From Bacteroidales bacterium (GTDB lineage Bacteria > Bacteroidota > Bacteroidia > Bacteroidales > BM520), in contig JAEEQW010000006.1 of NCBI GenBank assembly GCA_016285515.1, positions 64,078 through 128,077 on the forward strand: a stretch of DNA of 64,000 nucleotides, given 5' to 3'. This document shows positions 1 through 64,000 of the stretch, piece by piece; the stretch's first letter is position 1; the number at the start of each line of letters is the position of its first letter. The notes beneath the pieces were generated by a model that ran no database searches, was not told the DNA's origin, and saw only the letters and a list, made by a program, of their open reading frames with translations. The position numbers and the translations under genes are program-made.

Positions 1-2
1 TG

Positions 3-278
3 GCGAAAAAGATAGGAGTTCCAAGGCATCATATAACTCAGGCACTAAGAGTGGTCTTAAACAAAAACTTCTATTTGTTCCTCAACGAATACCGTATCAA
101 TGAATTCAAAAAGAGAGCCATAGACCCGAAATATGACAAGAATACCATTATCAGCCTGGCTTTTGATTCGGGATTCAGTTCCAAATCATCCTTTAATGAC
201 ATATTCAAAAAATTCACAGGACAGACACCTACAGAATATGTTGAACAAGCCAAGATGAAGGCCAAAAGCCAAATATAA
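3..278 (+). CDS. AraC-family transcriptional regulator, C-terminal DNA-binding part (5' truncated)
   Basis: The frame is open to the left edge of the window, so only the last 91 residues are present. They form most of an AraC/XylS-type DNA-binding domain with two helix-turn-helix units. The second unit is clear: TIISLAFDSGFSSKSSFNDIF followed by FKKFTGQTPTEY, the usual family signature near the C-terminus. The first unit is cut by the window edge (KKIGVPRHHITQAL). A GTG at 51 is only an internal codon, not the start. The ligand or sensor domain is outside the window, so the target genes are unknown. The gene points toward the convergent tryptophanase unit; nothing in the sequence ties the two together. 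Confidence 0.85.
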   Translation, partial: AKKIGVPRHHITQALRVVLNKNFYLFLNEYRINEFKKRAIDPKYDKNTIISLAFDSGFSSKSSFNDIFKKFTGQTPTEYVEQAKMKAKSQI

Positions 279-322
279 GGCTAAGGCAAGCTGCGAAGAT
301 ATGGACCGGAAGTACGACAGGC

Positions 323-859
323 TTATGAAAGATGGTGGATGATGGTCAGAACCATCATGAAGATTCCGGAAGAAAACAATGGAATGCTTACAGTCTTTGG
401 GCTATTGGATTTCAATCCCAAGAATAACCCTAACACTCCAAAAACAACTGCAAAGGCTAAGAAACATAAAGCGACTATGAGAGCATCCTTGCTTGACATG
501 TAACACCCAATTGACGCAAGCATTACGTCAAGTCCGAAAGTAATTGTGGAAAGAAGCAGATTGTTTTTGTTGTCAGTGTAGAAAATAATGACATACTGTT
601 TCCACTTGAAGGCTTTATATATTATCAGAGCTGCTGCAAAAACTATTAAAATCCAATACATATAGCTTATGTCGGCAATGAGGTTGATAACAACTGCCAA
701 CAATATGCCGAGCATTGCAAAGACAAACATTGTAACACTTGACAGGATTGAGAAGTTCAGCATTTTTCTTCTTGGCAGATTACGATTCATGCCGACAATC
801 ATGCCTACAGTCATAGGCAGAAGTGCCAAAGCCAGGAAAACAGCTACAACAAACCACAT
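323..859 (-). CDS. Six-helix integral membrane protein, unassigned
   Basis: A 178-residue hydrophobic protein with about six predicted membrane segments in two groups of three, separated by a short basic stretch (KAFKWKQ) and a polar loop (YTDNKNNLL). The size, the 3+3 layout and an acidic residue in the fourth segment (FGLDVMLASIGCY) recall the MntP manganese exporters, but the first repeat lacks the family's conserved aspartate motif, so that assignment is weak. It overlaps the end of the upstream aminotransferase gene by 16 bp in the same direction, so it is the last gene of the tryptophanase unit and is probably co-translated. A role in transport of an amino acid product is possible but is inference only. 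Confidence 0.7.
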   Translation of the reverse strand: MWFVVAVFLALALLPMTVGMIVGMNRNLPRRKMLNFSILSSVTMFVFAMLGILLAVVINLIADISYMYWILIVFAAALIIYKAFKWKQYVIIFYTDNKNNLLLSTITFGLDVMLASIGCYMSSKDALIVALCFLAFAVVFGVLGLFLGLKSNSPKTVSIPLFSSGIFMMVLTIIHHLS

Positions 860-1914
860 AGTCTTTCGACGTTTTGCATGGTTGCCTGTGAGCCCATGTG
901 ACCTATTCTGAAAACTTTACCTGCAAGTTTACCATAGTTGCCGCCAACCACAAGACCTCTTTCCCTGAGATGCCTGTCCCATTCAGTCCATGTGTATCCT
1001 TCCGGAACATAGGCTGCGGTAACAGTAACAGCGGAAAAAGAATCGTTTTTCGGGAATAGTCTGTATCCCTTATTTTTCAGATTTTCAATAACATAACGTG
1101 CACATTGTGCATGTCTTGCAAAAACGTTTTCAAGACCTTCGTCAAGAATGTTCATTGTTGACTTATATATCTGTGCGACATTTACCCAACTTGGGGTGTA
1201 AGGGAAAAAGCCTGTTTTTGCAGAATTCTTGAAGTCAAGGAACGAATCATATCCGCAATACTTCACATCTTCGATAATTTCCCATGCAGCGGAGCTGACC
1301 GAGGCAAAGCAGGAATTAGGCGGAGCGCTGATTGCCTTTTGGGCACCGCCGAGGCATATGTCGATATTGTTTTTGTCAACGTCAACAGGAGCCCCACCCA
1401 AAGCAGATACCGCATCGACGTATAAAAGGGGGATGCCGTATTTTTTCTTCAGCTGACCTATGACTGAGATATCATTCATTATGCCGCTTGGGGTTTCACA
1501 CTGCACAGCGGTAATCATCTTAGGTCTGAACTCTTTGATATTCTGTTCGATAACATCATAATCATCAAAAGAGCAATCGTATGGAAATTCGACAATTCTG
1601 ACATTGCATCCGATACTTTCGGCCATAGGCTTCATGCCTTCTCCAAAAAGTCCGGTGGAAATACAAAGAACCCGGTCATTTTTTTTCAAACAGCTTTTCA
1701 GACCGCCCCAAAGGGCAAGCATACCCTCTCCCGTCAATATCAGCACATCATTTTCAGTTCCGTACAGTGTTTGCAGGTTGGAAACGCATTTGTTGTACAG
1801 TTCTAAAAATTCAGGTTCCACATCAGCGGAACCGAAATCTGCAGCAGCAATACCTAAAACATTTTCCGGGACCTTAGTTGGCCCCGGAAAATATGAATTC
1901 GGATATATTATCAT
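844..1914 (-). CDS. Class V aminotransferase (alanine-glyoxylate / serine-pyruvate type)
   Basis: A 356-residue PLP enzyme of fold type I, full length for the small class V aminotransferases that move amino groups between alanine, serine, glyoxylate or phosphonate-derived substrates. The N-terminal PGPTKVPENV segment is typical of the family. Asp167 (LYVDAVSALGG) should hold the pyridine nitrogen, and Lys193 in GGAQKAISAPP is the expected Schiff-base lysine. The gene starts 23 bp after tnaA and overlaps the next membrane protein gene, so the three form a unit. The true substrate cannot be read from sequence. Being next to tryptophanase suggests handling of alanine, pyruvate or serine, since pyruvate is a tryptophanase product; that is inference. 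Confidence 0.85.
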   Translation of the reverse strand: MIIYPNSYFPGPTKVPENVLGIAAADFGSADVEPEFLELYNKCVSNLQTLYGTENDVLILTGEGMLALWGGLKSCLKKNDRVLCISTGLFGEGMKPMAESIGCNVRIVEFPYDCSFDDYDVIEQNIKEFRPKMITAVQCETPSGIMNDISVIGQLKKKYGIPLLYVDAVSALGGAPVDVDKNNIDICLGGAQKAISAPPNSCFASVSSAAWEIIEDVKYCGYDSFLDFKNSAKTGFFPYTPSWVNVAQIYKSTMNILDEGLENVFARHAQCARYVIENLKNKGYRLFPKNDSFSAVTVTAAYVPEGYTWTEWDRHLRERGLVVGGNYGKLAGKVFRIGHMGSQATMQNVERLCGLL

Positions 1915-1937
1915 TCCTAAATCAGATTGATATCCTG

Positions 1938-3314
1938 TTATTTAACTGGTTCAAGTTTAACAGTGAAGTGACGCATGATAGGAGCCTCCCAGATGATTTT
2001 CACACCGTGGGTGACGGATTCTCTTCTGTCATAAACGTTCTTCAGTGCAGCTGCTATGACATCCATGTGGCTATTAGTGTAAACACGGCGTGGGATAGCA
2101 AGACGCAGGAAATCGTTGCCGCCGAATCTGTTCTCACGGGTTACAGGATCACGGTCAGCGAGGAGATATCCTATTTCGCAGCCACGGATACCAGCTTCAA
2201 GATAAAGCAGGATGGTGAGAGTCTGTGCAGGGAATTCTTCCTTAGGGACATGAGTCAGAACCTTAGGAGCATCGATAAACAGGCCATGTCCGCCGGCAGG
2301 ACGCTGGTAAGGGATGCCATATTCGTCGAGTTTGGCTGCGAGATACTGAACCTGTTTGATTCTGCTTTCGAGATTCACGAATTCAGTATTCTCCTCAAGA
2401 CCGATTGCTACAGCTTCCATATCACGACCATTCATGCCGCCGTATGTGGCATAGCCTTCGTAGATGATACCATTGATTTTGGCATGTTCATACCAGTCTT
2501 CCACATTGGTGGCAATAAAGCCGCCCATATTCACCACAGCGTCCTTCTTGGCACTCATTGTCATAGCATCACCATAAGAAAACATTTCCTTACAAATTTC
2601 CTTAATAGTTTTGTTTTCGTAGCCTGCTTCACGTGTTTTGATGAAGTATGCATTTTCGGCAAAACGTGCTGAATCAAAGAGAATCTTCTTGCCATACTTG
2701 TCGGCAAGTTTGCGGACTGCCTTTATGTTTTCCATTGAAACAGGCTGACCACCGGCTGAGTTGTTGGTTATAGTGATAAGGATAAAAGGAACCTTGTCAG
2801 CATATTTTTCAAGAGCCTCTGAAAGTTTTTCAATATTAATGTTGCCCTTGAAAGGATATTCGAGCTGTGAGTTCTTTGATTCCTCAACGGTACAGTCAAT
2901 AGCAGTTGCCTTACGTGACTCGATATGTCCCTTGGTGGTGTCGAATGGCGAATTGCCTACGACAACAGCTCCCGGAGTGATGAGATAGCTGAAAAGGACA
3001 TTTTCAGCAGCTCTGCCCTGGTGTGTCGGGGTGATATACTTGAATCCTGTGATTTTTGTGATTACATCAGCCATGTGGTAGAATGATCTTGCTCCTGCAT
3101 AACTTTCATCACCCATCATCATTCCTGCCCACTGGCGGTCACTCATGGCATTGGTGCCGGAATCGGTCAGTAAGTCAATATAAACCTGCTCCGCTTTAAG
3201 CTGGAATACATTGTAATTAGCTTCTTTAATCCATTTTTCACGTTCTTCACGGGTACTTACGTGAATAGGTTCAACCATTTTGATTCTCCATGGTTCTGAA
3301 TAAGGTAATTTCAT
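1938..3314 (-). CDS. tnaA: Tryptophanase (tryptophan indole-lyase)
   Basis: Cytosolic PLP lyase that splits L-tryptophan into indole, pyruvate and ammonia. The 458-residue length and the motifs DLLTDSGTNAMSD, THQGRAAEN, DSARFAENAYF and MSAKKDAVV (PLP lysine Lys257) place it in the tryptophanase/tyrosine phenol-lyase family. Three features favour tryptophanase: IRGCEIG where tyrosine phenol-lyase has an arginine (MERG), the DSARFAENAYF motif, and His449 near the C-terminus (RHFT), which matches the tryptophanase histidine rather than the phenylalanine of tyrosine phenol-lyase. It has its own promoter box and no visible tnaC-type leader peptide. Instead of the TnaB permease found in enterobacteria, the downstream genes are an aminotransferase and a membrane protein. 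Confidence 0.93.
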   Translation of the reverse strand: MKLPYSEPWRIKMVEPIHVSTREEREKWIKEANYNVFQLKAEQVYIDLLTDSGTNAMSDRQWAGMMMGDESYAGARSFYHMADVITKITGFKYITPTHQGRAAENVLFSYLITPGAVVVGNSPFDTTKGHIESRKATAIDCTVEESKNSQLEYPFKGNINIEKLSEALEKYADKVPFILITITNNSAGGQPVSMENIKAVRKLADKYGKKILFDSARFAENAYFIKTREAGYENKTIKEICKEMFSYGDAMTMSAKKDAVVNMGGFIATNVEDWYEHAKINGIIYEGYATYGGMNGRDMEAVAIGLEENTEFVNLESRIKQVQYLAAKLDEYGIPYQRPAGGHGLFIDAPKVLTHVPKEEFPAQTLTILLYLEAGIRGCEIGYLLADRDPVTRENRFGGNDFLRLAIPRRVYTNSHMDVIAAALKNVYDRRESVTHGVKIIWEAPIMRHFTVKLEPVK

Positions 3315-3362
3315 GTCTTATTGTTTTTAATGTCTATTTGAATAATACTTTAAAATAATTTG

Positions 3363-3370
3363 CAAAGTTA
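3363..3370 (-). promoter_or_regulatory. tnaA promoter, -7 box TAACTTTG
   Basis: On the minus strand this reads TAACTTTG followed by CA, the Bacteroidota -7 consensus TAnnTTTG, about 50 bases before the tnaA ATG. An imperfect palindrome GGGATT-AC-AATCCC lies upstream at 3388-3401 and could be an operator. Confidence 0.6.
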
Positions 3371-3403
3371 ATAATTTATGTTGAATTGGGATTACAATCC
3401 CTA

Positions 3404-4540
3404 TTAATAATTTTCCTCACTTAAATCACTGTAACTCTGAATATTATAAGACTGCAGAATGAGTCGTTTCAGTTCATCGATATTAATTCTATTGACTGCC
3501 GAAATGAAAACACAGGGGGTATTTTCCTTGGCAAACCACATGTTTTTGAGGTTTTCGAGAGAATGTTCGCCCACAAGGGCGTCAATTTTGTTGAAAACGA
3601 GTATTGTGGATTTGTTTGCCGCACCGATGTCATTAAGAGTCTTTTTCACAGTTTCTATCTGCTGTTCATAGTCGGGATGGGAAATATCGACCACATGGAG
3701 AAGCAAGTCAGACTCACGCACCTCATTGAGGGTTGATTTGAATGATTCTATCAGCATTGTTGGAAGTTTTCTGATAAAGCCCACCGTATCAGACAGAAGG
3801 AAAGGGTTATTTTCGATGACCAATTTGCGGACAGTGGTATCGAGGGTGGCGAAGAGTTTGTTTTCGGCAAGGATGTCAGACTTGGTAAGGAGGTTAAGCA
3901 AGGTTGATTTGCCGACATTGGTATAGCCTACGAGGGCTATGCGGTGCATGCCTTTTCTGTTTGTACGTTGTACAGACTGTTGCACATCAATCTTTTTAAG
4001 CTGTTCCTTGAGCAGAGAGATTTTATTACGCAGGATACGTCTGTCGGTTTCGATTTCAGTTTCACCAGGACCTCTCATGCCGATGCCACCTCTCTGACGT
4101 TCGAGGTGGGTCCACATGCCGGCAAGTCGCGGCAGCATATACTGGCATTGGGCAAGCTCCACCTGGATTTTTGCATTGGCAGTCTGAGCATGTGCAGCAA
4201 AGATATCGAGGATAAGGCTTGTGCGGTCAAGTATGCGACACTGCAGTTCCTGTTCGAGATTGCGTATCTGTGCCGGGGACAGTTCATCATCGAAGATTAC
4301 CATATCAGCCTCACTATTTTCAACCAACTGTTTTAATTCAAGTACTTTACCGGTACCAATATAAGTTTTGGAACTCGGTACATCAAGTTGTTGGCATAGG
4401 CGGCCAACTTCAACACCGCCTGCCGTTTCGAGAAGGAAAGACAGTTCATCAAGATATTCATTAACTTGTCCGGCTGTTTGGTCTCGTGTTATAACACTGA
4501 CGAGGACAGCTTTTTCCTGTACAGGTGTATTGTCTATCAT
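3404..4540 (-). CDS. hflX: GTPase HflX
   Basis: A 378-residue HflX GTPase, which binds the large ribosomal subunit and can split stalled or hibernating ribosomes. It has the N-terminal HflX domain (residues about 20-190, including GMRGPGETEIETDRR, the family hallmark), then a G domain with P-loop GYTNVGKST (about 205), a DTVGF G3 motif, and NKID as G4. The C-terminus is short. The start codon overlaps the stop of the upstream metallopeptidase gene as ATGA, indicating translational coupling. Confidence 0.95.
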   Translation of the reverse strand: MIDNTPVQEKAVLVSVITRDQTAGQVNEYLDELSFLLETAGGVEVGRLCQQLDVPSSKTYIGTGKVLELKQLVENSEADMVIFDDELSPAQIRNLEQELQCRILDRTSLILDIFAAHAQTANAKIQVELAQCQYMLPRLAGMWTHLERQRGGIGMRGPGETEIETDRRILRNKISLLKEQLKKIDVQQSVQRTNRKGMHRIALVGYTNVGKSTLLNLLTKSDILAENKLFATLDTTVRKLVIENNPFLLSDTVGFIRKLPTMLIESFKSTLNEVRESDLLLHVVDISHPDYEQQIETVKKTLNDIGAANKSTILVFNKIDALVGEHSLENLKNMWFAKENTPCVFISAVNRINIDELKRLILQSYNIQSYSDLSEENY

Positions 4541-5115
4541 TTTAAATTCAAAGTTCTGGTTACTGTTCGCAATTCTTTTGACAATTCTTTTTCCTTACCG
4601 CCGGTAAGTTCGTTCAATTTTGCATGGAACCCGGCCTGATGGTTTTTATGGATGGTATGTGTAAGTTCATGCAGGAGAATAAAGTCAATAAGATTTTCAG
4701 GCAGAAGCATAGTGTAGATGCTGATGGATATTCTGTTGTCGAAGCTGCAGGAGCCCCAGCGTGTACGTGCAGTGCTCAATCTCAGAGAAGCAAACGGAAG
4801 ATTGTTCTTCTCCGACAGTTCTGTTATTCGTGCCGGAATATAGCCATAGGCCTCATCAGCAAGTTTCCGGAGTTCTTCGTATGAAAAAGATTTCTTAGGC
4901 GGTTGGTTGTGTTTCTCTGCTTGTTTTGAAAGAATCCAATTTTTGTTATTCATCACAAAATTGACAGCAGTCCTCCAGCTGCCGTACAATGGAACAGTCA
5001 CCGTTACAGTTCCTTTGCTGTCAACTTTTATCCTATAGTTTTTCGCACGATGATTCTTATGGAATGTAACTTCGCCTATATCAGTGAATTGTATGACTTT
5101 ATCTGTATTGAACAT
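4537..5115 (-). CDS. YgjP-like zinc metallopeptidase domain protein (DUF45)
   Basis: A 192-residue protein of the YgjP/DUF45 family, minigluzincin-like. The zinc site is plain: HELTHTIHKNHQAGFHAKL gives HExxH plus a third histidine downstream. A tRWGSC motif (ARTRWGSCSFDNRISI) is the other family signature. The frame is open further upstream to 5229, but that extension would translate the tRNA-Cys gene, so I place the start at the ATG at 5115 (MFNTDKVIQF). It is coupled to hflX by a 4-bp overlap. The substrate is not known for the family. Confidence 0.88.
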   Translation of the reverse strand: MFNTDKVIQFTDIGEVTFHKNHRAKNYRIKVDSKGTVTVTVPLYGSWRTAVNFVMNNKNWILSKQAEKHNQPPKKSFSYEELRKLADEAYGYIPARITELSEKNNLPFASLRLSTARTRWGSCSFDNRISISIYTMLLPENLIDFILLHELTHTIHKNHQAGFHAKLNELTGGKEKELSKELRTVTRTLNLK

Positions 5116-5164
5116 ATCAGAAAAAAAGCCAGCCGTTGAACAACGACCAGCTTCGGCTATTAAG

Positions 5165-5235
5165 AGGTGACGAGCAGAATCGAACTGCTGTAGACGGTTT
5201 TGCAGACCGTTGCCTAGCCACTCGGCCACGACACC
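5165..5235 (-). tRNA. tRNA-Cys (anticodon GCA)
   Basis: On the minus strand the sequence folds as a cloverleaf: 5' acceptor GGTGTCG, D arm GCCGAGTGGCTAGGC, anticodon arm ACGGT-CTGCAAA-ACCGT with GCA at positions 34-36, T arm AGCAG-TTCGATT-CTGCT, and 3' acceptor CGTCACC followed by U73, the discriminator base that marks tRNA-Cys. The 3' CCA is not encoded. The fifth acceptor pair is a U-U mismatch. A TATCTTTG promoter box lies 15 bases upstream. Confidence 0.95.
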
Positions 5236-5249
5236 TTAATTATGGATTG

Positions 5250-5257
5250 CAAAGATA
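5250..5257 (-). promoter_or_regulatory. tRNA-Cys promoter, -7 box TATCTTTG
   Basis: Minus-strand TATCTTTG with a TTG about 22 bases further upstream (5280-5282). It sits 15 bases before the mature tRNA end and can also serve the metallopeptidase-hflX genes behind it. Confidence 0.6.
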
Positions 5258-5310
5258 ATACATTTTTTGTATTCCGTTGCAATTTAGAAAAAATTTTTTC
5301 ACCATGAATA

Positions 5311-5335
5311 TAGAGACGGGACGCACCCGTCTCTA
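5311..5335. repeat. Perfect palindromic hairpin, TAGAGACGGG arms
   Basis: Ten-base arms TAGAGACGGG and CCCGTCTCTA with a 5-base loop (ACGCA), lying 5 bases beyond the mutB stop. There is no T-run directly after the stem on the mutB strand, so it is not a standard intrinsic terminator. Palindromes built on a (G)TAGAGACG core are, as I recall, dispersed in several bacterial genomes; only one copy is seen in this window. Confidence 0.55.
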
Positions 5336-5340
5336 CATTA

Positions 5341-7473
5341 CTATTTGTATGCTTCAATGAGGAGGTTTAATATTTTGATAGCACACTCCGGAATTTTTGA
5401 GCCAGGGCCGAAAATAGCCATAGCACCTGCATCATAGAGGAACTGATAATCCTGTGGAGGTATGACACCGCCTACGATGACCATGATATCACCTCTTCCG
5501 AGTTTGTTAAGTTCTTCTATAACCTTAGGAACCAATGTCTTATGTCCGGCTGCGAGGCTTGATACACCGAGAACGTGGACATCATTTTCGACTGCCTCAC
5601 GTGCAGCTTCCTCAGGAGTCTGGAACAAAGGACCCATATCGACGTCGAAGCCTATGTCGGCGTAACCTGTAGCCACAACCTTGGCACCTCTGTCGTGTCC
5701 GTCCTGTCCCATTTTAGCAATCATAATACGAGGCTGACGGCCGACCATCTTAGCAAACTTATCGGCGAGAGCCTGAGCTTCTTTAAATTTTTCGTCATCC
5801 TTCGATTCTGAAGAATAAACGCCTGATATTGAACGAATCACAGCTTTATATCTACCAAATACTTTTTCACATGCTAAAGAAATTTCACCTAAAGACGCAC
5901 GTTTTTTTGCGGCATCGACGCTAAGTTCGAGAAGATTTCCTTCGCCCGTTTCACAGCAACGGGTAATGGCATTGAGAGCAGCTTCCACTTCATCATTGTT
6001 TCTGTTCGCTCTTAGTTCTGCAAGACGGCGAATCTGCGCCTCCCTGACGGCAGTGTTGTCAACTTCAAGGGTTTCGATAGGGGTTTCCTTTTCGAGGCGA
6101 TATTTGTTAACACCGATAATAGTGGTGTTACCCGTATCAATTTTAGCCTGTTTACGGGCTGAAGCCTCTTCGATACGCATTTTCGGGATACCTGTTTCGA
6201 TAGCCTTGACCATGCCGCCAAGTTCCTCAACCTCCTGAATATGTTTCCATGCCTTATGGGCGATTTCATTAGTCAGTGATTCAACATAATACGAACCTGC
6301 CCATGGGTCAACGCTGCGGCAGACATTGGTTTCCTCCTGAATGTATATCTGTGTGTTACGTGCTATACGTGCGCTGAAATCAGTTGGAAGAGCGAGAGCC
6401 TCATCGAGAGCATTGGTGTGCAGTGACTGTGTATGGCCGAGGGCAGCGCCCATAGCTTCGATGCAGGTACGTGCGACGTTGTTGAACGGATCCTGTTCGG
6501 TAAGGCTCCATCCGGAAGTCTGGCAGTGAGTTCTCAGTGCCATTGACTTTGGATTTTTAGGATTGAATTGACTTACGATTTTTGCCCAAAGCATTCTTGC
6601 GGCACGCATCTTGGCGATTTCCATGAAATGGTTCATGCCAATGGCCCAGAAGAATGACAAGCGCGGTGCGAAGTCATCTATGCTCATTCCGGCATTGATA
6701 CCAGTTCTGATATATTCAAGCCCGTCGGCAAGAGTGTATGCCAATTCTATGTCAGCAGTAGCACCGGCTTCCTGCATGTGATAACCGGAAATACTGATAC
6801 TGTTGAACTTAGGCATCTTCTGCGATGTGAACTGGAATATGTCACCAATGATTCTCATTGATGGTGCAGGAGGATAAATATAGGTGTTTCTGACCATAAA
6901 CTCCTTGAGGATGTCGTTCTGGATAGTACCCTGTAACTGTTCAAGAGGCACGCCCTGTTCCATGCCTGCAACGATATAGAATGCAAGGACTGGAAGGACT
7001 GCGCCGTTCATGGTCATTGACACCGACATCTTGTCGAGAGGTATCTGGTCGAAGAGTATCTTCATATCGAGGATGGAATCGACTGCAACACCAGCCTTTC
7101 CAACATCGCCTATTACGCGCGGATGGTCGGAGTCATAGCCTCTGTGTGTTGCGAGGTCAAAGGCGATGGACAAGCCCTTCTGACCTGCTGCAAGGTTGCG
7201 GCGATAGAAGGCATTTGATTCCTCAGCAGTGGAGAAGCCTGCATATTGACGGATAGTCCACGGACGCATCACATACATTGTGGAATAAGGGCCTCTGAGG
7301 AACGGAGCTACGCCAGCTGCATAGTTGAGATGTTCCATGCCTTCAAGGTCAGCCCTTGAGAAATCGCGTTTTATGTCTATCAGTTCATCCGTCAACCAGG
7401 AAGCATCCGCCTTACTCGTTGCGGTATGTCCGTTAATGTTCTTTATGTCAAGATTATTATAATTCGGTTGCAT
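5341..7473 (-). CDS. mutB: Methylmalonyl-CoA mutase, large (catalytic) subunit
   Basis: Adenosylcobalamin-dependent enzyme that interconverts succinyl-CoA and (R)-methylmalonyl-CoA, the carbon-skeleton step of propionate formation or use. The 710-residue protein has the N-terminal TIM barrel with the substrate-binding start ([20 protein letters not shown]) and the C-terminal B12 domain, with the cobalt-ligand motif [13 protein letters not shown] and downstream GGVIPPQDY. Full length. It follows the small subunit gene by only 7 bp, so the heterodimer is co-expressed. Methylmalonyl-CoA epimerase and the MeaB chaperone are not in the window. Confidence 0.97.
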
Positions 7474-7480
7474 GGCTTTA

Positions 7481-9376
7481 CTATTTGATGATTAATTTTT
7501 GAAAATTGGAAAGACTTTCAAGGAGATTGGTCCTCACATGAATAAAGTGTTGTATTCCGGCAGCAGTAAGTTTGTCCATACAATCAACAGGATTGCCTGC
7601 GACCACAACTATAGTACTGTCTTTCAGTCCGTCATATATTTCAGGAGCAATATTTCCATACTCTTCATCGGAACTGCAGATTACCACTATTTCAGCTTTT
7701 GACTGTTTTGCGGCCTCAACGCCTGCTTCGATGGTCTGGAAACCGTTGTTGCTGATAATCTTATAGCCTGCACAGCCGAAGAAATTGGAGGCAAAGCCGG
7801 CACGGGCGATACGCATTGCGAGGTTGCCGTAGGTAAAGAGGAATACACTCGGACGATGGCCGGATTCCTTTGTATAGAGCTCTGTCTGCAGTCTGAGGCG
7901 TTCAAAAGGCTCAGTGCCTCTGTAAGGCTGCAATGTACGGAACTTGGGCGCCATGTCCCCACATTCACAGCATGACGTTTCTTCCTTTTCCTCATCGCTG
8001 CAGCCGCATGACTTCTTGACTTCATCGAAATCAATGGTTTCGGTAATGTTAGGATACTGGTTGACGCCAACGAAATTCTCTCTTCTTGTGGCAACGGCTT
8101 TGTCGCGTTTTTCACAAGATTCAGAAATGATATCCTGGATATAGTTAGATTTGAAACACTGGATGAAACCACCCTTCCCGATTATTTCCAAAAATTGGTT
8201 CCAAACCTTTTCGATAAGCTGTTCTGTAATGGATTCGATATAGTAGGACCCGGCAGCAGGGTCAGTAACGTGGGCAAAATGTGATTCCTCCTTCAGCAAA
8301 AGCTGCTGATTGCGTGCAATACGTAAAGCAAATTCATCATTGACCATGGTAACGAAATTAAAAGGAACCACTGTCAGTGAATCTATACCACCGATAACGG
8401 AAGACATTGATTCTGTGGTAGTTCTGAGCATATTCACATACGGGTCATATAATGTCTTGTTCCACATCGAAGTAACGGCGTGGATGAATACGCCACAGCA
8501 GTCTCTGTTCTTAGGTGAATAGGCATTGACCATTTCGCCCCAGATATAACGGGCTGTTCTGAGCTTTGCAATCTCAAAGAAATAATTGGAACCTATGCTC
8601 ACCTGCAGTTTCAGTTTTGGAACTATCTTGTCAATAGTTTCACCTGCTTCAGTCAGGAAGTCAAGGACATCGGCAAATTCGGCGAGGCCGAAAGAAAGTT
8701 CATCAACGAGGAAAGACCCGCAGTTGCCAAAATATGAGGCATTAATAACCCCTACCTTCATGTTTGGGTACTCGGCACTTTCTTTGATGAGATTATGAAG
8801 TGTATCAATACCGTCCATATAACTGCCGCCTTCGGACACGAAATCAAAGAAAGGATCATATTCAATATTGAAATTTGCAGAATCCGATTTAATATTCATG
8901 TCTTTCATATAAGCCTTGAGAAGGCCAAACAAAGCCATAACATTGGTGGTATTACACATCAAGTTGACAGACGTGACCGGTTTCAGTTCCTTCAAAAGCT
9001 GAAGGAAGAGTTCATCACCGACAGGTGCGGTGCGTTTCGTGAAGTCGTAACCCACGGATTCAACACCGTTGTTAACTGCAAGTGACACAAGTCTTTGCAG
9101 CTGTTTCACATCGCAATCGTCAGCAATAACAAAATCCTGTCTTACATTCCAATTCGAACCGTTGCTTTTGGCATAAGGAAAAGTGCCGTTGTCATTGAGA
9201 TGAGTGATGGATTTGATGTCATCGGCTCTGTAGTAAGGGCGGACATTGATGTGTTCATTTGTTTTCCAAACAAGTTTCTTGTCATAGTCAGCCCCTTTTA
9301 AATCCTTGATAATAGCGCTTTCCCATTCTTCGGTTGTTACTGGAGGAAACTGGGCGAAAAGTTTATCGTCATTCAT
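7481..9376 (-). CDS. mutA: Methylmalonyl-CoA mutase, small subunit
   Basis: The 631-residue non-catalytic partner of MutB. It shares the barrel fold (motifs [28 protein letters not shown], split across the barrel end) and a degenerate B12-like C-terminal domain without the DxHxxG histidine, as expected for this subunit. Residues about 455-475, in the linker between barrel and C-terminal domain, carry an unusual cluster of five cysteines ([19 protein letters not shown]), which looks like a small metal-binding or redox insertion. A TATTTTTG promoter box precedes it at 9415-9422. Confidence 0.95.
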
Positions 9377-9414
9377 TATATATAGTTATTAATTTGTTCA
9401 AATTAAATCATTTG

Positions 9415-9422
9415 CAAAAATA
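9415..9422 (-). promoter_or_regulatory. mutAB promoter, -7 box TATTTTTG
   Basis: Minus-strand TATTTTTGC about 40 bases before the mutA start, arranged back to back with the rightward box at 9456-9463. Confidence 0.6.
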
Positions 9423-9455
9423 ATATTTTTTTTTAAAAGAATAAATTGTTTTCTG

Positions 9456-9463
9456 TACCTTTG
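9456..9463 (+). promoter_or_regulatory. Promoter of secreted thioredoxin-like protein, -7 box TACCTTTG
   Basis: TACCTTTGCAGA matches the TAnnTTTG consensus. It lies downstream of the earliest in-frame TTG at 9446, which rules that codon out as a start and supports the ATG at 9509. Confidence 0.65.
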
Positions 9464-9508
9464 CAGAATCAAATATTGAAAAACAATTATCTATTTAAAA
9501 CAATGATT

Positions 9509-11131
9509 ATGAAGAAGTTAACAATCTTATTATTATCACTATTGGTATGTATAGGCACATTATATTCCCAAAATGGCGGAAAGAATGTTGCCAAGGAGTG
9601 TGTTCTTTTTGAATTATTCACCGGAGTCAATTGTCCGTACTGCCCTGCAGCGGCAAACGGAGTGATGCAGATGCTTGATGAAGGGTTTCAGATAGCACCT
9701 GTAGCATTTCACACAAGTGCATTTTCAACAGCAGAATTTTATACATCTGAAACCAATGCCCGTGCAAATTACTATAGTATAACAAGTTACCCAACCCTCA
9801 AGGCTGACGGTATAAAGACTTTATCCGGTGGCGGCGGTGCAAGTGAGAATATGTACAGCTATTATGTGCCCCTTTACAATCAGCGCATCAACCAGCCGGC
9901 ATATTTCAATATCGGCCTTTCATGTTCAAGTCCTGTTGGCACGCAATATACTGTAACATGTACCGTGAATGAAATAGAAGAATGCCCATCTGACAATCTC
10001 AAAGTTTATATTGTACTGACACAGAATCATATACAAAGAAGTTGGCAAGGTATGTCAGAACTCAATTTCGTTGTAAGGGATATGATTCCAAATCAGAACG
10101 GAACAGCATATTCAGGCGGTGATATCACCATAACCGAGACTTTTGACATGGGCGAATACCCAAAGGAAGACTGTTATCTTACAGCATGGGTACAGAACGC
10201 AAGTACAAAAGAAGTCTATCAAGCAGTGAAATTATCCCTCAATTACCCTGATTATGAATATGATGTGTCTGTGAAGTCGGCTTTCGACGTGACAAAATAC
10301 AACTGTTCCGGAACGACCGGCGCAACCGTAGTTGTAAAAAACAACGGCTCAGTGCCGATTACCTCATTTGATGTTGTGGTTTATGCCAACGGCAATGAAG
10401 TAGCGCGTGAATCATGGAGCGGTGACGCAATTGAATTTACCGAGACCGCCCTTGTAAACCTGCCGTCATTTGACGTCAATGGCGCTTCACAGATTACAAT
10501 ATCCGCCATAAATCCAAACGGACATGAAGATGAAAATGAACTGAACGGCAAAACCATCACCTTTGAAGACCCGATTGATGCCGCCGAATACATCATTCTC
10601 GCATTGAGAACTGATTCAAATTTCGAGGAAACATCTGTTGAATGGATAAATATGGGTACCGGCGTAGTTGAAGAAACTATTACATACAACGCGGCTAACA
10701 AGATGTATATCAACAATTTGTACTTCACGGACAATTCCTGCTACAGACTTGCGATTTATGATTCCGGTAATGATGGCCTTTCGACATATTTCACAATATA
10801 CAACAAGGATGAAGTAAGTCTGTTCAACGGACAGCCAAAAATAAATCCGTTTTATTCTGTAATGGCAATTGAGTTTAATCCAACCTCATTAGGCATTGTC
10901 GAAAACTCTGACAATGGAGTTACAGTATTTCCAAATCCGAGCAACGGCATAGTAAATATTACTACAGGACGTGACTTTAACAAGGTTGAAATCTATGACC
11001 TGACAGGACGTATGATATACAGCAACCCGCAGGCTGAAAACGGTGAAATATCGTTAGGCAATCTCGAAGACGGTGTATATATGATGAAGGTGAATGACGA
11101 CACTGTTCAAAAAATTGTCATCAAACGTTAA
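9509..11131 (+). CDS. Secreted Omp28-like thioredoxin-fold protein with type IX sorting domain
   Basis: About 540 residues. MKKLTILLLSLLVCIGTLYSQ is a standard signal peptide. Next comes a thioredoxin-like domain of the Omp28-related kind (ECVLFELFTGVNCPYCPAA, with a CPYC active-site motif, then TSYPTLK containing the cis-proline). The middle holds Ig-like segments. The last ~80 residues are a type A type IX sorting domain: VFPNPSNGIVNI, VEIYDLTGRMIY, LEDGVYMMKV and the basic end KIVIKR. The protein should therefore cross the outer membrane by the type IX system and be anchored or released at the surface. A thiol-disulfide role is plausible from CPYC but not proven. A strong terminator follows. 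Confidence 0.87.
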   Translation: MKKLTILLLSLLVCIGTLYSQNGGKNVAKECVLFELFTGVNCPYCPAAANGVMQMLDEGFQIAPVAFHTSAFSTAEFYTSETNARANYYSITSYPTLKADGIKTLSGGGGASENMYSYYVPLYNQRINQPAYFNIGLSCSSPVGTQYTVTCTVNEIEECPSDNLKVYIVLTQNHIQRSWQGMSELNFVVRDMIPNQNGTAYSGGDITITETFDMGEYPKEDCYLTAWVQNASTKEVYQAVKLSLNYPDYEYDVSVKSAFDVTKYNCSGTTGATVVVKNNGSVPITSFDVVVYANGNEVARESWSGDAIEFTETALVNLPSFDVNGASQITISAINPNGHEDENELNGKTITFEDPIDAAEYIILALRTDSNFEETSVEWINMGTGVVEETITYNAANKMYINNLYFTDNSCYRLAIYDSGNDGLSTYFTIYNKDEVSLFNGQPKINPFYSVMAIEFNPTSLGIVENSDNGVTVFPNPSNGIVNITTGRDFNKVEIYDLTGRMIYSNPQAENGEISLGNLEDGVYMMKVNDDTVQKIVIKR

Positions 11132-11170
11132 GACACCACAACTCATTGATATACAAACACTATTATACTT

Positions 11171-11199
11171 AAAAGGGACGGTTTAATGCCGTCCCTTTT
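11171..11199. terminator. Bidirectional intrinsic terminator
   Basis: Perfect 11-bp stem AAAAGGGACGG / CCGTCCCTTTT with a 7-base loop. The A-rich left arm and T-rich right arm let it act in both directions, between the convergent secreted-protein gene and glyS. Confidence 0.9.
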
Positions 11200-11221
11200 G
11201 TGTTTTTAATTATTATTTCAA

Positions 11222-12742
11222 TTATAATTTCATCCTTTGAGCGATAACGGACGGAATGTTGTCGATGGCAATTCTGTCCTGACTCATCGTATCCCTCTCA
11301 CGGATTGTTACCGTATTATCTTCAAGCGTCTGATAATCTACTGTAATACAATACGGTGTGCCAATAGCATCCTGACGGCGGTAACGCTTTCCGATGGCGT
11401 CCTTCTCATCATACTGGCACATATACTGATATTTAAGCATGTCCATTATTTCACGTGCTTTCTCCGGCAGACCATCCTTCTTTACAAGCGGGAGAACAGC
11501 GGCTTTCATTGGAGCGAGCAATGGAGGGAATTTGAGGACAGTACGTGTGGAACCGTCGGTAAGAGTCTCCTCTGTATAAGCATGCGACAGAACGGTCAGG
11601 AACATACGGTCAACACCGATGGAGGTTTCAATGACGTATGGCACATAACTTTCATTAGTCTCAGAATCAAAATATTGTATCTTCTTGCCTGAGAATTTTG
11701 CATGCTGTGACAAGTCGAAATCAGTACGTGAGTGGATACCTTCGACTTCCTTGAAACCGAATGGGAATTTGAATTCGATGTCGGTTGCGGCATTTGCATA
11801 GTGGGCAAGTTTTTCGTGGTCGTGGTAACGGTAATTATCTTCACCCATACCGAGGGCAAGATGCCATTTCAGACGTTTTTCTTTCCAGTATTTGAACCAT
11901 TCGATTTCGGTTCCCGGTTTGCAGAAGAACTGCATCTCCATCTGCTCGAACTCTCTCATTCTGAAGATGAACTGACGTGCGACGATTTCATTGCGGAATG
12001 CCTTGCCTATCTGTGCTATGCCGAACGGAATCTTCATACGACCGCTTTTCTGGACGTTGAGGAAATTGACGAAAATACCCTGAGCCGTCTCAGGACGCAG
12101 ATACAGCAGCGAAGCGTCCTCGTTGACTGAGCCTATCTGCGTTGAGAACATCAGGTTAAACTGACGCACATCTGTCCAATTGCACGTTCCTGAAATCGGG
12201 CAGACAATCTTAAGGTCAACTATAAGCTGACGGAGTGCAGCCAAATCATTGTCATTCAAAGCATTAGTCATCTTTGTCTTGATGTCGTTGATTTCGCTGA
12301 TATATTTCATCACCCTTTCATTGGTGGTCTTATATTTTTCTTCATCGAAGGCATCTCCGAAGCGTTTTTTTGCCTTTTCGACTTCCTTATTGACTTTATC
12401 CTCAATCTTGGCAATATGGTCTTCTATAAGGACATCGGCGCGGTAACGTTTCTTTGAGTCCTTGTTGTCGATAAGAGGGTCATTGAAAGCGTCAACATGG
12501 CCTGAAGCCTTCCATATTGTAGGATGCATGAATATTGCAGAGTCAATGCCGACTATGTTTTCATTGTACTGAACCATTTCCCTCCACCAATACTGTTTGA
12601 TGTTGTTCTTCAGTTCTATGCCCATCTGACCGTAATCATAGACTGCGCTGAGTCCGTCATAAATGTCGCTTGACGGGAATATGAAACCATATTCCTTGCA
12701 GTGAGCGACTAAAAGCTTGAAAAAATCTTCTTTTTTTATCAT
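11222..12742 (-). CDS. glyS: Glycyl-tRNA synthetase, class II single-chain type
   Basis: Charges tRNA-Gly. The 506-residue protein is the alpha2 eukaryote/archaea-like form, not the enterobacterial GlyQ+GlyS tetramer. Class II motifs are visible: RPETAQGIFVNF (motif 1/2 region), FRNEIVARQFIFRMREFEQMEM split as motif 2, and SIGVDRMFL as motif 3. The anticodon-binding domain follows (LAPMKAAVLPLVKKDGL). The start MIKKEDFFKLL is at 12742, with a TACTTTTG promoter box about 85 bases upstream. Confidence 0.96.
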   Translation of the reverse strand: MIKKEDFFKLLVAHCKEYGFIFPSSDIYDGLSAVYDYGQMGIELKNNIKQYWWREMVQYNENIVGIDSAIFMHPTIWKASGHVDAFNDPLIDNKDSKKRYRADVLIEDHIAKIEDKVNKEVEKAKKRFGDAFDEEKYKTTNERVMKYISEINDIKTKMTNALNDNDLAALRQLIVDLKIVCPISGTCNWTDVRQFNLMFSTQIGSVNEDASLLYLRPETAQGIFVNFLNVQKSGRMKIPFGIAQIGKAFRNEIVARQFIFRMREFEQMEMQFFCKPGTEIEWFKYWKEKRLKWHLALGMGEDNYRYHDHEKLAHYANAATDIEFKFPFGFKEVEGIHSRTDFDLSQHAKFSGKKIQYFDSETNESYVPYVIETSIGVDRMFLTVLSHAYTEETLTDGSTRTVLKFPPLLAPMKAAVLPLVKKDGLPEKAREIMDMLKYQYMCQYDEKDAIGKRYRRQDAIGTPYCITVDYQTLEDNTVTIRERDTMSQDRIAIDNIPSVIAQRMKL

Positions 12743-12827
12743 ATCATTAATTTTAAATTTTCCGATAATATGAATTTCCCGATGTCATAACATTAATCTG
12801 ATAATCAATGCTGTCAAAATTCAACTG

Positions 12828-12835
12828 CAAAAGTA
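12828..12835 (-). promoter_or_regulatory. glyS promoter, -7 box TACTTTTG
   Basis: Minus-strand TACTTTTGC in the 162-bp gap shared with manC. It implies an untranslated leader of roughly 80 bases; I see no T-box or other recognisable leader element in it. Confidence 0.6.
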
Positions 12836-12860
12836 GTCTATTTAATTGAAAAATAATTGC

Positions 12861-12868
12861 TACCTTCG
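12861..12868 (+). promoter_or_regulatory. manC promoter, -7 box TACCTTCG
   Basis: TACCTTCGCAAA differs from TAnnTTTG at one position and lies about 37 bases before the manC ATG, divergent from the glyS box. Confidence 0.5.
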
Positions 12869-12904
12869 CAAAAATTAAAATAACAATCATAAGACCATTA
12901 TAAA

Positions 12905-13978
12905 ATGTACACCGACAACAATTTCGCTGTGATAATGGCTGGCGGCATCGGGTCGAGATTTTGGCCTATGAGCCGCACTCACAAGCCCAAACAATTCATT
13001 GACATATTAGGTACAGGAGAGACTCTTATCCAACAGACATTCAACAGACTGCACAAACTTTGTCCATACGAGAACATCTTAGTGGTTACAAATTCCATAT
13101 ACCGTGATCTTGTGGCACAGCAATTGCCGGAAATGCCTGCAGAAAACATCTTGTGCGAACCCTGTCGTCGCAACACGGCACCATGTATCTGCTACGCATA
13201 CAACAAGATAGCCCTCAAAAACCCAAACGCCCGAATGATTGTCGCTCCTTCCGACCACATCATCATGAAAGAGGATATATTCGTTGATGTTGCAGAATAC
13301 GCACTTGAAAGCTCATCAAAGAGTGACTGTCTTATCACCATCGGCATATTACCTTCACGCCCCGACACAGGCTATGGATACATTAAAATTGACAATGACG
13401 GCAGCCACAAACTTAATGAAAGGATTGATAAGGTACTGGCATTTAAAGAGAAGCCAGATCTTGAAACTGCAAAGATGTTTCTTGCCGATGGCAGTTATGT
13501 ATGGAACTCAGGCATCTTCATCTGGTCGGTAGAGTCCATCAGAAAAGCATTTGTCAGATATCTTCCCGACATTGATGAGGCTTTTGCCAAAGGTGTGGGG
13601 TTGTACAACACTGAAAATGAGACAGACTTCGTCAACAGAACATACGAGGCATGTCGCAACATATCCATAGATTTCGGTGTAATGGAACACGCCAACAACG
13701 TGTATGTCTGTCGTTGTGATTTAGGTTGGTCGGACTTAGGCACGTGGGTGTCATTGTTTGAAAATTCGCCAAAAAATGCCGACAACAACGTAATCAAGGG
13801 CAATGTAACAGCTTTCGATTCAAAGAACTGCATTATAAGAGCTCCCGAAGGGAAACAGGTAGCGGTACTTGGGATCAAAGATTTGATTATCATTGACGAA
13901 GGAGATGTTTTGCTGATTTGCGACAAAAGCAAGGAACAACAGATAAAAGATGTTGTAAGTGCTGTTTCGACAAAATAG
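12905..13978 (+). CDS. manC: Mannose-1-phosphate guanylyltransferase
   Basis: Makes GDP-mannose from GTP and mannose 1-phosphate, the precursor for GDP-fucose and mannosylated surface glycans. The 357-residue length is the short, single-function form without the fused phosphomannose isomerase domain. The nucleotide-binding signature MAGGIGSRFWPMSRTHKPKQF is at residues about 11-31, FKEKPD near 180 binds the sugar phosphate, and a C-terminal left-handed helix-like segment is present. It stands alone with its own promoter. Confidence 0.94.
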   Translation: MYTDNNFAVIMAGGIGSRFWPMSRTHKPKQFIDILGTGETLIQQTFNRLHKLCPYENILVVTNSIYRDLVAQQLPEMPAENILCEPCRRNTAPCICYAYNKIALKNPNARMIVAPSDHIIMKEDIFVDVAEYALESSSKSDCLITIGILPSRPDTGYGYIKIDNDGSHKLNERIDKVLAFKEKPDLETAKMFLADGSYVWNSGIFIWSVESIRKAFVRYLPDIDEAFAKGVGLYNTENETDFVNRTYEACRNISIDFGVMEHANNVYVCRCDLGWSDLGTWVSLFENSPKNADNNVIKGNVTAFDSKNCIIRAPEGKQVAVLGIKDLIIIDEGDVLLICDKSKEQQIKDVVSAVSTK

Positions 13979-14042
13979 ACGGCTGAACGTAATTTTAATT
14001 ATTCACTAAACTAATGTAAAATTAACCTAATACTATTTAAAA

Positions 14043-14720
14043 ATGAAAAAATCAGTTTTTGCCCTCGTATGCCTCATCGGCGCGATTTTCTTCACATCAT
14101 GCAACACCTCGAAGTTTTTCAGCCAAAAAGCATCCGACATCCAGCCGATTGCTCTGGTTGAGTCCTATTCCTACATCACGGATGCGGTCGGTGACTTTTC
14201 CACCTACTATCTTCCAGATGCCTCCCGCTTCAACCAATTGCTGATCACCGACATTGTGACCTCGCTCGGAATGCCAATCAAAAAGACTGTGACCGTGGAT
14301 TTTGACGCTGAACACAAGGGCTCCAAATTGGATTCTTGGATGTACAATCTGGTTGATATTTCGGCAAACAAAGCTCAGCATCTGATCGTTCCCGATGAAA
14401 TACGCAACGCTGTCCGCAATAGCGGTTGCCGTTACGGCCTGCTAATCACCGATGTAGGCTATTCCAAGAATGCAAATCAATTGGCTTTGGAAGAGGGAAT
14501 TGAAGTTGGCATGAGGATAGCGGATTTCATATTCAACAACAGCGTTGAATTTTCAAAAGAAACCGAAGCCTATCTTAACGGCGTGTACGCTTTGGTTTTC
14601 GACAGCCAAACTGGCGAGGCGGTATGGTACGGAAGCAGACCCAGACGCTACGAATACAATCCACTCGACCGTCAGAGCCTGACAAAGCAGTTGACAAGTC
14701 TTTTTAAGGATTTCCAATAA
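14043..14720 (+). CDS. Predicted lipoprotein, unrecognised
   Basis: A 225-residue protein beginning MKKSVFALVCLIGAIFFTSC, a lipoprotein signal with the lipobox cysteine at residue 20. The remainder is a single globular domain, mixed alpha/beta by eye, with no motif I can assign. Third codon positions use C and G more than neighbouring genes do, and the 3' flank is also unusually GC-rich and structured, so recent transfer is possible. No clear TAnnTTTG box is seen in the 64-bp gap after manC, so it may be read through from manC. Confidence 0.7.
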   Translation: MKKSVFALVCLIGAIFFTSCNTSKFFSQKASDIQPIALVESYSYITDAVGDFSTYYLPDASRFNQLLITDIVTSLGMPIKKTVTVDFDAEHKGSKLDSWMYNLVDISANKAQHLIVPDEIRNAVRNSGCRYGLLITDVGYSKNANQLALEEGIEVGMRIADFIFNNSVEFSKETEAYLNGVYALVFDSQTGEAVWYGSRPRRYEYNPLDRQSLTKQLTSLFKDFQ

Positions 14721-14788
14721 TTGTGTTGCTTTTGCCACCCGCCGCACGGATAGCACCCAAGCAATGTATTCTGACCACCCATGACTAC

Positions 14789-14864
14789 GCGGTTGCTGTC
14801 GTGTAGCAATCCCGCATACAACGGCTCATGAACCACGCCGAGAAAAACCGTTCTCAGGCGTGAC
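14789..14864. other. GC-rich structured spacer with two hairpins
   Basis: Within the 153-bp gap between convergent genes. Hairpin one: GCGGTTGCT, 7-base loop, AGCAA-tc-CCGC (14789-14815). Hairpin two: CACGCC-GAG, 10-base loop, CTC-a-GGCGTG (14836-14864). Neither has a T-run. Composition differs sharply from other gaps in the window. Confidence 0.5.
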
Positions 14865-14873
14865 CATGCAACT

Positions 14874-17294
14874 CTACTGATAATAAATCCTCTTAATTCT
14901 CTGCGACAGGGTTGATATGATTTCGTACGGAATTGTATGGGCGGCAGCGGCCAATTTCGAAAGAGGCGCATGCTCACCGAAAATTTCCACCTCGTCACCC
15001 TCTTCAACTCCCATACCGGTGACATCGGCAAAACACATGTCCATGCATACCCTTCCAACTATCGGAGCATATCTGCGCCTGATATATACCTCAACCCCAC
15101 TGTTCGATAATGACAAGAAAAAACCATCAGCATAGCCTATTGGCAGTATGGCAATTTCAGAATCGCGCTGCGCTGTCCATGTCTGCCCGTAACCTACCCC
15201 CTCGCCTTTTGGCACTTTACGTACCTGCGATACCACTGCCTTCAACTTTAATGCAGGCTGCAAATTCATAATTCTGTTCAGGTTTTCTTCAGCACCGTAA
15301 AGACCAATTCCAAGCCTTACCATATCAAACTGATAATCAGTGAACAACGCAATACCATACGAGTTCAGGATGTGCTTTATGGTCCTATACCCTATTCCGC
15401 TTTCAATCTGCATCGACATAGATTCGAACCTGTGAATCTGACCCATTGTGAAATCATATCGGTCGGCCATGTCGGCACAGGCAAGATGCGAGAAAATTGA
15501 ACTTACGTGAATATATTCAGAATTATCTTTCAACGTCTGCAGCAATTCGGGTATCTGCTCTTCGGTAAAACCCAAACGGTGCATCCCAGTATCGACTTTC
15601 ACGTGAATATTCAGTCTGTCTCCCGGATTGTTCAACTGGCGCGCAAGTTCGCATATTCTCTTTAGCTTGCGGATGCTGTAAACTTCAGGTTCCAAGTGAA
15701 ATTTTATCATGGCACTCAATGCCGATGTCCCTGGATTCATCACCACTATCGGCAAAGTGATACCTGCCTGGCGCAGTTCAATACCTTCGTCAACTATGGC
15801 AACAGCAAGATAATCAACCTTTTGCGACTGTAAGATTGATGCTATTTCCACACTGCCGCTGCCATACGAGAATGCCTTGACCATAACGAGAAGTTTAGTC
15901 TGCGGTTTGACTTTATTGCGGACAATGCTCAGGTTATTGAGGATGGTATCGACATTTATCTCAAGCACTGTGTCGTGTTCCTTTTGCTGCAATATGTTGC
16001 CGATTCTTTCAAAATGGAAGTTTCGTGCTCCTTTCAGAAGGACAGCCTGATTGATGAAAAGTGCAGAATTAAAGCGATTTATAAAATCATCGGTGCTCAG
16101 ATAACAATAAGACTGACAATTGAATTTGTCGGCGTAAGTGGTTATTTTGGTACCGACAAGAAATATCTGGTTTATGTCGTGATTGTTGATAATATCGGCG
16201 ACTTCGTTGTAAAGCACGTCATCCGATTCTTCGCTTTCGACAAAATCGGAAACAATTACCGACCTGGATGGAAGCCTGTTCTGCTGCATAAGCTCGCCTA
16301 CGGCAATCTGGAAAGACTTAATATCGAGACTGTAACTGTCGTTGATAATCAGGCTGTTGTTGATACCATCCTTGAGCTCAAGACGCATTTCAAGAGGGAC
16401 AATTTCAGATAGGCGTTTCTCAAGATTGGGAATGTTGTATATGAAAAAGTCTATGAATGCGAGGCAATGGGAGATGTTTTCCACCGATGCAGGGTTGCCA
16501 AAAAGATTGGCAAAATCCTTGATTTTCTCTTTGGAGTATTCCGGACTCCAGCCAATAAGCCTCTTGTTAGGATAAGCCTTTTCAAGAGCCTGTTTAATAT
16601 TATGATAATCAGAACTATAGAAGATGACCTCAGAGTTTTTGAACAGTTTTATCTTTTCCTCTGTCATTTCAGCTGCAGACTCGAAGTTCTGCAAATGGGC
16701 TGTGCCTATGTTGGTGATGATACCCATAGTGGGTCGTATCATTTTCTCAAGGCGTTCCATTTCGCCTTTCTGGGAAATTCCAGCTTCGATTATTCCCAAC
16801 TGCGCATGCAAGGGGAGTCCGAGAATTGACAAGGCAACGCCTATTTGGGAGTTGAAACTTTTCGGACTGCGATATACATTCATTTCAGGGGTAAGAAGCT
16901 GATACAGCCATTCCTTGACGATGGTTTTGCCATTGCTGCCGGTGATTCCGAGAATCGGATAATCAATGTGACTACGGTAATTCGCAGCCAAGGTTTGAAG
17001 TGCAATTACGGCATCAACGACAACTATTACATTAGCCTCATCAATGATATTTTCAGGGATAAGGTCCGTTTCCGTCACGATGAAATTTCTCACGCCTTTG
17101 GCGAAAAGGCCTTCGATGTATTTGTGACCGTTATCTTTGTCGGTTTTGATGGCAAAGAAAAGAGTCTTGACGCTATTTCCGAGCAAACGGCTGTCGATGA
17201 GGAATTCCTCTATCACGCTGTTTTTAACCGGTGACATCGTTGTTCCGTCAACGACTTCGATGATATTGTTTATATTGAATTGGGTGTTTGACAT
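14874..17294 (-). CDS. murF-alr: Bifunctional MurF ligase / alanine racemase
   Basis: A fusion of two peptidoglycan precursor enzymes, 806 residues. The N-terminal half is UDP-MurNAc-tripeptide:D-Ala-D-Ala ligase, with the ATP-binding motif ITGSNGKTIVKEWL near residue 118 and the Mur ligase C-terminal domain. The C-terminal half is the PLP alanine racemase, with MVKAFSYGSG near residue 470 holding the PLP lysine and VGYGQTW preceding the end region. Making D-alanine and adding D-Ala-D-Ala in one chain is a known Bacteroidota arrangement. The frame extends upstream to 17348, but a -7 box at 17336-17343 lies within that extension, so the ATG at 17294 (MSNTQFNINN) is the start. Confidence 0.95.
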   Translation of the reverse strand: MSNTQFNINNIIEVVDGTTMSPVKNSVIEEFLIDSRLLGNSVKTLFFAIKTDKDNGHKYIEGLFAKGVRNFIVTETDLIPENIIDEANVIVVVDAVIALQTLAANYRSHIDYPILGITGSNGKTIVKEWLYQLLTPEMNVYRSPKSFNSQIGVALSILGLPLHAQLGIIEAGISQKGEMERLEKMIRPTMGIITNIGTAHLQNFESAAEMTEEKIKLFKNSEVIFYSSDYHNIKQALEKAYPNKRLIGWSPEYSKEKIKDFANLFGNPASVENISHCLAFIDFFIYNIPNLEKRLSEIVPLEMRLELKDGINNSLIINDSYSLDIKSFQIAVGELMQQNRLPSRSVIVSDFVESEESDDVLYNEVADIINNHDINQIFLVGTKITTYADKFNCQSYCYLSTDDFINRFNSALFINQAVLLKGARNFHFERIGNILQQKEHDTVLEINVDTILNNLSIVRNKVKPQTKLLVMVKAFSYGSGSVEIASILQSQKVDYLAVAIVDEGIELRQAGITLPIVVMNPGTSALSAMIKFHLEPEVYSIRKLKRICELARQLNNPGDRLNIHVKVDTGMHRLGFTEEQIPELLQTLKDNSEYIHVSSIFSHLACADMADRYDFTMGQIHRFESMSMQIESGIGYRTIKHILNSYGIALFTDYQFDMVRLGIGLYGAEENLNRIMNLQPALKLKAVVSQVRKVPKGEGVGYGQTWTAQRDSEIAILPIGYADGFFLSLSNSGVEVYIRRRYAPIVGRVCMDMCFADVTGMGVEEGDEVEIFGEHAPLSKLAAAAHTIPYEIISTLSQRIKRIYYQ

Positions 17295-17335
17295 ATCATT
17301 ATGAATATCAAATGCAAACTTTAGATTTGCAAGCG

Positions 17336-17343
17336 CAAAAATA
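17336..17343 (-). promoter_or_regulatory. murF-alr promoter, -7 box TATTTTTG
   Basis: Minus-strand TATTTTTGCGC about 42 bases before the MurF-Alr ATG. It lies beside the rightward box at 17360-17367, giving a compact divergent promoter. Confidence 0.6.
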
Positions 17344-17359
17344 AACAAAAAAAATGTAT

Positions 17360-17367
17360 TATTTTTG
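17360..17367 (+). promoter_or_regulatory. DEAD-box helicase promoter, -7 box TATTTTTG
   Basis: TATTTTTGCCG 30 bases before the helicase ATG, matching TAnnTTTG. Confidence 0.6.
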
Positions 17368-17397
17368 CCGCCGCAAAATATTGAAAATTAATTAATA

Positions 17398-19251
17398 ATG
17401 AACTTTGAAGAATTAGGATTGCGACCGGAACTGTTGAAGGCAGTGGAGAAATTGGGATTTGTTGAACCTATGCCCATACAGGAACAAGTCATCCCATATA
17501 TTCTGAACGAAAATACTGATTTGGTGGGACTTGCGCAAACTGGAACCGGCAAGACGGCTGCTTTCGGACTGCCTATCCTCAACATGATAGACGTCAACGA
17601 AAAGAAGATTCAGGCACTTGTCCTGTCTCCCACACGTGAACTTTGCATACAAATAGCCAACGACTTGAAACACTATGCCGAATTCATTCCGCAAATAAAA
17701 GTGGTTCCGGTCTATGGCGGTGAGAACATTGTGACCCAGTTCAAGGAACTCGATGTGACACCGCAGATTCTGGTTGCCACTCCAGGACGTCTGATAGACC
17801 TCATCGAAAGGAAAAAAGTGTCGCTTTCAGAGATAAAATATCTCGTCCTCGACGAGGCTGACGAAATGCTCAACATGGGATTCATCGAAGACATAGAGAC
17901 TATCCTCCAGGGAGTTCCTGAAGACAGACGCACACTGCTGTTTTCAGCGACTATGCCTGCAGAAATCGCCGACATCGCTAAGAAATACATGAAAAACTAT
18001 CATGAAATTTCAGTCGGAATCCGTAACTCCGGCGCCGAAAATGTGGAACATTTCTACTACATGGTCAAAGCTCAGAACAGATATCTTGCACTGAAACGCA
18101 TCGTTGACATCAACCCGGACATTTATGGCATAGTTTTCTGCCGCACACGTCAGGAAACCAAAGAAGTGGCCGACAAGCTGATGCAGGACGGCTATAACGC
18201 CGATGCCCTTCACGGTGACTTAAGCCAGGCACAGCGCGATTATGTGATGAACCGTTTCAGAATCCACAATCTTCAGCTGCTCGTTGCAACCGATGTGGCG
18301 GCACGCGGTCTCGATGTCAGCGACCTTACACACATCATCAACTATAACCTCCCCGATGAAAACGAGGTCTATATCCACCGCAGCGGTCGTACAGGACGTG
18401 CTGGCAAACAGGGTGTCTCAATCTCAATCATACACGTAAAGGAACTGCACAAAATAAAGGCTTTGGAAAAAATCACCAAAAAGCAGTTCACAAGACTTAT
18501 GGTTCCTAACGGACTGGAAATCTGCAAGAAACAATTGTTCCACCTAATCGATAAGATGGAAAACGTCCAGATCAACGACGAACAGATAGACGTGTTCCTG
18601 CCGCACATCTACAAAAAACTCGGATATCTGACCAAAGAAGACATCATAAACCGTTTCGTCTCATTGGAATTCAACCGTTTTCTCGATTACTACAAGGACG
18701 CTCAGGACATCAATATCGAAGACAGGCCGTCACGCAACAAGCGCAGCAAGGATGACAGAAACAACAGGAACGATGACGACAGACGCTCCAAAGCCAACGA
18801 CAGCCGACGCGATGACAACTATAAGGAAAACAGAAACAGCCGACGCGGAAGAAATGACGACGGAGACTATCCTGAACGCGGAACAAAAGTCCGCATGAAA
18901 ATCAACTTCGGCGGCAGCAGCGACAAAGTCACCCCCAAAAACCTCCTCGGGCTCATCAACTCCACTACTGACGACCGCTCCATCAGCATCACCAACATCG
19001 AGATAACCGATAAATTTTCGTTCTTTGACGTTTATGCCGACCAGGCATACAAACTCATCGATGCCTTCGAAAGTCAGCCCAGAAAGGGCTATTATGTGGA
19101 TTTAGTGAACAATGACAAACTATATGGCAAGAAGCAGAAACGTGAAAAGCAGGAATACGACAGGAGAGCGGAGCACAAACGCAAGGAACGCAAGAAATCA
19201 GACAAAAATAAAGGGAAAAGACGCTCAGGACGACGCAGCGACAAAAAATAA
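17398..19251 (+). CDS. DEAD-box ATP-dependent RNA helicase with DbpA-type RNA-binding domain
   Basis: 617 residues. The helicase core has the Q motif (PMPIQEQVIPYI), motif I AQTGTGKT, Ia PTREL, II DEAD, III SAT, V ATDVAARGLDV and VI HRSGRTGRAG. After the core comes an Arg/Asp/Asn-rich linker (about residues 440-500), then a DbpA-like RNA-binding domain (VRMKINFGGSSDKVTPKNL onward), then a very basic lysine/arginine tail. This is the CsdA/DeaD type used in ribosome assembly and mRNA unwinding, often cold-induced. The domain order is normal for Bacteroidota; the exact orthologue name is not certain. Confidence 0.93.
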   Translation: MNFEELGLRPELLKAVEKLGFVEPMPIQEQVIPYILNENTDLVGLAQTGTGKTAAFGLPILNMIDVNEKKIQALVLSPTRELCIQIANDLKHYAEFIPQIKVVPVYGGENIVTQFKELDVTPQILVATPGRLIDLIERKKVSLSEIKYLVLDEADEMLNMGFIEDIETILQGVPEDRRTLLFSATMPAEIADIAKKYMKNYHEISVGIRNSGAENVEHFYYMVKAQNRYLALKRIVDINPDIYGIVFCRTRQETKEVADKLMQDGYNADALHGDLSQAQRDYVMNRFRIHNLQLLVATDVAARGLDVSDLTHIINYNLPDENEVYIHRSGRTGRAGKQGVSISIIHVKELHKIKALEKITKKQFTRLMVPNGLEICKKQLFHLIDKMENVQINDEQIDVFLPHIYKKLGYLTKEDIINRFVSLEFNRFLDYYKDAQDINIEDRPSRNKRSKDDRNNRNDDDRRSKANDSRRDDNYKENRNSRRGRNDDGDYPERGTKVRMKINFGGSSDKVTPKNLLGLINSTTDDRSISITNIEITDKFSFFDVYADQAYKLIDAFESQPRKGYYVDLVNNDKLYGKKQKREKQEYDRRAEHKRKERKKSDKNKGKRRSGRRSDKK

Positions 19252-19306
19252 TCCCGAACTATAAAAATACTCATTTTTAGGTATTGTAAGGCGACAATGG
19301 CAAGCA

Positions 19307-19314
19307 TATTTTTG
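19307..19314 (+). promoter_or_regulatory. feoAB promoter, -7 box TATTTTTG
   Basis: TATTTTTGCCG 40 bases before the feoAB ATG. An iron-responsive operator is not obvious in the 102-bp gap. Confidence 0.6.
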
Positions 19315-19353
19315 CCGATTATTATCAGATTTATTAAAAAATAAGATAAAAAT

Positions 19354-21741
19354 ATGCTATTGTCTGAATTACAGACCGGTGAAGAAGGTGTGGTTATCCG
19401 TGTGGCTGGTCACGGACACTTCCGCAAACGTATCATAGAGATGGGGTTTGTCAAAGGTGTGAAGGTTAAAAGTATCCTCAACGCCCCTCTCAACGACCCG
19501 ATAAAATATCGTATTATGAATTTTGAGGTCTCACTGCGTCGCAACGATGCCTCAAAAGTTGAAATAGTGACATTGGAAGAGGCCGAAGAATGGCTTAAAA
19601 AAGATATAATTGAACAGCCGCCTCTGCCATGTGACGATCGCCCTGCAGTGGAACGACTCGCTGAAATACGCACACATACCATCAATGTGGCTTTGGTCGG
19701 AAACCCGAACTGCGGCAAGACAAGTATCTTCAACATAGCAGCACACGCTCACGAACATGTAGGCAACTACAGCGGAGTCACTGTGGACGAAAAAGTAGGC
19801 ACATTCCAATACGGCGGCTATACCTTCAACCTCACCGACCTTCCTGGAACCTACAGCCTCAGCGCATACAGTCCTGAAGAACTATACGTCCGCAAACATC
19901 TCATCGAAAAGATGCCCGACATCATCCTGAATGTCGTTGACGGAAGCAATCTGGAACGCAACCTTTACCTCACCACTCAGCTCATAGACATGGACATTAC
20001 CATAGTGATGGCTCTCAATATGTACGACGAACTGAAAAAAAGCGGTGACAAACTCGATATAGAACAACTTTCCACGCTGCTTGGAATGCCCATCGTTCAT
20101 ACAACCGGCCGAAACGGTGAAGGCATAAACAAACTTTTCGACACCATCATTGAAGTATTTGAAGGCAAAAGCACACAGGTACGTCACATCCACGTCAACC
20201 ACGGCACCGAACTGGAACGCCGCATAGACACTCTCCGGACCGAACTATACAATCACGGTTTCAGCGATGAACTGTCAACGCGTTTCCTCAGCATCAAGCT
20301 CCTCGAAAACGACAGCCAACTGGAACAATACGCCAAGATGAAGGATGACGACGGCAGTATCAAGAAACTGCGTGACGAACTTGCAGAAGAATATCAGAAG
20401 AAAAACAATATAGACATCGAAAGTGCCATAACCGATGCAAAATACGGTTTCATTCGTGGTGCTATTGCAGAGGTGTATCAGAAAAACACGAAGAGCAACC
20501 CGCACAGTCTCACCGACAAGATAGATGTCCTGGTAACCAACAAATGGCTGGGTTATCCTTTATTCCTCATATTTATTTTCATAACTTTCTTCTTCACCTT
20601 TGCCATAGGCCAGTATCCTATGAACTGGATAGACATGCTGTTTTCGTGGCTCGGCGACACTGTAAGCAATGCCATGCCGGACGGGCCGTTGCGCAGTCTC
20701 ATTGTTGACGGAATAATTAGCGGAGTGGGCAGTGTCATTGTCTTCCTGCCCAACATACTCATATTATATTTGTTCATATCATTTATGGAAGACAGCGGTT
20801 ACATGGCGCGTGCTGCCTTTATCATGGATAAGCTTATGCATAAGATGGGACTGCACGGCAAGAGTTTCATCCCTATGATAATGGGATTCGGCTGCAATGT
20901 CCCTGCAATCATGGCAACACGCACCATTGAAGACCGCAAAAGCCGCTTGCTTACAATGCTTATAATACCTATGATGAGCTGTTCGGCACGAATACCCACC
21001 TACTTGATACTTGTGGGTGCCTTCTTCGACCGTCATGCTGCACTTATCCTTACGGGACTGTATGCCTTCGGTATGGTTATGTCAATCGTAATGGCAAAAC
21101 TTTTCAGCAAATATTTCGTCAAGGGCGAAAGCCTGCCTTTCGTAATGGAACTGCCTCCGTACCGTATGCCTACTTCCAAAGCCGTATTAAGACACACCTG
21201 GGAAAAAGGCAAGGAGTATCTCAAGAAGATGGCAACCATCATCCTTGCAGCTTCCATCATAATCTGGGCACTCGGATATTTCCCTAATCACAATCGCTAC
21301 GACACAGCCAAAGAACAGATGGAAAACTCCTATCTCGGCAATATAGGCAAAGTCATAGAACCTGTCATGAAACCTTGCGGATTTGACTGGAGACAAAGCG
21401 TGTCCCTGCTTGCCGGAACCGCAGCCAAAGAAGTCGTGGCATCAACTATGGGCGTCCTTTACGCAAGCGCTGAAGAAGAAGCCATCATCGAAGAAGAAGG
21501 CTTTGAAAGCGATGAAGGAAGTCTCCGCATTTCACAACTTGTACGCAACAACATGACACCACTTTCGGCAGCAAGCATGCTTATCTTCATACTGCTGTAC
21601 ATGCCGTGCTTTTCAACCATAATAGCCATCAAGAATGAAAGCGGAAAATGGAAATGGGCTCTCTTTACCGTATGTTACACAATACTTTTGGCTTGGATAG
21701 TCAGCACGATATTCTATCAGATAGGAATGCTGATCATTTAA
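19354..21741 (+). CDS. feoAB: FeoA-FeoB fusion, ferrous iron transporter
   Basis: 795 residues. Residues 1-72 are a FeoA SH3-like domain (LLSELQTGEEGVVIRVAGHG). Then comes the FeoB G domain, with P-loop GNPNCGKTS, the G3 motif DLPGTYSLSAYSPEE and G4 NMYD. A helical GDI-like region follows, then the inner-membrane gate domains with the family motif MGFGCNVPAIMATRTIE and a late cysteine-bearing segment YMPCFSTIIAI. It moves Fe2+ across the inner membrane, suited to an anaerobe. FeoA fused to FeoB is a known Bacteroidota form. The stop overlaps the stop of the convergent rel gene by 4 bp. Confidence 0.96.
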   Translation: MLLSELQTGEEGVVIRVAGHGHFRKRIIEMGFVKGVKVKSILNAPLNDPIKYRIMNFEVSLRRNDASKVEIVTLEEAEEWLKKDIIEQPPLPCDDRPAVERLAEIRTHTINVALVGNPNCGKTSIFNIAAHAHEHVGNYSGVTVDEKVGTFQYGGYTFNLTDLPGTYSLSAYSPEELYVRKHLIEKMPDIILNVVDGSNLERNLYLTTQLIDMDITIVMALNMYDELKKSGDKLDIEQLSTLLGMPIVHTTGRNGEGINKLFDTIIEVFEGKSTQVRHIHVNHGTELERRIDTLRTELYNHGFSDELSTRFLSIKLLENDSQLEQYAKMKDDDGSIKKLRDELAEEYQKKNNIDIESAITDAKYGFIRGAIAEVYQKNTKSNPHSLTDKIDVLVTNKWLGYPLFLIFIFITFFFTFAIGQYPMNWIDMLFSWLGDTVSNAMPDGPLRSLIVDGIISGVGSVIVFLPNILILYLFISFMEDSGYMARAAFIMDKLMHKMGLHGKSFIPMIMGFGCNVPAIMATRTIEDRKSRLLTMLIIPMMSCSARIPTYLILVGAFFDRHAALILTGLYAFGMVMSIVMAKLFSKYFVKGESLPFVMELPPYRMPTSKAVLRHTWEKGKEYLKKMATIILAASIIIWALGYFPNHNRYDTAKEQMENSYLGNIGKVIEPVMKPCGFDWRQSVSLLAGTAAKEVVASTMGVLYASAEEEAIIEEEGFESDEGSLRISQLVRNNMTPLSAASMLIFILLYMPCFSTIIAIKNESGKWKWALFTVCYTILLAWIVSTIFYQIGMLII

Positions 21742-23951
21742 ATCTTACCCCACTTCAAATCCACGATACGATATGGGAAATTTTTCTTCATATCGGTTGC
21801 GTTGGGACATGACTGGCGATGAACCTTGATTTCTCCAGTAGTTGAAAAGAAACCAAACACCTCCTCGCCACACTGGATATTTTCACAGCATTTAGTCGGA
21901 ATACCTCTAATTCGCCTGTCGTCTGCAACTGTAAACAGAGCCATATTTCCTTTTATGCCCGCAGCAGACTGTTTTTCGGCCTTCTGAGGCTGTTCAGGCG
22001 GCAATACAAGGTCTTTGTCAAGAATGTCCTTATTGTCAAGATATGCCTTTATTTTGAGTGTATTCAGCTTCTCCGTGGCAACGTCATAGAAGAGCTCCAT
22101 ACCGAACTTGTAGCCGAAATTCACTATAATGTCATTGAAATTCTCCTCGAAGTCGTATTTCCAGTTTTTGAATTTGCGTTTGAGAATTTCCTTGCCTTCA
22201 TCAACTTTCTCCTGATAAGCCTCATCAAGACTTTTGCGTATGTTATATTTGGCTTTGGTGGTAACGGCAATGTTCATCCAGTCGATAGCGGGATGCTGCG
22301 TTTTGGAGGTGATGATACTGATGGTTTCACCATTCTGGATTTTGTAGTCTTTACCTTTATTGATGCCGCCTTCAATGCGTTTTACCACCTTACCGTTGAC
22401 TTTTTCAATCACCTGCTTACCGTTGACGATGCCGCCGACACATCTATTGCCTATCTGAGAATGAATCTCATACGCAAAATCGAGAATCGTTGAGCCTGCC
22501 GGCATACGACGCAGCTCCTTGTCAGGCGTGAATACGAAAATGTCCTCCTTTTCGTTGTTAGGCTTAAATTCTTCGATAACGTAACTTATTGTCTTACCGT
22601 CTTCTTCAAGAGCACTTCTGACTTGTTCAAGCCATTTTTCAGCTGAAATGGAAGTGCTGATTTTTTCCTTGTAATGCCAATGGGAGGCAAGACCGTATTC
22701 GGCAATATGGTCCATTCTTTTGGAACGTATCTGTAGCTCAACGTTGGTTTTATCGTCAAGTATAAGAGTAATATGAAGCGACTCGTAGCCATTTTCCCGC
22801 GGTTTCGACACCCAGTCGCGCGTTCTGGAAATCATCGGCGTGTATTTTTCGGTGACCAATGCATATATGTTCCAGCATTCGGAACGTTCCATATTGGCCT
22901 TGACCTCCTCCTTTCTGGACCTTTCCTCCAACAACTCCTTCTGACGTTGTTTCGAAGATTTCATAATCTTCATAACATCTTTCCTCAACTTTTCGAGTTC
23001 ACGACGACGCTCTTCCGTAGTGGCTGGATTGTCAAGCTCTTTAAATTCATCGGCTATTATCTGTCTGTCATCAATCTCTTTTCTTATTTTTGCATCTATT
23101 TCCTTGATTTCTTCATCTATCTCACTTTCAGGCAATTCGAAAACAACCCTTACGGCAAACAAATCATATATTTCCTCAAAAGAAACCTTTTTGTTCTCTA
23201 TTTTATTCCAGATTGAATAAGGCGACTTAACCCTGTATTTTATCTTAAAATTGTAATGATTGTCATCGAGGATTTGCTTAATGCTGCTGACGAAAGACTT
23301 GAGTTTGTCCGAATTCAGCTCCAACTGCTCATTGCGTATTTTGTCTATTCTGTCGTATTCGGCCTTGTTGAAGTATCGGAAAGCACGGTTAAGCAGCTCA
23401 GTGTAAATGTTGTAAAGACCTATTCTGTGGGCAAGAGGAGCATACAGGTCGTTGACCTCAGTGCAGAATCTTTCCTGAAGTTCAGACGGAAACAGCATTA
23501 TTTCACGCATTGAGACGAGACGATCCACGAGACATATCATCAGCACACGGATATCTGCACTGATATTGAAAAGCATCTTACGGAAATATTCGGCATTCAT
23601 ATCAAGGTGGTTGATTTGAAGACTGAAAATCTTCCGTAGTTTTTCAATCAACTCCACAGTGCTTTTGGAAATCCATTCTTTGTTCTGCAAGATAACACTT
23701 TCATCGCAATACATGAGAAGTGAAGCCACGACAGAATAACTGTCGATTTGGATTTCTTTGAGCAGAATTATAGCAACCTTGAGACTATGCTGATAAGGGT
23801 CTATCTTTATTCCCTCACCGCTGAAATTATAATTGGCTGCATATCTGCTGCTTAAATCACTGGCTTTTTTTATTGTCTCTATGTATTCCTCAGAAAATTT
23901 TTCCTCTGATACAGAAAATAATATGTCCTTTAATTCCTCTGTTGTCTTCAT
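21738..23951 (-). CDS. RelA/SpoT-family (p)ppGpp synthetase with degenerate hydrolase domain
   Basis: A 737-residue long RSH protein. The synthetase domain is present (RVKSPYSIWNKIENKKVSF, DLFAVRVVFE, ENGYESLHITL, VELQIRSKRMDHIAEYGLASHWHYK), followed by a TGS domain (IFVFTPDKELRRMPAGSTILDFAYEIH). In the N-terminal HD domain His55 remains, but the catalytic HD pair is replaced by Met80-Tyr81 and the following ED is ES, so ppGpp hydrolysis is probably lost. Inside the synthetase domain, residues about 270-356 form a highly charged coiled-coil insertion. It ends with a cysteine-containing Zn-finger-like segment and no clear ACT domain. It is last in the rpiB-lutB-glnS operon. I infer a RelA-like, synthesis-only role. 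Confidence 0.9.
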   Translation of the reverse strand: MKTTEELKDILFSVSEEKFSEEYIETIKKASDLSSRYAANYNFSGEGIKIDPYQHSLKVAIILLKEIQIDSYSVVASLLMYCDESVILQNKEWISKSTVELIEKLRKIFSLQINHLDMNAEYFRKMLFNISADIRVLMICLVDRLVSMREIMLFPSELQERFCTEVNDLYAPLAHRIGLYNIYTELLNRAFRYFNKAEYDRIDKIRNEQLELNSDKLKSFVSSIKQILDDNHYNFKIKYRVKSPYSIWNKIENKKVSFEEIYDLFAVRVVFELPESEIDEEIKEIDAKIRKEIDDRQIIADEFKELDNPATTEERRRELEKLRKDVMKIMKSSKQRQKELLEERSRKEEVKANMERSECWNIYALVTEKYTPMISRTRDWVSKPRENGYESLHITLILDDKTNVELQIRSKRMDHIAEYGLASHWHYKEKISTSISAEKWLEQVRSALEEDGKTISYVIEEFKPNNEKEDIFVFTPDKELRRMPAGSTILDFAYEIHSQIGNRCVGGIVNGKQVIEKVNGKVVKRIEGGINKGKDYKIQNGETISIITSKTQHPAIDWMNIAVTTKAKYNIRKSLDEAYQEKVDEGKEILKRKFKNWKYDFEENFNDIIVNFGYKFGMELFYDVATEKLNTLKIKAYLDNKDILDKDLVLPPEQPQKAEKQSAAGIKGNMALFTVADDRRIRGIPTKCCENIQCGEEVFGFFSTTGEIKVHRQSCPNATDMKKNFPYRIVDLKWGKI

Positions 23952-23973
23952 AACACAAGGTTATATGAAGGCT

Positions 23974-25677
23974 TTAGCTATTTTTTTTCCAACTGTCCTT
24001 AAGTCCTACCGTCTTATTGAAAACTGGTTTGTCCGAAGTTGAATATTTGTCAAGACAGAAATAACCAAGTCTCTGGAACTGGTAACCAATACCCTTCTGA
24101 GCGTTCTTCAAGGAAGGTTCGAGTTTGCAGTTCGACATGACATGGATTGAGTCAGGATTGATAAATTCGAGGAAATCTTTGTCCTTATGACCTGCAGGAT
24201 CAGGGTCGGTGAACAGGCGGTCGTAAATTCTGACTTCAGCATCTATGGCGTGCTGTGCCGACACCCAATGTAGAGTTCCTTTAACCTTTCTGTTTGCCTG
24301 CGGCATACCGCTCTTGGTTTCAGCATCATACGTGCAATGGATTACTGTTATGTTGCCATCGGCATCTTTTTCGTATGAAGTGCATTTTATGATATATGCG
24401 CTCTTGAGGCGGACTTCCCTGTCTGGACCGAGGCGGAAGAAATTCTTCGGTGGCTCTTCCATGAAATCATCCCTTTCAATATACAATTCCTTGGTGAACG
24501 GAAGTTCTCTTGTTCCAGCTTCCGGATCTTCAGGATTGTTTTCAGTGGTGATATATTCGACCATACCATCAGGATAGTTGTCGATGACGAGTTTTACCGG
24601 ATCGAGTACAGCCATCACACGCGGAGCTTTTTTATTGAGGTCTTCCCTGACGGAATATTCGAGGAGGCTCATTTCGATGACATTGTCACGTTTTTCAACG
24701 CCGACTTTCTCCATGAAATTTCTGATGGATTCAGGTGTATAGCCTCTTCTTCTGATACCGGCGATTGTCGGCATACGCGGGTCGTCCCAACCATCAACAT
24801 AGTGTTCATTGACGAGAGTAAGAAGCTTACGTTTGCTCATAACCGTATAACTGAGGTTGAAGCGGGCAAATTCACGCTGTTTGTTTCGCATCGTGCCTTC
24901 TGTATAGACCTGGTCAAGGAACCAATCGTAAAGCGGACGGTGAATTTCAAATTCGAGAGTGCAGAACGAGTGGGTTATACCTTCAATGTAATCAGATTGA
25001 CCATGAGCCCAGTCATACATAGGATAGATACACCATTTGTCACCTGTTCTGTGGTGTGTGACATGCATGATACGGTACATGACCGGATCGCGCATGTGCA
25101 TGTTCGGCGATGCCATGTCAATCTTGGCACGGAGCACCTTCTCACCATCCTTGAACTCACCGTCCCTCATTCTCCTGAATAGATCAAGGTTTTCTTCCAC
25201 ACTTCTGTTGCGGTAAGGACTTTCGATACCAGGAGCAGTCGGATCCTTAGGATTGCTGCGCTGTTTGCTGATTTCTTCAGCCGACTGGTCATCAACGTAT
25301 GCCTTTCCTTTCCTTATCATTTCCTCAGCCCATTCATACAACTGGTCGAAATAATTGGATGCATAAAACTCCCTGTCGCCCCAGTCAAAACCGAGCCAAT
25401 GGATATCTTCCTTGATGGAATTGATATACTCAACCTCTTCCTTAGAAGGATTGGTGTCATCAAAACGCAGATTGGTTTTGCCATGGTACTTTTTTGCGAG
25501 ACCGAAATTCAGGCAGATTGACTTGGCATGTCCAATGTGCAGATAACCATTAGGTTCCGGCGGAAAACGTGTGAGAATAGTGTTGTGATATTCAGGTTTT
25601 TTGAGGTCTTCCTCTATTATTTGTTCCAAGAAATTCAACGATTTCTTTTCTTCAATTTCATTATTGACAGTTTCCAT
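23974..25677 (-). CDS. glnS: Glutaminyl-tRNA synthetase
   Basis: Class I synthetase charging tRNA-Gln directly. 567 residues. The HIGH motif appears in [18 protein letters not shown] and the KMSKS-equivalent in [11 protein letters not shown]. GlnRS-specific strings include [21 protein letters not shown] and the two anticodon beta-barrels in the C-terminal half. It lies 24 bp after the LutB-like gene and 22 bp before the rel gene in one operon. Its presence means that a GatCAB route is not required for Gln-tRNA. Confidence 0.96.
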
Positions 25678-25701
25678 AACTGATAGTTTTTTATATATAA
25701 C

Positions 25702-27126
25702 TTATTTATTGTTGGCTTTATTTTGTGCCTCCTGTTCCTTTCTTTCCTTTTCTTTAAGAATCTCGTACTGCTCAGAGAAACTCTTATTGGCAAATACAGG
25801 CAGTTCCAGCCAGTCATCAAGCTGGCCTGTAAGATGCTTCAATTTCTTATCCTTCGACATAATACCCTTCCTGTCGAGTTTCTTCCTCTTTGACAGATGC
25901 TTCTGAAGACCTGTTATGAAATCCTTATCATTCTGTGAGCAATAATTCTTATCGACAATAGTCTGACGTACCTGCACAATCAGTGAAGGAAAATCAATGT
26001 TCACAGGACATGCTTCAGAACACTTTCCGCAGAGCGTGCATAAAAACGGAAGAAAATGATAATTGTCGAGTGATTTGGTCATAGGATTGAAAATCAATCC
26101 AATAGGACCAGGGAAGGCGCTGGAATACAGCGTACCCGTACCGCACCTGTAAACCGGACAAACATTCATGCAGGCACCGCAGTTGATGCAACGCAATGCA
26201 GTACTCATGTTATTGTCATTGAGCAAGGATATTCTTTTGCTTGAAGTAATTATTACGTAAGTTTCGGAAGGTTCCCCATCGAAAGTGAGACCATTGGAAC
26301 CAGAAATAATATTGCAATATACCGGCAACTTTTGTCCGTAAGCGTATGAACTATACATCGGAACAAGTGTCTCCAAATCCGCAATATTTGCAATAATCTG
26401 ATTGATTGAAGCAATGAATATCCGCGTTTTAGCATAAAGCTGAGCTTTTTGAAATGCCCCTTCGTTGTCAATTACGACAACAGAACCGGTATCGGCGGCC
26501 AAAAAGTTGACTCCGGAAATAAATACATCGGCATTCTTCATCTTTATGTCGTTATCAGCTCGTATCTCACTGATTAACAAAGGTATAGTGGCACTGTCAT
26601 CTCCACCGTAATTCTTCGACAACTGCTGAATGATATCCTCACTGTTACAATTGATGGCTGGAAAAGCAGGATGCTGGTCAGTGTTTTTCACATAATCAAT
26701 ATCGGCAGCTATATTGTCAATATTAAGTTCACTGACATCATCGACCTTCTTGCCCACAGAGGCCTTTATTCCGATATCATCAAGGATGTTGTTGCTGTTT
26801 ATGACCACATTCTTTGCCTTTTTGTCTTTGATGATTTTCAAAACAGTATTGCATACATCATTGTTATTCATTGAAAAACATACATATCCACCATTCTTTT
26901 TGAATCCTGTTTCAAAATCAAAAGCGATTCTATCAATAGTGTAAAGCGACTTGTCGATTATAGCAGTGGTCTTTTCTTTGGCACTTTCCACATCGGAAAA
27001 CTGGTCAAGACTTTTGTCATGATTTTCTTCCCAATTATGTATATTGTTGGCAAGCTTTGTTTTCTGGTCTACATTAGAACAAAGTTGTTCGGATCTTTGG
27101 AGTAAATCAAAATATAAGTCACTCAT
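25702..27126 (-). CDS. LutB/LldF-like iron-sulfur protein
   Basis: 474 residues. The N-terminal two-thirds is a LUD-type domain and the C-terminal part holds two four-cysteine [4Fe-4S] motifs, CINCGACMNVCPVYRC and CTLCGKCSEACPVNI, with the linking SSAFPGPIGLIFNP typical of LutB. LutB works with LutA and LutC in oxidising L-lactate to pyruvate, passing electrons to the membrane pool. Neither partner is next to it: the neighbours are rpiB (9 bp upstream) and glnS, so the complex partners must be elsewhere or the protein has another role. The C-terminal tail is highly charged. Confidence 0.88.
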   Translation of the reverse strand: MSDLYFDLLQRSEQLCSNVDQKTKLANNIHNWEENHDKSLDQFSDVESAKEKTTAIIDKSLYTIDRIAFDFETGFKKNGGYVCFSMNNNDVCNTVLKIIKDKKAKNVVINSNNILDDIGIKASVGKKVDDVSELNIDNIAADIDYVKNTDQHPAFPAINCNSEDIIQQLSKNYGGDDSATIPLLISEIRADNDIKMKNADVFISGVNFLAADTGSVVVIDNEGAFQKAQLYAKTRIFIASINQIIANIADLETLVPMYSSYAYGQKLPVYCNIISGSNGLTFDGEPSETYVIITSSKRISLLNDNNMSTALRCINCGACMNVCPVYRCGTGTLYSSAFPGPIGLIFNPMTKSLDNYHFLPFLCTLCGKCSEACPVNIDFPSLIVQVRQTIVDKNYCSQNDKDFITGLQKHLSKRKKLDRKGIMSKDKKLKHLTGQLDDWLELPVFANKSFSEQYEILKEKERKEQEAQNKANNK

Positions 27127-27135
27127 AATTAAAAA

Positions 27136-27663
27136 TTATAGGGAATGATTAATATTAATTTTTTCAATCCTTCTCTGATGGCGTCCGCCTTCAAAAGAAG
27201 TGGAAAAGAAAGTTTCCACTATCTCAAGTGCATATTCCTTTTCTATAAAACGGGCAGGAAGAATGACTATATTGGCATCATTATGCTGACGGGCAAGACG
27301 GGCGATATCCACATTCCAACACAAAGCCGCACGCACATCGGGATATTTGTTGGCAGTCATCGACATGCCGTTTCCAGTACCACATATCAATATTCCTTTC
27401 ATAAGTTCACCATTGCTGACCCTTAAAGCCAACTGATGTGCAAAATCAGGATAATCGACACTTTCAGCACTTTTCGTTCCAAAATCAATAAACTCAATTT
27501 CTTTCGACATGTTCTTTTTCAAATATTCCTTCAACTCATATCCTGCATGGTCGGATGCTATTCCAATCATAAACTTTCTCTTTTCCATCATCTCAAAGCG
27601 AATTTTGCTTGTTTCATAGTCGCAACTTGCATTGTCAACAATTATTCCTGCAACATTTTCCAT
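27136..27663 (-). CDS. rpiB: Ribose-5-phosphate isomerase B
   Basis: Interconverts ribose 5-phosphate and ribulose 5-phosphate in the pentose phosphate pathway. Motifs IGIASDHAGYELKEYL, DFGTKSAESVDYPDFAHQLA, GILICGTGNGMSMTANK and ARQHNDANIVILPARFI are diagnostic of the RpiB/LacAB fold. From the first ATG (27663) the protein is 175 residues, about 25 more than usual; the internal ATG at 27588 would give 150 residues, the normal length, so the true start is uncertain. It is the first gene of the operon and its upstream side faces the proposed origin. Confidence 0.92.
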   Translation of the reverse strand: MENVAGIIVDNASCDYETSKIRFEMMEKRKFMIGIASDHAGYELKEYLKKNMSKEIEFIDFGTKSAESVDYPDFAHQLALRVSNGELMKGILICGTGNGMSMTANKYPDVRAALCWNVDIARLARQHNDANIVILPARFIEKEYALEIVETFFSTSFEGGRHQRRIEKININHSL

Positions 27664-27690
27664 AATTGATATTAATAGTTAAAAATTTTA

Positions 27691-27698
27691 CAAAAATA
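27691..27698 (-). promoter_or_regulatory. rpiB operon promoter, -7 box TATTTTTG
   Basis: Minus-strand TATTTTTG 27 bases before the first rpiB ATG, at the left edge of the proposed origin. Confidence 0.5.
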
Positions 27699-28107
27699 AT
27701 CAATAATCGGTGATTTACAATTATAGACTATTAAAAAAACTGCACGCTAATTTTTCTGTTCATTTTTTTGTTAACTCTGATGTTGATTTGTGTTGATATT
27801 TTGTTAACGGTGTTAATTACTTTTATTTTTGAACAGAATTAAACAATTATGAACAGTTTTTTCAAAAGCGTTTTTAACGTTGATAACAGAAAAATCTGTT
27901 AACCGTTAATTCTGTTGATAATTTTTTCATCCAAAAATTCTGTTTGGTTTTCAAAAGGTTATTTCATTTTTAAAAAAAAGAAATTAACAATCGTATTATT
28001 CCCCATTGGTGACAATTTTGTTATCAACAATATTAACATGACTACTATTCCGAACAAATTTTTTTTAAAAAAAAATCTTATTTAATAATAAAGTGGCAAG
28101 ATGTTGA

Positions 28108-28115
28108 TAACTTTG
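28108..28115 (+). promoter_or_regulatory. MORN-protein promoter, -7 box TAACTTTG
   Basis: TAACTTTGCAAAG, 28 bases before the ATG at 28144. It overlaps the last base positions of the TGTTGATAA nonamer at 28102-28110, so a protein bound there would compete with transcription. Confidence 0.55.
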
Positions 28116-28143
28116 CAAAGTTATTTAAAATTGTATCATGTAA

Positions 28144-29631
28144 ATGAAAAAGACTATACTTTTTTTATTATTTGTAGTTATTTCGTATTTTGCTTATAAT
28201 CAAGATATTGGTTCTGACTTTGTCCAGTTTTACTATCCTAATGGCAAGGTTGTTTCAAGTGAAGGATTCATGGTTGACGGCAAGCCTGACGGGTATTGGA
28301 AGTCGTATTATGAAAACGGAAACCTGAAATCTGAAGGCAACAGAAAGAATTTTCTTCTTGACGGTGAATGGAAATTTTATAAAGAGGACGGTTCCATAAG
28401 CCAATTGATAACTTATTCGGAAGGAAAAAAGAATGGTAAGAGGATTACATATACTTCTGAATATGTTTTGGAGGAAAACTTTTACGATGATACAAAAGAA
28501 GGAATGTCATACATTTATGATATTGACAATCATTTGGTTTCATCCGTTAATTTTTCGAACGGCGTTGAAAACGGCATTAAAAAGGAATTTGCGGAAGATG
28601 GAAGAATCATTCGTATTACTGATTACAACAAGGGCTTTATAATTTCGAGTGAATGGATAAACAGGATGGACGGCAGTGGCAGAAAGCAGGGAAAATGGCT
28701 GACATTTCATGATAATGGCAATATCGCGACAGAGTCATTTTATTTGAATGACAAACTTAACGGTTATGTGAAACATTATGATGAAAATGGAAAACTGACC
28801 GATATTGAAAAATATGATAGCGGCAAAAAGGAAGAGTTGGCAAAGGATGAAGTAAAGGCTGATGTTAGAAAAGAATATCATCCTAACGGAAAAATCAAGA
28901 CTATAGCAACTTACAAAAACGGATTGCCGGAAGGCATCAGACGTGAATATGATGAAAAAGGGAATATCAGTGGTTCGTATGTTTTTGAGAATGGCAAAAT
29001 TGTGAGTGAAGGAATTATAGACGAACAACTTACGAGACATGGTCCATGGAAAGACTACTATAGTAATGGAAATGTTAAGGCGGAAGGAAAATACAACAAT
29101 GGTTTGAGAGTCGGTCAGTGGTCATTTTACAATATTGACGGCAATATTGAGCAGGAGGGTGAATACGATGACAAAGGACGTTATACGGGTCAATGGATTT
29201 TTTACTATCCCTCAGGCAATATCTTAAAAGAAGAAACGTATATGGAAGGCAAGGAATACGGCATGTATGTTGAATATTCCGATGAAGGAATGATAATAGT
29301 CCAGGGCAATTACAATTATGGAATGAAGGAAGGCAAATGGACATATTCCATTAATGGCATTGTGGAAACGGGTGAATATCTGAATGACAAGAAAGACGGT
29401 TACTGGACTATAGCGTTCGATGACGGAGCAATGCTTGAAGAGGGAAATTTTATTGAGGATAATCCTGACGGGGAATACAGATGGTACTATACTACCGGTG
29501 CTGCTGCCGGAAAGATATGTCTTATAGGCAGATACATCAACGGGCAGCGTAATGGAGACTGGATTTATTTTGACGAGGAAGGAAACATTGATTTAATTGT
29601 GACTTACAATGATGGAGACGAAGTTGAATAA
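28144..29631 (+). CDS. Secreted MORN-repeat (YwqK-like) protein
   Basis: 495 residues. A signal peptide (MKKTILFLLFVVISYFAYNQ) is followed by some fifteen tandem repeats of about 21-24 residues of the bacterial MORN variant type, consensus G-x-W-x-x-Y-x-x-N-G-x-x-x-x-E-G (for example GYWKSYYENGNLKSEG and GQWSFYNIDGNIEQEG). They cover almost the whole chain and should form an elongated beta sheet outside the inner membrane. Some databases label such repeats 'YwqK antitoxin', but no toxin partner is present and that name should not be taken as function. It overlaps tadA by 23 bp. Confidence 0.88.
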   Translation: MKKTILFLLFVVISYFAYNQDIGSDFVQFYYPNGKVVSSEGFMVDGKPDGYWKSYYENGNLKSEGNRKNFLLDGEWKFYKEDGSISQLITYSEGKKNGKRITYTSEYVLEENFYDDTKEGMSYIYDIDNHLVSSVNFSNGVENGIKKEFAEDGRIIRITDYNKGFIISSEWINRMDGSGRKQGKWLTFHDNGNIATESFYLNDKLNGYVKHYDENGKLTDIEKYDSGKKEELAKDEVKADVRKEYHPNGKIKTIATYKNGLPEGIRREYDEKGNISGSYVFENGKIVSEGIIDEQLTRHGPWKDYYSNGNVKAEGKYNNGLRVGQWSFYNIDGNIEQEGEYDDKGRYTGQWIFYYPSGNILKEETYMEGKEYGMYVEYSDEGMIIVQGNYNYGMKEGKWTYSINGIVETGEYLNDKKDGYWTIAFDDGAMLEEGNFIEDNPDGEYRWYYTTGAAAGKICLIGRYINGQRNGDWIYFDEEGNIDLIVTYNDGDEVE

Positions 29632-30061
29632 TGACGAATATTTTATGAAAATTGCCTTGTTAGAGGCTAAAAAGGCCTTTGATGAGGGAGAAATACCTAT
29701 AGGTGCAGTAGTCGTCTATAAGGACAAGATATTGGCGCGGGCGCATAATCAGACCGAATTGCTCAATGATTGTACGGCTCATGCTGAAATGCTCTGCATT
29801 ACCGGTGCCATGAATGAAGCTGGAACAAAATATCTCAGGAATTGTACACTTTATGTCACCCTTGAACCTTGTGTGATGTGTGCCGGTGCGTTGAACTGGG
29901 CTCAGATAGGGCGTCTTGTCTATGCAGCATCGGATGTCAAATGCGGGTATTCACAGACAGGAGACCTGCTGCATAAATCAACGGTTGTGGAACACGGTAT
30001 TATGGCTTCGGAAGCCGAATCATTGCTGAAGAAGTTTTTCAGGAAACTGAGGGAAAAATAA
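29609..30061 (+). CDS. tadA: tRNA adenosine(34) deaminase TadA
   Basis: Converts A34 to inosine in tRNA-Arg(ACG). 150 residues. The zinc site is TAHAEML (His-Ala-Glu with the proton-shuttling Glu) and PCVMCAGAL (PCxxC). The N-terminal FMKIALLEAKKAFDEGEIPIGAVVV is the standard family start. The first ATG at 29609 lies inside the end of the MORN gene, giving a 23-bp overlap. The 3' end also overlaps the convergent sensor kinase by 23 bp. Confidence 0.94.
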   Translation: MMETKLNNDEYFMKIALLEAKKAFDEGEIPIGAVVVYKDKILARAHNQTELLNDCTAHAEMLCITGAMNEAGTKYLRNCTLYVTLEPCVMCAGALNWAQIGRLVYAASDVKCGYSQTGDLLHKSTVVEHGIMASEAESLLKKFFRKLREK

Positions 30062-33000
30062 CCGGCAGTACAATTTCAAATTCTGCACCGGGTTCCTGCC
30101 TGTCAACGAGACTTATGGTGCCGTTCATGTTTTCTATAATATTCTTTACAATTGCGAGACCGAGTCCTGCTCCACTCGACTTTGTGGTGAAATTTGGTGC
30201 GAATATCTTTTCTTTGTTTTCTTCACTGACACCAGGTCCGTTGTCAATAATTCTGATTGATATGTTATTGTTTGGAAGACAGTTGCTTATTAATTTAATT
30301 TCAAAATTTCCATCGTCTGCATGTTCAGTGCCTTGGTATGCCTGAATTGCATTTCTGATTATGTTGTGGAAGACACGTGACATGAGATTTGAATCTCCGT
30401 AAATCATTATGTTGTCTTTGTCATATTTATAGCTGATATTGATGCCAGACTGACTGTAGAAGTCAAAAATCTGTTTTATCAATGTGCTGAGGTTCAGTTC
30501 CTTCTTGTTTTCCACGGGCATTTTTGCGAAACTGCTGAATGCCGTTGCGATGTCGGAAAGATTGTCTATTTCGGCAATCATTGAAGATTTGTATTTTTCG
30601 AATTGGGTGTCGAAATTTTCATTTTTTTCCTTCCACATCTTATATATGAATTGTGTGGATAGTTTCATTGGCGTGAGAGGATTTTTAATCTCGTGTGCGA
30701 CTTGTCGTGCCATCTCGCGCCATGCGCTTTCCCTTTCGGATTTTGCAAGCAGTTCTGCACTTTTGTGCAGTTCATCGACCTTTTTGTTGTATATTTCCAC
30801 GAGTGCACCGATTTCATCATTCGAATTGAAATCAAGTTTGATGTTTTCGTTTTCCTGCAGATTGAGATTTGCAAGGCTGTCCTGGAGTTTTTCAAGGGGC
30901 AATGTTATCTTGCTGGTTATCATATACGCAATAATCATAGTCAGAATCACTATAATCAGGAAAACGTTGATGAACGACGTGATATAATCTGAAATTTCTT
31001 TTTTGAGTTCAGTTTGCTTTACGAAGTATGGAACGTTGATTACATAAAGATCACTGTGTTTGTCAACGAAAACTATATATGATGACATGAATCTGTACTT
31101 CCCTATGGTTTCTTCGCAGATAAACCTGTTGTTTTTGCGCAGACTTGCCTTTGCAACCGGATTTATGAGGTTTGATGTCAGGTTGTTGTTGAACATTTCC
31201 TCGTTTGATGTGCAATACAGGTAACCGTCTTCATCGTAAATATTGATGTCGAGAAAGTTGGTATATGACAGGTCTTTAATTATAGCTGTCACTATTTCCT
31301 GTGAGCATGTGTCCAAGTTGTTTGTAATCATATTGATGTCTTTGCAAAGCGAATAGGTTTTTTCCTGGATTGCCCTCAAGTTCTTCTCATTGTTCATTTT
31401 TACAATGAGATAAATGGAAAGGATGCCGATAAGGGTAAAAGTGGCAATGATGACAGTTATGACATAGGCCTGAAATTTGTTGTTCAGTGTATTATTTGTG
31501 ATTTGCCTGTTGCTGTATAGTACAAAGTGAATCACAATCAGCACGAGGAAAAAGCCAATCAGAAGAATTGACAGAGGGAACAGATATAAATTTGATATTT
31601 TGTAAGGTCGTGAAATCACAATGGTGTTACCTTCACTGTTGTAGAAGGTAAAATGTTTGTAATGCTTTGATTTTGTATATTTTACGTTAGCATTGAACAG
31701 ATTGTTGTCGTAGTATATTGGATATGTGAAACTGCCGATGTTTCTTATGAGTTCGTTGTTTTGGTAAATGGCGATTGAAGTTTGCAGCACATTTATCTGA
31801 AAGTTGTAGCTTTCATCGGTTGACAGGAGTTCCGGGTAGCCGCTTCCCTCGAGGTTGTATTTGGAGGCAAGACTTAGCCACAAATTGTAGTTGTCGGTTT
31901 TTATCAGCGACAGCAGATAAGGTATTCCCACGATGTCGTTTATGAACCAGATATTATCGTATATGAGAGTTCCTTCCGAGTCAATCAGTGATCGGAAGTA
32001 TTCGTTGCTGTTGATGGAGAGAGTGTCATTATTGACTGTAAAAGATGATGTTGTGTCTGCAATCACGTATTTGATGTGGAAATTCTGCCATCGTTTTTCA
32101 CTGAAGGTTGCTTCCAATGTTTCGTTGAACTGTTGTGATTCCCCATTGTCAAGCAGATTGTTGATATCGATATTGTAAGTTGTGGAATCATGTTTCAATT
32201 GTTCGATTTTTTCATGTAAATCATTTTCAATCAAATCGTTACGTGTGAATATGTTACGTTGTGACAGTCGATATGCCATCTGAGTCTCGCGACTGTCATT
32301 TGCCAGGTTGAAGATGATTGTAATGATAGTGGAAACAATGATGATAATAGGAAGCTGGTATTTTGGCATTAGTCTGATGGTCTTTTCGTGGTTGAGCATC
32401 AGGGATATGGAGATGCAGAGCAGCACAGTGGTTATCATCAGAATAAACATTGAAAATGATATTGTTACCGACCTGCTGTCAATGTTTGACAAATCGAAAA
32501 AATGGATTGCCAAGTTGCTGTTTTTTATCCCATTGTAAATGCTGATGCATGCTATTCCTGCCAATGCACCTATTGAGACGAAGGCGATGACTCTCTGAAA
32601 TGTGTTTTTTATTTCATGCTTGGATTTAAAGCAGTACAACAGTATGAAGAAGGCAAACACCATTGCGTAAGTGGCCGTTATCAGAAGATTGCCGCAGCTG
32701 TCGATACATATTCCCTCATTGAAATATTCGTTTGAGAAGAGGTTTTGGTTTTTGAAAATAACATTTGAGATAAAATAGAAGACAAATCTCACTGCGGTAA
32801 GCGAAACAATTTCGAGGAACAAAAATGTGTGCTTGTTGCTGAAGGTTGTTCTGCTGAAAAGGAAAAATGAAATCAGTATTGCAATATAAACGGCAGTAAG
32901 GATGAAAATTATGTTTGAAAACAGTGATGTGAACTCTATTCCGGAGTCTGTTTTTTTGATGGAAAACAGAGGTTTGCCGTTCGAAGTCCTGACAATGTTC

Positions 33001-33548
33001 TCATCATTGTTTTCGAACTTGAAGTTCGGGTACAGGTTAGAGCTGACTTTGTAAATGTCGGTAAAGCCGTTATGCAGATATTTGTTTTCTACGTTATAGA
33101 TGTTTGATATGGGCAGAAGCAGTACAAGGTAATCGGCGGAGTCTATGTTGTATATTTTACTGTAAACGAAAGAGTTGTTTGTCTCATAGATGGGTGATGA
33201 ACTTAATATTGGTGAGATGTGCCATGGATAGTTGCTGTTGTTGTTTGACCAGTATGAAATATTGTAGTTTGTATAAAACAGGGTTGTGAAATACTCTTCC
33301 GGCATTGATTCCAGGTATGCGTTTATATTTGTATCCTCCGAAGAGATGATGCCGTTGTAAAAGCTGTCAGCATCTTCATCGAATTTTGCAATGATTTTTT
33401 CTATTCTGTTTGCAGTTGCCCTGACTGCCGTTTGCCGGTTATTGGTTATGAGGATGAAAACAATACAGACTGTGAGGATTAATCCGGTTGTGACAAGCAG
33501 GATTTTGCTCAGTGGATTCGGTCTCATATTATTTGCTGTGGTGTTCAT
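30039..33548 (-). CDS. Large multi-span sensor histidine kinase, NtrY-like
   Basis: 1169 residues. One membrane helix at about 14-36 and an extracytoplasmic stretch are followed by a block of about six helices (roughly 215-415), a second extracytoplasmic domain, two helices (about 665-725), a third sensing region and a last helix near 870. Then come a HAMP linker, the H-box REMARQVAHEIKNPLTPMKL and the ATPase motifs N box (FHNIIRNAIQAY), DNGPGV, and FTTKSSGAGLGLAIV. The H-box sequence is the NtrY type. No response regulator gene is adjacent, so it is an orphan here. It ends inside the convergent tadA gene. Confidence 0.88.
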   Translation of the reverse strand: MNTTANNMRPNPLSKILLVTTGLILTVCIVFILITNNRQTAVRATANRIEKIIAKFDEDADSFYNGIISSEDTNINAYLESMPEEYFTTLFYTNYNISYWSNNNSNYPWHISPILSSSPIYETNNSFVYSKIYNIDSADYLVLLLPISNIYNVENKYLHNGFTDIYKVSSNLYPNFKFENNDENIVRTSNGKPLFSIKKTDSGIEFTSLFSNIIFILTAVYIAILISFFLFSRTTFSNKHTFLFLEIVSLTAVRFVFYFISNVIFKNQNLFSNEYFNEGICIDSCGNLLITATYAMVFAFFILLYCFKSKHEIKNTFQRVIAFVSIGALAGIACISIYNGIKNSNLAIHFFDLSNIDSRSVTISFSMFILMITTVLLCISISLMLNHEKTIRLMPKYQLPIIIIVSTIITIIFNLANDSRETQMAYRLSQRNIFTRNDLIENDLHEKIEQLKHDSTTYNIDINNLLDNGESQQFNETLEATFSEKRWQNFHIKYVIADTTSSFTVNNDTLSINSNEYFRSLIDSEGTLIYDNIWFINDIVGIPYLLSLIKTDNYNLWLSLASKYNLEGSGYPELLSTDESYNFQINVLQTSIAIYQNNELIRNIGSFTYPIYYDNNLFNANVKYTKSKHYKHFTFYNSEGNTIVISRPYKISNLYLFPLSILLIGFFLVLIVIHFVLYSNRQITNNTLNNKFQAYVITVIIATFTLIGILSIYLIVKMNNEKNLRAIQEKTYSLCKDINMITNNLDTCSQEIVTAIIKDLSYTNFLDINIYDEDGYLYCTSNEEMFNNNLTSNLINPVAKASLRKNNRFICEETIGKYRFMSSYIVFVDKHSDLYVINVPYFVKQTELKKEISDYITSFINVFLIIVILTMIIAYMITSKITLPLEKLQDSLANLNLQENENIKLDFNSNDEIGALVEIYNKKVDELHKSAELLAKSERESAWREMARQVAHEIKNPLTPMKLSTQFIYKMWKEKNENFDTQFEKYKSSMIAEIDNLSDIATAFSSFAKMPVENKKELNLSTLIKQIFDFYSQSGINISYKYDKDNIMIYGDSNLMSRVFHNIIRNAIQAYQGTEHADDGNFEIKLISNCLPNNNISIRIIDNGPGVSEENKEKIFAPNFTTKSSGAGLGLAIVKNIIENMNGTISLVDRQEPGAEFEIVLPVIFPSVS

Positions 33549-33602
33549 TGCCTGTTTTAGGATATTTTTGTATTCACTTGATTATCAGTGGTGTATTGAA
33601 AA

Positions 33603-33618
33603 TGTTCCACGTGGAACC
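33603..33618. other. parS: parS-like ParB binding site (15 of 16 match)
   Basis: TGTTCCACGTGGAACC in the gap between the mnmG stop and the kinase start. It differs only in the last base from the palindrome TGTTCCACGTGGAACA, a form of the conserved bacterial parS site. Confidence 0.8.
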
Positions 33619-33621
33619 ATA

Positions 33622-35499
33622 TTAAATTCCGAGTACTATCATCAGTGCGGCTATGTCGGAAGGAGACACGCCGGGTATGCGGGATGCCTGACCTATGGTT
33701 GATGGTTTTATCCTTGACAGCTTTTCACGTGATTCGTATGAAATGGAAGTTATGGCCATATAGTCAATGGTGTTTTTCAGATGTATTCTGTCCATTGAGT
33801 TGAGCCTGTCGGCCATGATTTCCTCTTTGTTGATATATCCTTTGTATTTGATTTGTATTTCTGTTTCTTCCAAAGTTTCATCGTCTATCTTGTTTCCGAT
33901 GATGAAATTCTGGAGTCCGACGGAGAAATTTTTTAATGTTCCGATATTGACATCAGGGCGGAGAATTATCTTTGACAACCTGGTGCTTTCGTTGACAGGA
34001 CCCGACAGTAATGTTGAAAGATAAGGGTTGGCTTCGTCTTGGGTTATGTTAGTCTCTTCAAGATATGTGCTCAGCCTTTTTATCTTGTCAATCTTTTCCT
34101 CTACCCTATTGTATCGTTTGTCATCGGCGAGGCCTATATGGTGTGACAATGGTGTAAGTCTTATGTCAGCATTGTCCTGGCGAAGCAGAATCCTGTGTTC
34201 GGCACGTGAGGTGAACATACGGTACGGTTCGTCAACACCCTTGGTTATAAGATCGTCAATGAGCACACCGATATACGCCTCGGAACGGGACAGGACTATC
34301 GGCTCTTCATTGCGGATTTTTCTTACGGCGTTGATGCCGGCCATAAGACCTTGACATGCTGCCTCCTCATATCCGGTGGTCCCGTTTATCTGTCCGGTGA
34401 AGTAAAGATTGGATATCTGTTTTGTCTCAAGCGTGCTTTTCAACTGTGTGGGCTGGAAAAAGTCATATTCGATGGCATATCCGGGCTTCATGAATTTGGC
34501 ATGTTCGAAACCTGCCATCTTACGGATGGCCCTGTATTGTATCTCTTCCGGAAGAGATGAGGAGAATCCGTTGAGATAAACTTCAATATTGTTGAATCCC
34601 TCAGGCTCTACGAAAATAGGATGCTGGGTCTTTTCGGCAAATCTGTTCAGCTTATCTTCAATTGAGGGACAGTATCTCGGTCCTTTGCCTTTTATGCGTC
34701 CTTGGAACATTGGTGAACGGTCAAACCCCTCCTTCAGGATGTTATGCACTTCTGGCGAGGTGTGGGCAATATAGCATTTGCGTTGTTTGGAAATGTCAAG
34801 AAATTGCGTCTCGTCAGAGAAGCTGAATTTTCCGGGGACATCGTCAAAAGGCTGCTCAATTAGCGCCGAATAGTCTATGGTTCTGCCGTCGATTCTGACA
34901 GGTGTGCCGGTTTTCAGCTTTTCTACGGTGAAGCCGAGTGACAGCAGCTGGTCACTTATGCCGACAGAATTTTGCTCTCCGAGCCTGCCTCCTGCGAATG
35001 ACACTTCTCCAATATGGATTCTGCCATTCAGGAAGGTTCCGTTGGCAAGTATTACGGCTTTGGCATAAACCGACTTCCCCATGGCTGTTCTGATGCCTTT
35101 TACAGTGTCGTCTTCGATGATAAGACTTTTGGCATCATCCTGAATGAAATCAAGATTCTTCATTGAGTCAAGCACATTGAGCCATTCGAGGGTGAACAGT
35201 CTCTTGTCGTTTTGGGAACGTGGACTCCACATCGCAGGACCCTTTGACCGGTTCAGCATCTTGAACTGCAGCATCGAGCGGTCAGCGACTATTCCCGTGT
35301 ATCCTCCCATAGCGTCGATTTCCCTGACTATCTGGCCTTTTGCTATGCCGCCTATTGCCGGATTGCATGACATCCTGGCGACACTCTCCCTGTTCAGTGT
35401 TACCATCAAAGTCTTGGCACCGAGATTCGATGCCGCACACGCAGCTTCGCATCCGGCATGACCCGCTCCAACCACTATTATGTCATATTGGCTTTCCAT
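33622..35499 (-). CDS. mnmG: tRNA U34 5-carboxymethylaminomethyl modification enzyme MnmG (GidA)
   Basis: FAD-dependent half of the MnmE-MnmG complex, modifying wobble uridine in several tRNAs. 625 residues, full length. The dinucleotide-binding motif IIVVGAGHAGCEAACAASNLG is at the N-terminus; signatures CNPAIGGIAKGQIVREIDAMGG (split) and TGQINGTTGYEEAACQGL are clear, as is the C-terminal helical domain (SRIPGVSPSDIAALMI). mnmG is often the origin-side gene in bacteria, and here it sits between two parS-like sites. The mnmE partner is not in the window. It follows ybeY by 1 bp. Confidence 0.97.
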   Translation of the reverse strand: MESQYDIIVVGAGHAGCEAACAASNLGAKTLMVTLNRESVARMSCNPAIGGIAKGQIVREIDAMGGYTGIVADRSMLQFKMLNRSKGPAMWSPRSQNDKRLFTLEWLNVLDSMKNLDFIQDDAKSLIIEDDTVKGIRTAMGKSVYAKAVILANGTFLNGRIHIGEVSFAGGRLGEQNSVGISDQLLSLGFTVEKLKTGTPVRIDGRTIDYSALIEQPFDDVPGKFSFSDETQFLDISKQRKCYIAHTSPEVHNILKEGFDRSPMFQGRIKGKGPRYCPSIEDKLNRFAEKTQHPIFVEPEGFNNIEVYLNGFSSSLPEEIQYRAIRKMAGFEHAKFMKPGYAIEYDFFQPTQLKSTLETKQISNLYFTGQINGTTGYEEAACQGLMAGINAVRKIRNEEPIVLSRSEAYIGVLIDDLITKGVDEPYRMFTSRAEHRILLRQDNADIRLTPLSHHIGLADDKRYNRVEEKIDKIKRLSTYLEETNITQDEANPYLSTLLSGPVNESTRLSKIILRPDVNIGTLKNFSVGLQNFIIGNKIDDETLEETEIQIKYKGYINKEEIMADRLNSMDRIHLKNTIDYMAITSISYESREKLSRIKPSTIGQASRIPGVSPSDIAALMIVLGI

Positions 35500-35500
35500 T

Positions 35501-35956
35501 TCACTTTTGTTCCACGTGGAACATCTTTATGTATTTCTCTTGTTTCTCAATCATTATGCTCTTCTCATCCTCGTCTCTCTTGTCTTCATAACCGCATAAA
35601 TGCAGAGTGCCGTGAACCATTATCCTGAATAATTCCTCCTGAACATGGCAGCCGTATGTCTTTGCGTTCTCCCTCACCCTGTCGATGCTGATGTAAACAT
35701 CCCCGAAAACATCCTTTTCCTTTTCGTTGTACGGAAATGTTATGGTATCGGTGTCAGTGTCATGTCCGAGATATTTTTCATTCAATGACAGCATGGTGCT
35801 CTCATCGGTGAGAATTATATTGATGGCAACGAGCCGCTTCTTCTCGGCTTTTACGACTTTGTAAAGGGCTTCTTTGATTTTCAGGATGTTTCTGACACGA
35901 TATTGGACTGTGTCATCGCTGCAAATTATGATGTTCTTTCTGTATTCGACTTCCAT
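35501..35956 (-). CDS. ybeY: Endoribonuclease YbeY (rRNA maturation)
   Basis: A 151-residue UPF0054 protein needed for 16S rRNA 3'-end processing and ribosome quality control. The metal motif is HGTLHLCGYEDKRDED. The two histidines of HGxLH are present, and the third position is Asp rather than the usual His of GYDH, a change I believe is common in Bacteroidota. The last seven residues, MFHVEQK, are encoded by the perfect parS palindrome, so the C-terminal tail reflects a DNA constraint as much as protein function. It sits 2 bp after the DUF4175 gene. Confidence 0.93.
   Translation of the reverse strand: MEVEYRKNIIICSDDTVQYRVRNILKIKEALYKVVKAEKKRLVAINIILTDESTMLSLNEKYLGHDTDTDTITFPYNEKEKDVFGDVYISIDRVRENAKTYGCHVQEELFRIMVHGTLHLCGYEDKRDEDEKSIMIEKQEKYIKMFHVEQK
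35508..35523. other. parS: parS ParB binding site, perfect palindrome
   Basis: TGTTCCACGTGGAACA, an exact 16-bp palindrome, inside the final codons of ybeY and 9 bp before the mnmG start. It matches the broadly conserved parS pattern TGTTnCACGTGnAACA. Confidence 0.88.
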
Positions 35957-35958
35957 TT

Positions 35959-38900
35959 TTATTGCTTTTTGAGTTCATATCTGTATTTGTCCACTCTCTG
36001 TCTGTAGAAATTGTTGAGGCTTGGCGGAACAGTGTGCAGTTTGTCATCAAACTTGTCACCCTTGTTTTCAGGATTGAAAATTTCTTCTGGGGAAGGTCTG
36101 TCGAAAACTTTGCCTTCCTTCGATTGTCTCTGATTGTCCTGTTCACGCTGCTTCTGCGCCTTTTCCGATTGGAGCAGCCGCGTCATGATTTCTTCCTGGC
36201 GTTTCATCATTTCATCAGTGAGACGCTTGTTGATCAGGTCAATCTCATTCTGCTCCATGGCGTCAATGGCTTTCTGCAAGTCACCGTCGAGGCTTTGCCC
36301 TTCACTGCGTAACTCCTGCTGAAGCTGTTCAAGCTGCCTTCTGATTGCCTCCTGCTCCATTGCCATTTTTGCAAACTGTTCACTGTTTCCCATCTGTCCT
36401 TCTTTTCCGGAATTTTTGCTCTTTCCCTGATTCTCTTTCATCTCTTCCATCTGTTTCTTGAGCTGTTCCTGCAGGTCTTTCATGGTCTGCATGCTCGCTT
36501 TCCCACTGTTTCCGCTCTTGGGCTTCTTCCCATTGGAACAGGATGACATATTCGACATCTGCTGGTCCATTTCGTCTAAACTTTCAGATATCATCAGGGC
36601 AAACTTGTTCAGCGAACTCATCGTCTGTTGAAGATTCTTCGATGCCTGTGAGACATTTCTGTTGGTGAGACTTGTCGTTGCCTGCTTCGATACGTCTTTA
36701 AGCTCTTTTAATTCGTTGAAAATGAACTGGCTTATCTGGAAATTTCTTTTGGCTATCGCTGTAAGTGTATCCTCTGTCATCGCCAACTGCTTGTTGATGT
36801 CGTTCTGTTTGTGGATAATCTCGACATATTTCGGATTTCCAACTTTAACTTTTTTTAACTCGTCAATCAGTTGCTCTTCACTGAAAGAAAGGTGTACCAC
36901 ATTCTGGAGCAGTCTGCGCACTGATTCCTCGTCTTCTGCTGCCTGAGCATACATCGAATCATCAAACTGCTGTTGCATTTTTTGGGCCATGTTCTTCATC
37001 TTGTTGCCCGCATTATCCTGATTTTTAGAGGCATCCTTCTTTTTCTTCCCCAATTTTTCACTTGCCTCCTGCATCTCTTTCTTTATCTCATCGCTTTCCG
37101 GGTCATCGAAATCAATGTCGAATTTATCTTCCAGTTCTTCATTCATCTGGTCAAGCTTCTTGATGTCTTCCATGACTTTGTCAAATTCTTCGTTCAGCTT
37201 CTCCTGTTCCTTTTCGATGCCTTCAAGGTCATCTTTGTCGGCTTCTTTGGTCTTTTCAGACAATTCCATCTGTTTGTTGGCAAGACTGTCAAGATCACTC
37301 ATTGTTTTTTCAAATTCCTGTTGGAATTCGAGATTTTTATAAAGCTCAAGAGTCTGATCCAATTGTTTTTCAAGGTCTTCATAGGACTGTTCAAATTCAC
37401 GCAGCTGATTGTCGAGGTTGTCTTTGTTGAAGTTCTCCAGCATCTTCTGCATTTCTTCCAGCATCTTCTTCATGTCCTCGGTTAGAATTTTGTCATACAG
37501 CTCCTCAAGCTTTTGTTGTTTGTCCAATATGCTCTCACTGAATTCGTTATATTGGTTTTGATTGTAGTTGTTAATCTGAAGTTCTTCCTGTTGCCGCTCC
37601 ATGTTTTCAATCAGCTTTTGCTGTTCTTGAAGCATGTTTTCGAGTTTCTCCTTGTCCTGGAATGTCAGGTTTTCCTTCTCTTTGAGTTCACGCAGAAAAT
37701 CATCGATTTGTTGTTGGATATCATTGATTTTATCCATTGAATTGTCAAGGTTTTCCTTGAATTCTTCGCTCATCTTCTCGCTCATTTCGTCCATTTCGTC
37801 TGCATTCATTCTGCGGAATGTCATGACCTGTGTGGTTGAGCATTTGTGGCCCCTCGCCTCATCGTTGTCACAGACTTCGAAGTAGTATTCGATGCTTTCT
37901 CCGGGAAGAATTCCTAATTCGTTGATGCTCGTGCGCCAGTAAAACCGCTGCATGGTGTTTTGCTTGTCAAATGGAATATCCATACTCCGGTAATTTCCTG
38001 AATTGTCGTCCTGGATTCTGTAGTAGAATTTCAACGATGAAAAACCGTAATCATCGGATATGGTGCCGCTGAAGAAAAAGTCTCTGTTCATAAGACTGTC
38101 GCGGGCTTCCATAACTTGAATGTCTGGAGACAAATCATTGATAATCTGAATGGTATATTTCAGAGTGTCTTTACTGAAAAGATGTTCGTTAAAGGCTACT
38201 ATTGATATTTCATCATCGGAAGAGAACCTTGAACTCATGGTGAAATGGTCAGACTTTTTTCTGCTGTCATTTCGCAATGTGTCTTTGCCATTTCCCTTGA
38301 TGACTACAAGTCCGTCGGCATCTTTGGTTGAGAAATCCCAGTTTCCGACTGTTCCATACAGGATTTTGATTATCCCTGTATTTTCAATGGTTTCGTCTTT
38401 TTTGTTCGTATATTTCGGATAATGGAGGTCAAGGTTGAATCCCAAAAGAGCCGGCTGTGGAAATACATTGACCTCATAAGTGTCGGACGTGATGTTCTCA
38501 CTTGAAGCGTAAAACTTTAGATTGTCATGCAAACTCTTGAACGTATATGAAAAAAGGGAATCATTTTCTTTCGTCATGTACGTGGAGGAAATGTTTGATT
38601 TTTTCCCGTTATTGAAGTTAATGGTCACATTATCGGGTTTTTTGTCGCCGATAGTGTAGAAATAGACTGTATAATCTTTATTCTGAACGACATTCAGGTC
38701 TTCATTTTTGAGGATGAAATGAAACGGCAGGGGTTTTTCGTATTCGGTGTTATAGTTGATGATTCTTTCCGCCGGCTGTTTGATAACAGATGGTTTTGCT
38801 ATCAGCACTGCAAAGAAGACAAGGATTACCGGAGCAACATATTTCAAGTATTTGAGCGCTGATTTGAAACTTACTGCCTTTGAGAAATTGAAGGGAGACA

Positions 38901-39306
38901 AATTGTCGGTTTTTTGGTTTATACTTGCGACAATCAGGTCGTTGTTGTCGAGCGAAGTGTCCTGCATCTGCTCGAGTTCCAAGTAGTTGAGCAGCTTGTC
39001 CTTGATGTCCGGGAAGTATTTTCCGATAATATTGGCTGCCTGCCGGTAAGAGATAACTTTCCCTAAACGGAGCATTCTTAATAGCGGAAGCAGAATAAAG
39101 TATATGAAGATTATCGCGCAGATGCCGATTACCGACCAGAAAAGAATCTTCCTTCCGGTTACGTTCATCCATGCGAAATATTCTATTAGAACACTTACGA
39201 GCAGGAGCAGCAACAGTATTCCCGTTAGCAGTATAAATCCTGTAAGTATTTGGTTTGTATAGTATTTTCGGATGAATTTATCAATTTTATTCCTAATGAT
39301 ATTCAT
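35959..39306 (-). CDS. DUF4175 family membrane protein with long coiled coil
   Basis: 1115 residues. The N-terminal part has two close membrane helices (about 20-42 and 50-75) and another near 150-170, the usual DUF4175 layout. A large beta-rich region follows, then from about residue 500 a very long Glu/Lys/Gln/Met-rich coiled coil, ending in a polar, Asn/Lys-rich tail with a FDRPSPEEIFNPENK segment. It is common in Bacteroidota and, to my knowledge, uncharacterised. It begins the leftward DUF4175-ybeY-mnmG-kinase unit. The size and coiled coil suggest a scaffold at the envelope; that is inference. Confidence 0.88.
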   Translation of the reverse strand: MNIIRNKIDKFIRKYYTNQILTGFILLTGILLLLLLVSVLIEYFAWMNVTGRKILFWSVIGICAIIFIYFILLPLLRMLRLGKVISYRQAANIIGKYFPDIKDKLLNYLELEQMQDTSLDNNDLIVASINQKTDNLSPFNFSKAVSFKSALKYLKYVAPVILVFFAVLIAKPSVIKQPAERIINYNTEYEKPLPFHFILKNEDLNVVQNKDYTVYFYTIGDKKPDNVTINFNNGKKSNISSTYMTKENDSLFSYTFKSLHDNLKFYASSENITSDTYEVNVFPQPALLGFNLDLHYPKYTNKKDETIENTGIIKILYGTVGNWDFSTKDADGLVVIKGNGKDTLRNDSRKKSDHFTMSSRFSSDDEISIVAFNEHLFSKDTLKYTIQIINDLSPDIQVMEARDSLMNRDFFFSGTISDDYGFSSLKFYYRIQDDNSGNYRSMDIPFDKQNTMQRFYWRTSINELGILPGESIEYYFEVCDNDEARGHKCSTTQVMTFRRMNADEMDEMSEKMSEEFKENLDNSMDKINDIQQQIDDFLRELKEKENLTFQDKEKLENMLQEQQKLIENMERQQEELQINNYNQNQYNEFSESILDKQQKLEELYDKILTEDMKKMLEEMQKMLENFNKDNLDNQLREFEQSYEDLEKQLDQTLELYKNLEFQQEFEKTMSDLDSLANKQMELSEKTKEADKDDLEGIEKEQEKLNEEFDKVMEDIKKLDQMNEELEDKFDIDFDDPESDEIKKEMQEASEKLGKKKKDASKNQDNAGNKMKNMAQKMQQQFDDSMYAQAAEDEESVRRLLQNVVHLSFSEEQLIDELKKVKVGNPKYVEIIHKQNDINKQLAMTEDTLTAIAKRNFQISQFIFNELKELKDVSKQATTSLTNRNVSQASKNLQQTMSSLNKFALMISESLDEMDQQMSNMSSCSNGKKPKSGNSGKASMQTMKDLQEQLKKQMEEMKENQGKSKNSGKEGQMGNSEQFAKMAMEQEAIRRQLEQLQQELRSEGQSLDGDLQKAIDAMEQNEIDLINKRLTDEMMKRQEEIMTRLLQSEKAQKQREQDNQRQSKEGKVFDRPSPEEIFNPENKGDKFDDKLHTVPPSLNNFYRQRVDKYRYELKKQ

Positions 39307-39338
39307 GTGATATTCCCGCTTGTTAAGAGTTTAGCCTG

Positions 39339-39346
39339 CAAAGATA
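39339..39346 (-). promoter_or_regulatory. DUF4175 operon promoter, -7 box TATCTTTG
   Basis: Minus-strand TATCTTTGCAGG 33 bases before the DUF4175 ATG, in the 128-bp divergent gap with mrdA. Confidence 0.6.
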
Positions 39347-39399
39347 GATATTATAAATAAAATATCTGCAAAAAATATTCCATTTGAAAAATTCAGTAT

Positions 39400-39407
39400 A
39401 ATTTTGC
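39400..39407 (+). promoter_or_regulatory. mrdA promoter, -7 box TAATTTTG
   Basis: TAATTTTGCAAAG 28 bases before the mrdA ATG, matching TAnnTTTG. Confidence 0.6.
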
Positions 39408-39434
39408 AAAGAATAACTGACGGGTAGTATTTTC

Positions 39435-41258
39435 ATGAAAACTGACATTTTTCAAAATCGTAAGTATCTTATAATCGGATTTATAGCTATTTGCTTCATA
39501 GTTATATTAATCCGTCTTTTCACTATGCAGATACTTACCACCAAGTATAGAGATCTTGCCAGGAATAATGCAATAAAGAATTTGGTCGTATATCCTGCGA
39601 GAGGTGAAATGTATGACCGTACGGGCAAGCTGATGGTCAGCAACAACATTGTCTATGATGTTTTGATTACGCCTAAATACATTGATTCCACTTTCGATGT
39701 CATCAAATTCTGCAATCTCATAAACATGGATACTTCCACGTTCAATGAGAAACTTGAAAAATGCCGCAGATACTCGAGATACAAGGCATCAGTCATTGCC
39801 ACTCAGATATCGAAGGAGGACTTTTTGTCTGCGCAGGAGCTTCTGTATCAGTTTCCGGGCATTTATTACGTTTCCCGTACAGTCCGTCAATATCCGTTTT
39901 CCAACGGAGCCCATATTCTTGGTGATGTGGGCGAGGTGGATGCAAATTTTCTTGAAAAGCATAAGGATTACAGTTTGGGCGATTATCATGGTGTCAGAGG
40001 GCTGGAGTTCACATACGAAAAATATCTCAAGGGTCAGAAGGGCTTCCGTGCCATCATTGTCAATTCAGCCAATGTTGAGGTGGGCCCTTACAATGATGGG
40101 AAAGACGATGTTGAGGCGATTCAGGGTGCAGATTTGATTCTTGAAATCGATAATGACCTGCAATGTTATGGTGAAAAGCTGATGGCCAACAAGAGAGGCA
40201 GCATTGTAGCCATAGACCCTAACACCGGCGGAATTCTCGCCATGGTTTCAGCTCCGGGATTCGACCCCAACATGCTGGTAGGCAGGGAACGTTCCCAAAA
40301 CTATCTCAAACTACTCCATGATTCCGTTCAGAAACCAATGATAAACCGTGCGGTTTCGGGCGTTTATCCTCCAGGTTCGACTTTCAAGACATTCAACGGA
40401 CTGGTTGCGCTTCAGACTGGAGTGATTGATGAATACACCCAGTTCACCTGCAACGGTCCTGCTTCCTCCCCAATCAAATGCACCCACAACCATCAGACTC
40501 CCCTTTCTGTTGTCCCTGCTTTGCGGGAATCATGCAACCCTTTCTTCCGCAAGGCTTTTGAAGAGATTATTTCCCATTATAAAAATCCTGAAACAGGACT
40601 TTCAGTATGGAATGGATTTGCCCATAAATTCGGATTCGGAGTCAAATTCAACACCGATATCTTTTCCGAAAATCCAGGCATGATTCCGGATACCACTTTT
40701 TACAACAAGTGGTATGGCAAAGGCGGATGGAAATCATCTACAATCCGTTCATTGTCAATAGGTCAGGGGGAAATACAGGTTACTCCTATCCAACTTGCCA
40801 ACCTTGCTGCCACCATAGGCAATGAAGGCACATATATAAAACCTCATCTCGTAAAAGCCATTATCGATCATACTTCTAACGATACGATTTATCCTTACTC
40901 CAATGAAGTTGTAACCACAGGTATTGAAAAACGGCATTTTGATACTGTGAAGCGGGGTATGCGACAGATGGCGTCGATGACGGGTTCACGTGTTTATCTT
41001 GATATTCCGGGTGTTGAGGTCTGTGGCAAAACAGGAACAGCACAGAACTCAGGGAAAAACCACGCTCTGTTTATATCCTTTGCTCCGATGTACAATCCTA
41101 AGATAGCTGTTGCTGTCATAGTCGAAAACTCAGGCTATGGTGCCACTTTCGCAGTTCCTGTAGCCGCAATGATGATTGAGCATTATCTCAATGATTCGAT
41201 TGACTCCAGCCGTCAGTGGATTGAAAAACGAGTTTTGGAAACAACCACTATTGAATAA
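39435..41258 (+). CDS. mrdA: Penicillin-binding protein 2 (elongation transpeptidase)
   Basis: Class B transpeptidase that cross-links side-wall peptidoglycan in the elongasome. 607 residues. A single N-terminal membrane helix (residues about 12-30) precedes the PBP dimerisation domain (ARGEMYDRTGKLMVSNN). The transpeptidase domain has the SxxK serine in YPPGSTFKTFNG, an SCN-type motif (RESCNPFF) and the KTGTAQ box in CGKTGTAQNSG. It lies 24 bp before rodA. mreBCD, often upstream in other bacteria, is not here. Confidence 0.96.
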   Translation: MKTDIFQNRKYLIIGFIAICFIVILIRLFTMQILTTKYRDLARNNAIKNLVVYPARGEMYDRTGKLMVSNNIVYDVLITPKYIDSTFDVIKFCNLINMDTSTFNEKLEKCRRYSRYKASVIATQISKEDFLSAQELLYQFPGIYYVSRTVRQYPFSNGAHILGDVGEVDANFLEKHKDYSLGDYHGVRGLEFTYEKYLKGQKGFRAIIVNSANVEVGPYNDGKDDVEAIQGADLILEIDNDLQCYGEKLMANKRGSIVAIDPNTGGILAMVSAPGFDPNMLVGRERSQNYLKLLHDSVQKPMINRAVSGVYPPGSTFKTFNGLVALQTGVIDEYTQFTCNGPASSPIKCTHNHQTPLSVVPALRESCNPFFRKAFEEIISHYKNPETGLSVWNGFAHKFGFGVKFNTDIFSENPGMIPDTTFYNKWYGKGGWKSSTIRSLSIGQGEIQVTPIQLANLAATIGNEGTYIKPHLVKAIIDHTSNDTIYPYSNEVVTTGIEKRHFDTVKRGMRQMASMTGSRVYLDIPGVEVCGKTGTAQNSGKNHALFISFAPMYNPKIAVAVIVENSGYGATFAVPVAAMMIEHYLNDSIDSSRQWIEKRVLETTTIE

Positions 41259-41282
41259 TCATTACGTCAAAATCAAAATACC

Positions 41283-42548
41283 ATGGCCGACAAGAGAAAT
41301 TCAGTTTTTGCAAGTATTGACTGGTTTGCAGTATTCCTTTACATCGTATTGGTTGTAACTGGTATTCTCACAATTTTTTCGTCGAAATATTCCGGAGATG
41401 CGACCAGTGTTTTGTCATCGGGCACAATGAGCCGCAGTCAGGCTGTTTATGCTGCCATTTCGCTTGTGATCGCCTTGTTGATACTTCTTCTTGAAGGCAG
41501 CTGGTTCCAGCGTTTCGCCTACCCTGTCTATGGGTTGACAATGCTGATGTTGGCAGCCGTTCTCGTTGTGGGTGTTGAGATTTCCGGTGCAAAATCATGG
41601 ATAAATCTCGGCAGTTTCAGCATTCAGCCTTCTGAGTTCGCCAAGTTCGGCACGGCGTTGGCAGTCTCGAAATATGTCAGCAGCAAGGGCTTTTATGGTC
41701 AGGGTTTTATGAAACAACTGCCTGTTTTTTTGTTTATTCTGCTTTCAATTGCTCTGATTATGCTCGAACCGGATGCCGGGTCGGCAATAGTGTTCCTGTC
41801 TTTTGTCATTCCACTGTTCAGGGAAGGCTTTTCAATGACTTTGGTAATTGCCATTTTGTATCTTATCGCTGTCTCGGTGATAGCCCTTCTTGTTGACAAA
41901 TACATTATGATAGCCGTTATTTTTGCATTGTTGCTGATTGGATATGTCATTTTCCGTAAAAATAAAGGAATACTGCTGACAATCATAATAATATTCATCG
42001 TTTCAGTAGGATGGATTTTTGCTGAACAATGGGCTTTTGACAATATTCTTGAACAGCATCAGCGCGACCGTATCATGGTCACTCTCGGAAAAATTGAAGA
42101 CAATAGGGGAGTCGGCTACAATCTTTATCAGTCAAAAATTGCCATTGGCTCGGGGCACTGGGTCGGAAAGGGTTTTCTCCAAGGCACACAGACTAAGATG
42201 GATTTTGTGCCAGAACAGCATACTGATTTCATTTTCTGCACTTTGGCGGAAGAAACAGGCTTTTTGGGCAGTTTTCTGCTTATGGCTGTCTATTTCACTT
42301 TATTAATCAAACTTATTTTTATGGCTGAACGGCAGCGATCGCCTTTCAGCAGAATCTATGGGTATTGCGTGGTTGGAATCCTGTTTTTCCATGTATTCAT
42401 CAATATTGCCATGACAATAGGATTGATGCCGGTTATCGGCATCCCGTTGCCATTTGTCAGTTACGGCGGTTCGTCTCTGCTCGCAACCACAATACTGCTT
42501 TTCATTTTTATAAAACTTGATGCTTACAGGTACAGCATCTTATCGTGA
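41283..42548 (+). CDS. rodA: Peptidoglycan glycosyltransferase RodA
   Basis: SEDS-family polymerase that works with PBP2 in cell elongation. 421 residues with about ten membrane helices. Family motifs include GAKSWINLGSFSIQPSEFAKF and the C-terminal GLMPVIGIPLPFVSYGGSSLLA, plus DFIFCTLAEETGFLGS. Full length and co-transcribed with mrdA. Confidence 0.96.
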   Translation: MADKRNSVFASIDWFAVFLYIVLVVTGILTIFSSKYSGDATSVLSSGTMSRSQAVYAAISLVIALLILLLEGSWFQRFAYPVYGLTMLMLAAVLVVGVEISGAKSWINLGSFSIQPSEFAKFGTALAVSKYVSSKGFYGQGFMKQLPVFLFILLSIALIMLEPDAGSAIVFLSFVIPLFREGFSMTLVIAILYLIAVSVIALLVDKYIMIAVIFALLLIGYVIFRKNKGILLTIIIIFIVSVGWIFAEQWAFDNILEQHQRDRIMVTLGKIEDNRGVGYNLYQSKIAIGSGHWVGKGFLQGTQTKMDFVPEQHTDFIFCTLAEETGFLGSFLLMAVYFTLLIKLIFMAERQRSPFSRIYGYCVVGILFFHVFINIAMTIGLMPVIGIPLPFVSYGGSSLLATTILLFIFIKLDAYRYSILS

Positions 42549-42568
42549 TTCAATTTAAATAAAAATAT

Positions 42569-42576
42569 TACTTTTG
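42569..42576 (+). promoter_or_regulatory. aspS promoter, -7 box TACTTTTG
   Basis: TACTTTTGTGC 17 bases before the aspS ATG, implying a leader of only about 12 bases. Confidence 0.55.
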
Positions 42577-42593
42577 TGCAAAATTTTTGAGAT

Positions 42594-44348
42594 ATGCTTA
42601 GAACTCATACTTGTGGTGAACTTAGAATCACCGATGTCAACAAAGAAGTGATTTTATGCGGATGGGTAAAGAAAGTCCGCAAACTTGGCGGAATGCTGTT
42701 TATCGACCTCCGTGACAGATACGGCGTCACCCAGCTCGCCTTAAATTTTGAAACTCAATCCCATCTTTTTGATGTGGCTGATTCCCTCGGCAGGGAATAT
42801 GTCATTAAAGTCAAGGGCATGGTTGCCGAACGTTCGAACAAAAATGCCAATATGCCTACCGGTGACATTGAAATAATTGTTTCCGATATCGAAATACTCA
42901 ACACTTCAAAAGTACCGCCTTTTACCATTGAGGACGATACCGATGGCGGTGATGAACTTAGAATGAAATATCGTTATCTTGACATCCGCCGTGATTGTGT
43001 TAAAAATAACCTTATCTTGCGTCACAAAGTTGTCCATGAAGTTCGTAACTACCTCAGTGACCGTAACTTCCTTGAAGTGGAGACTCCATTTCTCATTAAG
43101 TCAACTCCTGAAGGTGCCCGTGACTTCGTTGTCCCTTCACGTATGAACCAGGGACAGTTTTACGCTTTGCCGCAGTCACCGCAGCAGTTCAAACAGCTTC
43201 TCATGGTCGCCGGCATAGACCGTTATTTCCAGATTGTGAAATGCTTCAGGGATGAAGACCTCCGCGCCGACCGTCAGCCTGAATTTACCCAAATCGACTG
43301 CGAAATGTCGTTTGTAGAGCAGAATGATGTCTTAGAGATGTTTGAAGGTATGATGAAACACGTGTTCAAGGTTGTTCGCGGCATTGAATTCGACTATGAT
43401 TTTCCACGTATGACGTGGGCTGATGCCATGAAATATTATGGCAGCGACAAGCCTGATATCCGCTTCGGTATGAAATTCGTGGAACTCACTGATATTGTGA
43501 AGACAAGCACTTTCAGCGTCTTCAACGATGCCAAGGCTGTAATAGCAATCGCTGCTCCCGGCTGTGCCGAATATACCCGCAAGGAACTTGACGGTTTGAC
43601 TGAATTTGTAAAACGTCCGCAGACGGGCGCCAAGGGACTTGTTTATGTGAAATGCAACGCTGACGGCACCTTCAAGTCTTCGGTTGACAAGTTCTATTCA
43701 CAGGAAGACCTCGCAACATGGGCAAAGACCGTTGGTGCAAATCCTGGTGATTTGATACTGGTTCTCAGTGGTGATGACATTATGAAAGTCCGCAAGCAGA
43801 TGAACGACCTTCGTCTTGAAATGGGCAACAGGCTTGGACTGCGTCCTCATGATACGTACGCACCGCTTTGGGTTGTCGATTTTCCGCTCTTTGAATGGAG
43901 CGAGGAAGAACAGCGCTATATGTCTATGCATCACCCGTTTACATGTCCGAAAATTGAAGATCTCGACAGACTTGAAACAGATCCGGGTTCCGTAAATGCG
44001 TATGCTTACGATATGGTCATGAACGGTGTTGAACTCGGCGGTGGCTCAATCCGTATCCATGACAGGGAACTGCAGAACAGAATGTTCCGTGCCCTTGGTC
44101 TTGATGATGCAACTGCACAGCGCAAGTTCGGATGCCTTCTCGGTGCTTTTGAATACGGCGCTCCACCACACGCAGGTCTCGCCTTCGGCCTTGACAGGGT
44201 GTGCGCTATGATTGTCGGTCAGGACTCAATCCGCGATTTTATTGCATTCCCGAAAAACAACTCCGGAAGAGACCTTATGGACGGCTCACCTACGGAAATC
44301 TCTCAGGAGCAACTCGACGAATTATGTCTGCAGGTTGTCAGGAAATAG
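42594..44348 (+). CDS. aspS: Aspartyl-tRNA synthetase
   Basis: Class II synthetase, bacterial type, 584 residues. N-terminal OB-fold anticodon domain ([23 protein letters not shown], split), catalytic domain with motif 1 ([20 protein letters not shown]), motif 2 ([19 protein letters not shown]) and motif 3 ([13 protein letters not shown]). The GAD insertion domain, which marks the bacterial form, lies between motifs 2 and 3. No recognisable regulatory leader. Confidence 0.97.
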
Positions 44349-44350
44349 GT

Positions 44351-45256
44351 TCATTTCCTCTGTGAAATCACCACTCCTACAATCACTATCAACATACCTA
44401 TCAGCTTCGTCCAGGCAAAACTCTCCTGGCCGATGGCTATTCCGGCAATAAGTGAAAATATCGGTATTGTATTGTTGAAGATGCATGTTTGGGAAGCACC
44501 TATGCGCTTAACACCCAGACTGTAAAACATATATGCAAATGTTGAGCAGCATATCCCAAGTGTCAGAATGGGCCATATTAAATCCCATCCCCAATTGAGG
44601 TTTCTGAGCATTGAAAAATGAAATCCGCTGCTTGGAATCATATTCTGGATGACAAGCAAGATGACAAAATAGACCAGTCCGAAAAGATTTTGCCAGACGG
44701 TAACCGTGAGAGCGCTGTAATTGTCAACTATTTTAACTAAAAGCAGGGTATAGACTATCGCTGTGAATACGGCTCCTGAAAGGAACAATATGCCTTTCAG
44801 ACTGCCGCTTACAGCCTCGCCTCCAATGAGCATAATCGCGATTCCGATGAATGACATGACTACACCTGTCAGGATATTTTTTTTCAGTTTCTCTTTATAG
44901 ACTATAGCCATCCCGAAAGGTATGAACAGCGGAATGGTGGCGATGTCAACAGAAGCGAAACTGCCTGACACATATTGTACGCCCGAGGTCTCGAAAAGGT
45001 GATATACAAAAGGTTCCGTGAATGCGAGGATAAGGAACCATTTCAGGTCTGCTTTGCGTATCGGTTCCAGTTTCTTGGTGAGTGACAGAATCGGAATCGT
45101 TACGGCTGTAGCCAAGGCTAACCGCAACGCAACAAGCAGTGTCACAGACATTTGTGGTTCCACAATAAAGACCTGTTTGGTGAGGATGAAGCTGACTCCC
45201 CAGAAAGCGGATGAAAGAATAAGCAGGAAATATGTAATCGGTAATTGCTTTTTCAT
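44351..45256 (-). CDS. EamA/DMT-family transporter
   Basis: 301 residues with about ten hydrophobic helices in two EamA repeats (SSAFWGVSFILTKQVF near the start; a matching second half from about 155). Such drug/metabolite transporters export amino acids, metabolites or drugs, but the substrate cannot be told from sequence. It ends 2 bp from the convergent aspS stop and is last in the folB-porZ-recO operon, 10 bp after recO. Confidence 0.9.
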   Translation of the reverse strand: MKKQLPITYFLLILSSAFWGVSFILTKQVFIVEPQMSVTLLVALRLALATAVTIPILSLTKKLEPIRKADLKWFLILAFTEPFVYHLFETSGVQYVSGSFASVDIATIPLFIPFGMAIVYKEKLKKNILTGVVMSFIGIAIMLIGGEAVSGSLKGILFLSGAVFTAIVYTLLLVKIVDNYSALTVTVWQNLFGLVYFVILLVIQNMIPSSGFHFSMLRNLNWGWDLIWPILTLGICCSTFAYMFYSLGVKRIGASQTCIFNNTIPIFSLIAGIAIGQESFAWTKLIGMLIVIVGVVISQRK

Positions 45257-45266
45257 ATTGAAATGT

Positions 45267-46004
45267 TCAGTTCAGAATCATTGACAATATCTCTAACGAT
45301 TGGATTTTGCCAATTTCAGGAATATGGTACTGAAAAAATCTGATGATATACTCGGTTATAGCCCTGCGTTGCGAACCATTACGGGAATAATCGAGTCTTT
45401 CGTTGACGTTCAGCCTTTTAGCATTTAAAATATAACTTACATATTCTGCGGGGATAAAATTGGAATGCGAAGGCAGTGTCTGGCACCAGACGTTGTTTTG
45501 CATGTCGTAAAAACAGTAGGTGCCGGTGGTTGGCTCCGGAAAGTTTATTCCTAAGTATCCGGCTAAATGTGTAAGGAAAATTATATGATAGTCGGACGAT
45601 GTATGCACTTCGGAATCGAGCGTTATCAGCGATTGCATTATGTAGTCGAACAATTCTTTGGAATGTTCGCCTTCTTTAATGCACTTGCTTAGAAACTCAT
45701 TGACAAACATAAAAATGCAGTTTTTCGTCATTATGGCTGGATAGCTGTTTATGGTGGTGTAATTGTATATGGGATTGACTTCGCTGATGTGGAATAAGTC
45801 GGAAAACTTGTTACGGCCAGTCACCATTTCCACTATGGCGAGATTCTGCAGAGAATACTTGTTGACTTTTGAATTTTTTCGGGTTATGCCTCGGACAAGG
45901 CATGAAATCAGCCCCAATTCACGTGTGTATATTCTTACGATGCTGCTGTTATCCGAATACGGAATACTTTTTAATACAATCCCTTGTGTTTTAACAGCTT
46001 CCAT
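45267..46004 (-). CDS. recO: DNA repair protein RecO
   Basis: 245 residues. The N-terminal OB-fold (TQGIVLKSIPYSDNSSIVRIYTRELGLISCLVRG) is diagnostic of RecO, which loads RecA onto SSB-coated single strands with RecR. The helical C-terminal domain contains a tyrosine/cysteine pair (TGTYCFYDM) where a zinc site is found in some orthologues, but not a full four-cysteine site. It directly abuts porZ with no gap. Confidence 0.92.
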   Translation of the reverse strand: MEAVKTQGIVLKSIPYSDNSSIVRIYTRELGLISCLVRGITRKNSKVNKYSLQNLAIVEMVTGRNKFSDLFHISEVNPIYNYTTINSYPAIMTKNCIFMFVNEFLSKCIKEGEHSKELFDYIMQSLITLDSEVHTSSDYHIIFLTHLAGYLGINFPEPTTGTYCFYDMQNNVWCQTLPSHSNFIPAEYVSYILNAKRLNVNERLDYSRNGSQRRAITEYIIRFFQYHIPEIGKIQSLEILSMILN

Positions 46005-48341
46005 TTATTTGATGAAAAGTATTTTCGTCACTGCACGTTCTTTTCCGCTGCTGTTGGTTGCAAATACGATATAAACACCTGATGAGGCTCTGTTTCCGTT
46101 AGGAAGATTGCCATCCCATGTTATCATTCCGCCATTGGACTGCTGTGAATAGACAACTCTCCCTGCCATATCCACGATTTTCACGAATGCATCCTCAACA
46201 AGTCCGGTAACCCCTATAGTACCTGTATATTCAGGTCTTACAGGATTAGGGAATGCGTAGATTCCAGTGTTGTCGTCCGACGGCTCGGAAGATTCACCTT
46301 TATAAGAGCAGATACCGTTGGATGTGCTGATGAACACTTCACCATCGTAGTTTACACTTATTGCGGTGATATTGTTTGACAGCAGACATGAGTTTTCCTT
46401 TGTGAAGTGGTTGTACTGGGTGGTTCCGTTGCCGCTGATATAATAAACACCCGATGATGCAGTGCCTATCCATTTGTTGTTGCCGAAATCGACAGCAATG
46501 GCTGTAACACTCTCACTTTCAAGCAACGGGCGTATTGTCCCATCATATTCCACCAGTATTTCCTGAGCATCAAAACTGCCGCCTTCGAAGATGTTTTTAG
46601 GGTTGTATATGACTTTTAGTCCAAGGTCGGAGCCTATCCATACTTCACCGTCGTAGTCAACGGCGATGGATGAAATCTGGCCGCTCAGAGCACCATTTCC
46701 TACAGAGTTGGTGAGAATCTTATATTTGTCGTCACTCGGATCTTTTGGAGTGCCGCCATCATTCATGACGTAGATTGAAGCATAGCTCCTTGTCTTAAGC
46801 CATTTGCTTCCGTAATGGTCAATGACTATGGATGAAACTTCTGCATTGTTGACATTGGAGAAAAGCCCTCCGTTTGAGGCGTTTGCCCATGTTCCATCGG
46901 CCAAAAGCACATTGAGGACCCCCGAACCGAGAGAATGAGTGACCCACAAATTGTTGTCATCATCAAAAACGATTCCCCCGCAGCGGACATATTCATCGGA
47001 ATATCCTGCGGGCGCAAGCATAGGACTGTTGCTTCCGTTGAAAACATTGACAACTTCACCGTTGTTGACTTCGATAAGTCCGTGAAAATATGATGCTATG
47101 AATACCCTGTTGGGATTGCGCGGATCTACAGCCACATCAGTAAAATCGGAAAAGTCCGCGAATTCAGGAATGTCTGACGAGGAGTGTGTTTTCCAGTCAT
47201 AATCCTCGAAAACGCTGTATTTTGCATCACTATACAAAGGAACCCATGACAGATTGTACCCTCCTGGAACAGCATACATCTTTTTGCCTTCCTTTATAAG
47301 ATTGAAGGCCTGCGAAACTTCAGGTCCTGACGGTTTTATGCTGTAGCCTTTCCATGGGTCTGTGCATTCCACAAGTCCGAAACGGCTGTCGGCAACCCAA
47401 AGGGATTTTCCGTCCTTAACTGTTTCAACAGGATTGGGAGCTCCGTTTTCATCCCAATATTGCCAATAGTTTTCGATATATTCCAAATTGCTGTTGTAAG
47501 TCTTGATGTCATACAAACATGTGATTACCAGAGTGTCTTCTGAAACCGATATGTCATTGACGGCATCAACCTGTTGGTTTTCGCTGAAATATCTCCAGTT
47601 GCTGCCATTGAAAACGAGTAGGGTGTCGCTGTTGAAAGCGGTGGATCTGACATTGGCTATCAGATTCGAATAGAAATATTCCACTTCATTGAATACCGAA
47701 GTTGCGTGAGGCATATCCTCAATCTTATGCCAGTTCACAAAATTCGACAGATTGTCACCGGCATTTGCGATATACAGACCATTGTCGGTTGCAGCAATAA
47801 ATGATTGAATGTTATCCATGTACGCAAAATCAAGCACGTTGACGTATGTGCCGTTGCTGCCGATGTAGTAAGTGTCTGCAACTTCACGCTTCAGGAGGTC
47901 GATGACCACGATACCGAAACCGCAACTCAAATAAGCGTATCTGTCTTTGACTAATATTTTGTTGATGGTCTTGTTGCCTACGATGTTGCTCCTGTAAATG
48001 TCATTCATGTTGTATATTTTCCCGTCAACCAGCAAATCCAAGTTGGCATTGGAATAAGCTATCAGCAGCGTGTTGTACTTGTTGCTGTACCTGATACATG
48101 TGATGCCTATGTCGGACAGGTAGTTTATTTTGGAATAGATATCTATCAGTCCCGTGGCCTTGTTGTAGGAAAAAAGGCTGAATTTCGATGCGGCATATAC
48201 GGTTCCGTTGTAGTCGGACGCCACCGAAGTCATTGCATTGTATGGGAAATGACCGCGCCAGTTGCCTATACTTACAGTCTCTTGTGCAGTGGCTGCAAAA
48301 AATACTGTTAGAATTGACAGGGTTATTAATATTCTTTTCAT
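46005..48341 (-). CDS. porZ: Type IX secretion protein PorZ
   Basis: 778 residues. Signal peptide (MKRILITLSILTVFFAATAQ), then two seven-bladed-propeller-like regions with repeated 'VYAASKFSLFSY' and 'VWIGSDLGLKVI' strands, and a C-terminal type IX sorting domain (YAFPNPVRPEYTGTIGVTGL, VKIVDMAGRVVYSQ, SSGVYIVFAT, ending KILFIK). The start IGNWRGHFPYNAMTSVA is a PorZ hallmark. PorZ is part of the surface attachment complex and delivers anionic LPS to the PorU sortase. The presence of this gene implies a complete type IX system elsewhere in the genome. Confidence 0.92.
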   Translation of the reverse strand: MKRILITLSILTVFFAATAQETVSIGNWRGHFPYNAMTSVASDYNGTVYAASKFSLFSYNKATGLIDIYSKINYLSDIGITCIRYSNKYNTLLIAYSNANLDLLVDGKIYNMNDIYRSNIVGNKTINKILVKDRYAYLSCGFGIVVIDLLKREVADTYYIGSNGTYVNVLDFAYMDNIQSFIAATDNGLYIANAGDNLSNFVNWHKIEDMPHATSVFNEVEYFYSNLIANVRSTAFNSDTLLVFNGSNWRYFSENQQVDAVNDISVSEDTLVITCLYDIKTYNSNLEYIENYWQYWDENGAPNPVETVKDGKSLWVADSRFGLVECTDPWKGYSIKPSGPEVSQAFNLIKEGKKMYAVPGGYNLSWVPLYSDAKYSVFEDYDWKTHSSSDIPEFADFSDFTDVAVDPRNPNRVFIASYFHGLIEVNNGEVVNVFNGSNSPMLAPAGYSDEYVRCGGIVFDDDNNLWVTHSLGSGVLNVLLADGTWANASNGGLFSNVNNAEVSSIVIDHYGSKWLKTRSYASIYVMNDGGTPKDPSDDKYKILTNSVGNGALSGQISSIAVDYDGEVWIGSDLGLKVIYNPKNIFEGGSFDAQEILVEYDGTIRPLLESESVTAIAVDFGNNKWIGTASSGVYYISGNGTTQYNHFTKENSCLLSNNITAISVNYDGEVFISTSNGICSYKGESSEPSDDNTGIYAFPNPVRPEYTGTIGVTGLVEDAFVKIVDMAGRVVYSQQSNGGMITWDGNLPNGNRASSGVYIVFATNSSGKERAVTKILFIK

Positions 48342-48356
48342 ATCCGGCTTTTTATC

Positions 48357-48722
48357 TTAGTTCTGTGAATAATAGAGAGTTATTTCAACATTGCCGTTGA
48401 ATTGTTTCATCGGCGGATTATATTTCCTTATGGTTACAGATGCCTCCTTTATTGCAGGGAAATCATTTACAACGGCATCCATGATTTTTCTTGCGAGGTG
48501 TTCCAGCAGGTTCACCGGCTCCGAAAACACCCTGACTATTAGCGTATGGACTTGGGAATAGTCAATGGTGTCGGAGATGTCGTCACTGATTTCGCTTTCT
48601 GATGTGTCGAATTTCATGACGAAATCGATGGAATATTCAGTTCCGACTTTCCTTTCCTCCGGCAGGCAGCCGTGGTATCCCCATAGTTTTATGTCGCGTA
48701 ATGCTATTGAATTTCTGCTCAT
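48357..48722 (-). CDS. folB: Dihydroneopterin aldolase
   Basis: Folate pathway enzyme splitting dihydroneopterin to 6-hydroxymethyl-dihydropterin. From the ATG at 48722 (MSRNSIALRDIKLWGYHG) it is 121 residues, the usual length. The motif GYHGCLPEERKVG and the later VTIRKYNPP with the catalytic lysine are clear. An upstream in-frame ATG at 48755 falls within the -7 promoter box at 48753-48760, so it cannot be the start. First gene of the folB-porZ-recO-EamA operon. Confidence 0.92.
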   Translation of the reverse strand: MSRNSIALRDIKLWGYHGCLPEERKVGTEYSIDFVMKFDTSESEISDDISDTIDYSQVHTLIVRVFSEPVNLLEHLARKIMDAVVNDFPAIKEASVTIRKYNPPMKQFNGNVEITLYYSQN

Positions 48723-48752
48723 TGAGACGTCAGTATTTCTTAATATATTCTG

Positions 48753-48760
48753 CAAAAGTA
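48753..48760 (-). promoter_or_regulatory. folB-porZ operon promoter, -7 box TACTTTTG
   Basis: Minus-strand TACTTTTGCAG, 30 bases before the chosen folB ATG. Confidence 0.6.
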
Positions 48761-48803
48761 CTATTTTTTGGGTAATAATTAACCTTATTTGAAAAATTAG
48801 TAA

Positions 48804-48811
48804 TATGTTTG
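48804..48811 (+). promoter_or_regulatory. trkH promoter, -7 box TATGTTTG
   Basis: TATGTTTGCAG 28 bases before the trkH ATG, divergent from the folB promoter. Confidence 0.55.
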
Positions 48812-48839
48812 CAGTTTAAATTTATGTATAGGAAACATT

Positions 48840-50366
48840 ATGGCGATATTTTTTAAGAGAAATAACCTGAGGAAGCTGAATTGGATTTCGATTTTCAAGG
48901 TGCAGGGTGCTCTTTTGCTTTTGGAAGGTGCTTTGATGCTTTTGACAATGACAGTCTGTGCAATATATGATGACAGGTCACTTGATTTGTCTCATCTTTA
49001 TAATCCTCAATATGGTTTCACCGCATTGTTCGTCTCTGCAATGATTGTCATTGCGGTAGGTATAATCCCGTTTGTTTTCTATAATGAAAAGGTCAGGTTT
49101 CTTGGAAAACGCGAAGGTGTTTTGATTATTGTCATGGGATGGTTGACAATAACATTAGGCGGTTGCCTTCCGTTTTTGTTAAGTGGTGTGACTTCCAATT
49201 TTACAGATGCTTTCTTTGAATCCATGTCGGGGTTTACAACTACCGGTGCATCTGTCATCGATGATTTGGAATCCATTTCCCGCGGTATCCTTTTCTTGCG
49301 AAGCGTGATTGCATGGATTGGCGGTATGGGAATCATAATAATCATCATGTTCGTTGCTATGATTCCATCTCTTAGTATTAGCGGCTTTATGATTAATACA
49401 GTTGAATCCACAGGTGTCTTAAAAACCCATCCTCGTCTCAAAGAAACTGTAAGAGGCGTGTTAGCTGTCTATCTGGCTTTGACAGTTTTATGCGCCTTTG
49501 CCCTGTATTTGTGCGGATTGTCACCTTACGATGCCATTGCGCATTCATTAACAACCATATCCACCTGCGGTTTTTCCACGTTTAATTCAAGCTTGATGTT
49601 GTTTACCCCTTCAATGCAATATGTGATTATTTTCTTTATGATAATATCTTCTATGAGTTTCAATTCCCTGTACTTCATTTTGTCGTTCAAATTCAAAAAG
49701 AAGAATCTTATCTCCGAAGAAAGTAAGGCGTTTCTGATTATTATCGCAGTGGCGACACTCTATATCTTTGTCTCATTGATGTTGTCGCAATACAATAGCG
49801 GTGACTCGGCGTCAAAGGTCTTCAGGGATTCATTAATGGAGGTGGTATGTGCTTTGACCACAACCGGTTTCGTTTCGGTCAATTATGTTTTGTGGCCTTC
49901 ACATATATGGTTCGTCCTGTTCCTGTTGTTCTTTGTCGGAGGCTGTTCCGGCTCCACGGCAGGAGGTGTTAAAATAGGGCGTCATATCATACTTGTGAAG
50001 AACTCTTTCACTGAAATGAAACGCCTGATTCATCCGCAGGCTGTAATGCCGGTCAGATACAATAGGGAAGCGGTCCCTCAAAGTACTATATACAGTATCC
50101 ATGCATTCTTTATCCTCTATATCCTTGTGTTCGTTGCCGGAGCTATTGCCTTTGCAATGATGGGATTGGATTTCGAGACCTCTATCGGTATTTCAATTGC
50201 TTCCCTTGCCAACATCGGACCCAGTATCGGTGCAATAGGACCTGACAGCACATACTCTTTCCTGCCTGACATCGGCAAATGGCTTTCTGTGATTTTGCAG
50301 TTTTTGGGACGTCTCGAATTGTTTATCATCCTAATTATTTTCAATAAATCATTTTGGGTCAAATAA
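48840..50366 (+). CDS. trkH: TrkH-family potassium transporter subunit
   Basis: 508 residues with four pore repeats of the Trk/Ktr/HKT type. Selectivity-filter-like segments include SGFTTTGAS, TISTCGFST, ALTTTGFVS and SLANIGPSIGAIG, with GGCSGSTAGGVK between. It moves K+ across the inner membrane and normally works with the NAD-binding TrkA, which is not in the window. First gene of a rightward series. Confidence 0.94.
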   Translation: MAIFFKRNNLRKLNWISIFKVQGALLLLEGALMLLTMTVCAIYDDRSLDLSHLYNPQYGFTALFVSAMIVIAVGIIPFVFYNEKVRFLGKREGVLIIVMGWLTITLGGCLPFLLSGVTSNFTDAFFESMSGFTTTGASVIDDLESISRGILFLRSVIAWIGGMGIIIIIMFVAMIPSLSISGFMINTVESTGVLKTHPRLKETVRGVLAVYLALTVLCAFALYLCGLSPYDAIAHSLTTISTCGFSTFNSSLMLFTPSMQYVIIFFMIISSMSFNSLYFILSFKFKKKNLISEESKAFLIIIAVATLYIFVSLMLSQYNSGDSASKVFRDSLMEVVCALTTTGFVSVNYVLWPSHIWFVLFLLFFVGGCSGSTAGGVKIGRHIILVKNSFTEMKRLIHPQAVMPVRYNREAVPQSTIYSIHAFFILYILVFVAGAIAFAMMGLDFETSIGISIASLANIGPSIGAIGPDSTYSFLPDIGKWLSVILQFLGRLELFIILIIFNKSFWVK

Positions 50367-50373
50367 AAATAAT

Positions 50374-50381
50374 TATTTTTG
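50374..50381 (+). promoter_or_regulatory. ftsX promoter, -7 box TATTTTTG
   Basis: TATTTTTGCAG only 6 bases before the ATG at 50388. If used, transcription would begin at or beside the start codon, giving a leaderless or nearly leaderless message. Confidence 0.5.
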
Positions 50382-50387
50382 CAGATT

Positions 50388-51263
50388 ATGAATCAGGAGG
50401 AAAAATTCACACATAGGCGGCTTGTATCTTCTTATAGGGGAGTGATTATAAGTATCAGTGTCATGCTGTATCTTCTCGGTCTGCTGCTTGTTTTTATCGG
50501 CAATACCAACTCGTTGCTTAACAACGTGAAGGAAAATATCGGTATTGAAGTCATTGTCAAGGATTTGTATGATGAGGATGAACTGAGATTCAACATACGA
50601 CAGCTATATCTCAAACCTTTCACAAAACAGGTGATTCTCACTACCAATGAAGAGGCTGCAAAAGACCTTGCAGACAAACTTGACGAGGATTTCGTGGGTT
50701 TTATCGGTTACAATCCCCTGCCTACAAGTTTCGAGCTGAAAGTGCATTCGGAGTATGCAAATCCCGACAGTCTGAAAATGATTGAATCGTATCTCAGCAG
50801 CCAGAAATATGTCAAGTCTGTCTCCACTCAGGAGCAGATTATCCGAAGACTTAACAATTCCCGGAAAAGCACAAGCTCCATTCTTTTCGGTTTTGTCCTT
50901 ATCATGGTTCTGATTGTAATCGTAATCATACATAGCACTATGAAGCTGACCGTGTTTGCCAACAGAAACATAATCAAAACCATGCAGACCATAGGAGCCA
51001 CGACAAGTTTCATCAGAATGCCTTATATAAGAAAAAGCCTTTATCAGGCGATACTTGGCGCAACATTTGCAGTGATAGCACTAATGCTGACTCTTTTAAT
51101 AATGGTCAAGTTCATGTATTCCGATTTCGAAATTCTGCTCCGCATGAAAGACATTATCGGTATAGTTGTGATAATTTATGTTTTCGGACTGGTTATCACG
51201 CTCTTCACTTCTGTTTTCGCTATAAACAAGTATTTGGATATTAGGAAAAAAATATTGTATTAA
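50388..51263 (+). CDS. ftsX: Cell division ABC transporter permease FtsX
   Basis: 291 residues from the ATG at 50388 (MNQEEKFTHRRL). Four membrane helices: one at about 20-42, then an extracytoplasmic domain, then three in the C-terminal half (ILFGFVLIMVLIVIVIIHSTM, AILGATFAVIALMLTLLIM, IIGIVVIIYVFGLVITLF). FtsX pairs with the ATPase FtsE to activate peptidoglycan hydrolases at division; ftsE is not adjacent, which is usual in Bacteroidota. The first in-frame TTG at 50379 lies inside the promoter box and is rejected. Confidence 0.9.
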   Translation: MNQEEKFTHRRLVSSYRGVIISISVMLYLLGLLLVFIGNTNSLLNNVKENIGIEVIVKDLYDEDELRFNIRQLYLKPFTKQVILTTNEEAAKDLADKLDEDFVGFIGYNPLPTSFELKVHSEYANPDSLKMIESYLSSQKYVKSVSTQEQIIRRLNNSRKSTSSILFGFVLIMVLIVIVIIHSTMKLTVFANRNIIKTMQTIGATTSFIRMPYIRKSLYQAILGATFAVIALMLTLLIMVKFMYSDFEILLRMKDIIGIVVIIYVFGLVITLFTSVFAINKYLDIRKKILY

Positions 51264-51264
51264 T

Positions 51265-51516
51265 ATGAAAGACAACAAATTAAGTAAACCTGATTTTGTT
51301 TTCGGCAAGAAAAACTATATAATCTTTTTTATAGGCCTGGCCCTCATGTTGATAGGTTATATTCTTATGACGGGTGGCGGCTCGGACAACCCTGAAGTGT
51401 TCAACGAAAAGATGTTTGACTTCAGAAGGCTCACACTGTCGCCTTTATGCATATTGGTCGGTATTGTCTTTGAAATATTTGCTATTTTTTACAAATCGAA
51501 AAATAAAGAACAATGA
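51265..51516 (+). CDS. DUF3098 family small membrane protein
   Basis: 83 residues with two membrane helices (YIIFFIGLALMLIGYILMTGG and LTLSPLCILVGIVFEIFAIFY), and a DNPEVFNEKMFDFRR loop between that identifies the DUF3098 family. The function is unknown. It lies 1 bp after ftsX and overlaps uppP by 4 bp (ATGA), so it is tightly coupled to cell-envelope genes. That position is conserved in Bacteroidota as far as I recall. Confidence 0.88.
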   Translation: MKDNKLSKPDFVFGKKNYIIFFIGLALMLIGYILMTGGGSDNPEVFNEKMFDFRRLTLSPLCILVGIVFEIFAIFYKSKNKEQ

Positions 51517-52301
51517 GTTGGTGGCAGGCTTTGTTATTGGGGCTTATTCAAGGATTGACGGAATTTTTGCCGGTCAGCAGCTCCGGTCATCTCGAGTTGG
51601 GGAAGGCCCTATTGAATGTTGATATTACAGAGAATCTCCTTTTTACCGTGGTTGTCCATATTGCTACGGTTTTGAGTACCATTTTTGTCTTCAGAAAGGA
51701 AATAGGCAAACTGTTCGTTGGATTTTTTTCAAAAGGGAAAAATGACGAAAAATCTTTTGTTTGGAAACTGTTGCTTTCGGCAGTACCTGTTGCAATAGTC
51801 GGCTTCCTGTTTAAGGATTATGTGGATGAATTGTTTGACGGAAGAATAATTCTCGTGGGATGTATGCTTCTTGTCACGGCTGCATTTCTTACAATCAGTT
51901 ATTTCGTGAAGAAAGGGGATAGGGAAATCAACTGGCTTGACGCTCTGATTATAGGTGTGGGGCAGGCAGTTGCCGTGATGCCGGGTCTTTCACGTTCAGG
52001 CACCACCATCGCTACAGGCATGATGATAGGCAACAAGCCGTCAGTCCTTGCAAAGTTTTCATTCCTCATGGTCATAATTCCAGTTCTCGGTGAAATGTTT
52101 CTCGATTTGGTTGGGGGAGATATAGCCACAGCTGTAGGTTCGATTGGCACTATCCCTTTGTTGGTCGGCTTTCTCGCCGCTTTCTTGTCTGGACTGTTTG
52201 CGTGCAAGTGGATGATAAGAATCGTTTCTAAAGGCAAATTGATATGGTTTGCCGTATATTGCGTTGTAATTGGCATCATTGCAATCATCTGTGGATTATA
52301 A
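51513..52301 (+). CDS. uppP: Undecaprenyl-diphosphatase UppP (BacA)
   Basis: Membrane phosphatase that recycles undecaprenyl pyrophosphate to the lipid carrier used for peptidoglycan and surface polymers; overexpression gives bacitracin resistance. 262 residues. The catalytic motifs GLIQGLTEFLPVSSSGHLELG and MPGLSRSGTTIATGM are intact, with about eight hydrophobic segments. Confidence 0.96.
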   Translation: MSWWQALLLGLIQGLTEFLPVSSSGHLELGKALLNVDITENLLFTVVVHIATVLSTIFVFRKEIGKLFVGFFSKGKNDEKSFVWKLLLSAVPVAIVGFLFKDYVDELFDGRIILVGCMLLVTAAFLTISYFVKKGDREINWLDALIIGVGQAVAVMPGLSRSGTTIATGMMIGNKPSVLAKFSFLMVIIPVLGEMFLDLVGGDIATAVGSIGTIPLLVGFLAAFLSGLFACKWMIRIVSKGKLIWFAVYCVVIGIIAIICGL

Positions 52302-52302
52302 C

Positions 52303-53013
52303 ATGACAGACAATCCTGACTTCGAGAGAGGTGAAATCCTGCTCTTCGACAAGCCATACCATTGGTCGTCCTTTGATGTGGTGAACAAAGTGCGCATTTC
52401 CATAAAGCATTATTGTCACAAAAAGATAAAGGTGGGTCATGCCGGTACGCTTGATCCGCTTGCAACCGGTCTCGTCATAGTTTGTACCGGTGCTTATACC
52501 AAGCGCATTGAAGAAGTGCAGGGCGAAGACAAGGAATATACAGGGACATTCACTCTCGGTGCAACCCGTCCCTCTTTTGACAAGGAGTCGGAAATTGACA
52601 ATGTGTTCGATTATTCTCATGTGACGTCCGATGACATAATCAAAGCCGCTTCTGAATTTGTGGGTGAACAGATGCAGGTCCCGCCTGTGTTTTCAGCCAT
52701 CAAGATAGAAGGGGTGCGTGCCTATAAGTTCGCCCGCAGCAATGATGCTGAAATTGAAAAAAGAATGCAGCCCCGCAGAATCAGAATCAATGAGTTTGAA
52801 ATAACCGGAATCAACTTGCCTGACGTGAATTTCCGAATTCTCTGCAGTAAGGGCACATACATTCGCTCCCTTGCCCGCGACTTCGGACAGAAGCTCGGCT
52901 GCGGTGCATACCTTGAGGAACTCCGTCGTACCGCAATAGGAAAGTTCCGCGTGGAGGATGCGTATGACGTGTTTGAATTTGATGAAATTCTGAATTCAAA
53001 AAATAATTCTTGA
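52303..53013 (+). CDS. truB: tRNA pseudouridine(55) synthase TruB
   Basis: Makes pseudouridine 55 in the T loop of tRNAs. 236 residues from the ATG at 52303, one base after the uppP stop; an earlier in-frame start at 52270 would lie inside uppP and is not needed. Catalytic motif HAGTLDPLATGLV with the nucleophilic aspartate, and CSKGTYIRSLARDFG near the C-terminus. The short C-terminal form, without a PUA domain. Confidence 0.95.
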   Translation: MTDNPDFERGEILLFDKPYHWSSFDVVNKVRISIKHYCHKKIKVGHAGTLDPLATGLVIVCTGAYTKRIEEVQGEDKEYTGTFTLGATRPSFDKESEIDNVFDYSHVTSDDIIKAASEFVGEQMQVPPVFSAIKIEGVRAYKFARSNDAEIEKRMQPRRIRINEFEITGINLPDVNFRILCSKGTYIRSLARDFGQKLGCGAYLEELRRTAIGKFRVEDAYDVFEFDEILNSKNNS

Positions 53014-53040
53014 CAAACTACAAGATTTGTATTACTTTTG
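53010..53040 (+). promoter_or_regulatory. queA promoter, TTG and TACTTTTG
   Basis: The best full promoter in the window: TTGAC at 53010, 20-base spacer, TACTTTTGCAA at 53033-53040, matching the Bacteroidota TTTG-N19-TAnnTTTG arrangement. It overlaps the truB stop and leaves a leader of about 65 bases. Confidence 0.75.
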
Positions 53041-53112
53041 CAACCCATTTTGGGCACAATTTTTTCGAATGTTTTTCAGAGTTAAAAGATTACTGGTCAA
53101 CAACATACATAT

Positions 53113-54168
53113 ATGAAACTATCACAATTCAAATTCAATTTACCCGAAAACCTTATCGCTCTTGAGCCAACTTATTACAGGGATGAGGCTCGACTCATGG
53201 TCTTAGACAGAAAAAAACAGACAATCGAACATAAACTGTTTAAGGATATTGTCGATTATTTTGAAGACGGCGATTTGCTCTTACTCAATGACACAAAGGT
53301 TTTTCCTGCCATGCTCGAAGGAGAGAAGGAAAAAACAAGAGTTAAAATCAAAGTTTTACTGCTCAGAGAGTTAAACTCTGAAACAAGATTGTGGGATGTC
53401 CTTGTGGACCCTGCCCGTAAAATAAGAATTGGAAACAAGTTGTATTTCGGTGAAAATGACGATTTGGTGGCAGAGGTCATCGACAACACGACGTCAAGGG
53501 GTAGAACCATACGTTTCCTTTTTGACATGCCGTATGACCAATTCAAAAAAACTCTCTATGGCTTTGGCAAAACCCCAATTCCCGAACTGCTTCTGAAATA
53601 TCGTGAAGTCAAACCTGAGGATGCCGACTGGTATCAGACTATCTTTGCCAAGAGTGAAGGCTCCGTCGTGGCTCCTTTCACAGGTCTGCATTTCACCCGT
53701 GAACTCCTCAAACGTCTTGAGATAATAGGAGCTGACATCGCTACAGTCACTCTTCACTGCGGTCTCGGCAATTTCCGAAGAATTGATGTTGAAGACCTTA
53801 CCAAACACAAGTCGGATTCGGAGGAATTCAGGGTCTCACGTGAGGTTGTTGAAAAGATTAACAACACAAAAAATAACAGGCATAATATTTTTGCCGCCGG
53901 CACTTCCGTCATGAAATCCCTCGAATCGGCAAGCACCATAGAAGGGCTTCTGAAACCTTACGATGGCTGGACAAACAAATTCATTTTCCCGCCGTACAAT
54001 TTTTCCGTAGCCAACAGGCTGATAACCAATTTCCAGATGCCATGTTCCCCAATGCTTATGATGACATGTGCTTTCGGTGGCTACGACTTTGTCATGCACG
54101 CTTATAAAGTGGCCGTAGAGGAAGGCTACAAATTCTTTGCATACGGAGATGCTATGCTTATTATTTAA
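53113..54168 (+). CDS. queA: S-adenosylmethionine:tRNA ribosyltransferase-isomerase
   Basis: Penultimate step of queuosine synthesis: transfers the ribosyl part of SAM onto preQ1 in tRNA to give epoxyqueuosine. 351 residues, full length. Start [18 protein letters not shown], and motifs [27 protein letters not shown] and [19 protein letters not shown]. It lies upstream of ahcY by 23 bp. Confidence 0.96.
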
Positions 54169-54191
54169 CTAATTGAAATATTGTAATATAA

Positions 54192-55589
<1,398 letters not shown>

Positions 55590-55633
55590 GCAATTCATTG
55601 GCTGTATTGTAATTTATTGTTTGTCAATGTGTT

Positions 55634-56089
55634 ATGAATAAATTGCAAATATTTTCCGTGATTATGGCGTTGTTGCTGCTGTCGTCCTGCAGACAGGTTG
55701 ATTACGGTGAAATTCCGGAGGTGGTGACATTCCAACGCTCGTATGACCTTAATCTGACTTCAAATCGCGACCTGTGGAGTGTCAACGGTTCAATCCTTGA
55801 TGAAACGGTCGGTTACAAAGGGATAATAGTCTTCCGCCAGAAAATCGAGGGTGCCCATGATGATTTTGTGGCATACGAAAGAGCCTGTCCCAACGACTGT
55901 GTCTCTGCGGGCGGGAAAGTGTCATGGGAGCAGTGGATACTGATACCGCAGTGTGACCAATGCGGTGCCCAGTTTTTGATTTTGTACGGTGGCGAAGGAT
56001 GGCCAATTGATGACAAGCAGCCCACCAACTGTCCGCTCAAACAATATGACACATATTTCGATGGCAGGTATGTCATAGTCAGTCACTAA
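55634..56089 (+). CDS. Rieske-like lipoprotein with four-cysteine site
   Basis: 151 residues. Lipoprotein signal MNKLQIFSVIMALLLLSSC with the lipobox cysteine at 19. The fold pattern (ACPNDC, then CDQCGAQF, GGEGWP, NCPLKQYDTYFDGRYVIVS) follows the C-terminal Rieske domain, but the two histidines of CxH...CxxH are replaced by cysteines, giving CxxxC and CxxC. This would suit a zinc or rubredoxin-like iron site rather than a [2Fe-2S] Rieske cluster. I recall similar proteins in other Bacteroidales. It ends with a very strong terminator. Confidence 0.75.
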   Translation: MNKLQIFSVIMALLLLSSCRQVDYGEIPEVVTFQRSYDLNLTSNRDLWSVNGSILDETVGYKGIIVFRQKIEGAHDDFVAYERACPNDCVSAGGKVSWEQWILIPQCDQCGAQFLILYGGEGWPIDDKQPTNCPLKQYDTYFDGRYVIVSH

Positions 56090-56108
56090 AATTATTTATC
56101 AACATATT

Positions 56109-56154
56109 GGGATATTTTTTCAACAGTATGATTGAAAAAATATCCCTTTTTTTA
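56109..56154 (+). terminator. Strong intrinsic terminator
   Basis: Perfect 15-bp stem GGGATATTTTTTCAA / TTGAAAAAATATCCC with an 8-base loop (56109-56146), followed by eight T residues. It isolates the lipoprotein gene from the receptor gene downstream. Confidence 0.95.
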
Positions 56155-56340
56155 TTGTTATTTTTTGATATTTTATAAAATTTTTTGTTCAGATACAAGG
56201 ATTTTTTTATAATAACAATAGGATTAAGAATGGATGTTTATAAAAAAATGAATTTATAAAGTCTTAAAAATTAAAAAGTTGAACTGATCAGAAGGTGCAA
56301 TAGGGAAGAATTATTAAATTTTTTTAAAAAAAACATGAAC
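56155..56340. other. AT-rich spacer before the TonB-dependent receptor
   Basis: Part of the 353-bp non-coding gap 56090-56442. Apart from the terminator, the palindrome and the promoter listed separately, it holds only A/T tracts with no open frame or RNA fold that I can recognise. Confidence 0.6.
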
Positions 56341-56361
56341 TTTACCTTATTAAAAGGTAAA
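56341..56361. promoter_or_regulatory. Operator-like palindrome upstream of the receptor gene
   Basis: Perfect 8-base arms TTTACCTT / AAGGTAAA around ATTAA. It ends 8 bases before the -7 box, so it covers the -33 region; a bound regulator would block or assist polymerase. Confidence 0.5.
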
Positions 56362-56368
56362 ATTTACT

Positions 56369-56376
56369 TAAATTTG
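56369..56376 (+). promoter_or_regulatory. Receptor gene promoter, -7 box TAAATTTG
   Basis: TAAATTTGCAAA, 67 bases before the receptor ATG, consistent with TAnnTTTG. Confidence 0.6.
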
Positions 56377-56442
56377 CAAATTATTACATTCGTGTAAAAT
56401 GTGTGTATTATGCAAATTAATAAATAAATAAAATTATATGGT

Positions 56443-59400
56443 ATGGTAAAAAAATTACTCTCTTCAATTGGACTATTGCTTGTATTAAGTATTGGTTTGA
56501 TGGGTCAAACAGGTACCATTAAGGGTACTGTTATTGACAAAGACACAAAGGAACCTATTCCATTCGCAAATGTTGTTGCGCAGGTTGACGGAATTCAGAA
56601 GGGTGGATGTGCCACTGACTTTGATGGTAACTTCACCATCAAGCCTCTGGAGCCTGGCAATTATACATTGGTTGCACAATTTGTGGGTTACAAGACCTTT
56701 CAGATGAATGGAGTGCATGTTTCTGCCGATGTTATCACATTCCAGAACATCACAATGAGTTCTGGTGCTGTGGGCCTTAACGAAGTTGAGGTCGTCGAGT
56801 ATGAGGTACCGCTTATCAGTAAGGATAAAACCCAGAGTGGTGGTACCGTTACATCAGAAGAAATCGAAAAGATGCCTGAAAAGACTATCGCTGCTGTAGC
56901 TTCTACAGTCGGTGGCGTGTTCTCACGTGATGGTGAGGTCGGTAGTATCCGTGGCCAGCGTTCTTCAGGTACCGTCTATTACATTGACGGTATCAAGGTC
57001 ACCGGTACAACTTCACTTCCACAGTCGGCTTATGACCAGATTTCAGTCATCCTCGGTGGTATCCCTGCTCAGTATGGTGATGCTACCGGTGGTATTATTT
57101 CCGCTACAACCAAGGGCCCGAGCCGTGTCTTCGGTATGGGCGTTGAGCTCCAGTCTTCCGGTTTGGGTCAGGGCAAAGGCCTTGATGCTTACGGTTACAA
57201 CAGACTTGGTATCAACCTCAACGGACCTTTGATTCAGAGCAAGAATCCTGAAAAACCTGGTGCTATCCTCGGTTACTTCATCGCAGGCGACTTTATCTAT
57301 CAGGTGGATAACAGACCTACGGCTAAGGGTACCTACATCGCTACAGATGAATATCTTGACTATCTGACCAAAAATCCTATCAGATTATCGGATGAGGGTA
57401 CTGGCGTTTGGAATGAAGCCTGCTTCACCACAGAGGATGACTTGGTTTGGGTTAAACAAAACCTCAACACCCCTAGGTTTGAAGTTGCTGTTTCTGCAAA
57501 GCTCGACGTCAAGACATCTGATATGACCAACCTCAGTTTCGGCGGTAGCTTCAACTATCAGAACTACAGGGGGTTCAGTTTTGCAAATTCAATGTTCAAT
57601 TATAATAAGAACATTCAGTATCTTACTAACACATGGCGTGTCTTCGGTCGTTTCACCCAGCGTTTCAGATCAAGTGAAGATGCTCTCCTGAAGAATGTCT
57701 TCTATGAAATTCAGGCCGACTACACTCAATATCATTACAAAAATCAGGATTTTGATTTTAGGGATGACCTCTTCTCATACGGATATATAGGTCAATACAA
57801 CACCTACAAATCAAAAAGATACGAGATGTCCACCATTGACATAGACGGTAAAGATGTAAATGCTTTGGTATATACAGGTTATGTTGACGATTCCGTCACA
57901 TTTACACCTGGCACCAAGAATGTAGTTCTTGCAAACTATATGTCAAAGTATTACGATTTGTTTGAGGGTGATGTCAACTACTATTCAGATGACAATGCCA
58001 TAGTTGCGGCAAGTGGTCTTCTCAACGGCTATTCTCCTTCTTCAGTGTATAGCCTTTGGGGTACTCTCGGTACAGTACAGTCAGGCTACTATATAGCCAA
58101 CAACCAGCAGGTAGGTGTAAGTTTCAAGGCTTCCGGCGATATAGGCGGCCACGCTCTCCAGTTCGGTTTCCAGTTTGAGCAGAAAATCAATTCTTACTTC
58201 AGCGCAGCCACCACTTCTTTGTGGACTTTGATGAGAAGTAGAGTCAACTCACATATCACCGAACTTGACACCGAGAACCCTATTCCTTTGGTTGACGAAA
58301 ACGGAGTTTTCCTCGGAGTTGTTGATTACAATTATCTGTACAGTTCCACTTCACAGAGTTCTTTTGACTATGAACTCAGAAAGATGTTGAATCTTCCTGT
58401 TGACGGCACTGAATGGATAGACGTCGATTCATACGATCCTATTAACAATACGATGAACTATTACGATGAAAGCGGCAATTATCAGGTGGCAGGTCTGAAC
58501 GGCAAACTCAATCTTTCCATGTTCTCTCCTGACGAATTGCTCAACGATGGTGGTCAATATGTCGCTTATGCGGGTTATGACGCATACGGTAACAGACTGA
58601 CTTACAATCCGACTATTGATGACTTTTTCCAGGATACATTATCCAATGGCAAGTATTCAAGGACCATCGGTTCCATCCGTCCTGTATATGGTGCGTTATT
58701 CCTTCAGGATGTGTTCTCTTTCAGAGACCTCGTATTTAATATAGGTGTACGTGTTGACAGATATGATGCCAACCAGGCAGTCCTCAAGGATGATTACCTT
58801 ATCACTTCCCGTGCATATACAGTTGCTGATTACAAATCAGGCGTTGCATCAGGTAACCTTAATAATATAGGTAATGTTCCTTCAAATATGGGTGATGATT
58901 ATATTGTTTATGTCAATACAATCAACGATCCTACCCAGATTCTCGGTTACCGTGACGGAAGCACATGGTATGACTCAGACGGTACATATACCTCCGACCC
59001 TGAGACAGTTCTTGATGCCGGCAACGGAATATCACCTTATCTGACTAATCCTGAAAACAGCAATACAGTTACTGCTGACGTTTTCACCGATTATAAACCA
59101 CAGATCAACGTTATGCCTCGTATATCATTCTCATTCCCAATTTCGGATGAGGCTCTGTTCTTTGCACACTATGATATTCTGACACAGCGTCCTACATCTT
59201 ATAATACGTTGTCATTGACTGACTATTACTTCCTTTCAACGACAGCATCACCTACGGTTAACAATCCTAATCTGAAACCTGAAACCACAATCGACTATGA
59301 AGTCGGTTTCCAGCAGAAGCTGACCAACACCTCTTCATTGTCACTTTCAGCTTTCTATCGTGAAATCCGTGATCAGATTTGTATTTACCGTGTTACCGGT

Positions 59401-60186
59401 GCTTATCCTAAGACATATTACACATACGATAACCTTGACTTTGGTACAGTTAAAGGTCTGACCGCAACATTCGATTTGCGCAGAACAAGAAACATCAGAC
59501 TTAAAGCCAGCTACACCTTGCAGTTTGCAAACGGTACAGGCTCTGACCCTGATGCTGCAAGGTCAGTTGTCACCTCAGGTCAGCCTAACCTCCGTACTCT
59601 GTCACCTCTGGACGAAGACCAGAGACACAGACTGTCTTTGAATCTCGACTACCGTTTCTCTGACGGTAAGGACTACAATGGTCCTGTCACTGTCAGAAAG
59701 ACGAAAGACGGTCAGGAAAAACATATCAACTGGCTCGAGAATACTGGTCTTAACATCGTTTTCAGCGGTGGTTCCGGTACTCCTTATACAAGGTCCAGCA
59801 AGGTTTATCCTATCACAACTTCCAACAGAGTCATCGATGGTTCCATCAATGGTTCGAGAATGCCTGCATTCTGGAGAACCGACATCATTCTTGACAGAGA
59901 TTTCTATCTCACAAACAAGACTAAAAAGGATGGTTCAAGAGAATCTTATCTGAACGTTTACTTACAGATTCTGAACTTGTTCAATGCACATAATATCGTA
60001 GATGTTTATGATGCGACAGGTAATCCGGATGATGATGGTTATCTGACAGCAGACGAATGGCAGACTGAAATCAGCCAGCAGCTCAATGTCGATTCTTATA
60101 GGATGTTATATCAGATGAGAGTTGATACTCCGGGTAACTATTCAGGTCCAAGACTTATTCGTTTAGGCGTAAGTTATAATTTTTAG
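56443..60186 (+). CDS. TonB-dependent outer-membrane receptor with CarboxypepD-reg-like domain
   Basis: 1247 residues. Signal peptide (MVKKLLSSIGLLLVLSIGLM), then an Ig-like carboxypeptidase-regulatory domain (GTIKGTVIDKDTKEPIPFANV to about residue 105), then the plug (SEEIEKMPEKTIAAVASTVGG; IRGQRSSGTVYYIDGIKV; GGIPAQYGDATGGIISATTK), and a long beta barrel ending GVSYNF with the C-terminal phenylalanine typical of outer-membrane barrels. It resembles SusC-like receptors in plan but is not followed by a SusD gene; the next gene is a huge secreted protein. The substrate is unknown. Confidence 0.93.
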   Translation: MVKKLLSSIGLLLVLSIGLMGQTGTIKGTVIDKDTKEPIPFANVVAQVDGIQKGGCATDFDGNFTIKPLEPGNYTLVAQFVGYKTFQMNGVHVSADVITFQNITMSSGAVGLNEVEVVEYEVPLISKDKTQSGGTVTSEEIEKMPEKTIAAVASTVGGVFSRDGEVGSIRGQRSSGTVYYIDGIKVTGTTSLPQSAYDQISVILGGIPAQYGDATGGIISATTKGPSRVFGMGVELQSSGLGQGKGLDAYGYNRLGINLNGPLIQSKNPEKPGAILGYFIAGDFIYQVDNRPTAKGTYIATDEYLDYLTKNPIRLSDEGTGVWNEACFTTEDDLVWVKQNLNTPRFEVAVSAKLDVKTSDMTNLSFGGSFNYQNYRGFSFANSMFNYNKNIQYLTNTWRVFGRFTQRFRSSEDALLKNVFYEIQADYTQYHYKNQDFDFRDDLFSYGYIGQYNTYKSKRYEMSTIDIDGKDVNALVYTGYVDDSVTFTPGTKNVVLANYMSKYYDLFEGDVNYYSDDNAIVAASGLLNGYSPSSVYSLWGTLGTVQSGYYIANNQQVGVSFKASGDIGGHALQFGFQFEQKINSYFSAATTSLWTLMRSRVNSHITELDTENPIPLVDENGVFLGVVDYNYLYSSTSQSSFDYELRKMLNLPVDGTEWIDVDSYDPINNTMNYYDESGNYQVAGLNGKLNLSMFSPDELLNDGGQYVAYAGYDAYGNRLTYNPTIDDFFQDTLSNGKYSRTIGSIRPVYGALFLQDVFSFRDLVFNIGVRVDRYDANQAVLKDDYLITSRAYTVADYKSGVASGNLNNIGNVPSNMGDDYIVYVNTINDPTQILGYRDGSTWYDSDGTYTSDPETVLDAGNGISPYLTNPENSNTVTADVFTDYKPQINVMPRISFSFPISDEALFFAHYDILTQRPTSYNTLSLTDYYFLSTTASPTVNNPNLKPETTIDYEVGFQQKLTNTSSLSLSAFYREIRDQICIYRVTGAYPKTYYTYDNLDFGTVKGLTATFDLRRTRNIRLKASYTLQFANGTGSDPDAARSVVTSGQPNLRTLSPLDEDQRHRLSLNLDYRFSDGKDYNGPVTVRKTKDGQEKHINWLENTGLNIVFSGGSGTPYTRSSKVYPITTSNRVIDGSINGSRMPAFWRTDIILDRDFYLTNKTKKDGSRESYLNVYLQILNLFNAHNIVDVYDATGNPDDDGYLTADEWQTEISQQLNVDSYRMLYQMRVDTPGNYSGPRLIRLGVSYNF

Positions 60187-60192
60187 TTTATT

Positions 60193-60200
60193 AGAAGGAG
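60193..60200 (+). promoter_or_regulatory. Unusually strong Shine-Dalgarno sequence AGAAGGAG
   Basis: AGAAGGAG, 7 bases before the ATG at 60208. Bacteroidota messages rarely use such sites, and I see none as good before other genes in the window. It decides the start of the following gene. Confidence 0.7.
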
Positions 60201-60207
60201 ATTTAAT

Positions 60208-63200
60208 ATGAGAAAAAATTATATAAATATGAAAAAAATAGCTTGTCTGTTTTTAACATTTGCTTTGTTCTCATTCTTTACTACCGCCAACTGCGAAGAA
60301 GCCAAAGGAAGAAAACAAGGTAAATCGGAAAACGAAATCAAATCAAATTCAGCAGGTTGTGCACCTGGTGCTAATTATAAATATCTTCAAGTCAACAACG
60401 TAAGTTGTAGAATTAACACCGGTGGTGATATGTGGTGGGACTTTGAAAACCCGCAGTATGAAATCCCTGCCGGATCAAGTAAAACATCAATGTTCTCGGG
60501 TTCCCTCTGGATTGGTGGCGTGGATGCCAACCAGGTTCTGAAGGTCGCTGCCGTCAAATATCGTCAGGGTCCTACTTTCAACGGAGGTAATGACTATTGG
60601 CCAGGTCCTCTGTATGTTAAGAACAGCCCTAATCCTCAGGAAGGTATCACAATATCCGAAGTCGATGCTGCCACCTGTCTGAAATATGACAAACTGTTCT
60701 TCATGTCTCAGGAAATGGTTAATGACTTCCTCGCAAATTGTGACCCGGAAACAGGTTACTATGATGCTTCAATTGACGATGATTACAATATTCCTGATGA
60801 AATCCTCAATTGGCCTGCTCATCCGGATATGACCGACTCAAAGTCACAGTATCAGAGCTATTACCTTGCTCCTTTCTATGACAATGACCATGATGGCAAT
60901 TACGACCCTTACAAGGGCGATTACCCTTATTATGATTTGAGCAACATTCTCTGCTCTTCAAACTATGCCGGTGACCCGACATTCGTTCCAGCAACCACTA
61001 TGGAAGGCAATGGTATCCAGGTTGACCAGTGTATCAAGGGTGATGAAACCCTGTGGTGGGTGTTTAATGACAAAGGTAACATCCACACTGAAAGTTTCGG
61101 TGATGCCACCGGTTTCGAAATCAGAGGTCAGGCTTTCGGTTTCGCTTCCAATGACGAAATCAATAACATGACTTTCTATTCATACGAAATCATCAACCGT
61201 TCTTCTTATACATTGACTAACACTTACTTCAGCCAGTGGGTTGATACCGACCTCGGTTACAGCTACGATGACTATGTGGGATGTGATGTCCTCCGTGGTC
61301 TCGGATATTGCTACAACGGTAAGGACGTTGATGGTAGCGGTCAGTACAATGCTTATGGCTCACAGCCTCCTGCAATCGGTGTTGACTTCTTCCAGGGTCC
61401 TTATCTTGATCCTGATGGTTATGACAACCCTGCATTCTACGGCGACGGTCTCCTCGGCCCTGCTTACAATGCACAAAATACTGCCAATGAAAACCTTGAC
61501 TGTTCTATCGTTGCCCAGAATGGCCAGATGATTAATTTCACATACGGTAACGGTCCTAAGGTAGGTCCAAAGACAGGAAGATTTCTTGTCAGAGCAGAGG
61601 CTATAAACGGTGTCAACTTCGGTAATGGTATAGTTGACGATGAACGTTTCGGTATGAGACGTTTCGTTTATCACGTTAACACAAGCGGTAACTATAACAG
61701 TGACCCTAAATACGCTGCAGATTACTACAATTTGCTGAGAGGTATTTGGAATGATAACACAAAAATGAAATATGGTGGCAACGGACACATCAGTTCAGGT
61801 GCTGAAGATATTGACGCTGACTTCATGTTCCCTGGTGACTCCGATCCTTGTTGGTGGGGTACCAATGGTGTTAAGCCGGCTAATCCTGAATGGACTGAAG
61901 AAACTGCCAACAATACTCCGTATGACCGTCGTTTCATGCAGTCAGCAGGTCCTTTCACCCTTCGTCCAGGTATGGTCAACTACATCACCGTTGGTATTCC
62001 TTGGGCAAGAGCCACTTCCGGCGGCCCTGGCATCAACGGCTCAGTAAAACTTCTCCGTACAGTCGATGACAAATGTCAGGCTCTGTTCGACAACTGCTTC
62101 TCTGTTGTCAACGGTCCTAATGCTCCGGATTTGACTATCCTTGAACTTGAAAACGAATTGGTGTTCTACATCTCCAACAGAGAGTCTAACGATTCAGGCA
62201 ACAACTTCGGTGAAAGTTATTCAGAGGTTGACCCTTACATCGAATCAGTCGGCTACAGCAGAGATTCTTCAACATACAAATTCGAAGGCTATATCGTGTA
62301 TCAGCTTATTGACAATGAAGCCAGCATTTCTGATATAGGTGATGAATCCAAGATTCGTCAGGTTTTCCAGTGCGATATCACCAACGGCGTTTCAAAGATT
62401 GTCAACTATACTTATGATTCCAATCTCGACGCCAACGTTCCAACTATGATGGTCAATGGCGCAGATGAAGGTATTTCCCATACTTTCAAACTTACAACTG
62501 ATGCATTCGACAATACTACGCTTGTTAACCACAAGTCATATTATTTCACAGCTATTGCATACGGTTATAATATGTATAAGAAGTATTCCGACCAGCTTTC
62601 AGAACATGATGAAAACTGCGGCCTTGACGGTCAGACTAAGGCTTTCCTTTCCGGTAGAAAGAACATCAAGACCTATGAGGCAATACCTCACAAACCTATG
62701 GGCGGTATTATAGTTAACTCAACATACGGTGACCAGCCGGCTATCAAACGTGTTCAAGGTCATGGTAATGGCGGTCTCATCCTCAATGTCGATGATAAAA
62801 CTGTTGAAACAATCCTTGCCAAGGAGCCTATCAAATATCAGCTCAATGACGATGGTACCCTGATGCTTGTCGATACAATCATCAATAAGGAAACCTATCC
62901 TTCCGCCATCCTTAAGGACAATGATTATGCAATGGGAACTGACAAGTATCCAATCGCATACGAAATGCAATACCAAAGGAACTACAGCCCTCTGAACATC
63001 AAGGTTATAGATCCTCTTAACGTAGTCAATACCACATACGAACTCAAGTTTGATCCATTCACTTACGCAACAAAGCACAATGTTTCCAATTCATCTACTG
63101 TAGGTGTTGCGGATACAGCGGGCATGGAAGTGTGCACATGGCAACTTCACGATATTGACAACGATATCACCTACTATTCTGACACCTCATTGGTTTTCAA

Positions 63201-64000
63201 ATATGAACAGTTGTTCCTGGATTTGGGTCTTTCTGTTACACTTGAACAGACATTCTTCAACAAATACTATACTGTCGGCACTTATCAGGGTGCAAGTTCA
63301 GAAGTGGCTGAAAAGGCTATTTTGGTGGGAACAAGTAAAAACGGTCTTCTTTATTCAGGTATAACTTATGCCGACAGTACAAAGAAATGGCTGTCAGGTG
63401 TCAGGGATATTGATGAATCAGGTGCATACAACTGGATACGTTCCGGTGAGTCAACCGATAACACCGCACCTGAAAACAACGACTGGAACCTGAGTATTGG
63501 TGGTAATGGTACACCTATTGGTCTTGCATGGGACCCAGGAAGTGCGTACGAAGGCATTCTCAACGGTACATGGGCACCATACTGTATGGCAGCTTATTCA
63601 ACTCAGCATGATGTGGCTCCTGCCTATAATTCAACATCCAAGTCACTGTCACCGATGGAATCATTGTACAGCGTTGATGTTGTATTCACATCTGACAAGT
63701 CCAAATGGACACGTTGTCCTGTCATCGAAATGTGCTCCGATGCTTCACTTTCAGAAGGAAATGTTGGAAAATACAGGGTAAGAGACGGCTGGTCAGTTGA
63801 CAAGAATGGCAACACCATCTCTGAAGCTGCAAAGGCTCAGTATCTTGCCGGCAACTACACTCCTAACTATGATGACCCTGAGGCTCCTGACTACATCAGT
63901 GCCAAGGGTATGGGCTGGTTCCCAGGTTATGCTATTAACATTGAAACCGGTGAAAGACTTAACATGATGTTTGGTGAAGACTCCTGGCTGATTGGTGAAA
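60208..64000 (+). CDS. Very large secreted protein, 3' end beyond the window
   Basis: At least 1264 residues, open to the right edge. An N-terminal signal peptide (core IACLFLTFALFSFFTTAN) is followed by a beta-rich ectodomain without recognised enzyme motifs. Near residue 15-90 comes NTGGDMWWDFENPQYEIP and SMFSGSLWIGGVDANQ, a start I recall from large type IX-secreted proteins of Bacteroidota. A calcium-binding-like loop DNDHDGNYDPYKGDYP lies at about residue 230. The gene begins 21 bp after the receptor stop, so the two form a pair. A type IX sorting domain is expected at the missing C-terminus but cannot be seen. Function unknown. Confidence 0.85.
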   Translation, partial: MRKNYINMKKIACLFLTFALFSFFTTANCEEAKGRKQGKSENEIKSNSAGCAPGANYKYLQVNNVSCRINTGGDMWWDFENPQYEIPAGSSKTSMFSGSLWIGGVDANQVLKVAAVKYRQGPTFNGGNDYWPGPLYVKNSPNPQEGITISEVDAATCLKYDKLFFMSQEMVNDFLANCDPETGYYDASIDDDYNIPDEILNWPAHPDMTDSKSQYQSYYLAPFYDNDHDGNYDPYKGDYPYYDLSNILCSSNYAGDPTFVPATTMEGNGIQVDQCIKGDETLWWVFNDKGNIHTESFGDATGFEIRGQAFGFASNDEINNMTFYSYEIINRSSYTLTNTYFSQWVDTDLGYSYDDYVGCDVLRGLGYCYNGKDVDGSGQYNAYGSQPPAIGVDFFQGPYLDPDGYDNPAFYGDGLLGPAYNAQNTANENLDCSIVAQNGQMINFTYGNGPKVGPKTGRFLVRAEAINGVNFGNGIVDDERFGMRRFVYHVNTSGNYNSDPKYAADYYNLLRGIWNDNTKMKYGGNGHISSGAEDIDADFMFPGDSDPCWWGTNGVKPANPEWTEETANNTPYDRRFMQSAGPFTLRPGMVNYITVGIPWARATSGGPGINGSVKLLRTVDDKCQALFDNCFSVVNGPNAPDLTILELENELVFYISNRESNDSGNNFGESYSEVDPYIESVGYSRDSSTYKFEGYIVYQLIDNEASISDIGDESKIRQVFQCDITNGVSKIVNYTYDSNLDANVPTMMVNGADEGISHTFKLTTDAFDNTTLVNHKSYYFTAIAYGYNMYKKYSDQLSEHDENCGLDGQTKAFLSGRKNIKTYEAIPHKPMGGIIVNSTYGDQPAIKRVQGHGNGGLILNVDDKTVETILAKEPIKYQLNDDGTLMLVDTIINKETYPSAILKDNDYAMGTDKYPIAYEMQYQRNYSPLNIKVIDPLNVVNTTYELKFDPFTYATKHNVSNSSTVGVADTAGMEVCTWQLHDIDNDITYYSDTSLVFKYEQLFLDLGLSVTLEQTFFNKYYTVGTYQGASSEVAEKAILVGTSKNGLLYSGITYADSTKKWLSGVRDIDESGAYNWIRSGESTDNTAPENNDWNLSIGGNGTPIGLAWDPGSAYEGILNGTWAPYCMAAYSTQHDVAPAYNSTSKSLSPMESLYSVDVVFTSDKSKWTRCPVIEMCSDASLSEGNVGKYRVRDGWSVDKNGNTISEAAKAQYLAGNYTPNYDDPEAPDYISAKGMGWFPGYAINIETGERLNMMFGEDSWLIGE

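Follow-up and report, generated by a model that had tools for sequence, protein, structure and literature searches.

The chromosomal replication origin (oriC) of Bacteroidetes is commonly located far from dnaA, as reported in a study of Prevotella intermedia OMA14 (PMC4755523). In this bacterium the oriC, which is an Ori-Finder/DoriC-type prediction, is intergenic, carries multiple DnaA boxes, coincides with a switch in GC skew and is not positioned beside dnaA (PMC4755523). The locus discussed here shares these features. Because an oriC far from dnaA has already been published for Bacteroidetes (PMC4755523), the kind of origin is known; as far as we have found, only the use of rpiB as its marker across part of the class is new. 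In the open-access literature, we did not find rpiB or ribose-5-phosphate isomerase B named as a neighbor of oriC.

The main box at our locus, TTATCAACA, is one of a pair of boxes bound by DnaA domain IV at the oriC of the linear chromosome of Cyanothece ATCC 51142, an origin that is likewise not beside dnaA (PMC4674748). It differs from the present locus in belonging to another phylum, in its linear chromosome and in having fewer boxes. Standard DnaA-dependent origins, that of E. coli included, resemble our locus in having clustered nonamers on both strands of AT-rich DNA, and TTATCAACA is one base off their TTATCCACA. In E. coli, mnmG (gidA) likewise lies near oriC; compared with its adjacent position there, it is 5.5 kb away at our locus.

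The DNA analyzed, referred to as the window, is a stretch of 64 kb on a 144,781-bp contig (C18) in the draft MAG of an uncultured Bacteroidales bacterium (54 contigs, 2.58 Mb). Within it, an AT-rich intergenic gap of 480 bp (27664..28143) separates the divergent rpiB and MORN-repeat genes. It is highly probable that this gap is the oriC of the bacterium and, we infer, the site of initiation in the cell. The reading of the gap as a candidate oriC, proposed in the initial annotation, is supported by the skew minimum of the contig, the box density and the skew switch at the same locus in relatives. At the level of sequence, the box cluster, the switch at the gap, a unique parS pair, a DnaA with a DNA-binding domain and the conservation of the locus in relatives all support it. 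In kind, the gap would be an ordinary bacterial origin, far from dnaA and adjoining rpiB, which also marks the origin in many relatives.

The gap, its boxes and its flanking genes

The GC content of the gap (22.5%) is the lowest of any 480 bp in the window (mean 42.4%). It had been described as the largest noncoding stretch of the window, and it is the longest, since an apparent void after 60186 that would have exceeded it turned out to be a large ORF that continues past the window end. The gap contains six boxes within one mismatch of TTATCMACA, distributed over both strands. Three of these are exact copies of TTATCAACA and predicted DnaA boxes, at 27913..27921 (minus strand), 28021..28029 (plus) and 28102..28110 (minus), just as annotated. 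The others each have one mismatch: TTATCAACG (27878..27886, minus), which had also been listed as a single-base variant; TTATGAACA (27847..27855, plus), which had gone unlisted; and ATATCAACA (27791..27799, minus). With respect to the two closer variants placed near 27781-27799, ATATCAACA is thus one, whereas TGTTGATTT at 27782 is further off. A further one-mismatch variant, TTGTCAACA (27632..27640, plus), falls within the stretch called as an N-terminal extension of rpiB.

The cluster is above chance. Dinucleotide shuffling of the gap sequence (1000 shuffles) gave means of 0.03 exact boxes and 0.69 within one mismatch, and no shuffle reached three or six, respectively. The gap is also the densest 480 bp on the 144.8-kb contig, with six boxes, or seven including the one inside the called rpiB start. 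Across 411 kb of other DNA sampled from the same genome, there were at most four boxes within one mismatch per 480 bp, such that no sampled 480-bp stretch was equally dense. Genome-wide, TTATCMACA is not enriched (108 occurrences in 2.58 Mb vs 102 for the reversed control word), and the signal therefore lies in the clustering: among the 100 matches listed, three within 500 bp occur only in this gap. Elsewhere in the genome there are two box pairs 12 bp apart (G000:C42:3547-3567 and G000:C36:29877-29897), one a direct TTATCCACA/TTATCAACA pair and the other an inverted TTATCAACA pair, which are possible DnaA regulatory or titration sites.

On the left, the gap is flanked by rpiB (27136..27663, minus; PF02502 1e-57, TIGR01120 over the cut-off), followed by a lutB-like gene for an iron-sulfur protein (25702..27126, minus; PF02589, synteny, TIGR00273 below the equivalog cut-off), which adjoins rpiB at many of the compared loci. 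On the right are the genes for the MORN-repeat protein (28144..29631, plus; PF07661 2e-40, synteny) and a tadA-like deaminase (29609..30061, plus; PF14437/PF00383). The called start of rpiB (27570-27663) comprises about 25-31 extra residues that are absent in most homologues. Since the RpiB domain and the homologues begin near residue 32 of the called ORF, the stretch around the box at 27632 may be noncoding. Translation probably begins near 27588 or 27570, in which case the origin gap would be larger and would include this box.

A/T tracts lie adjacent to the boxes. One of them, read directly from the sequence at 28053..28092 between two boxes, is a candidate unwinding element. The weakest duplex by nearest-neighbor energy is not unique to the gap, and this measure picks out no single unwinding place.

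GC skew, parS and dnaA

Cumulative GC skew was determined over the whole of C18, while the remaining contigs were sampled in 20-kb stretches. Cumulative G minus C has its contig-wide minimum at window position 27777, inside the gap, and nowhere else on C18. The change in skew over 6-kb flanks at this position is 0.278, compared with 0.139 at the next best position on C18 and 0.107 at the best position in 20 stretches from elsewhere. Skew is positive throughout in the samples of C25 and C41 and negative throughout in those of C40, C6 and C20. An origin on C18 would predict this pattern, and C18 is the only one of the contigs sampled that switches sign. The switch at the gap is from minus to plus, and in two relatives (G021 and G096) it is seen at the scale of the chromosome.

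Gene direction offers weak support for an origin. The genes to the left of the gap are mostly leftward and those further to the right mostly rightward, as initially noted; however, 83% of the coding in the 12 kb immediately right of the gap is leftward. Coding in these 12 kb is thus mostly against the direction of the fork, which counts against reading the gap as an origin.

A parS site near the origin is usual in bacteria, albeit not universal, and the present gap has two in its vicinity. Just two places in the 2.58-Mb genome match the perfect parS core GTTCCACGTGGAAC (the reversed word gives 0), and both are in the window, rightward of the gap by 5.5 and 7.4 kb. The initial annotation mentioned parS-like sites nearby; that these are the sole two perfect cores in the genome makes the case stronger than it was put. 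They flank mnmG/gidA (33622..35499, minus; TIGR00136 7e-243): TGTTCCACGTGGAACC (33603..33618) is positioned just beyond its 3′ end, and the perfect 16-mer TGTTCCACGTGGAACA (35508..35523) is upstream of it, inside the ORF at 35501-35956. In the genus of the window the two sites are 1.9 kb apart, unlike the close pairs (26-270 bp) of several relatives (G010:C60:14304, G012:C290:3370, G022:C601:2359, G035:C4:67180, G030:C13:72468 and G037:C1:27450).

The genome encodes a single DnaA of 482 amino acids with PF00308, PF08299 and PF11638, which together represent domains I, III and IV (N-terminal, ATPase and helix-turn-helix) and hence include a DNA-binding domain. That Bacteroidota origins often do not sit beside dnaA was pointed out in the initial annotation and is, as discussed above, already published. 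Here, dnaA is on contig C41 and the gap on C18, and the origin is therefore not of the dnaA-adjacent (dnaA-dnaN) type. The 20-kb neighborhood of dnaA on C41 has no TTATCMACA, and there is no skew switch around the gene.

In the model that we favor, DnaA encoded elsewhere in the genome would bind TTATCAACA and the related boxes on both strands. The bound DnaA would form an oligomer and melt an A/T tract next to the boxes, the exact unwinding site being a matter of prediction. Loading of the helicase would then allow two forks to depart in opposite directions, one through rpiB and the other through the MORN gene towards mnmG. ParB is predicted to load at the parS pair and to segregate the newly replicated origins.

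The rpiB locus in relatives

Other members of the genus, the family and the order repeat the gene order lutB-rpiB-(380-600 bp)-MORN. In these relatives, boxes and a minus-to-plus switch go with long gaps and are lacking at short ones, with few exceptions; one locus with a short gap, L050, also switches. When the comparison is limited to named loci that have at least 4 kb of sequence on either side, the switch is present at 12 of the 14 whose gap beside rpiB measures 250 bp or more, with a mean of 4.5 boxes, vs 0 of 29, with 0 boxes, where the gap is short. Some relatives have long, boxed gaps without a clear switch (L034, L165 and L193). The switch at the rpiB gap is seen in the isolate Marinilabilia rubra (L170) and in several Bacteroidales MAGs. 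Across the class more widely, a long gap with at least three boxes was present at nine loci, seven of which switch sign; no boxed gap beside rpiB was found in the sampled genomes of other classes.

In one relative, a 1.09-Mb contig (G021:C3) changes sign at the rpiB gap: all 13 stretches on the right of the gap have a positive strand-balanced third-position skew, and 7 of the 9 on its left a negative one. In another relative, G096, whose 3.47-Mb chromosome is complete, 10/10 stretches are positive on one arm and 10/12 negative on the other. This chromosome switches at its rpiB gap, at 2.547 Mb, and again between 0.64 and 0.80 Mb, near the antipodal position of 0.81 Mb; its dnaA is at 1.818 Mb. 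Perfect parS cores are positioned 7-18 kb from rpiB on the same contig in G001, G004, G013, G028 and G035, and in others they are on another draft contig or absent. In G037 they are 17 kb from rpiB, yet this genome has a short rpiB gap that shows no switch.

A genus-wide alignment of the gap was too diverged for footprinting outside one near-identical pair. In a comparison of 19 origin gaps in which no motif was chosen beforehand, TATCAACAT, GTTATCAAC, TTATCAACA and TTATTAACA are among the nonamers with the strongest enrichment, with TTATCAACA and words overlapping it at the top. These nonamers fit a lineage box TTAT(C/T)AACA. The variant ATATCAACA is present in 5 of the 19 gaps (0.2 expected). 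Another word, TCTGATGTT, also occurs in five (0.04 expected), namely in the window (27776), L043, L059, L161 and L170, and in three of these it is followed by NNNAACAG; it has no fixed position or strand in the origin gaps.

Divergent genes need promoters, and the gap might be only the long divergent promoter region of rpiB and the MORN gene, with the boxes as regulatory sites or as words that AT-rich DNA makes likelier by chance. Shuffles of this same AT-rich sequence, however, give 0.03 exact boxes and not the three observed, and neither a skew switch, a parS pair nor the recurrence of boxes in other families would be expected of a promoter, which leaves this explanation very improbable. A site for titration or reactivation of DnaA, such as datA or DARS of E. 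coli, would account for the boxes, and a box cluster by itself does not separate such a site from an origin. There is, however, no reason for it to be located at a skew minimum, as is the case both here and in relatives, and the gap is the densest cluster seen; we consider a site of this type very improbable.

The switch could in principle reflect an inverted segment, an integrated element or a faulty join between assembled pieces, with the true origin elsewhere. MAG contigs can be misjoined, foreign DNA has its own skew, and this draft genome comprises 54 contigs. Independent same-genus assemblies (G001 and G004) nevertheless share both the gene order and the switch. Moreover, both recur in other families, which include the complete chromosome with its opposite switch near the antipode, and the probability that we assign to an artifact or rearrangement is close to nil. 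Taken together, an oriC between rpiB and the MORN gene is the reading that we prefer.

At loci labeled as Bacteroidaceae, Prevotellaceae and Muribaculaceae (e.g., L139, L157 and L184), rpiB mostly lacks an adjoining long gap and boxes, and the origins of these families therefore appear to be located elsewhere. In this respect the Prevotellaceae loci differ from the gap discussed here, despite the general likeness to the predicted P. intermedia origin. The rpiB side, often with lutB, a MORN gene or mnmG near, may be where oriC lay in ancestral Bacteroidia and still commonly lies, apart from dnaA, with a later relocation in these three families; we give this scenario an even chance.

Placing oriC in an uncultured lineage gives access to the direction of the forks, gene-dosage gradients and growth rates based on read depth for draft genomes. 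A conserved neighbor gene would, moreover, provide a quick marker of the origin in a phylum where dnaA misleads. If the rpiB locus is indeed ancestral, rpiB would be usable as such a marker for many draft genomes.
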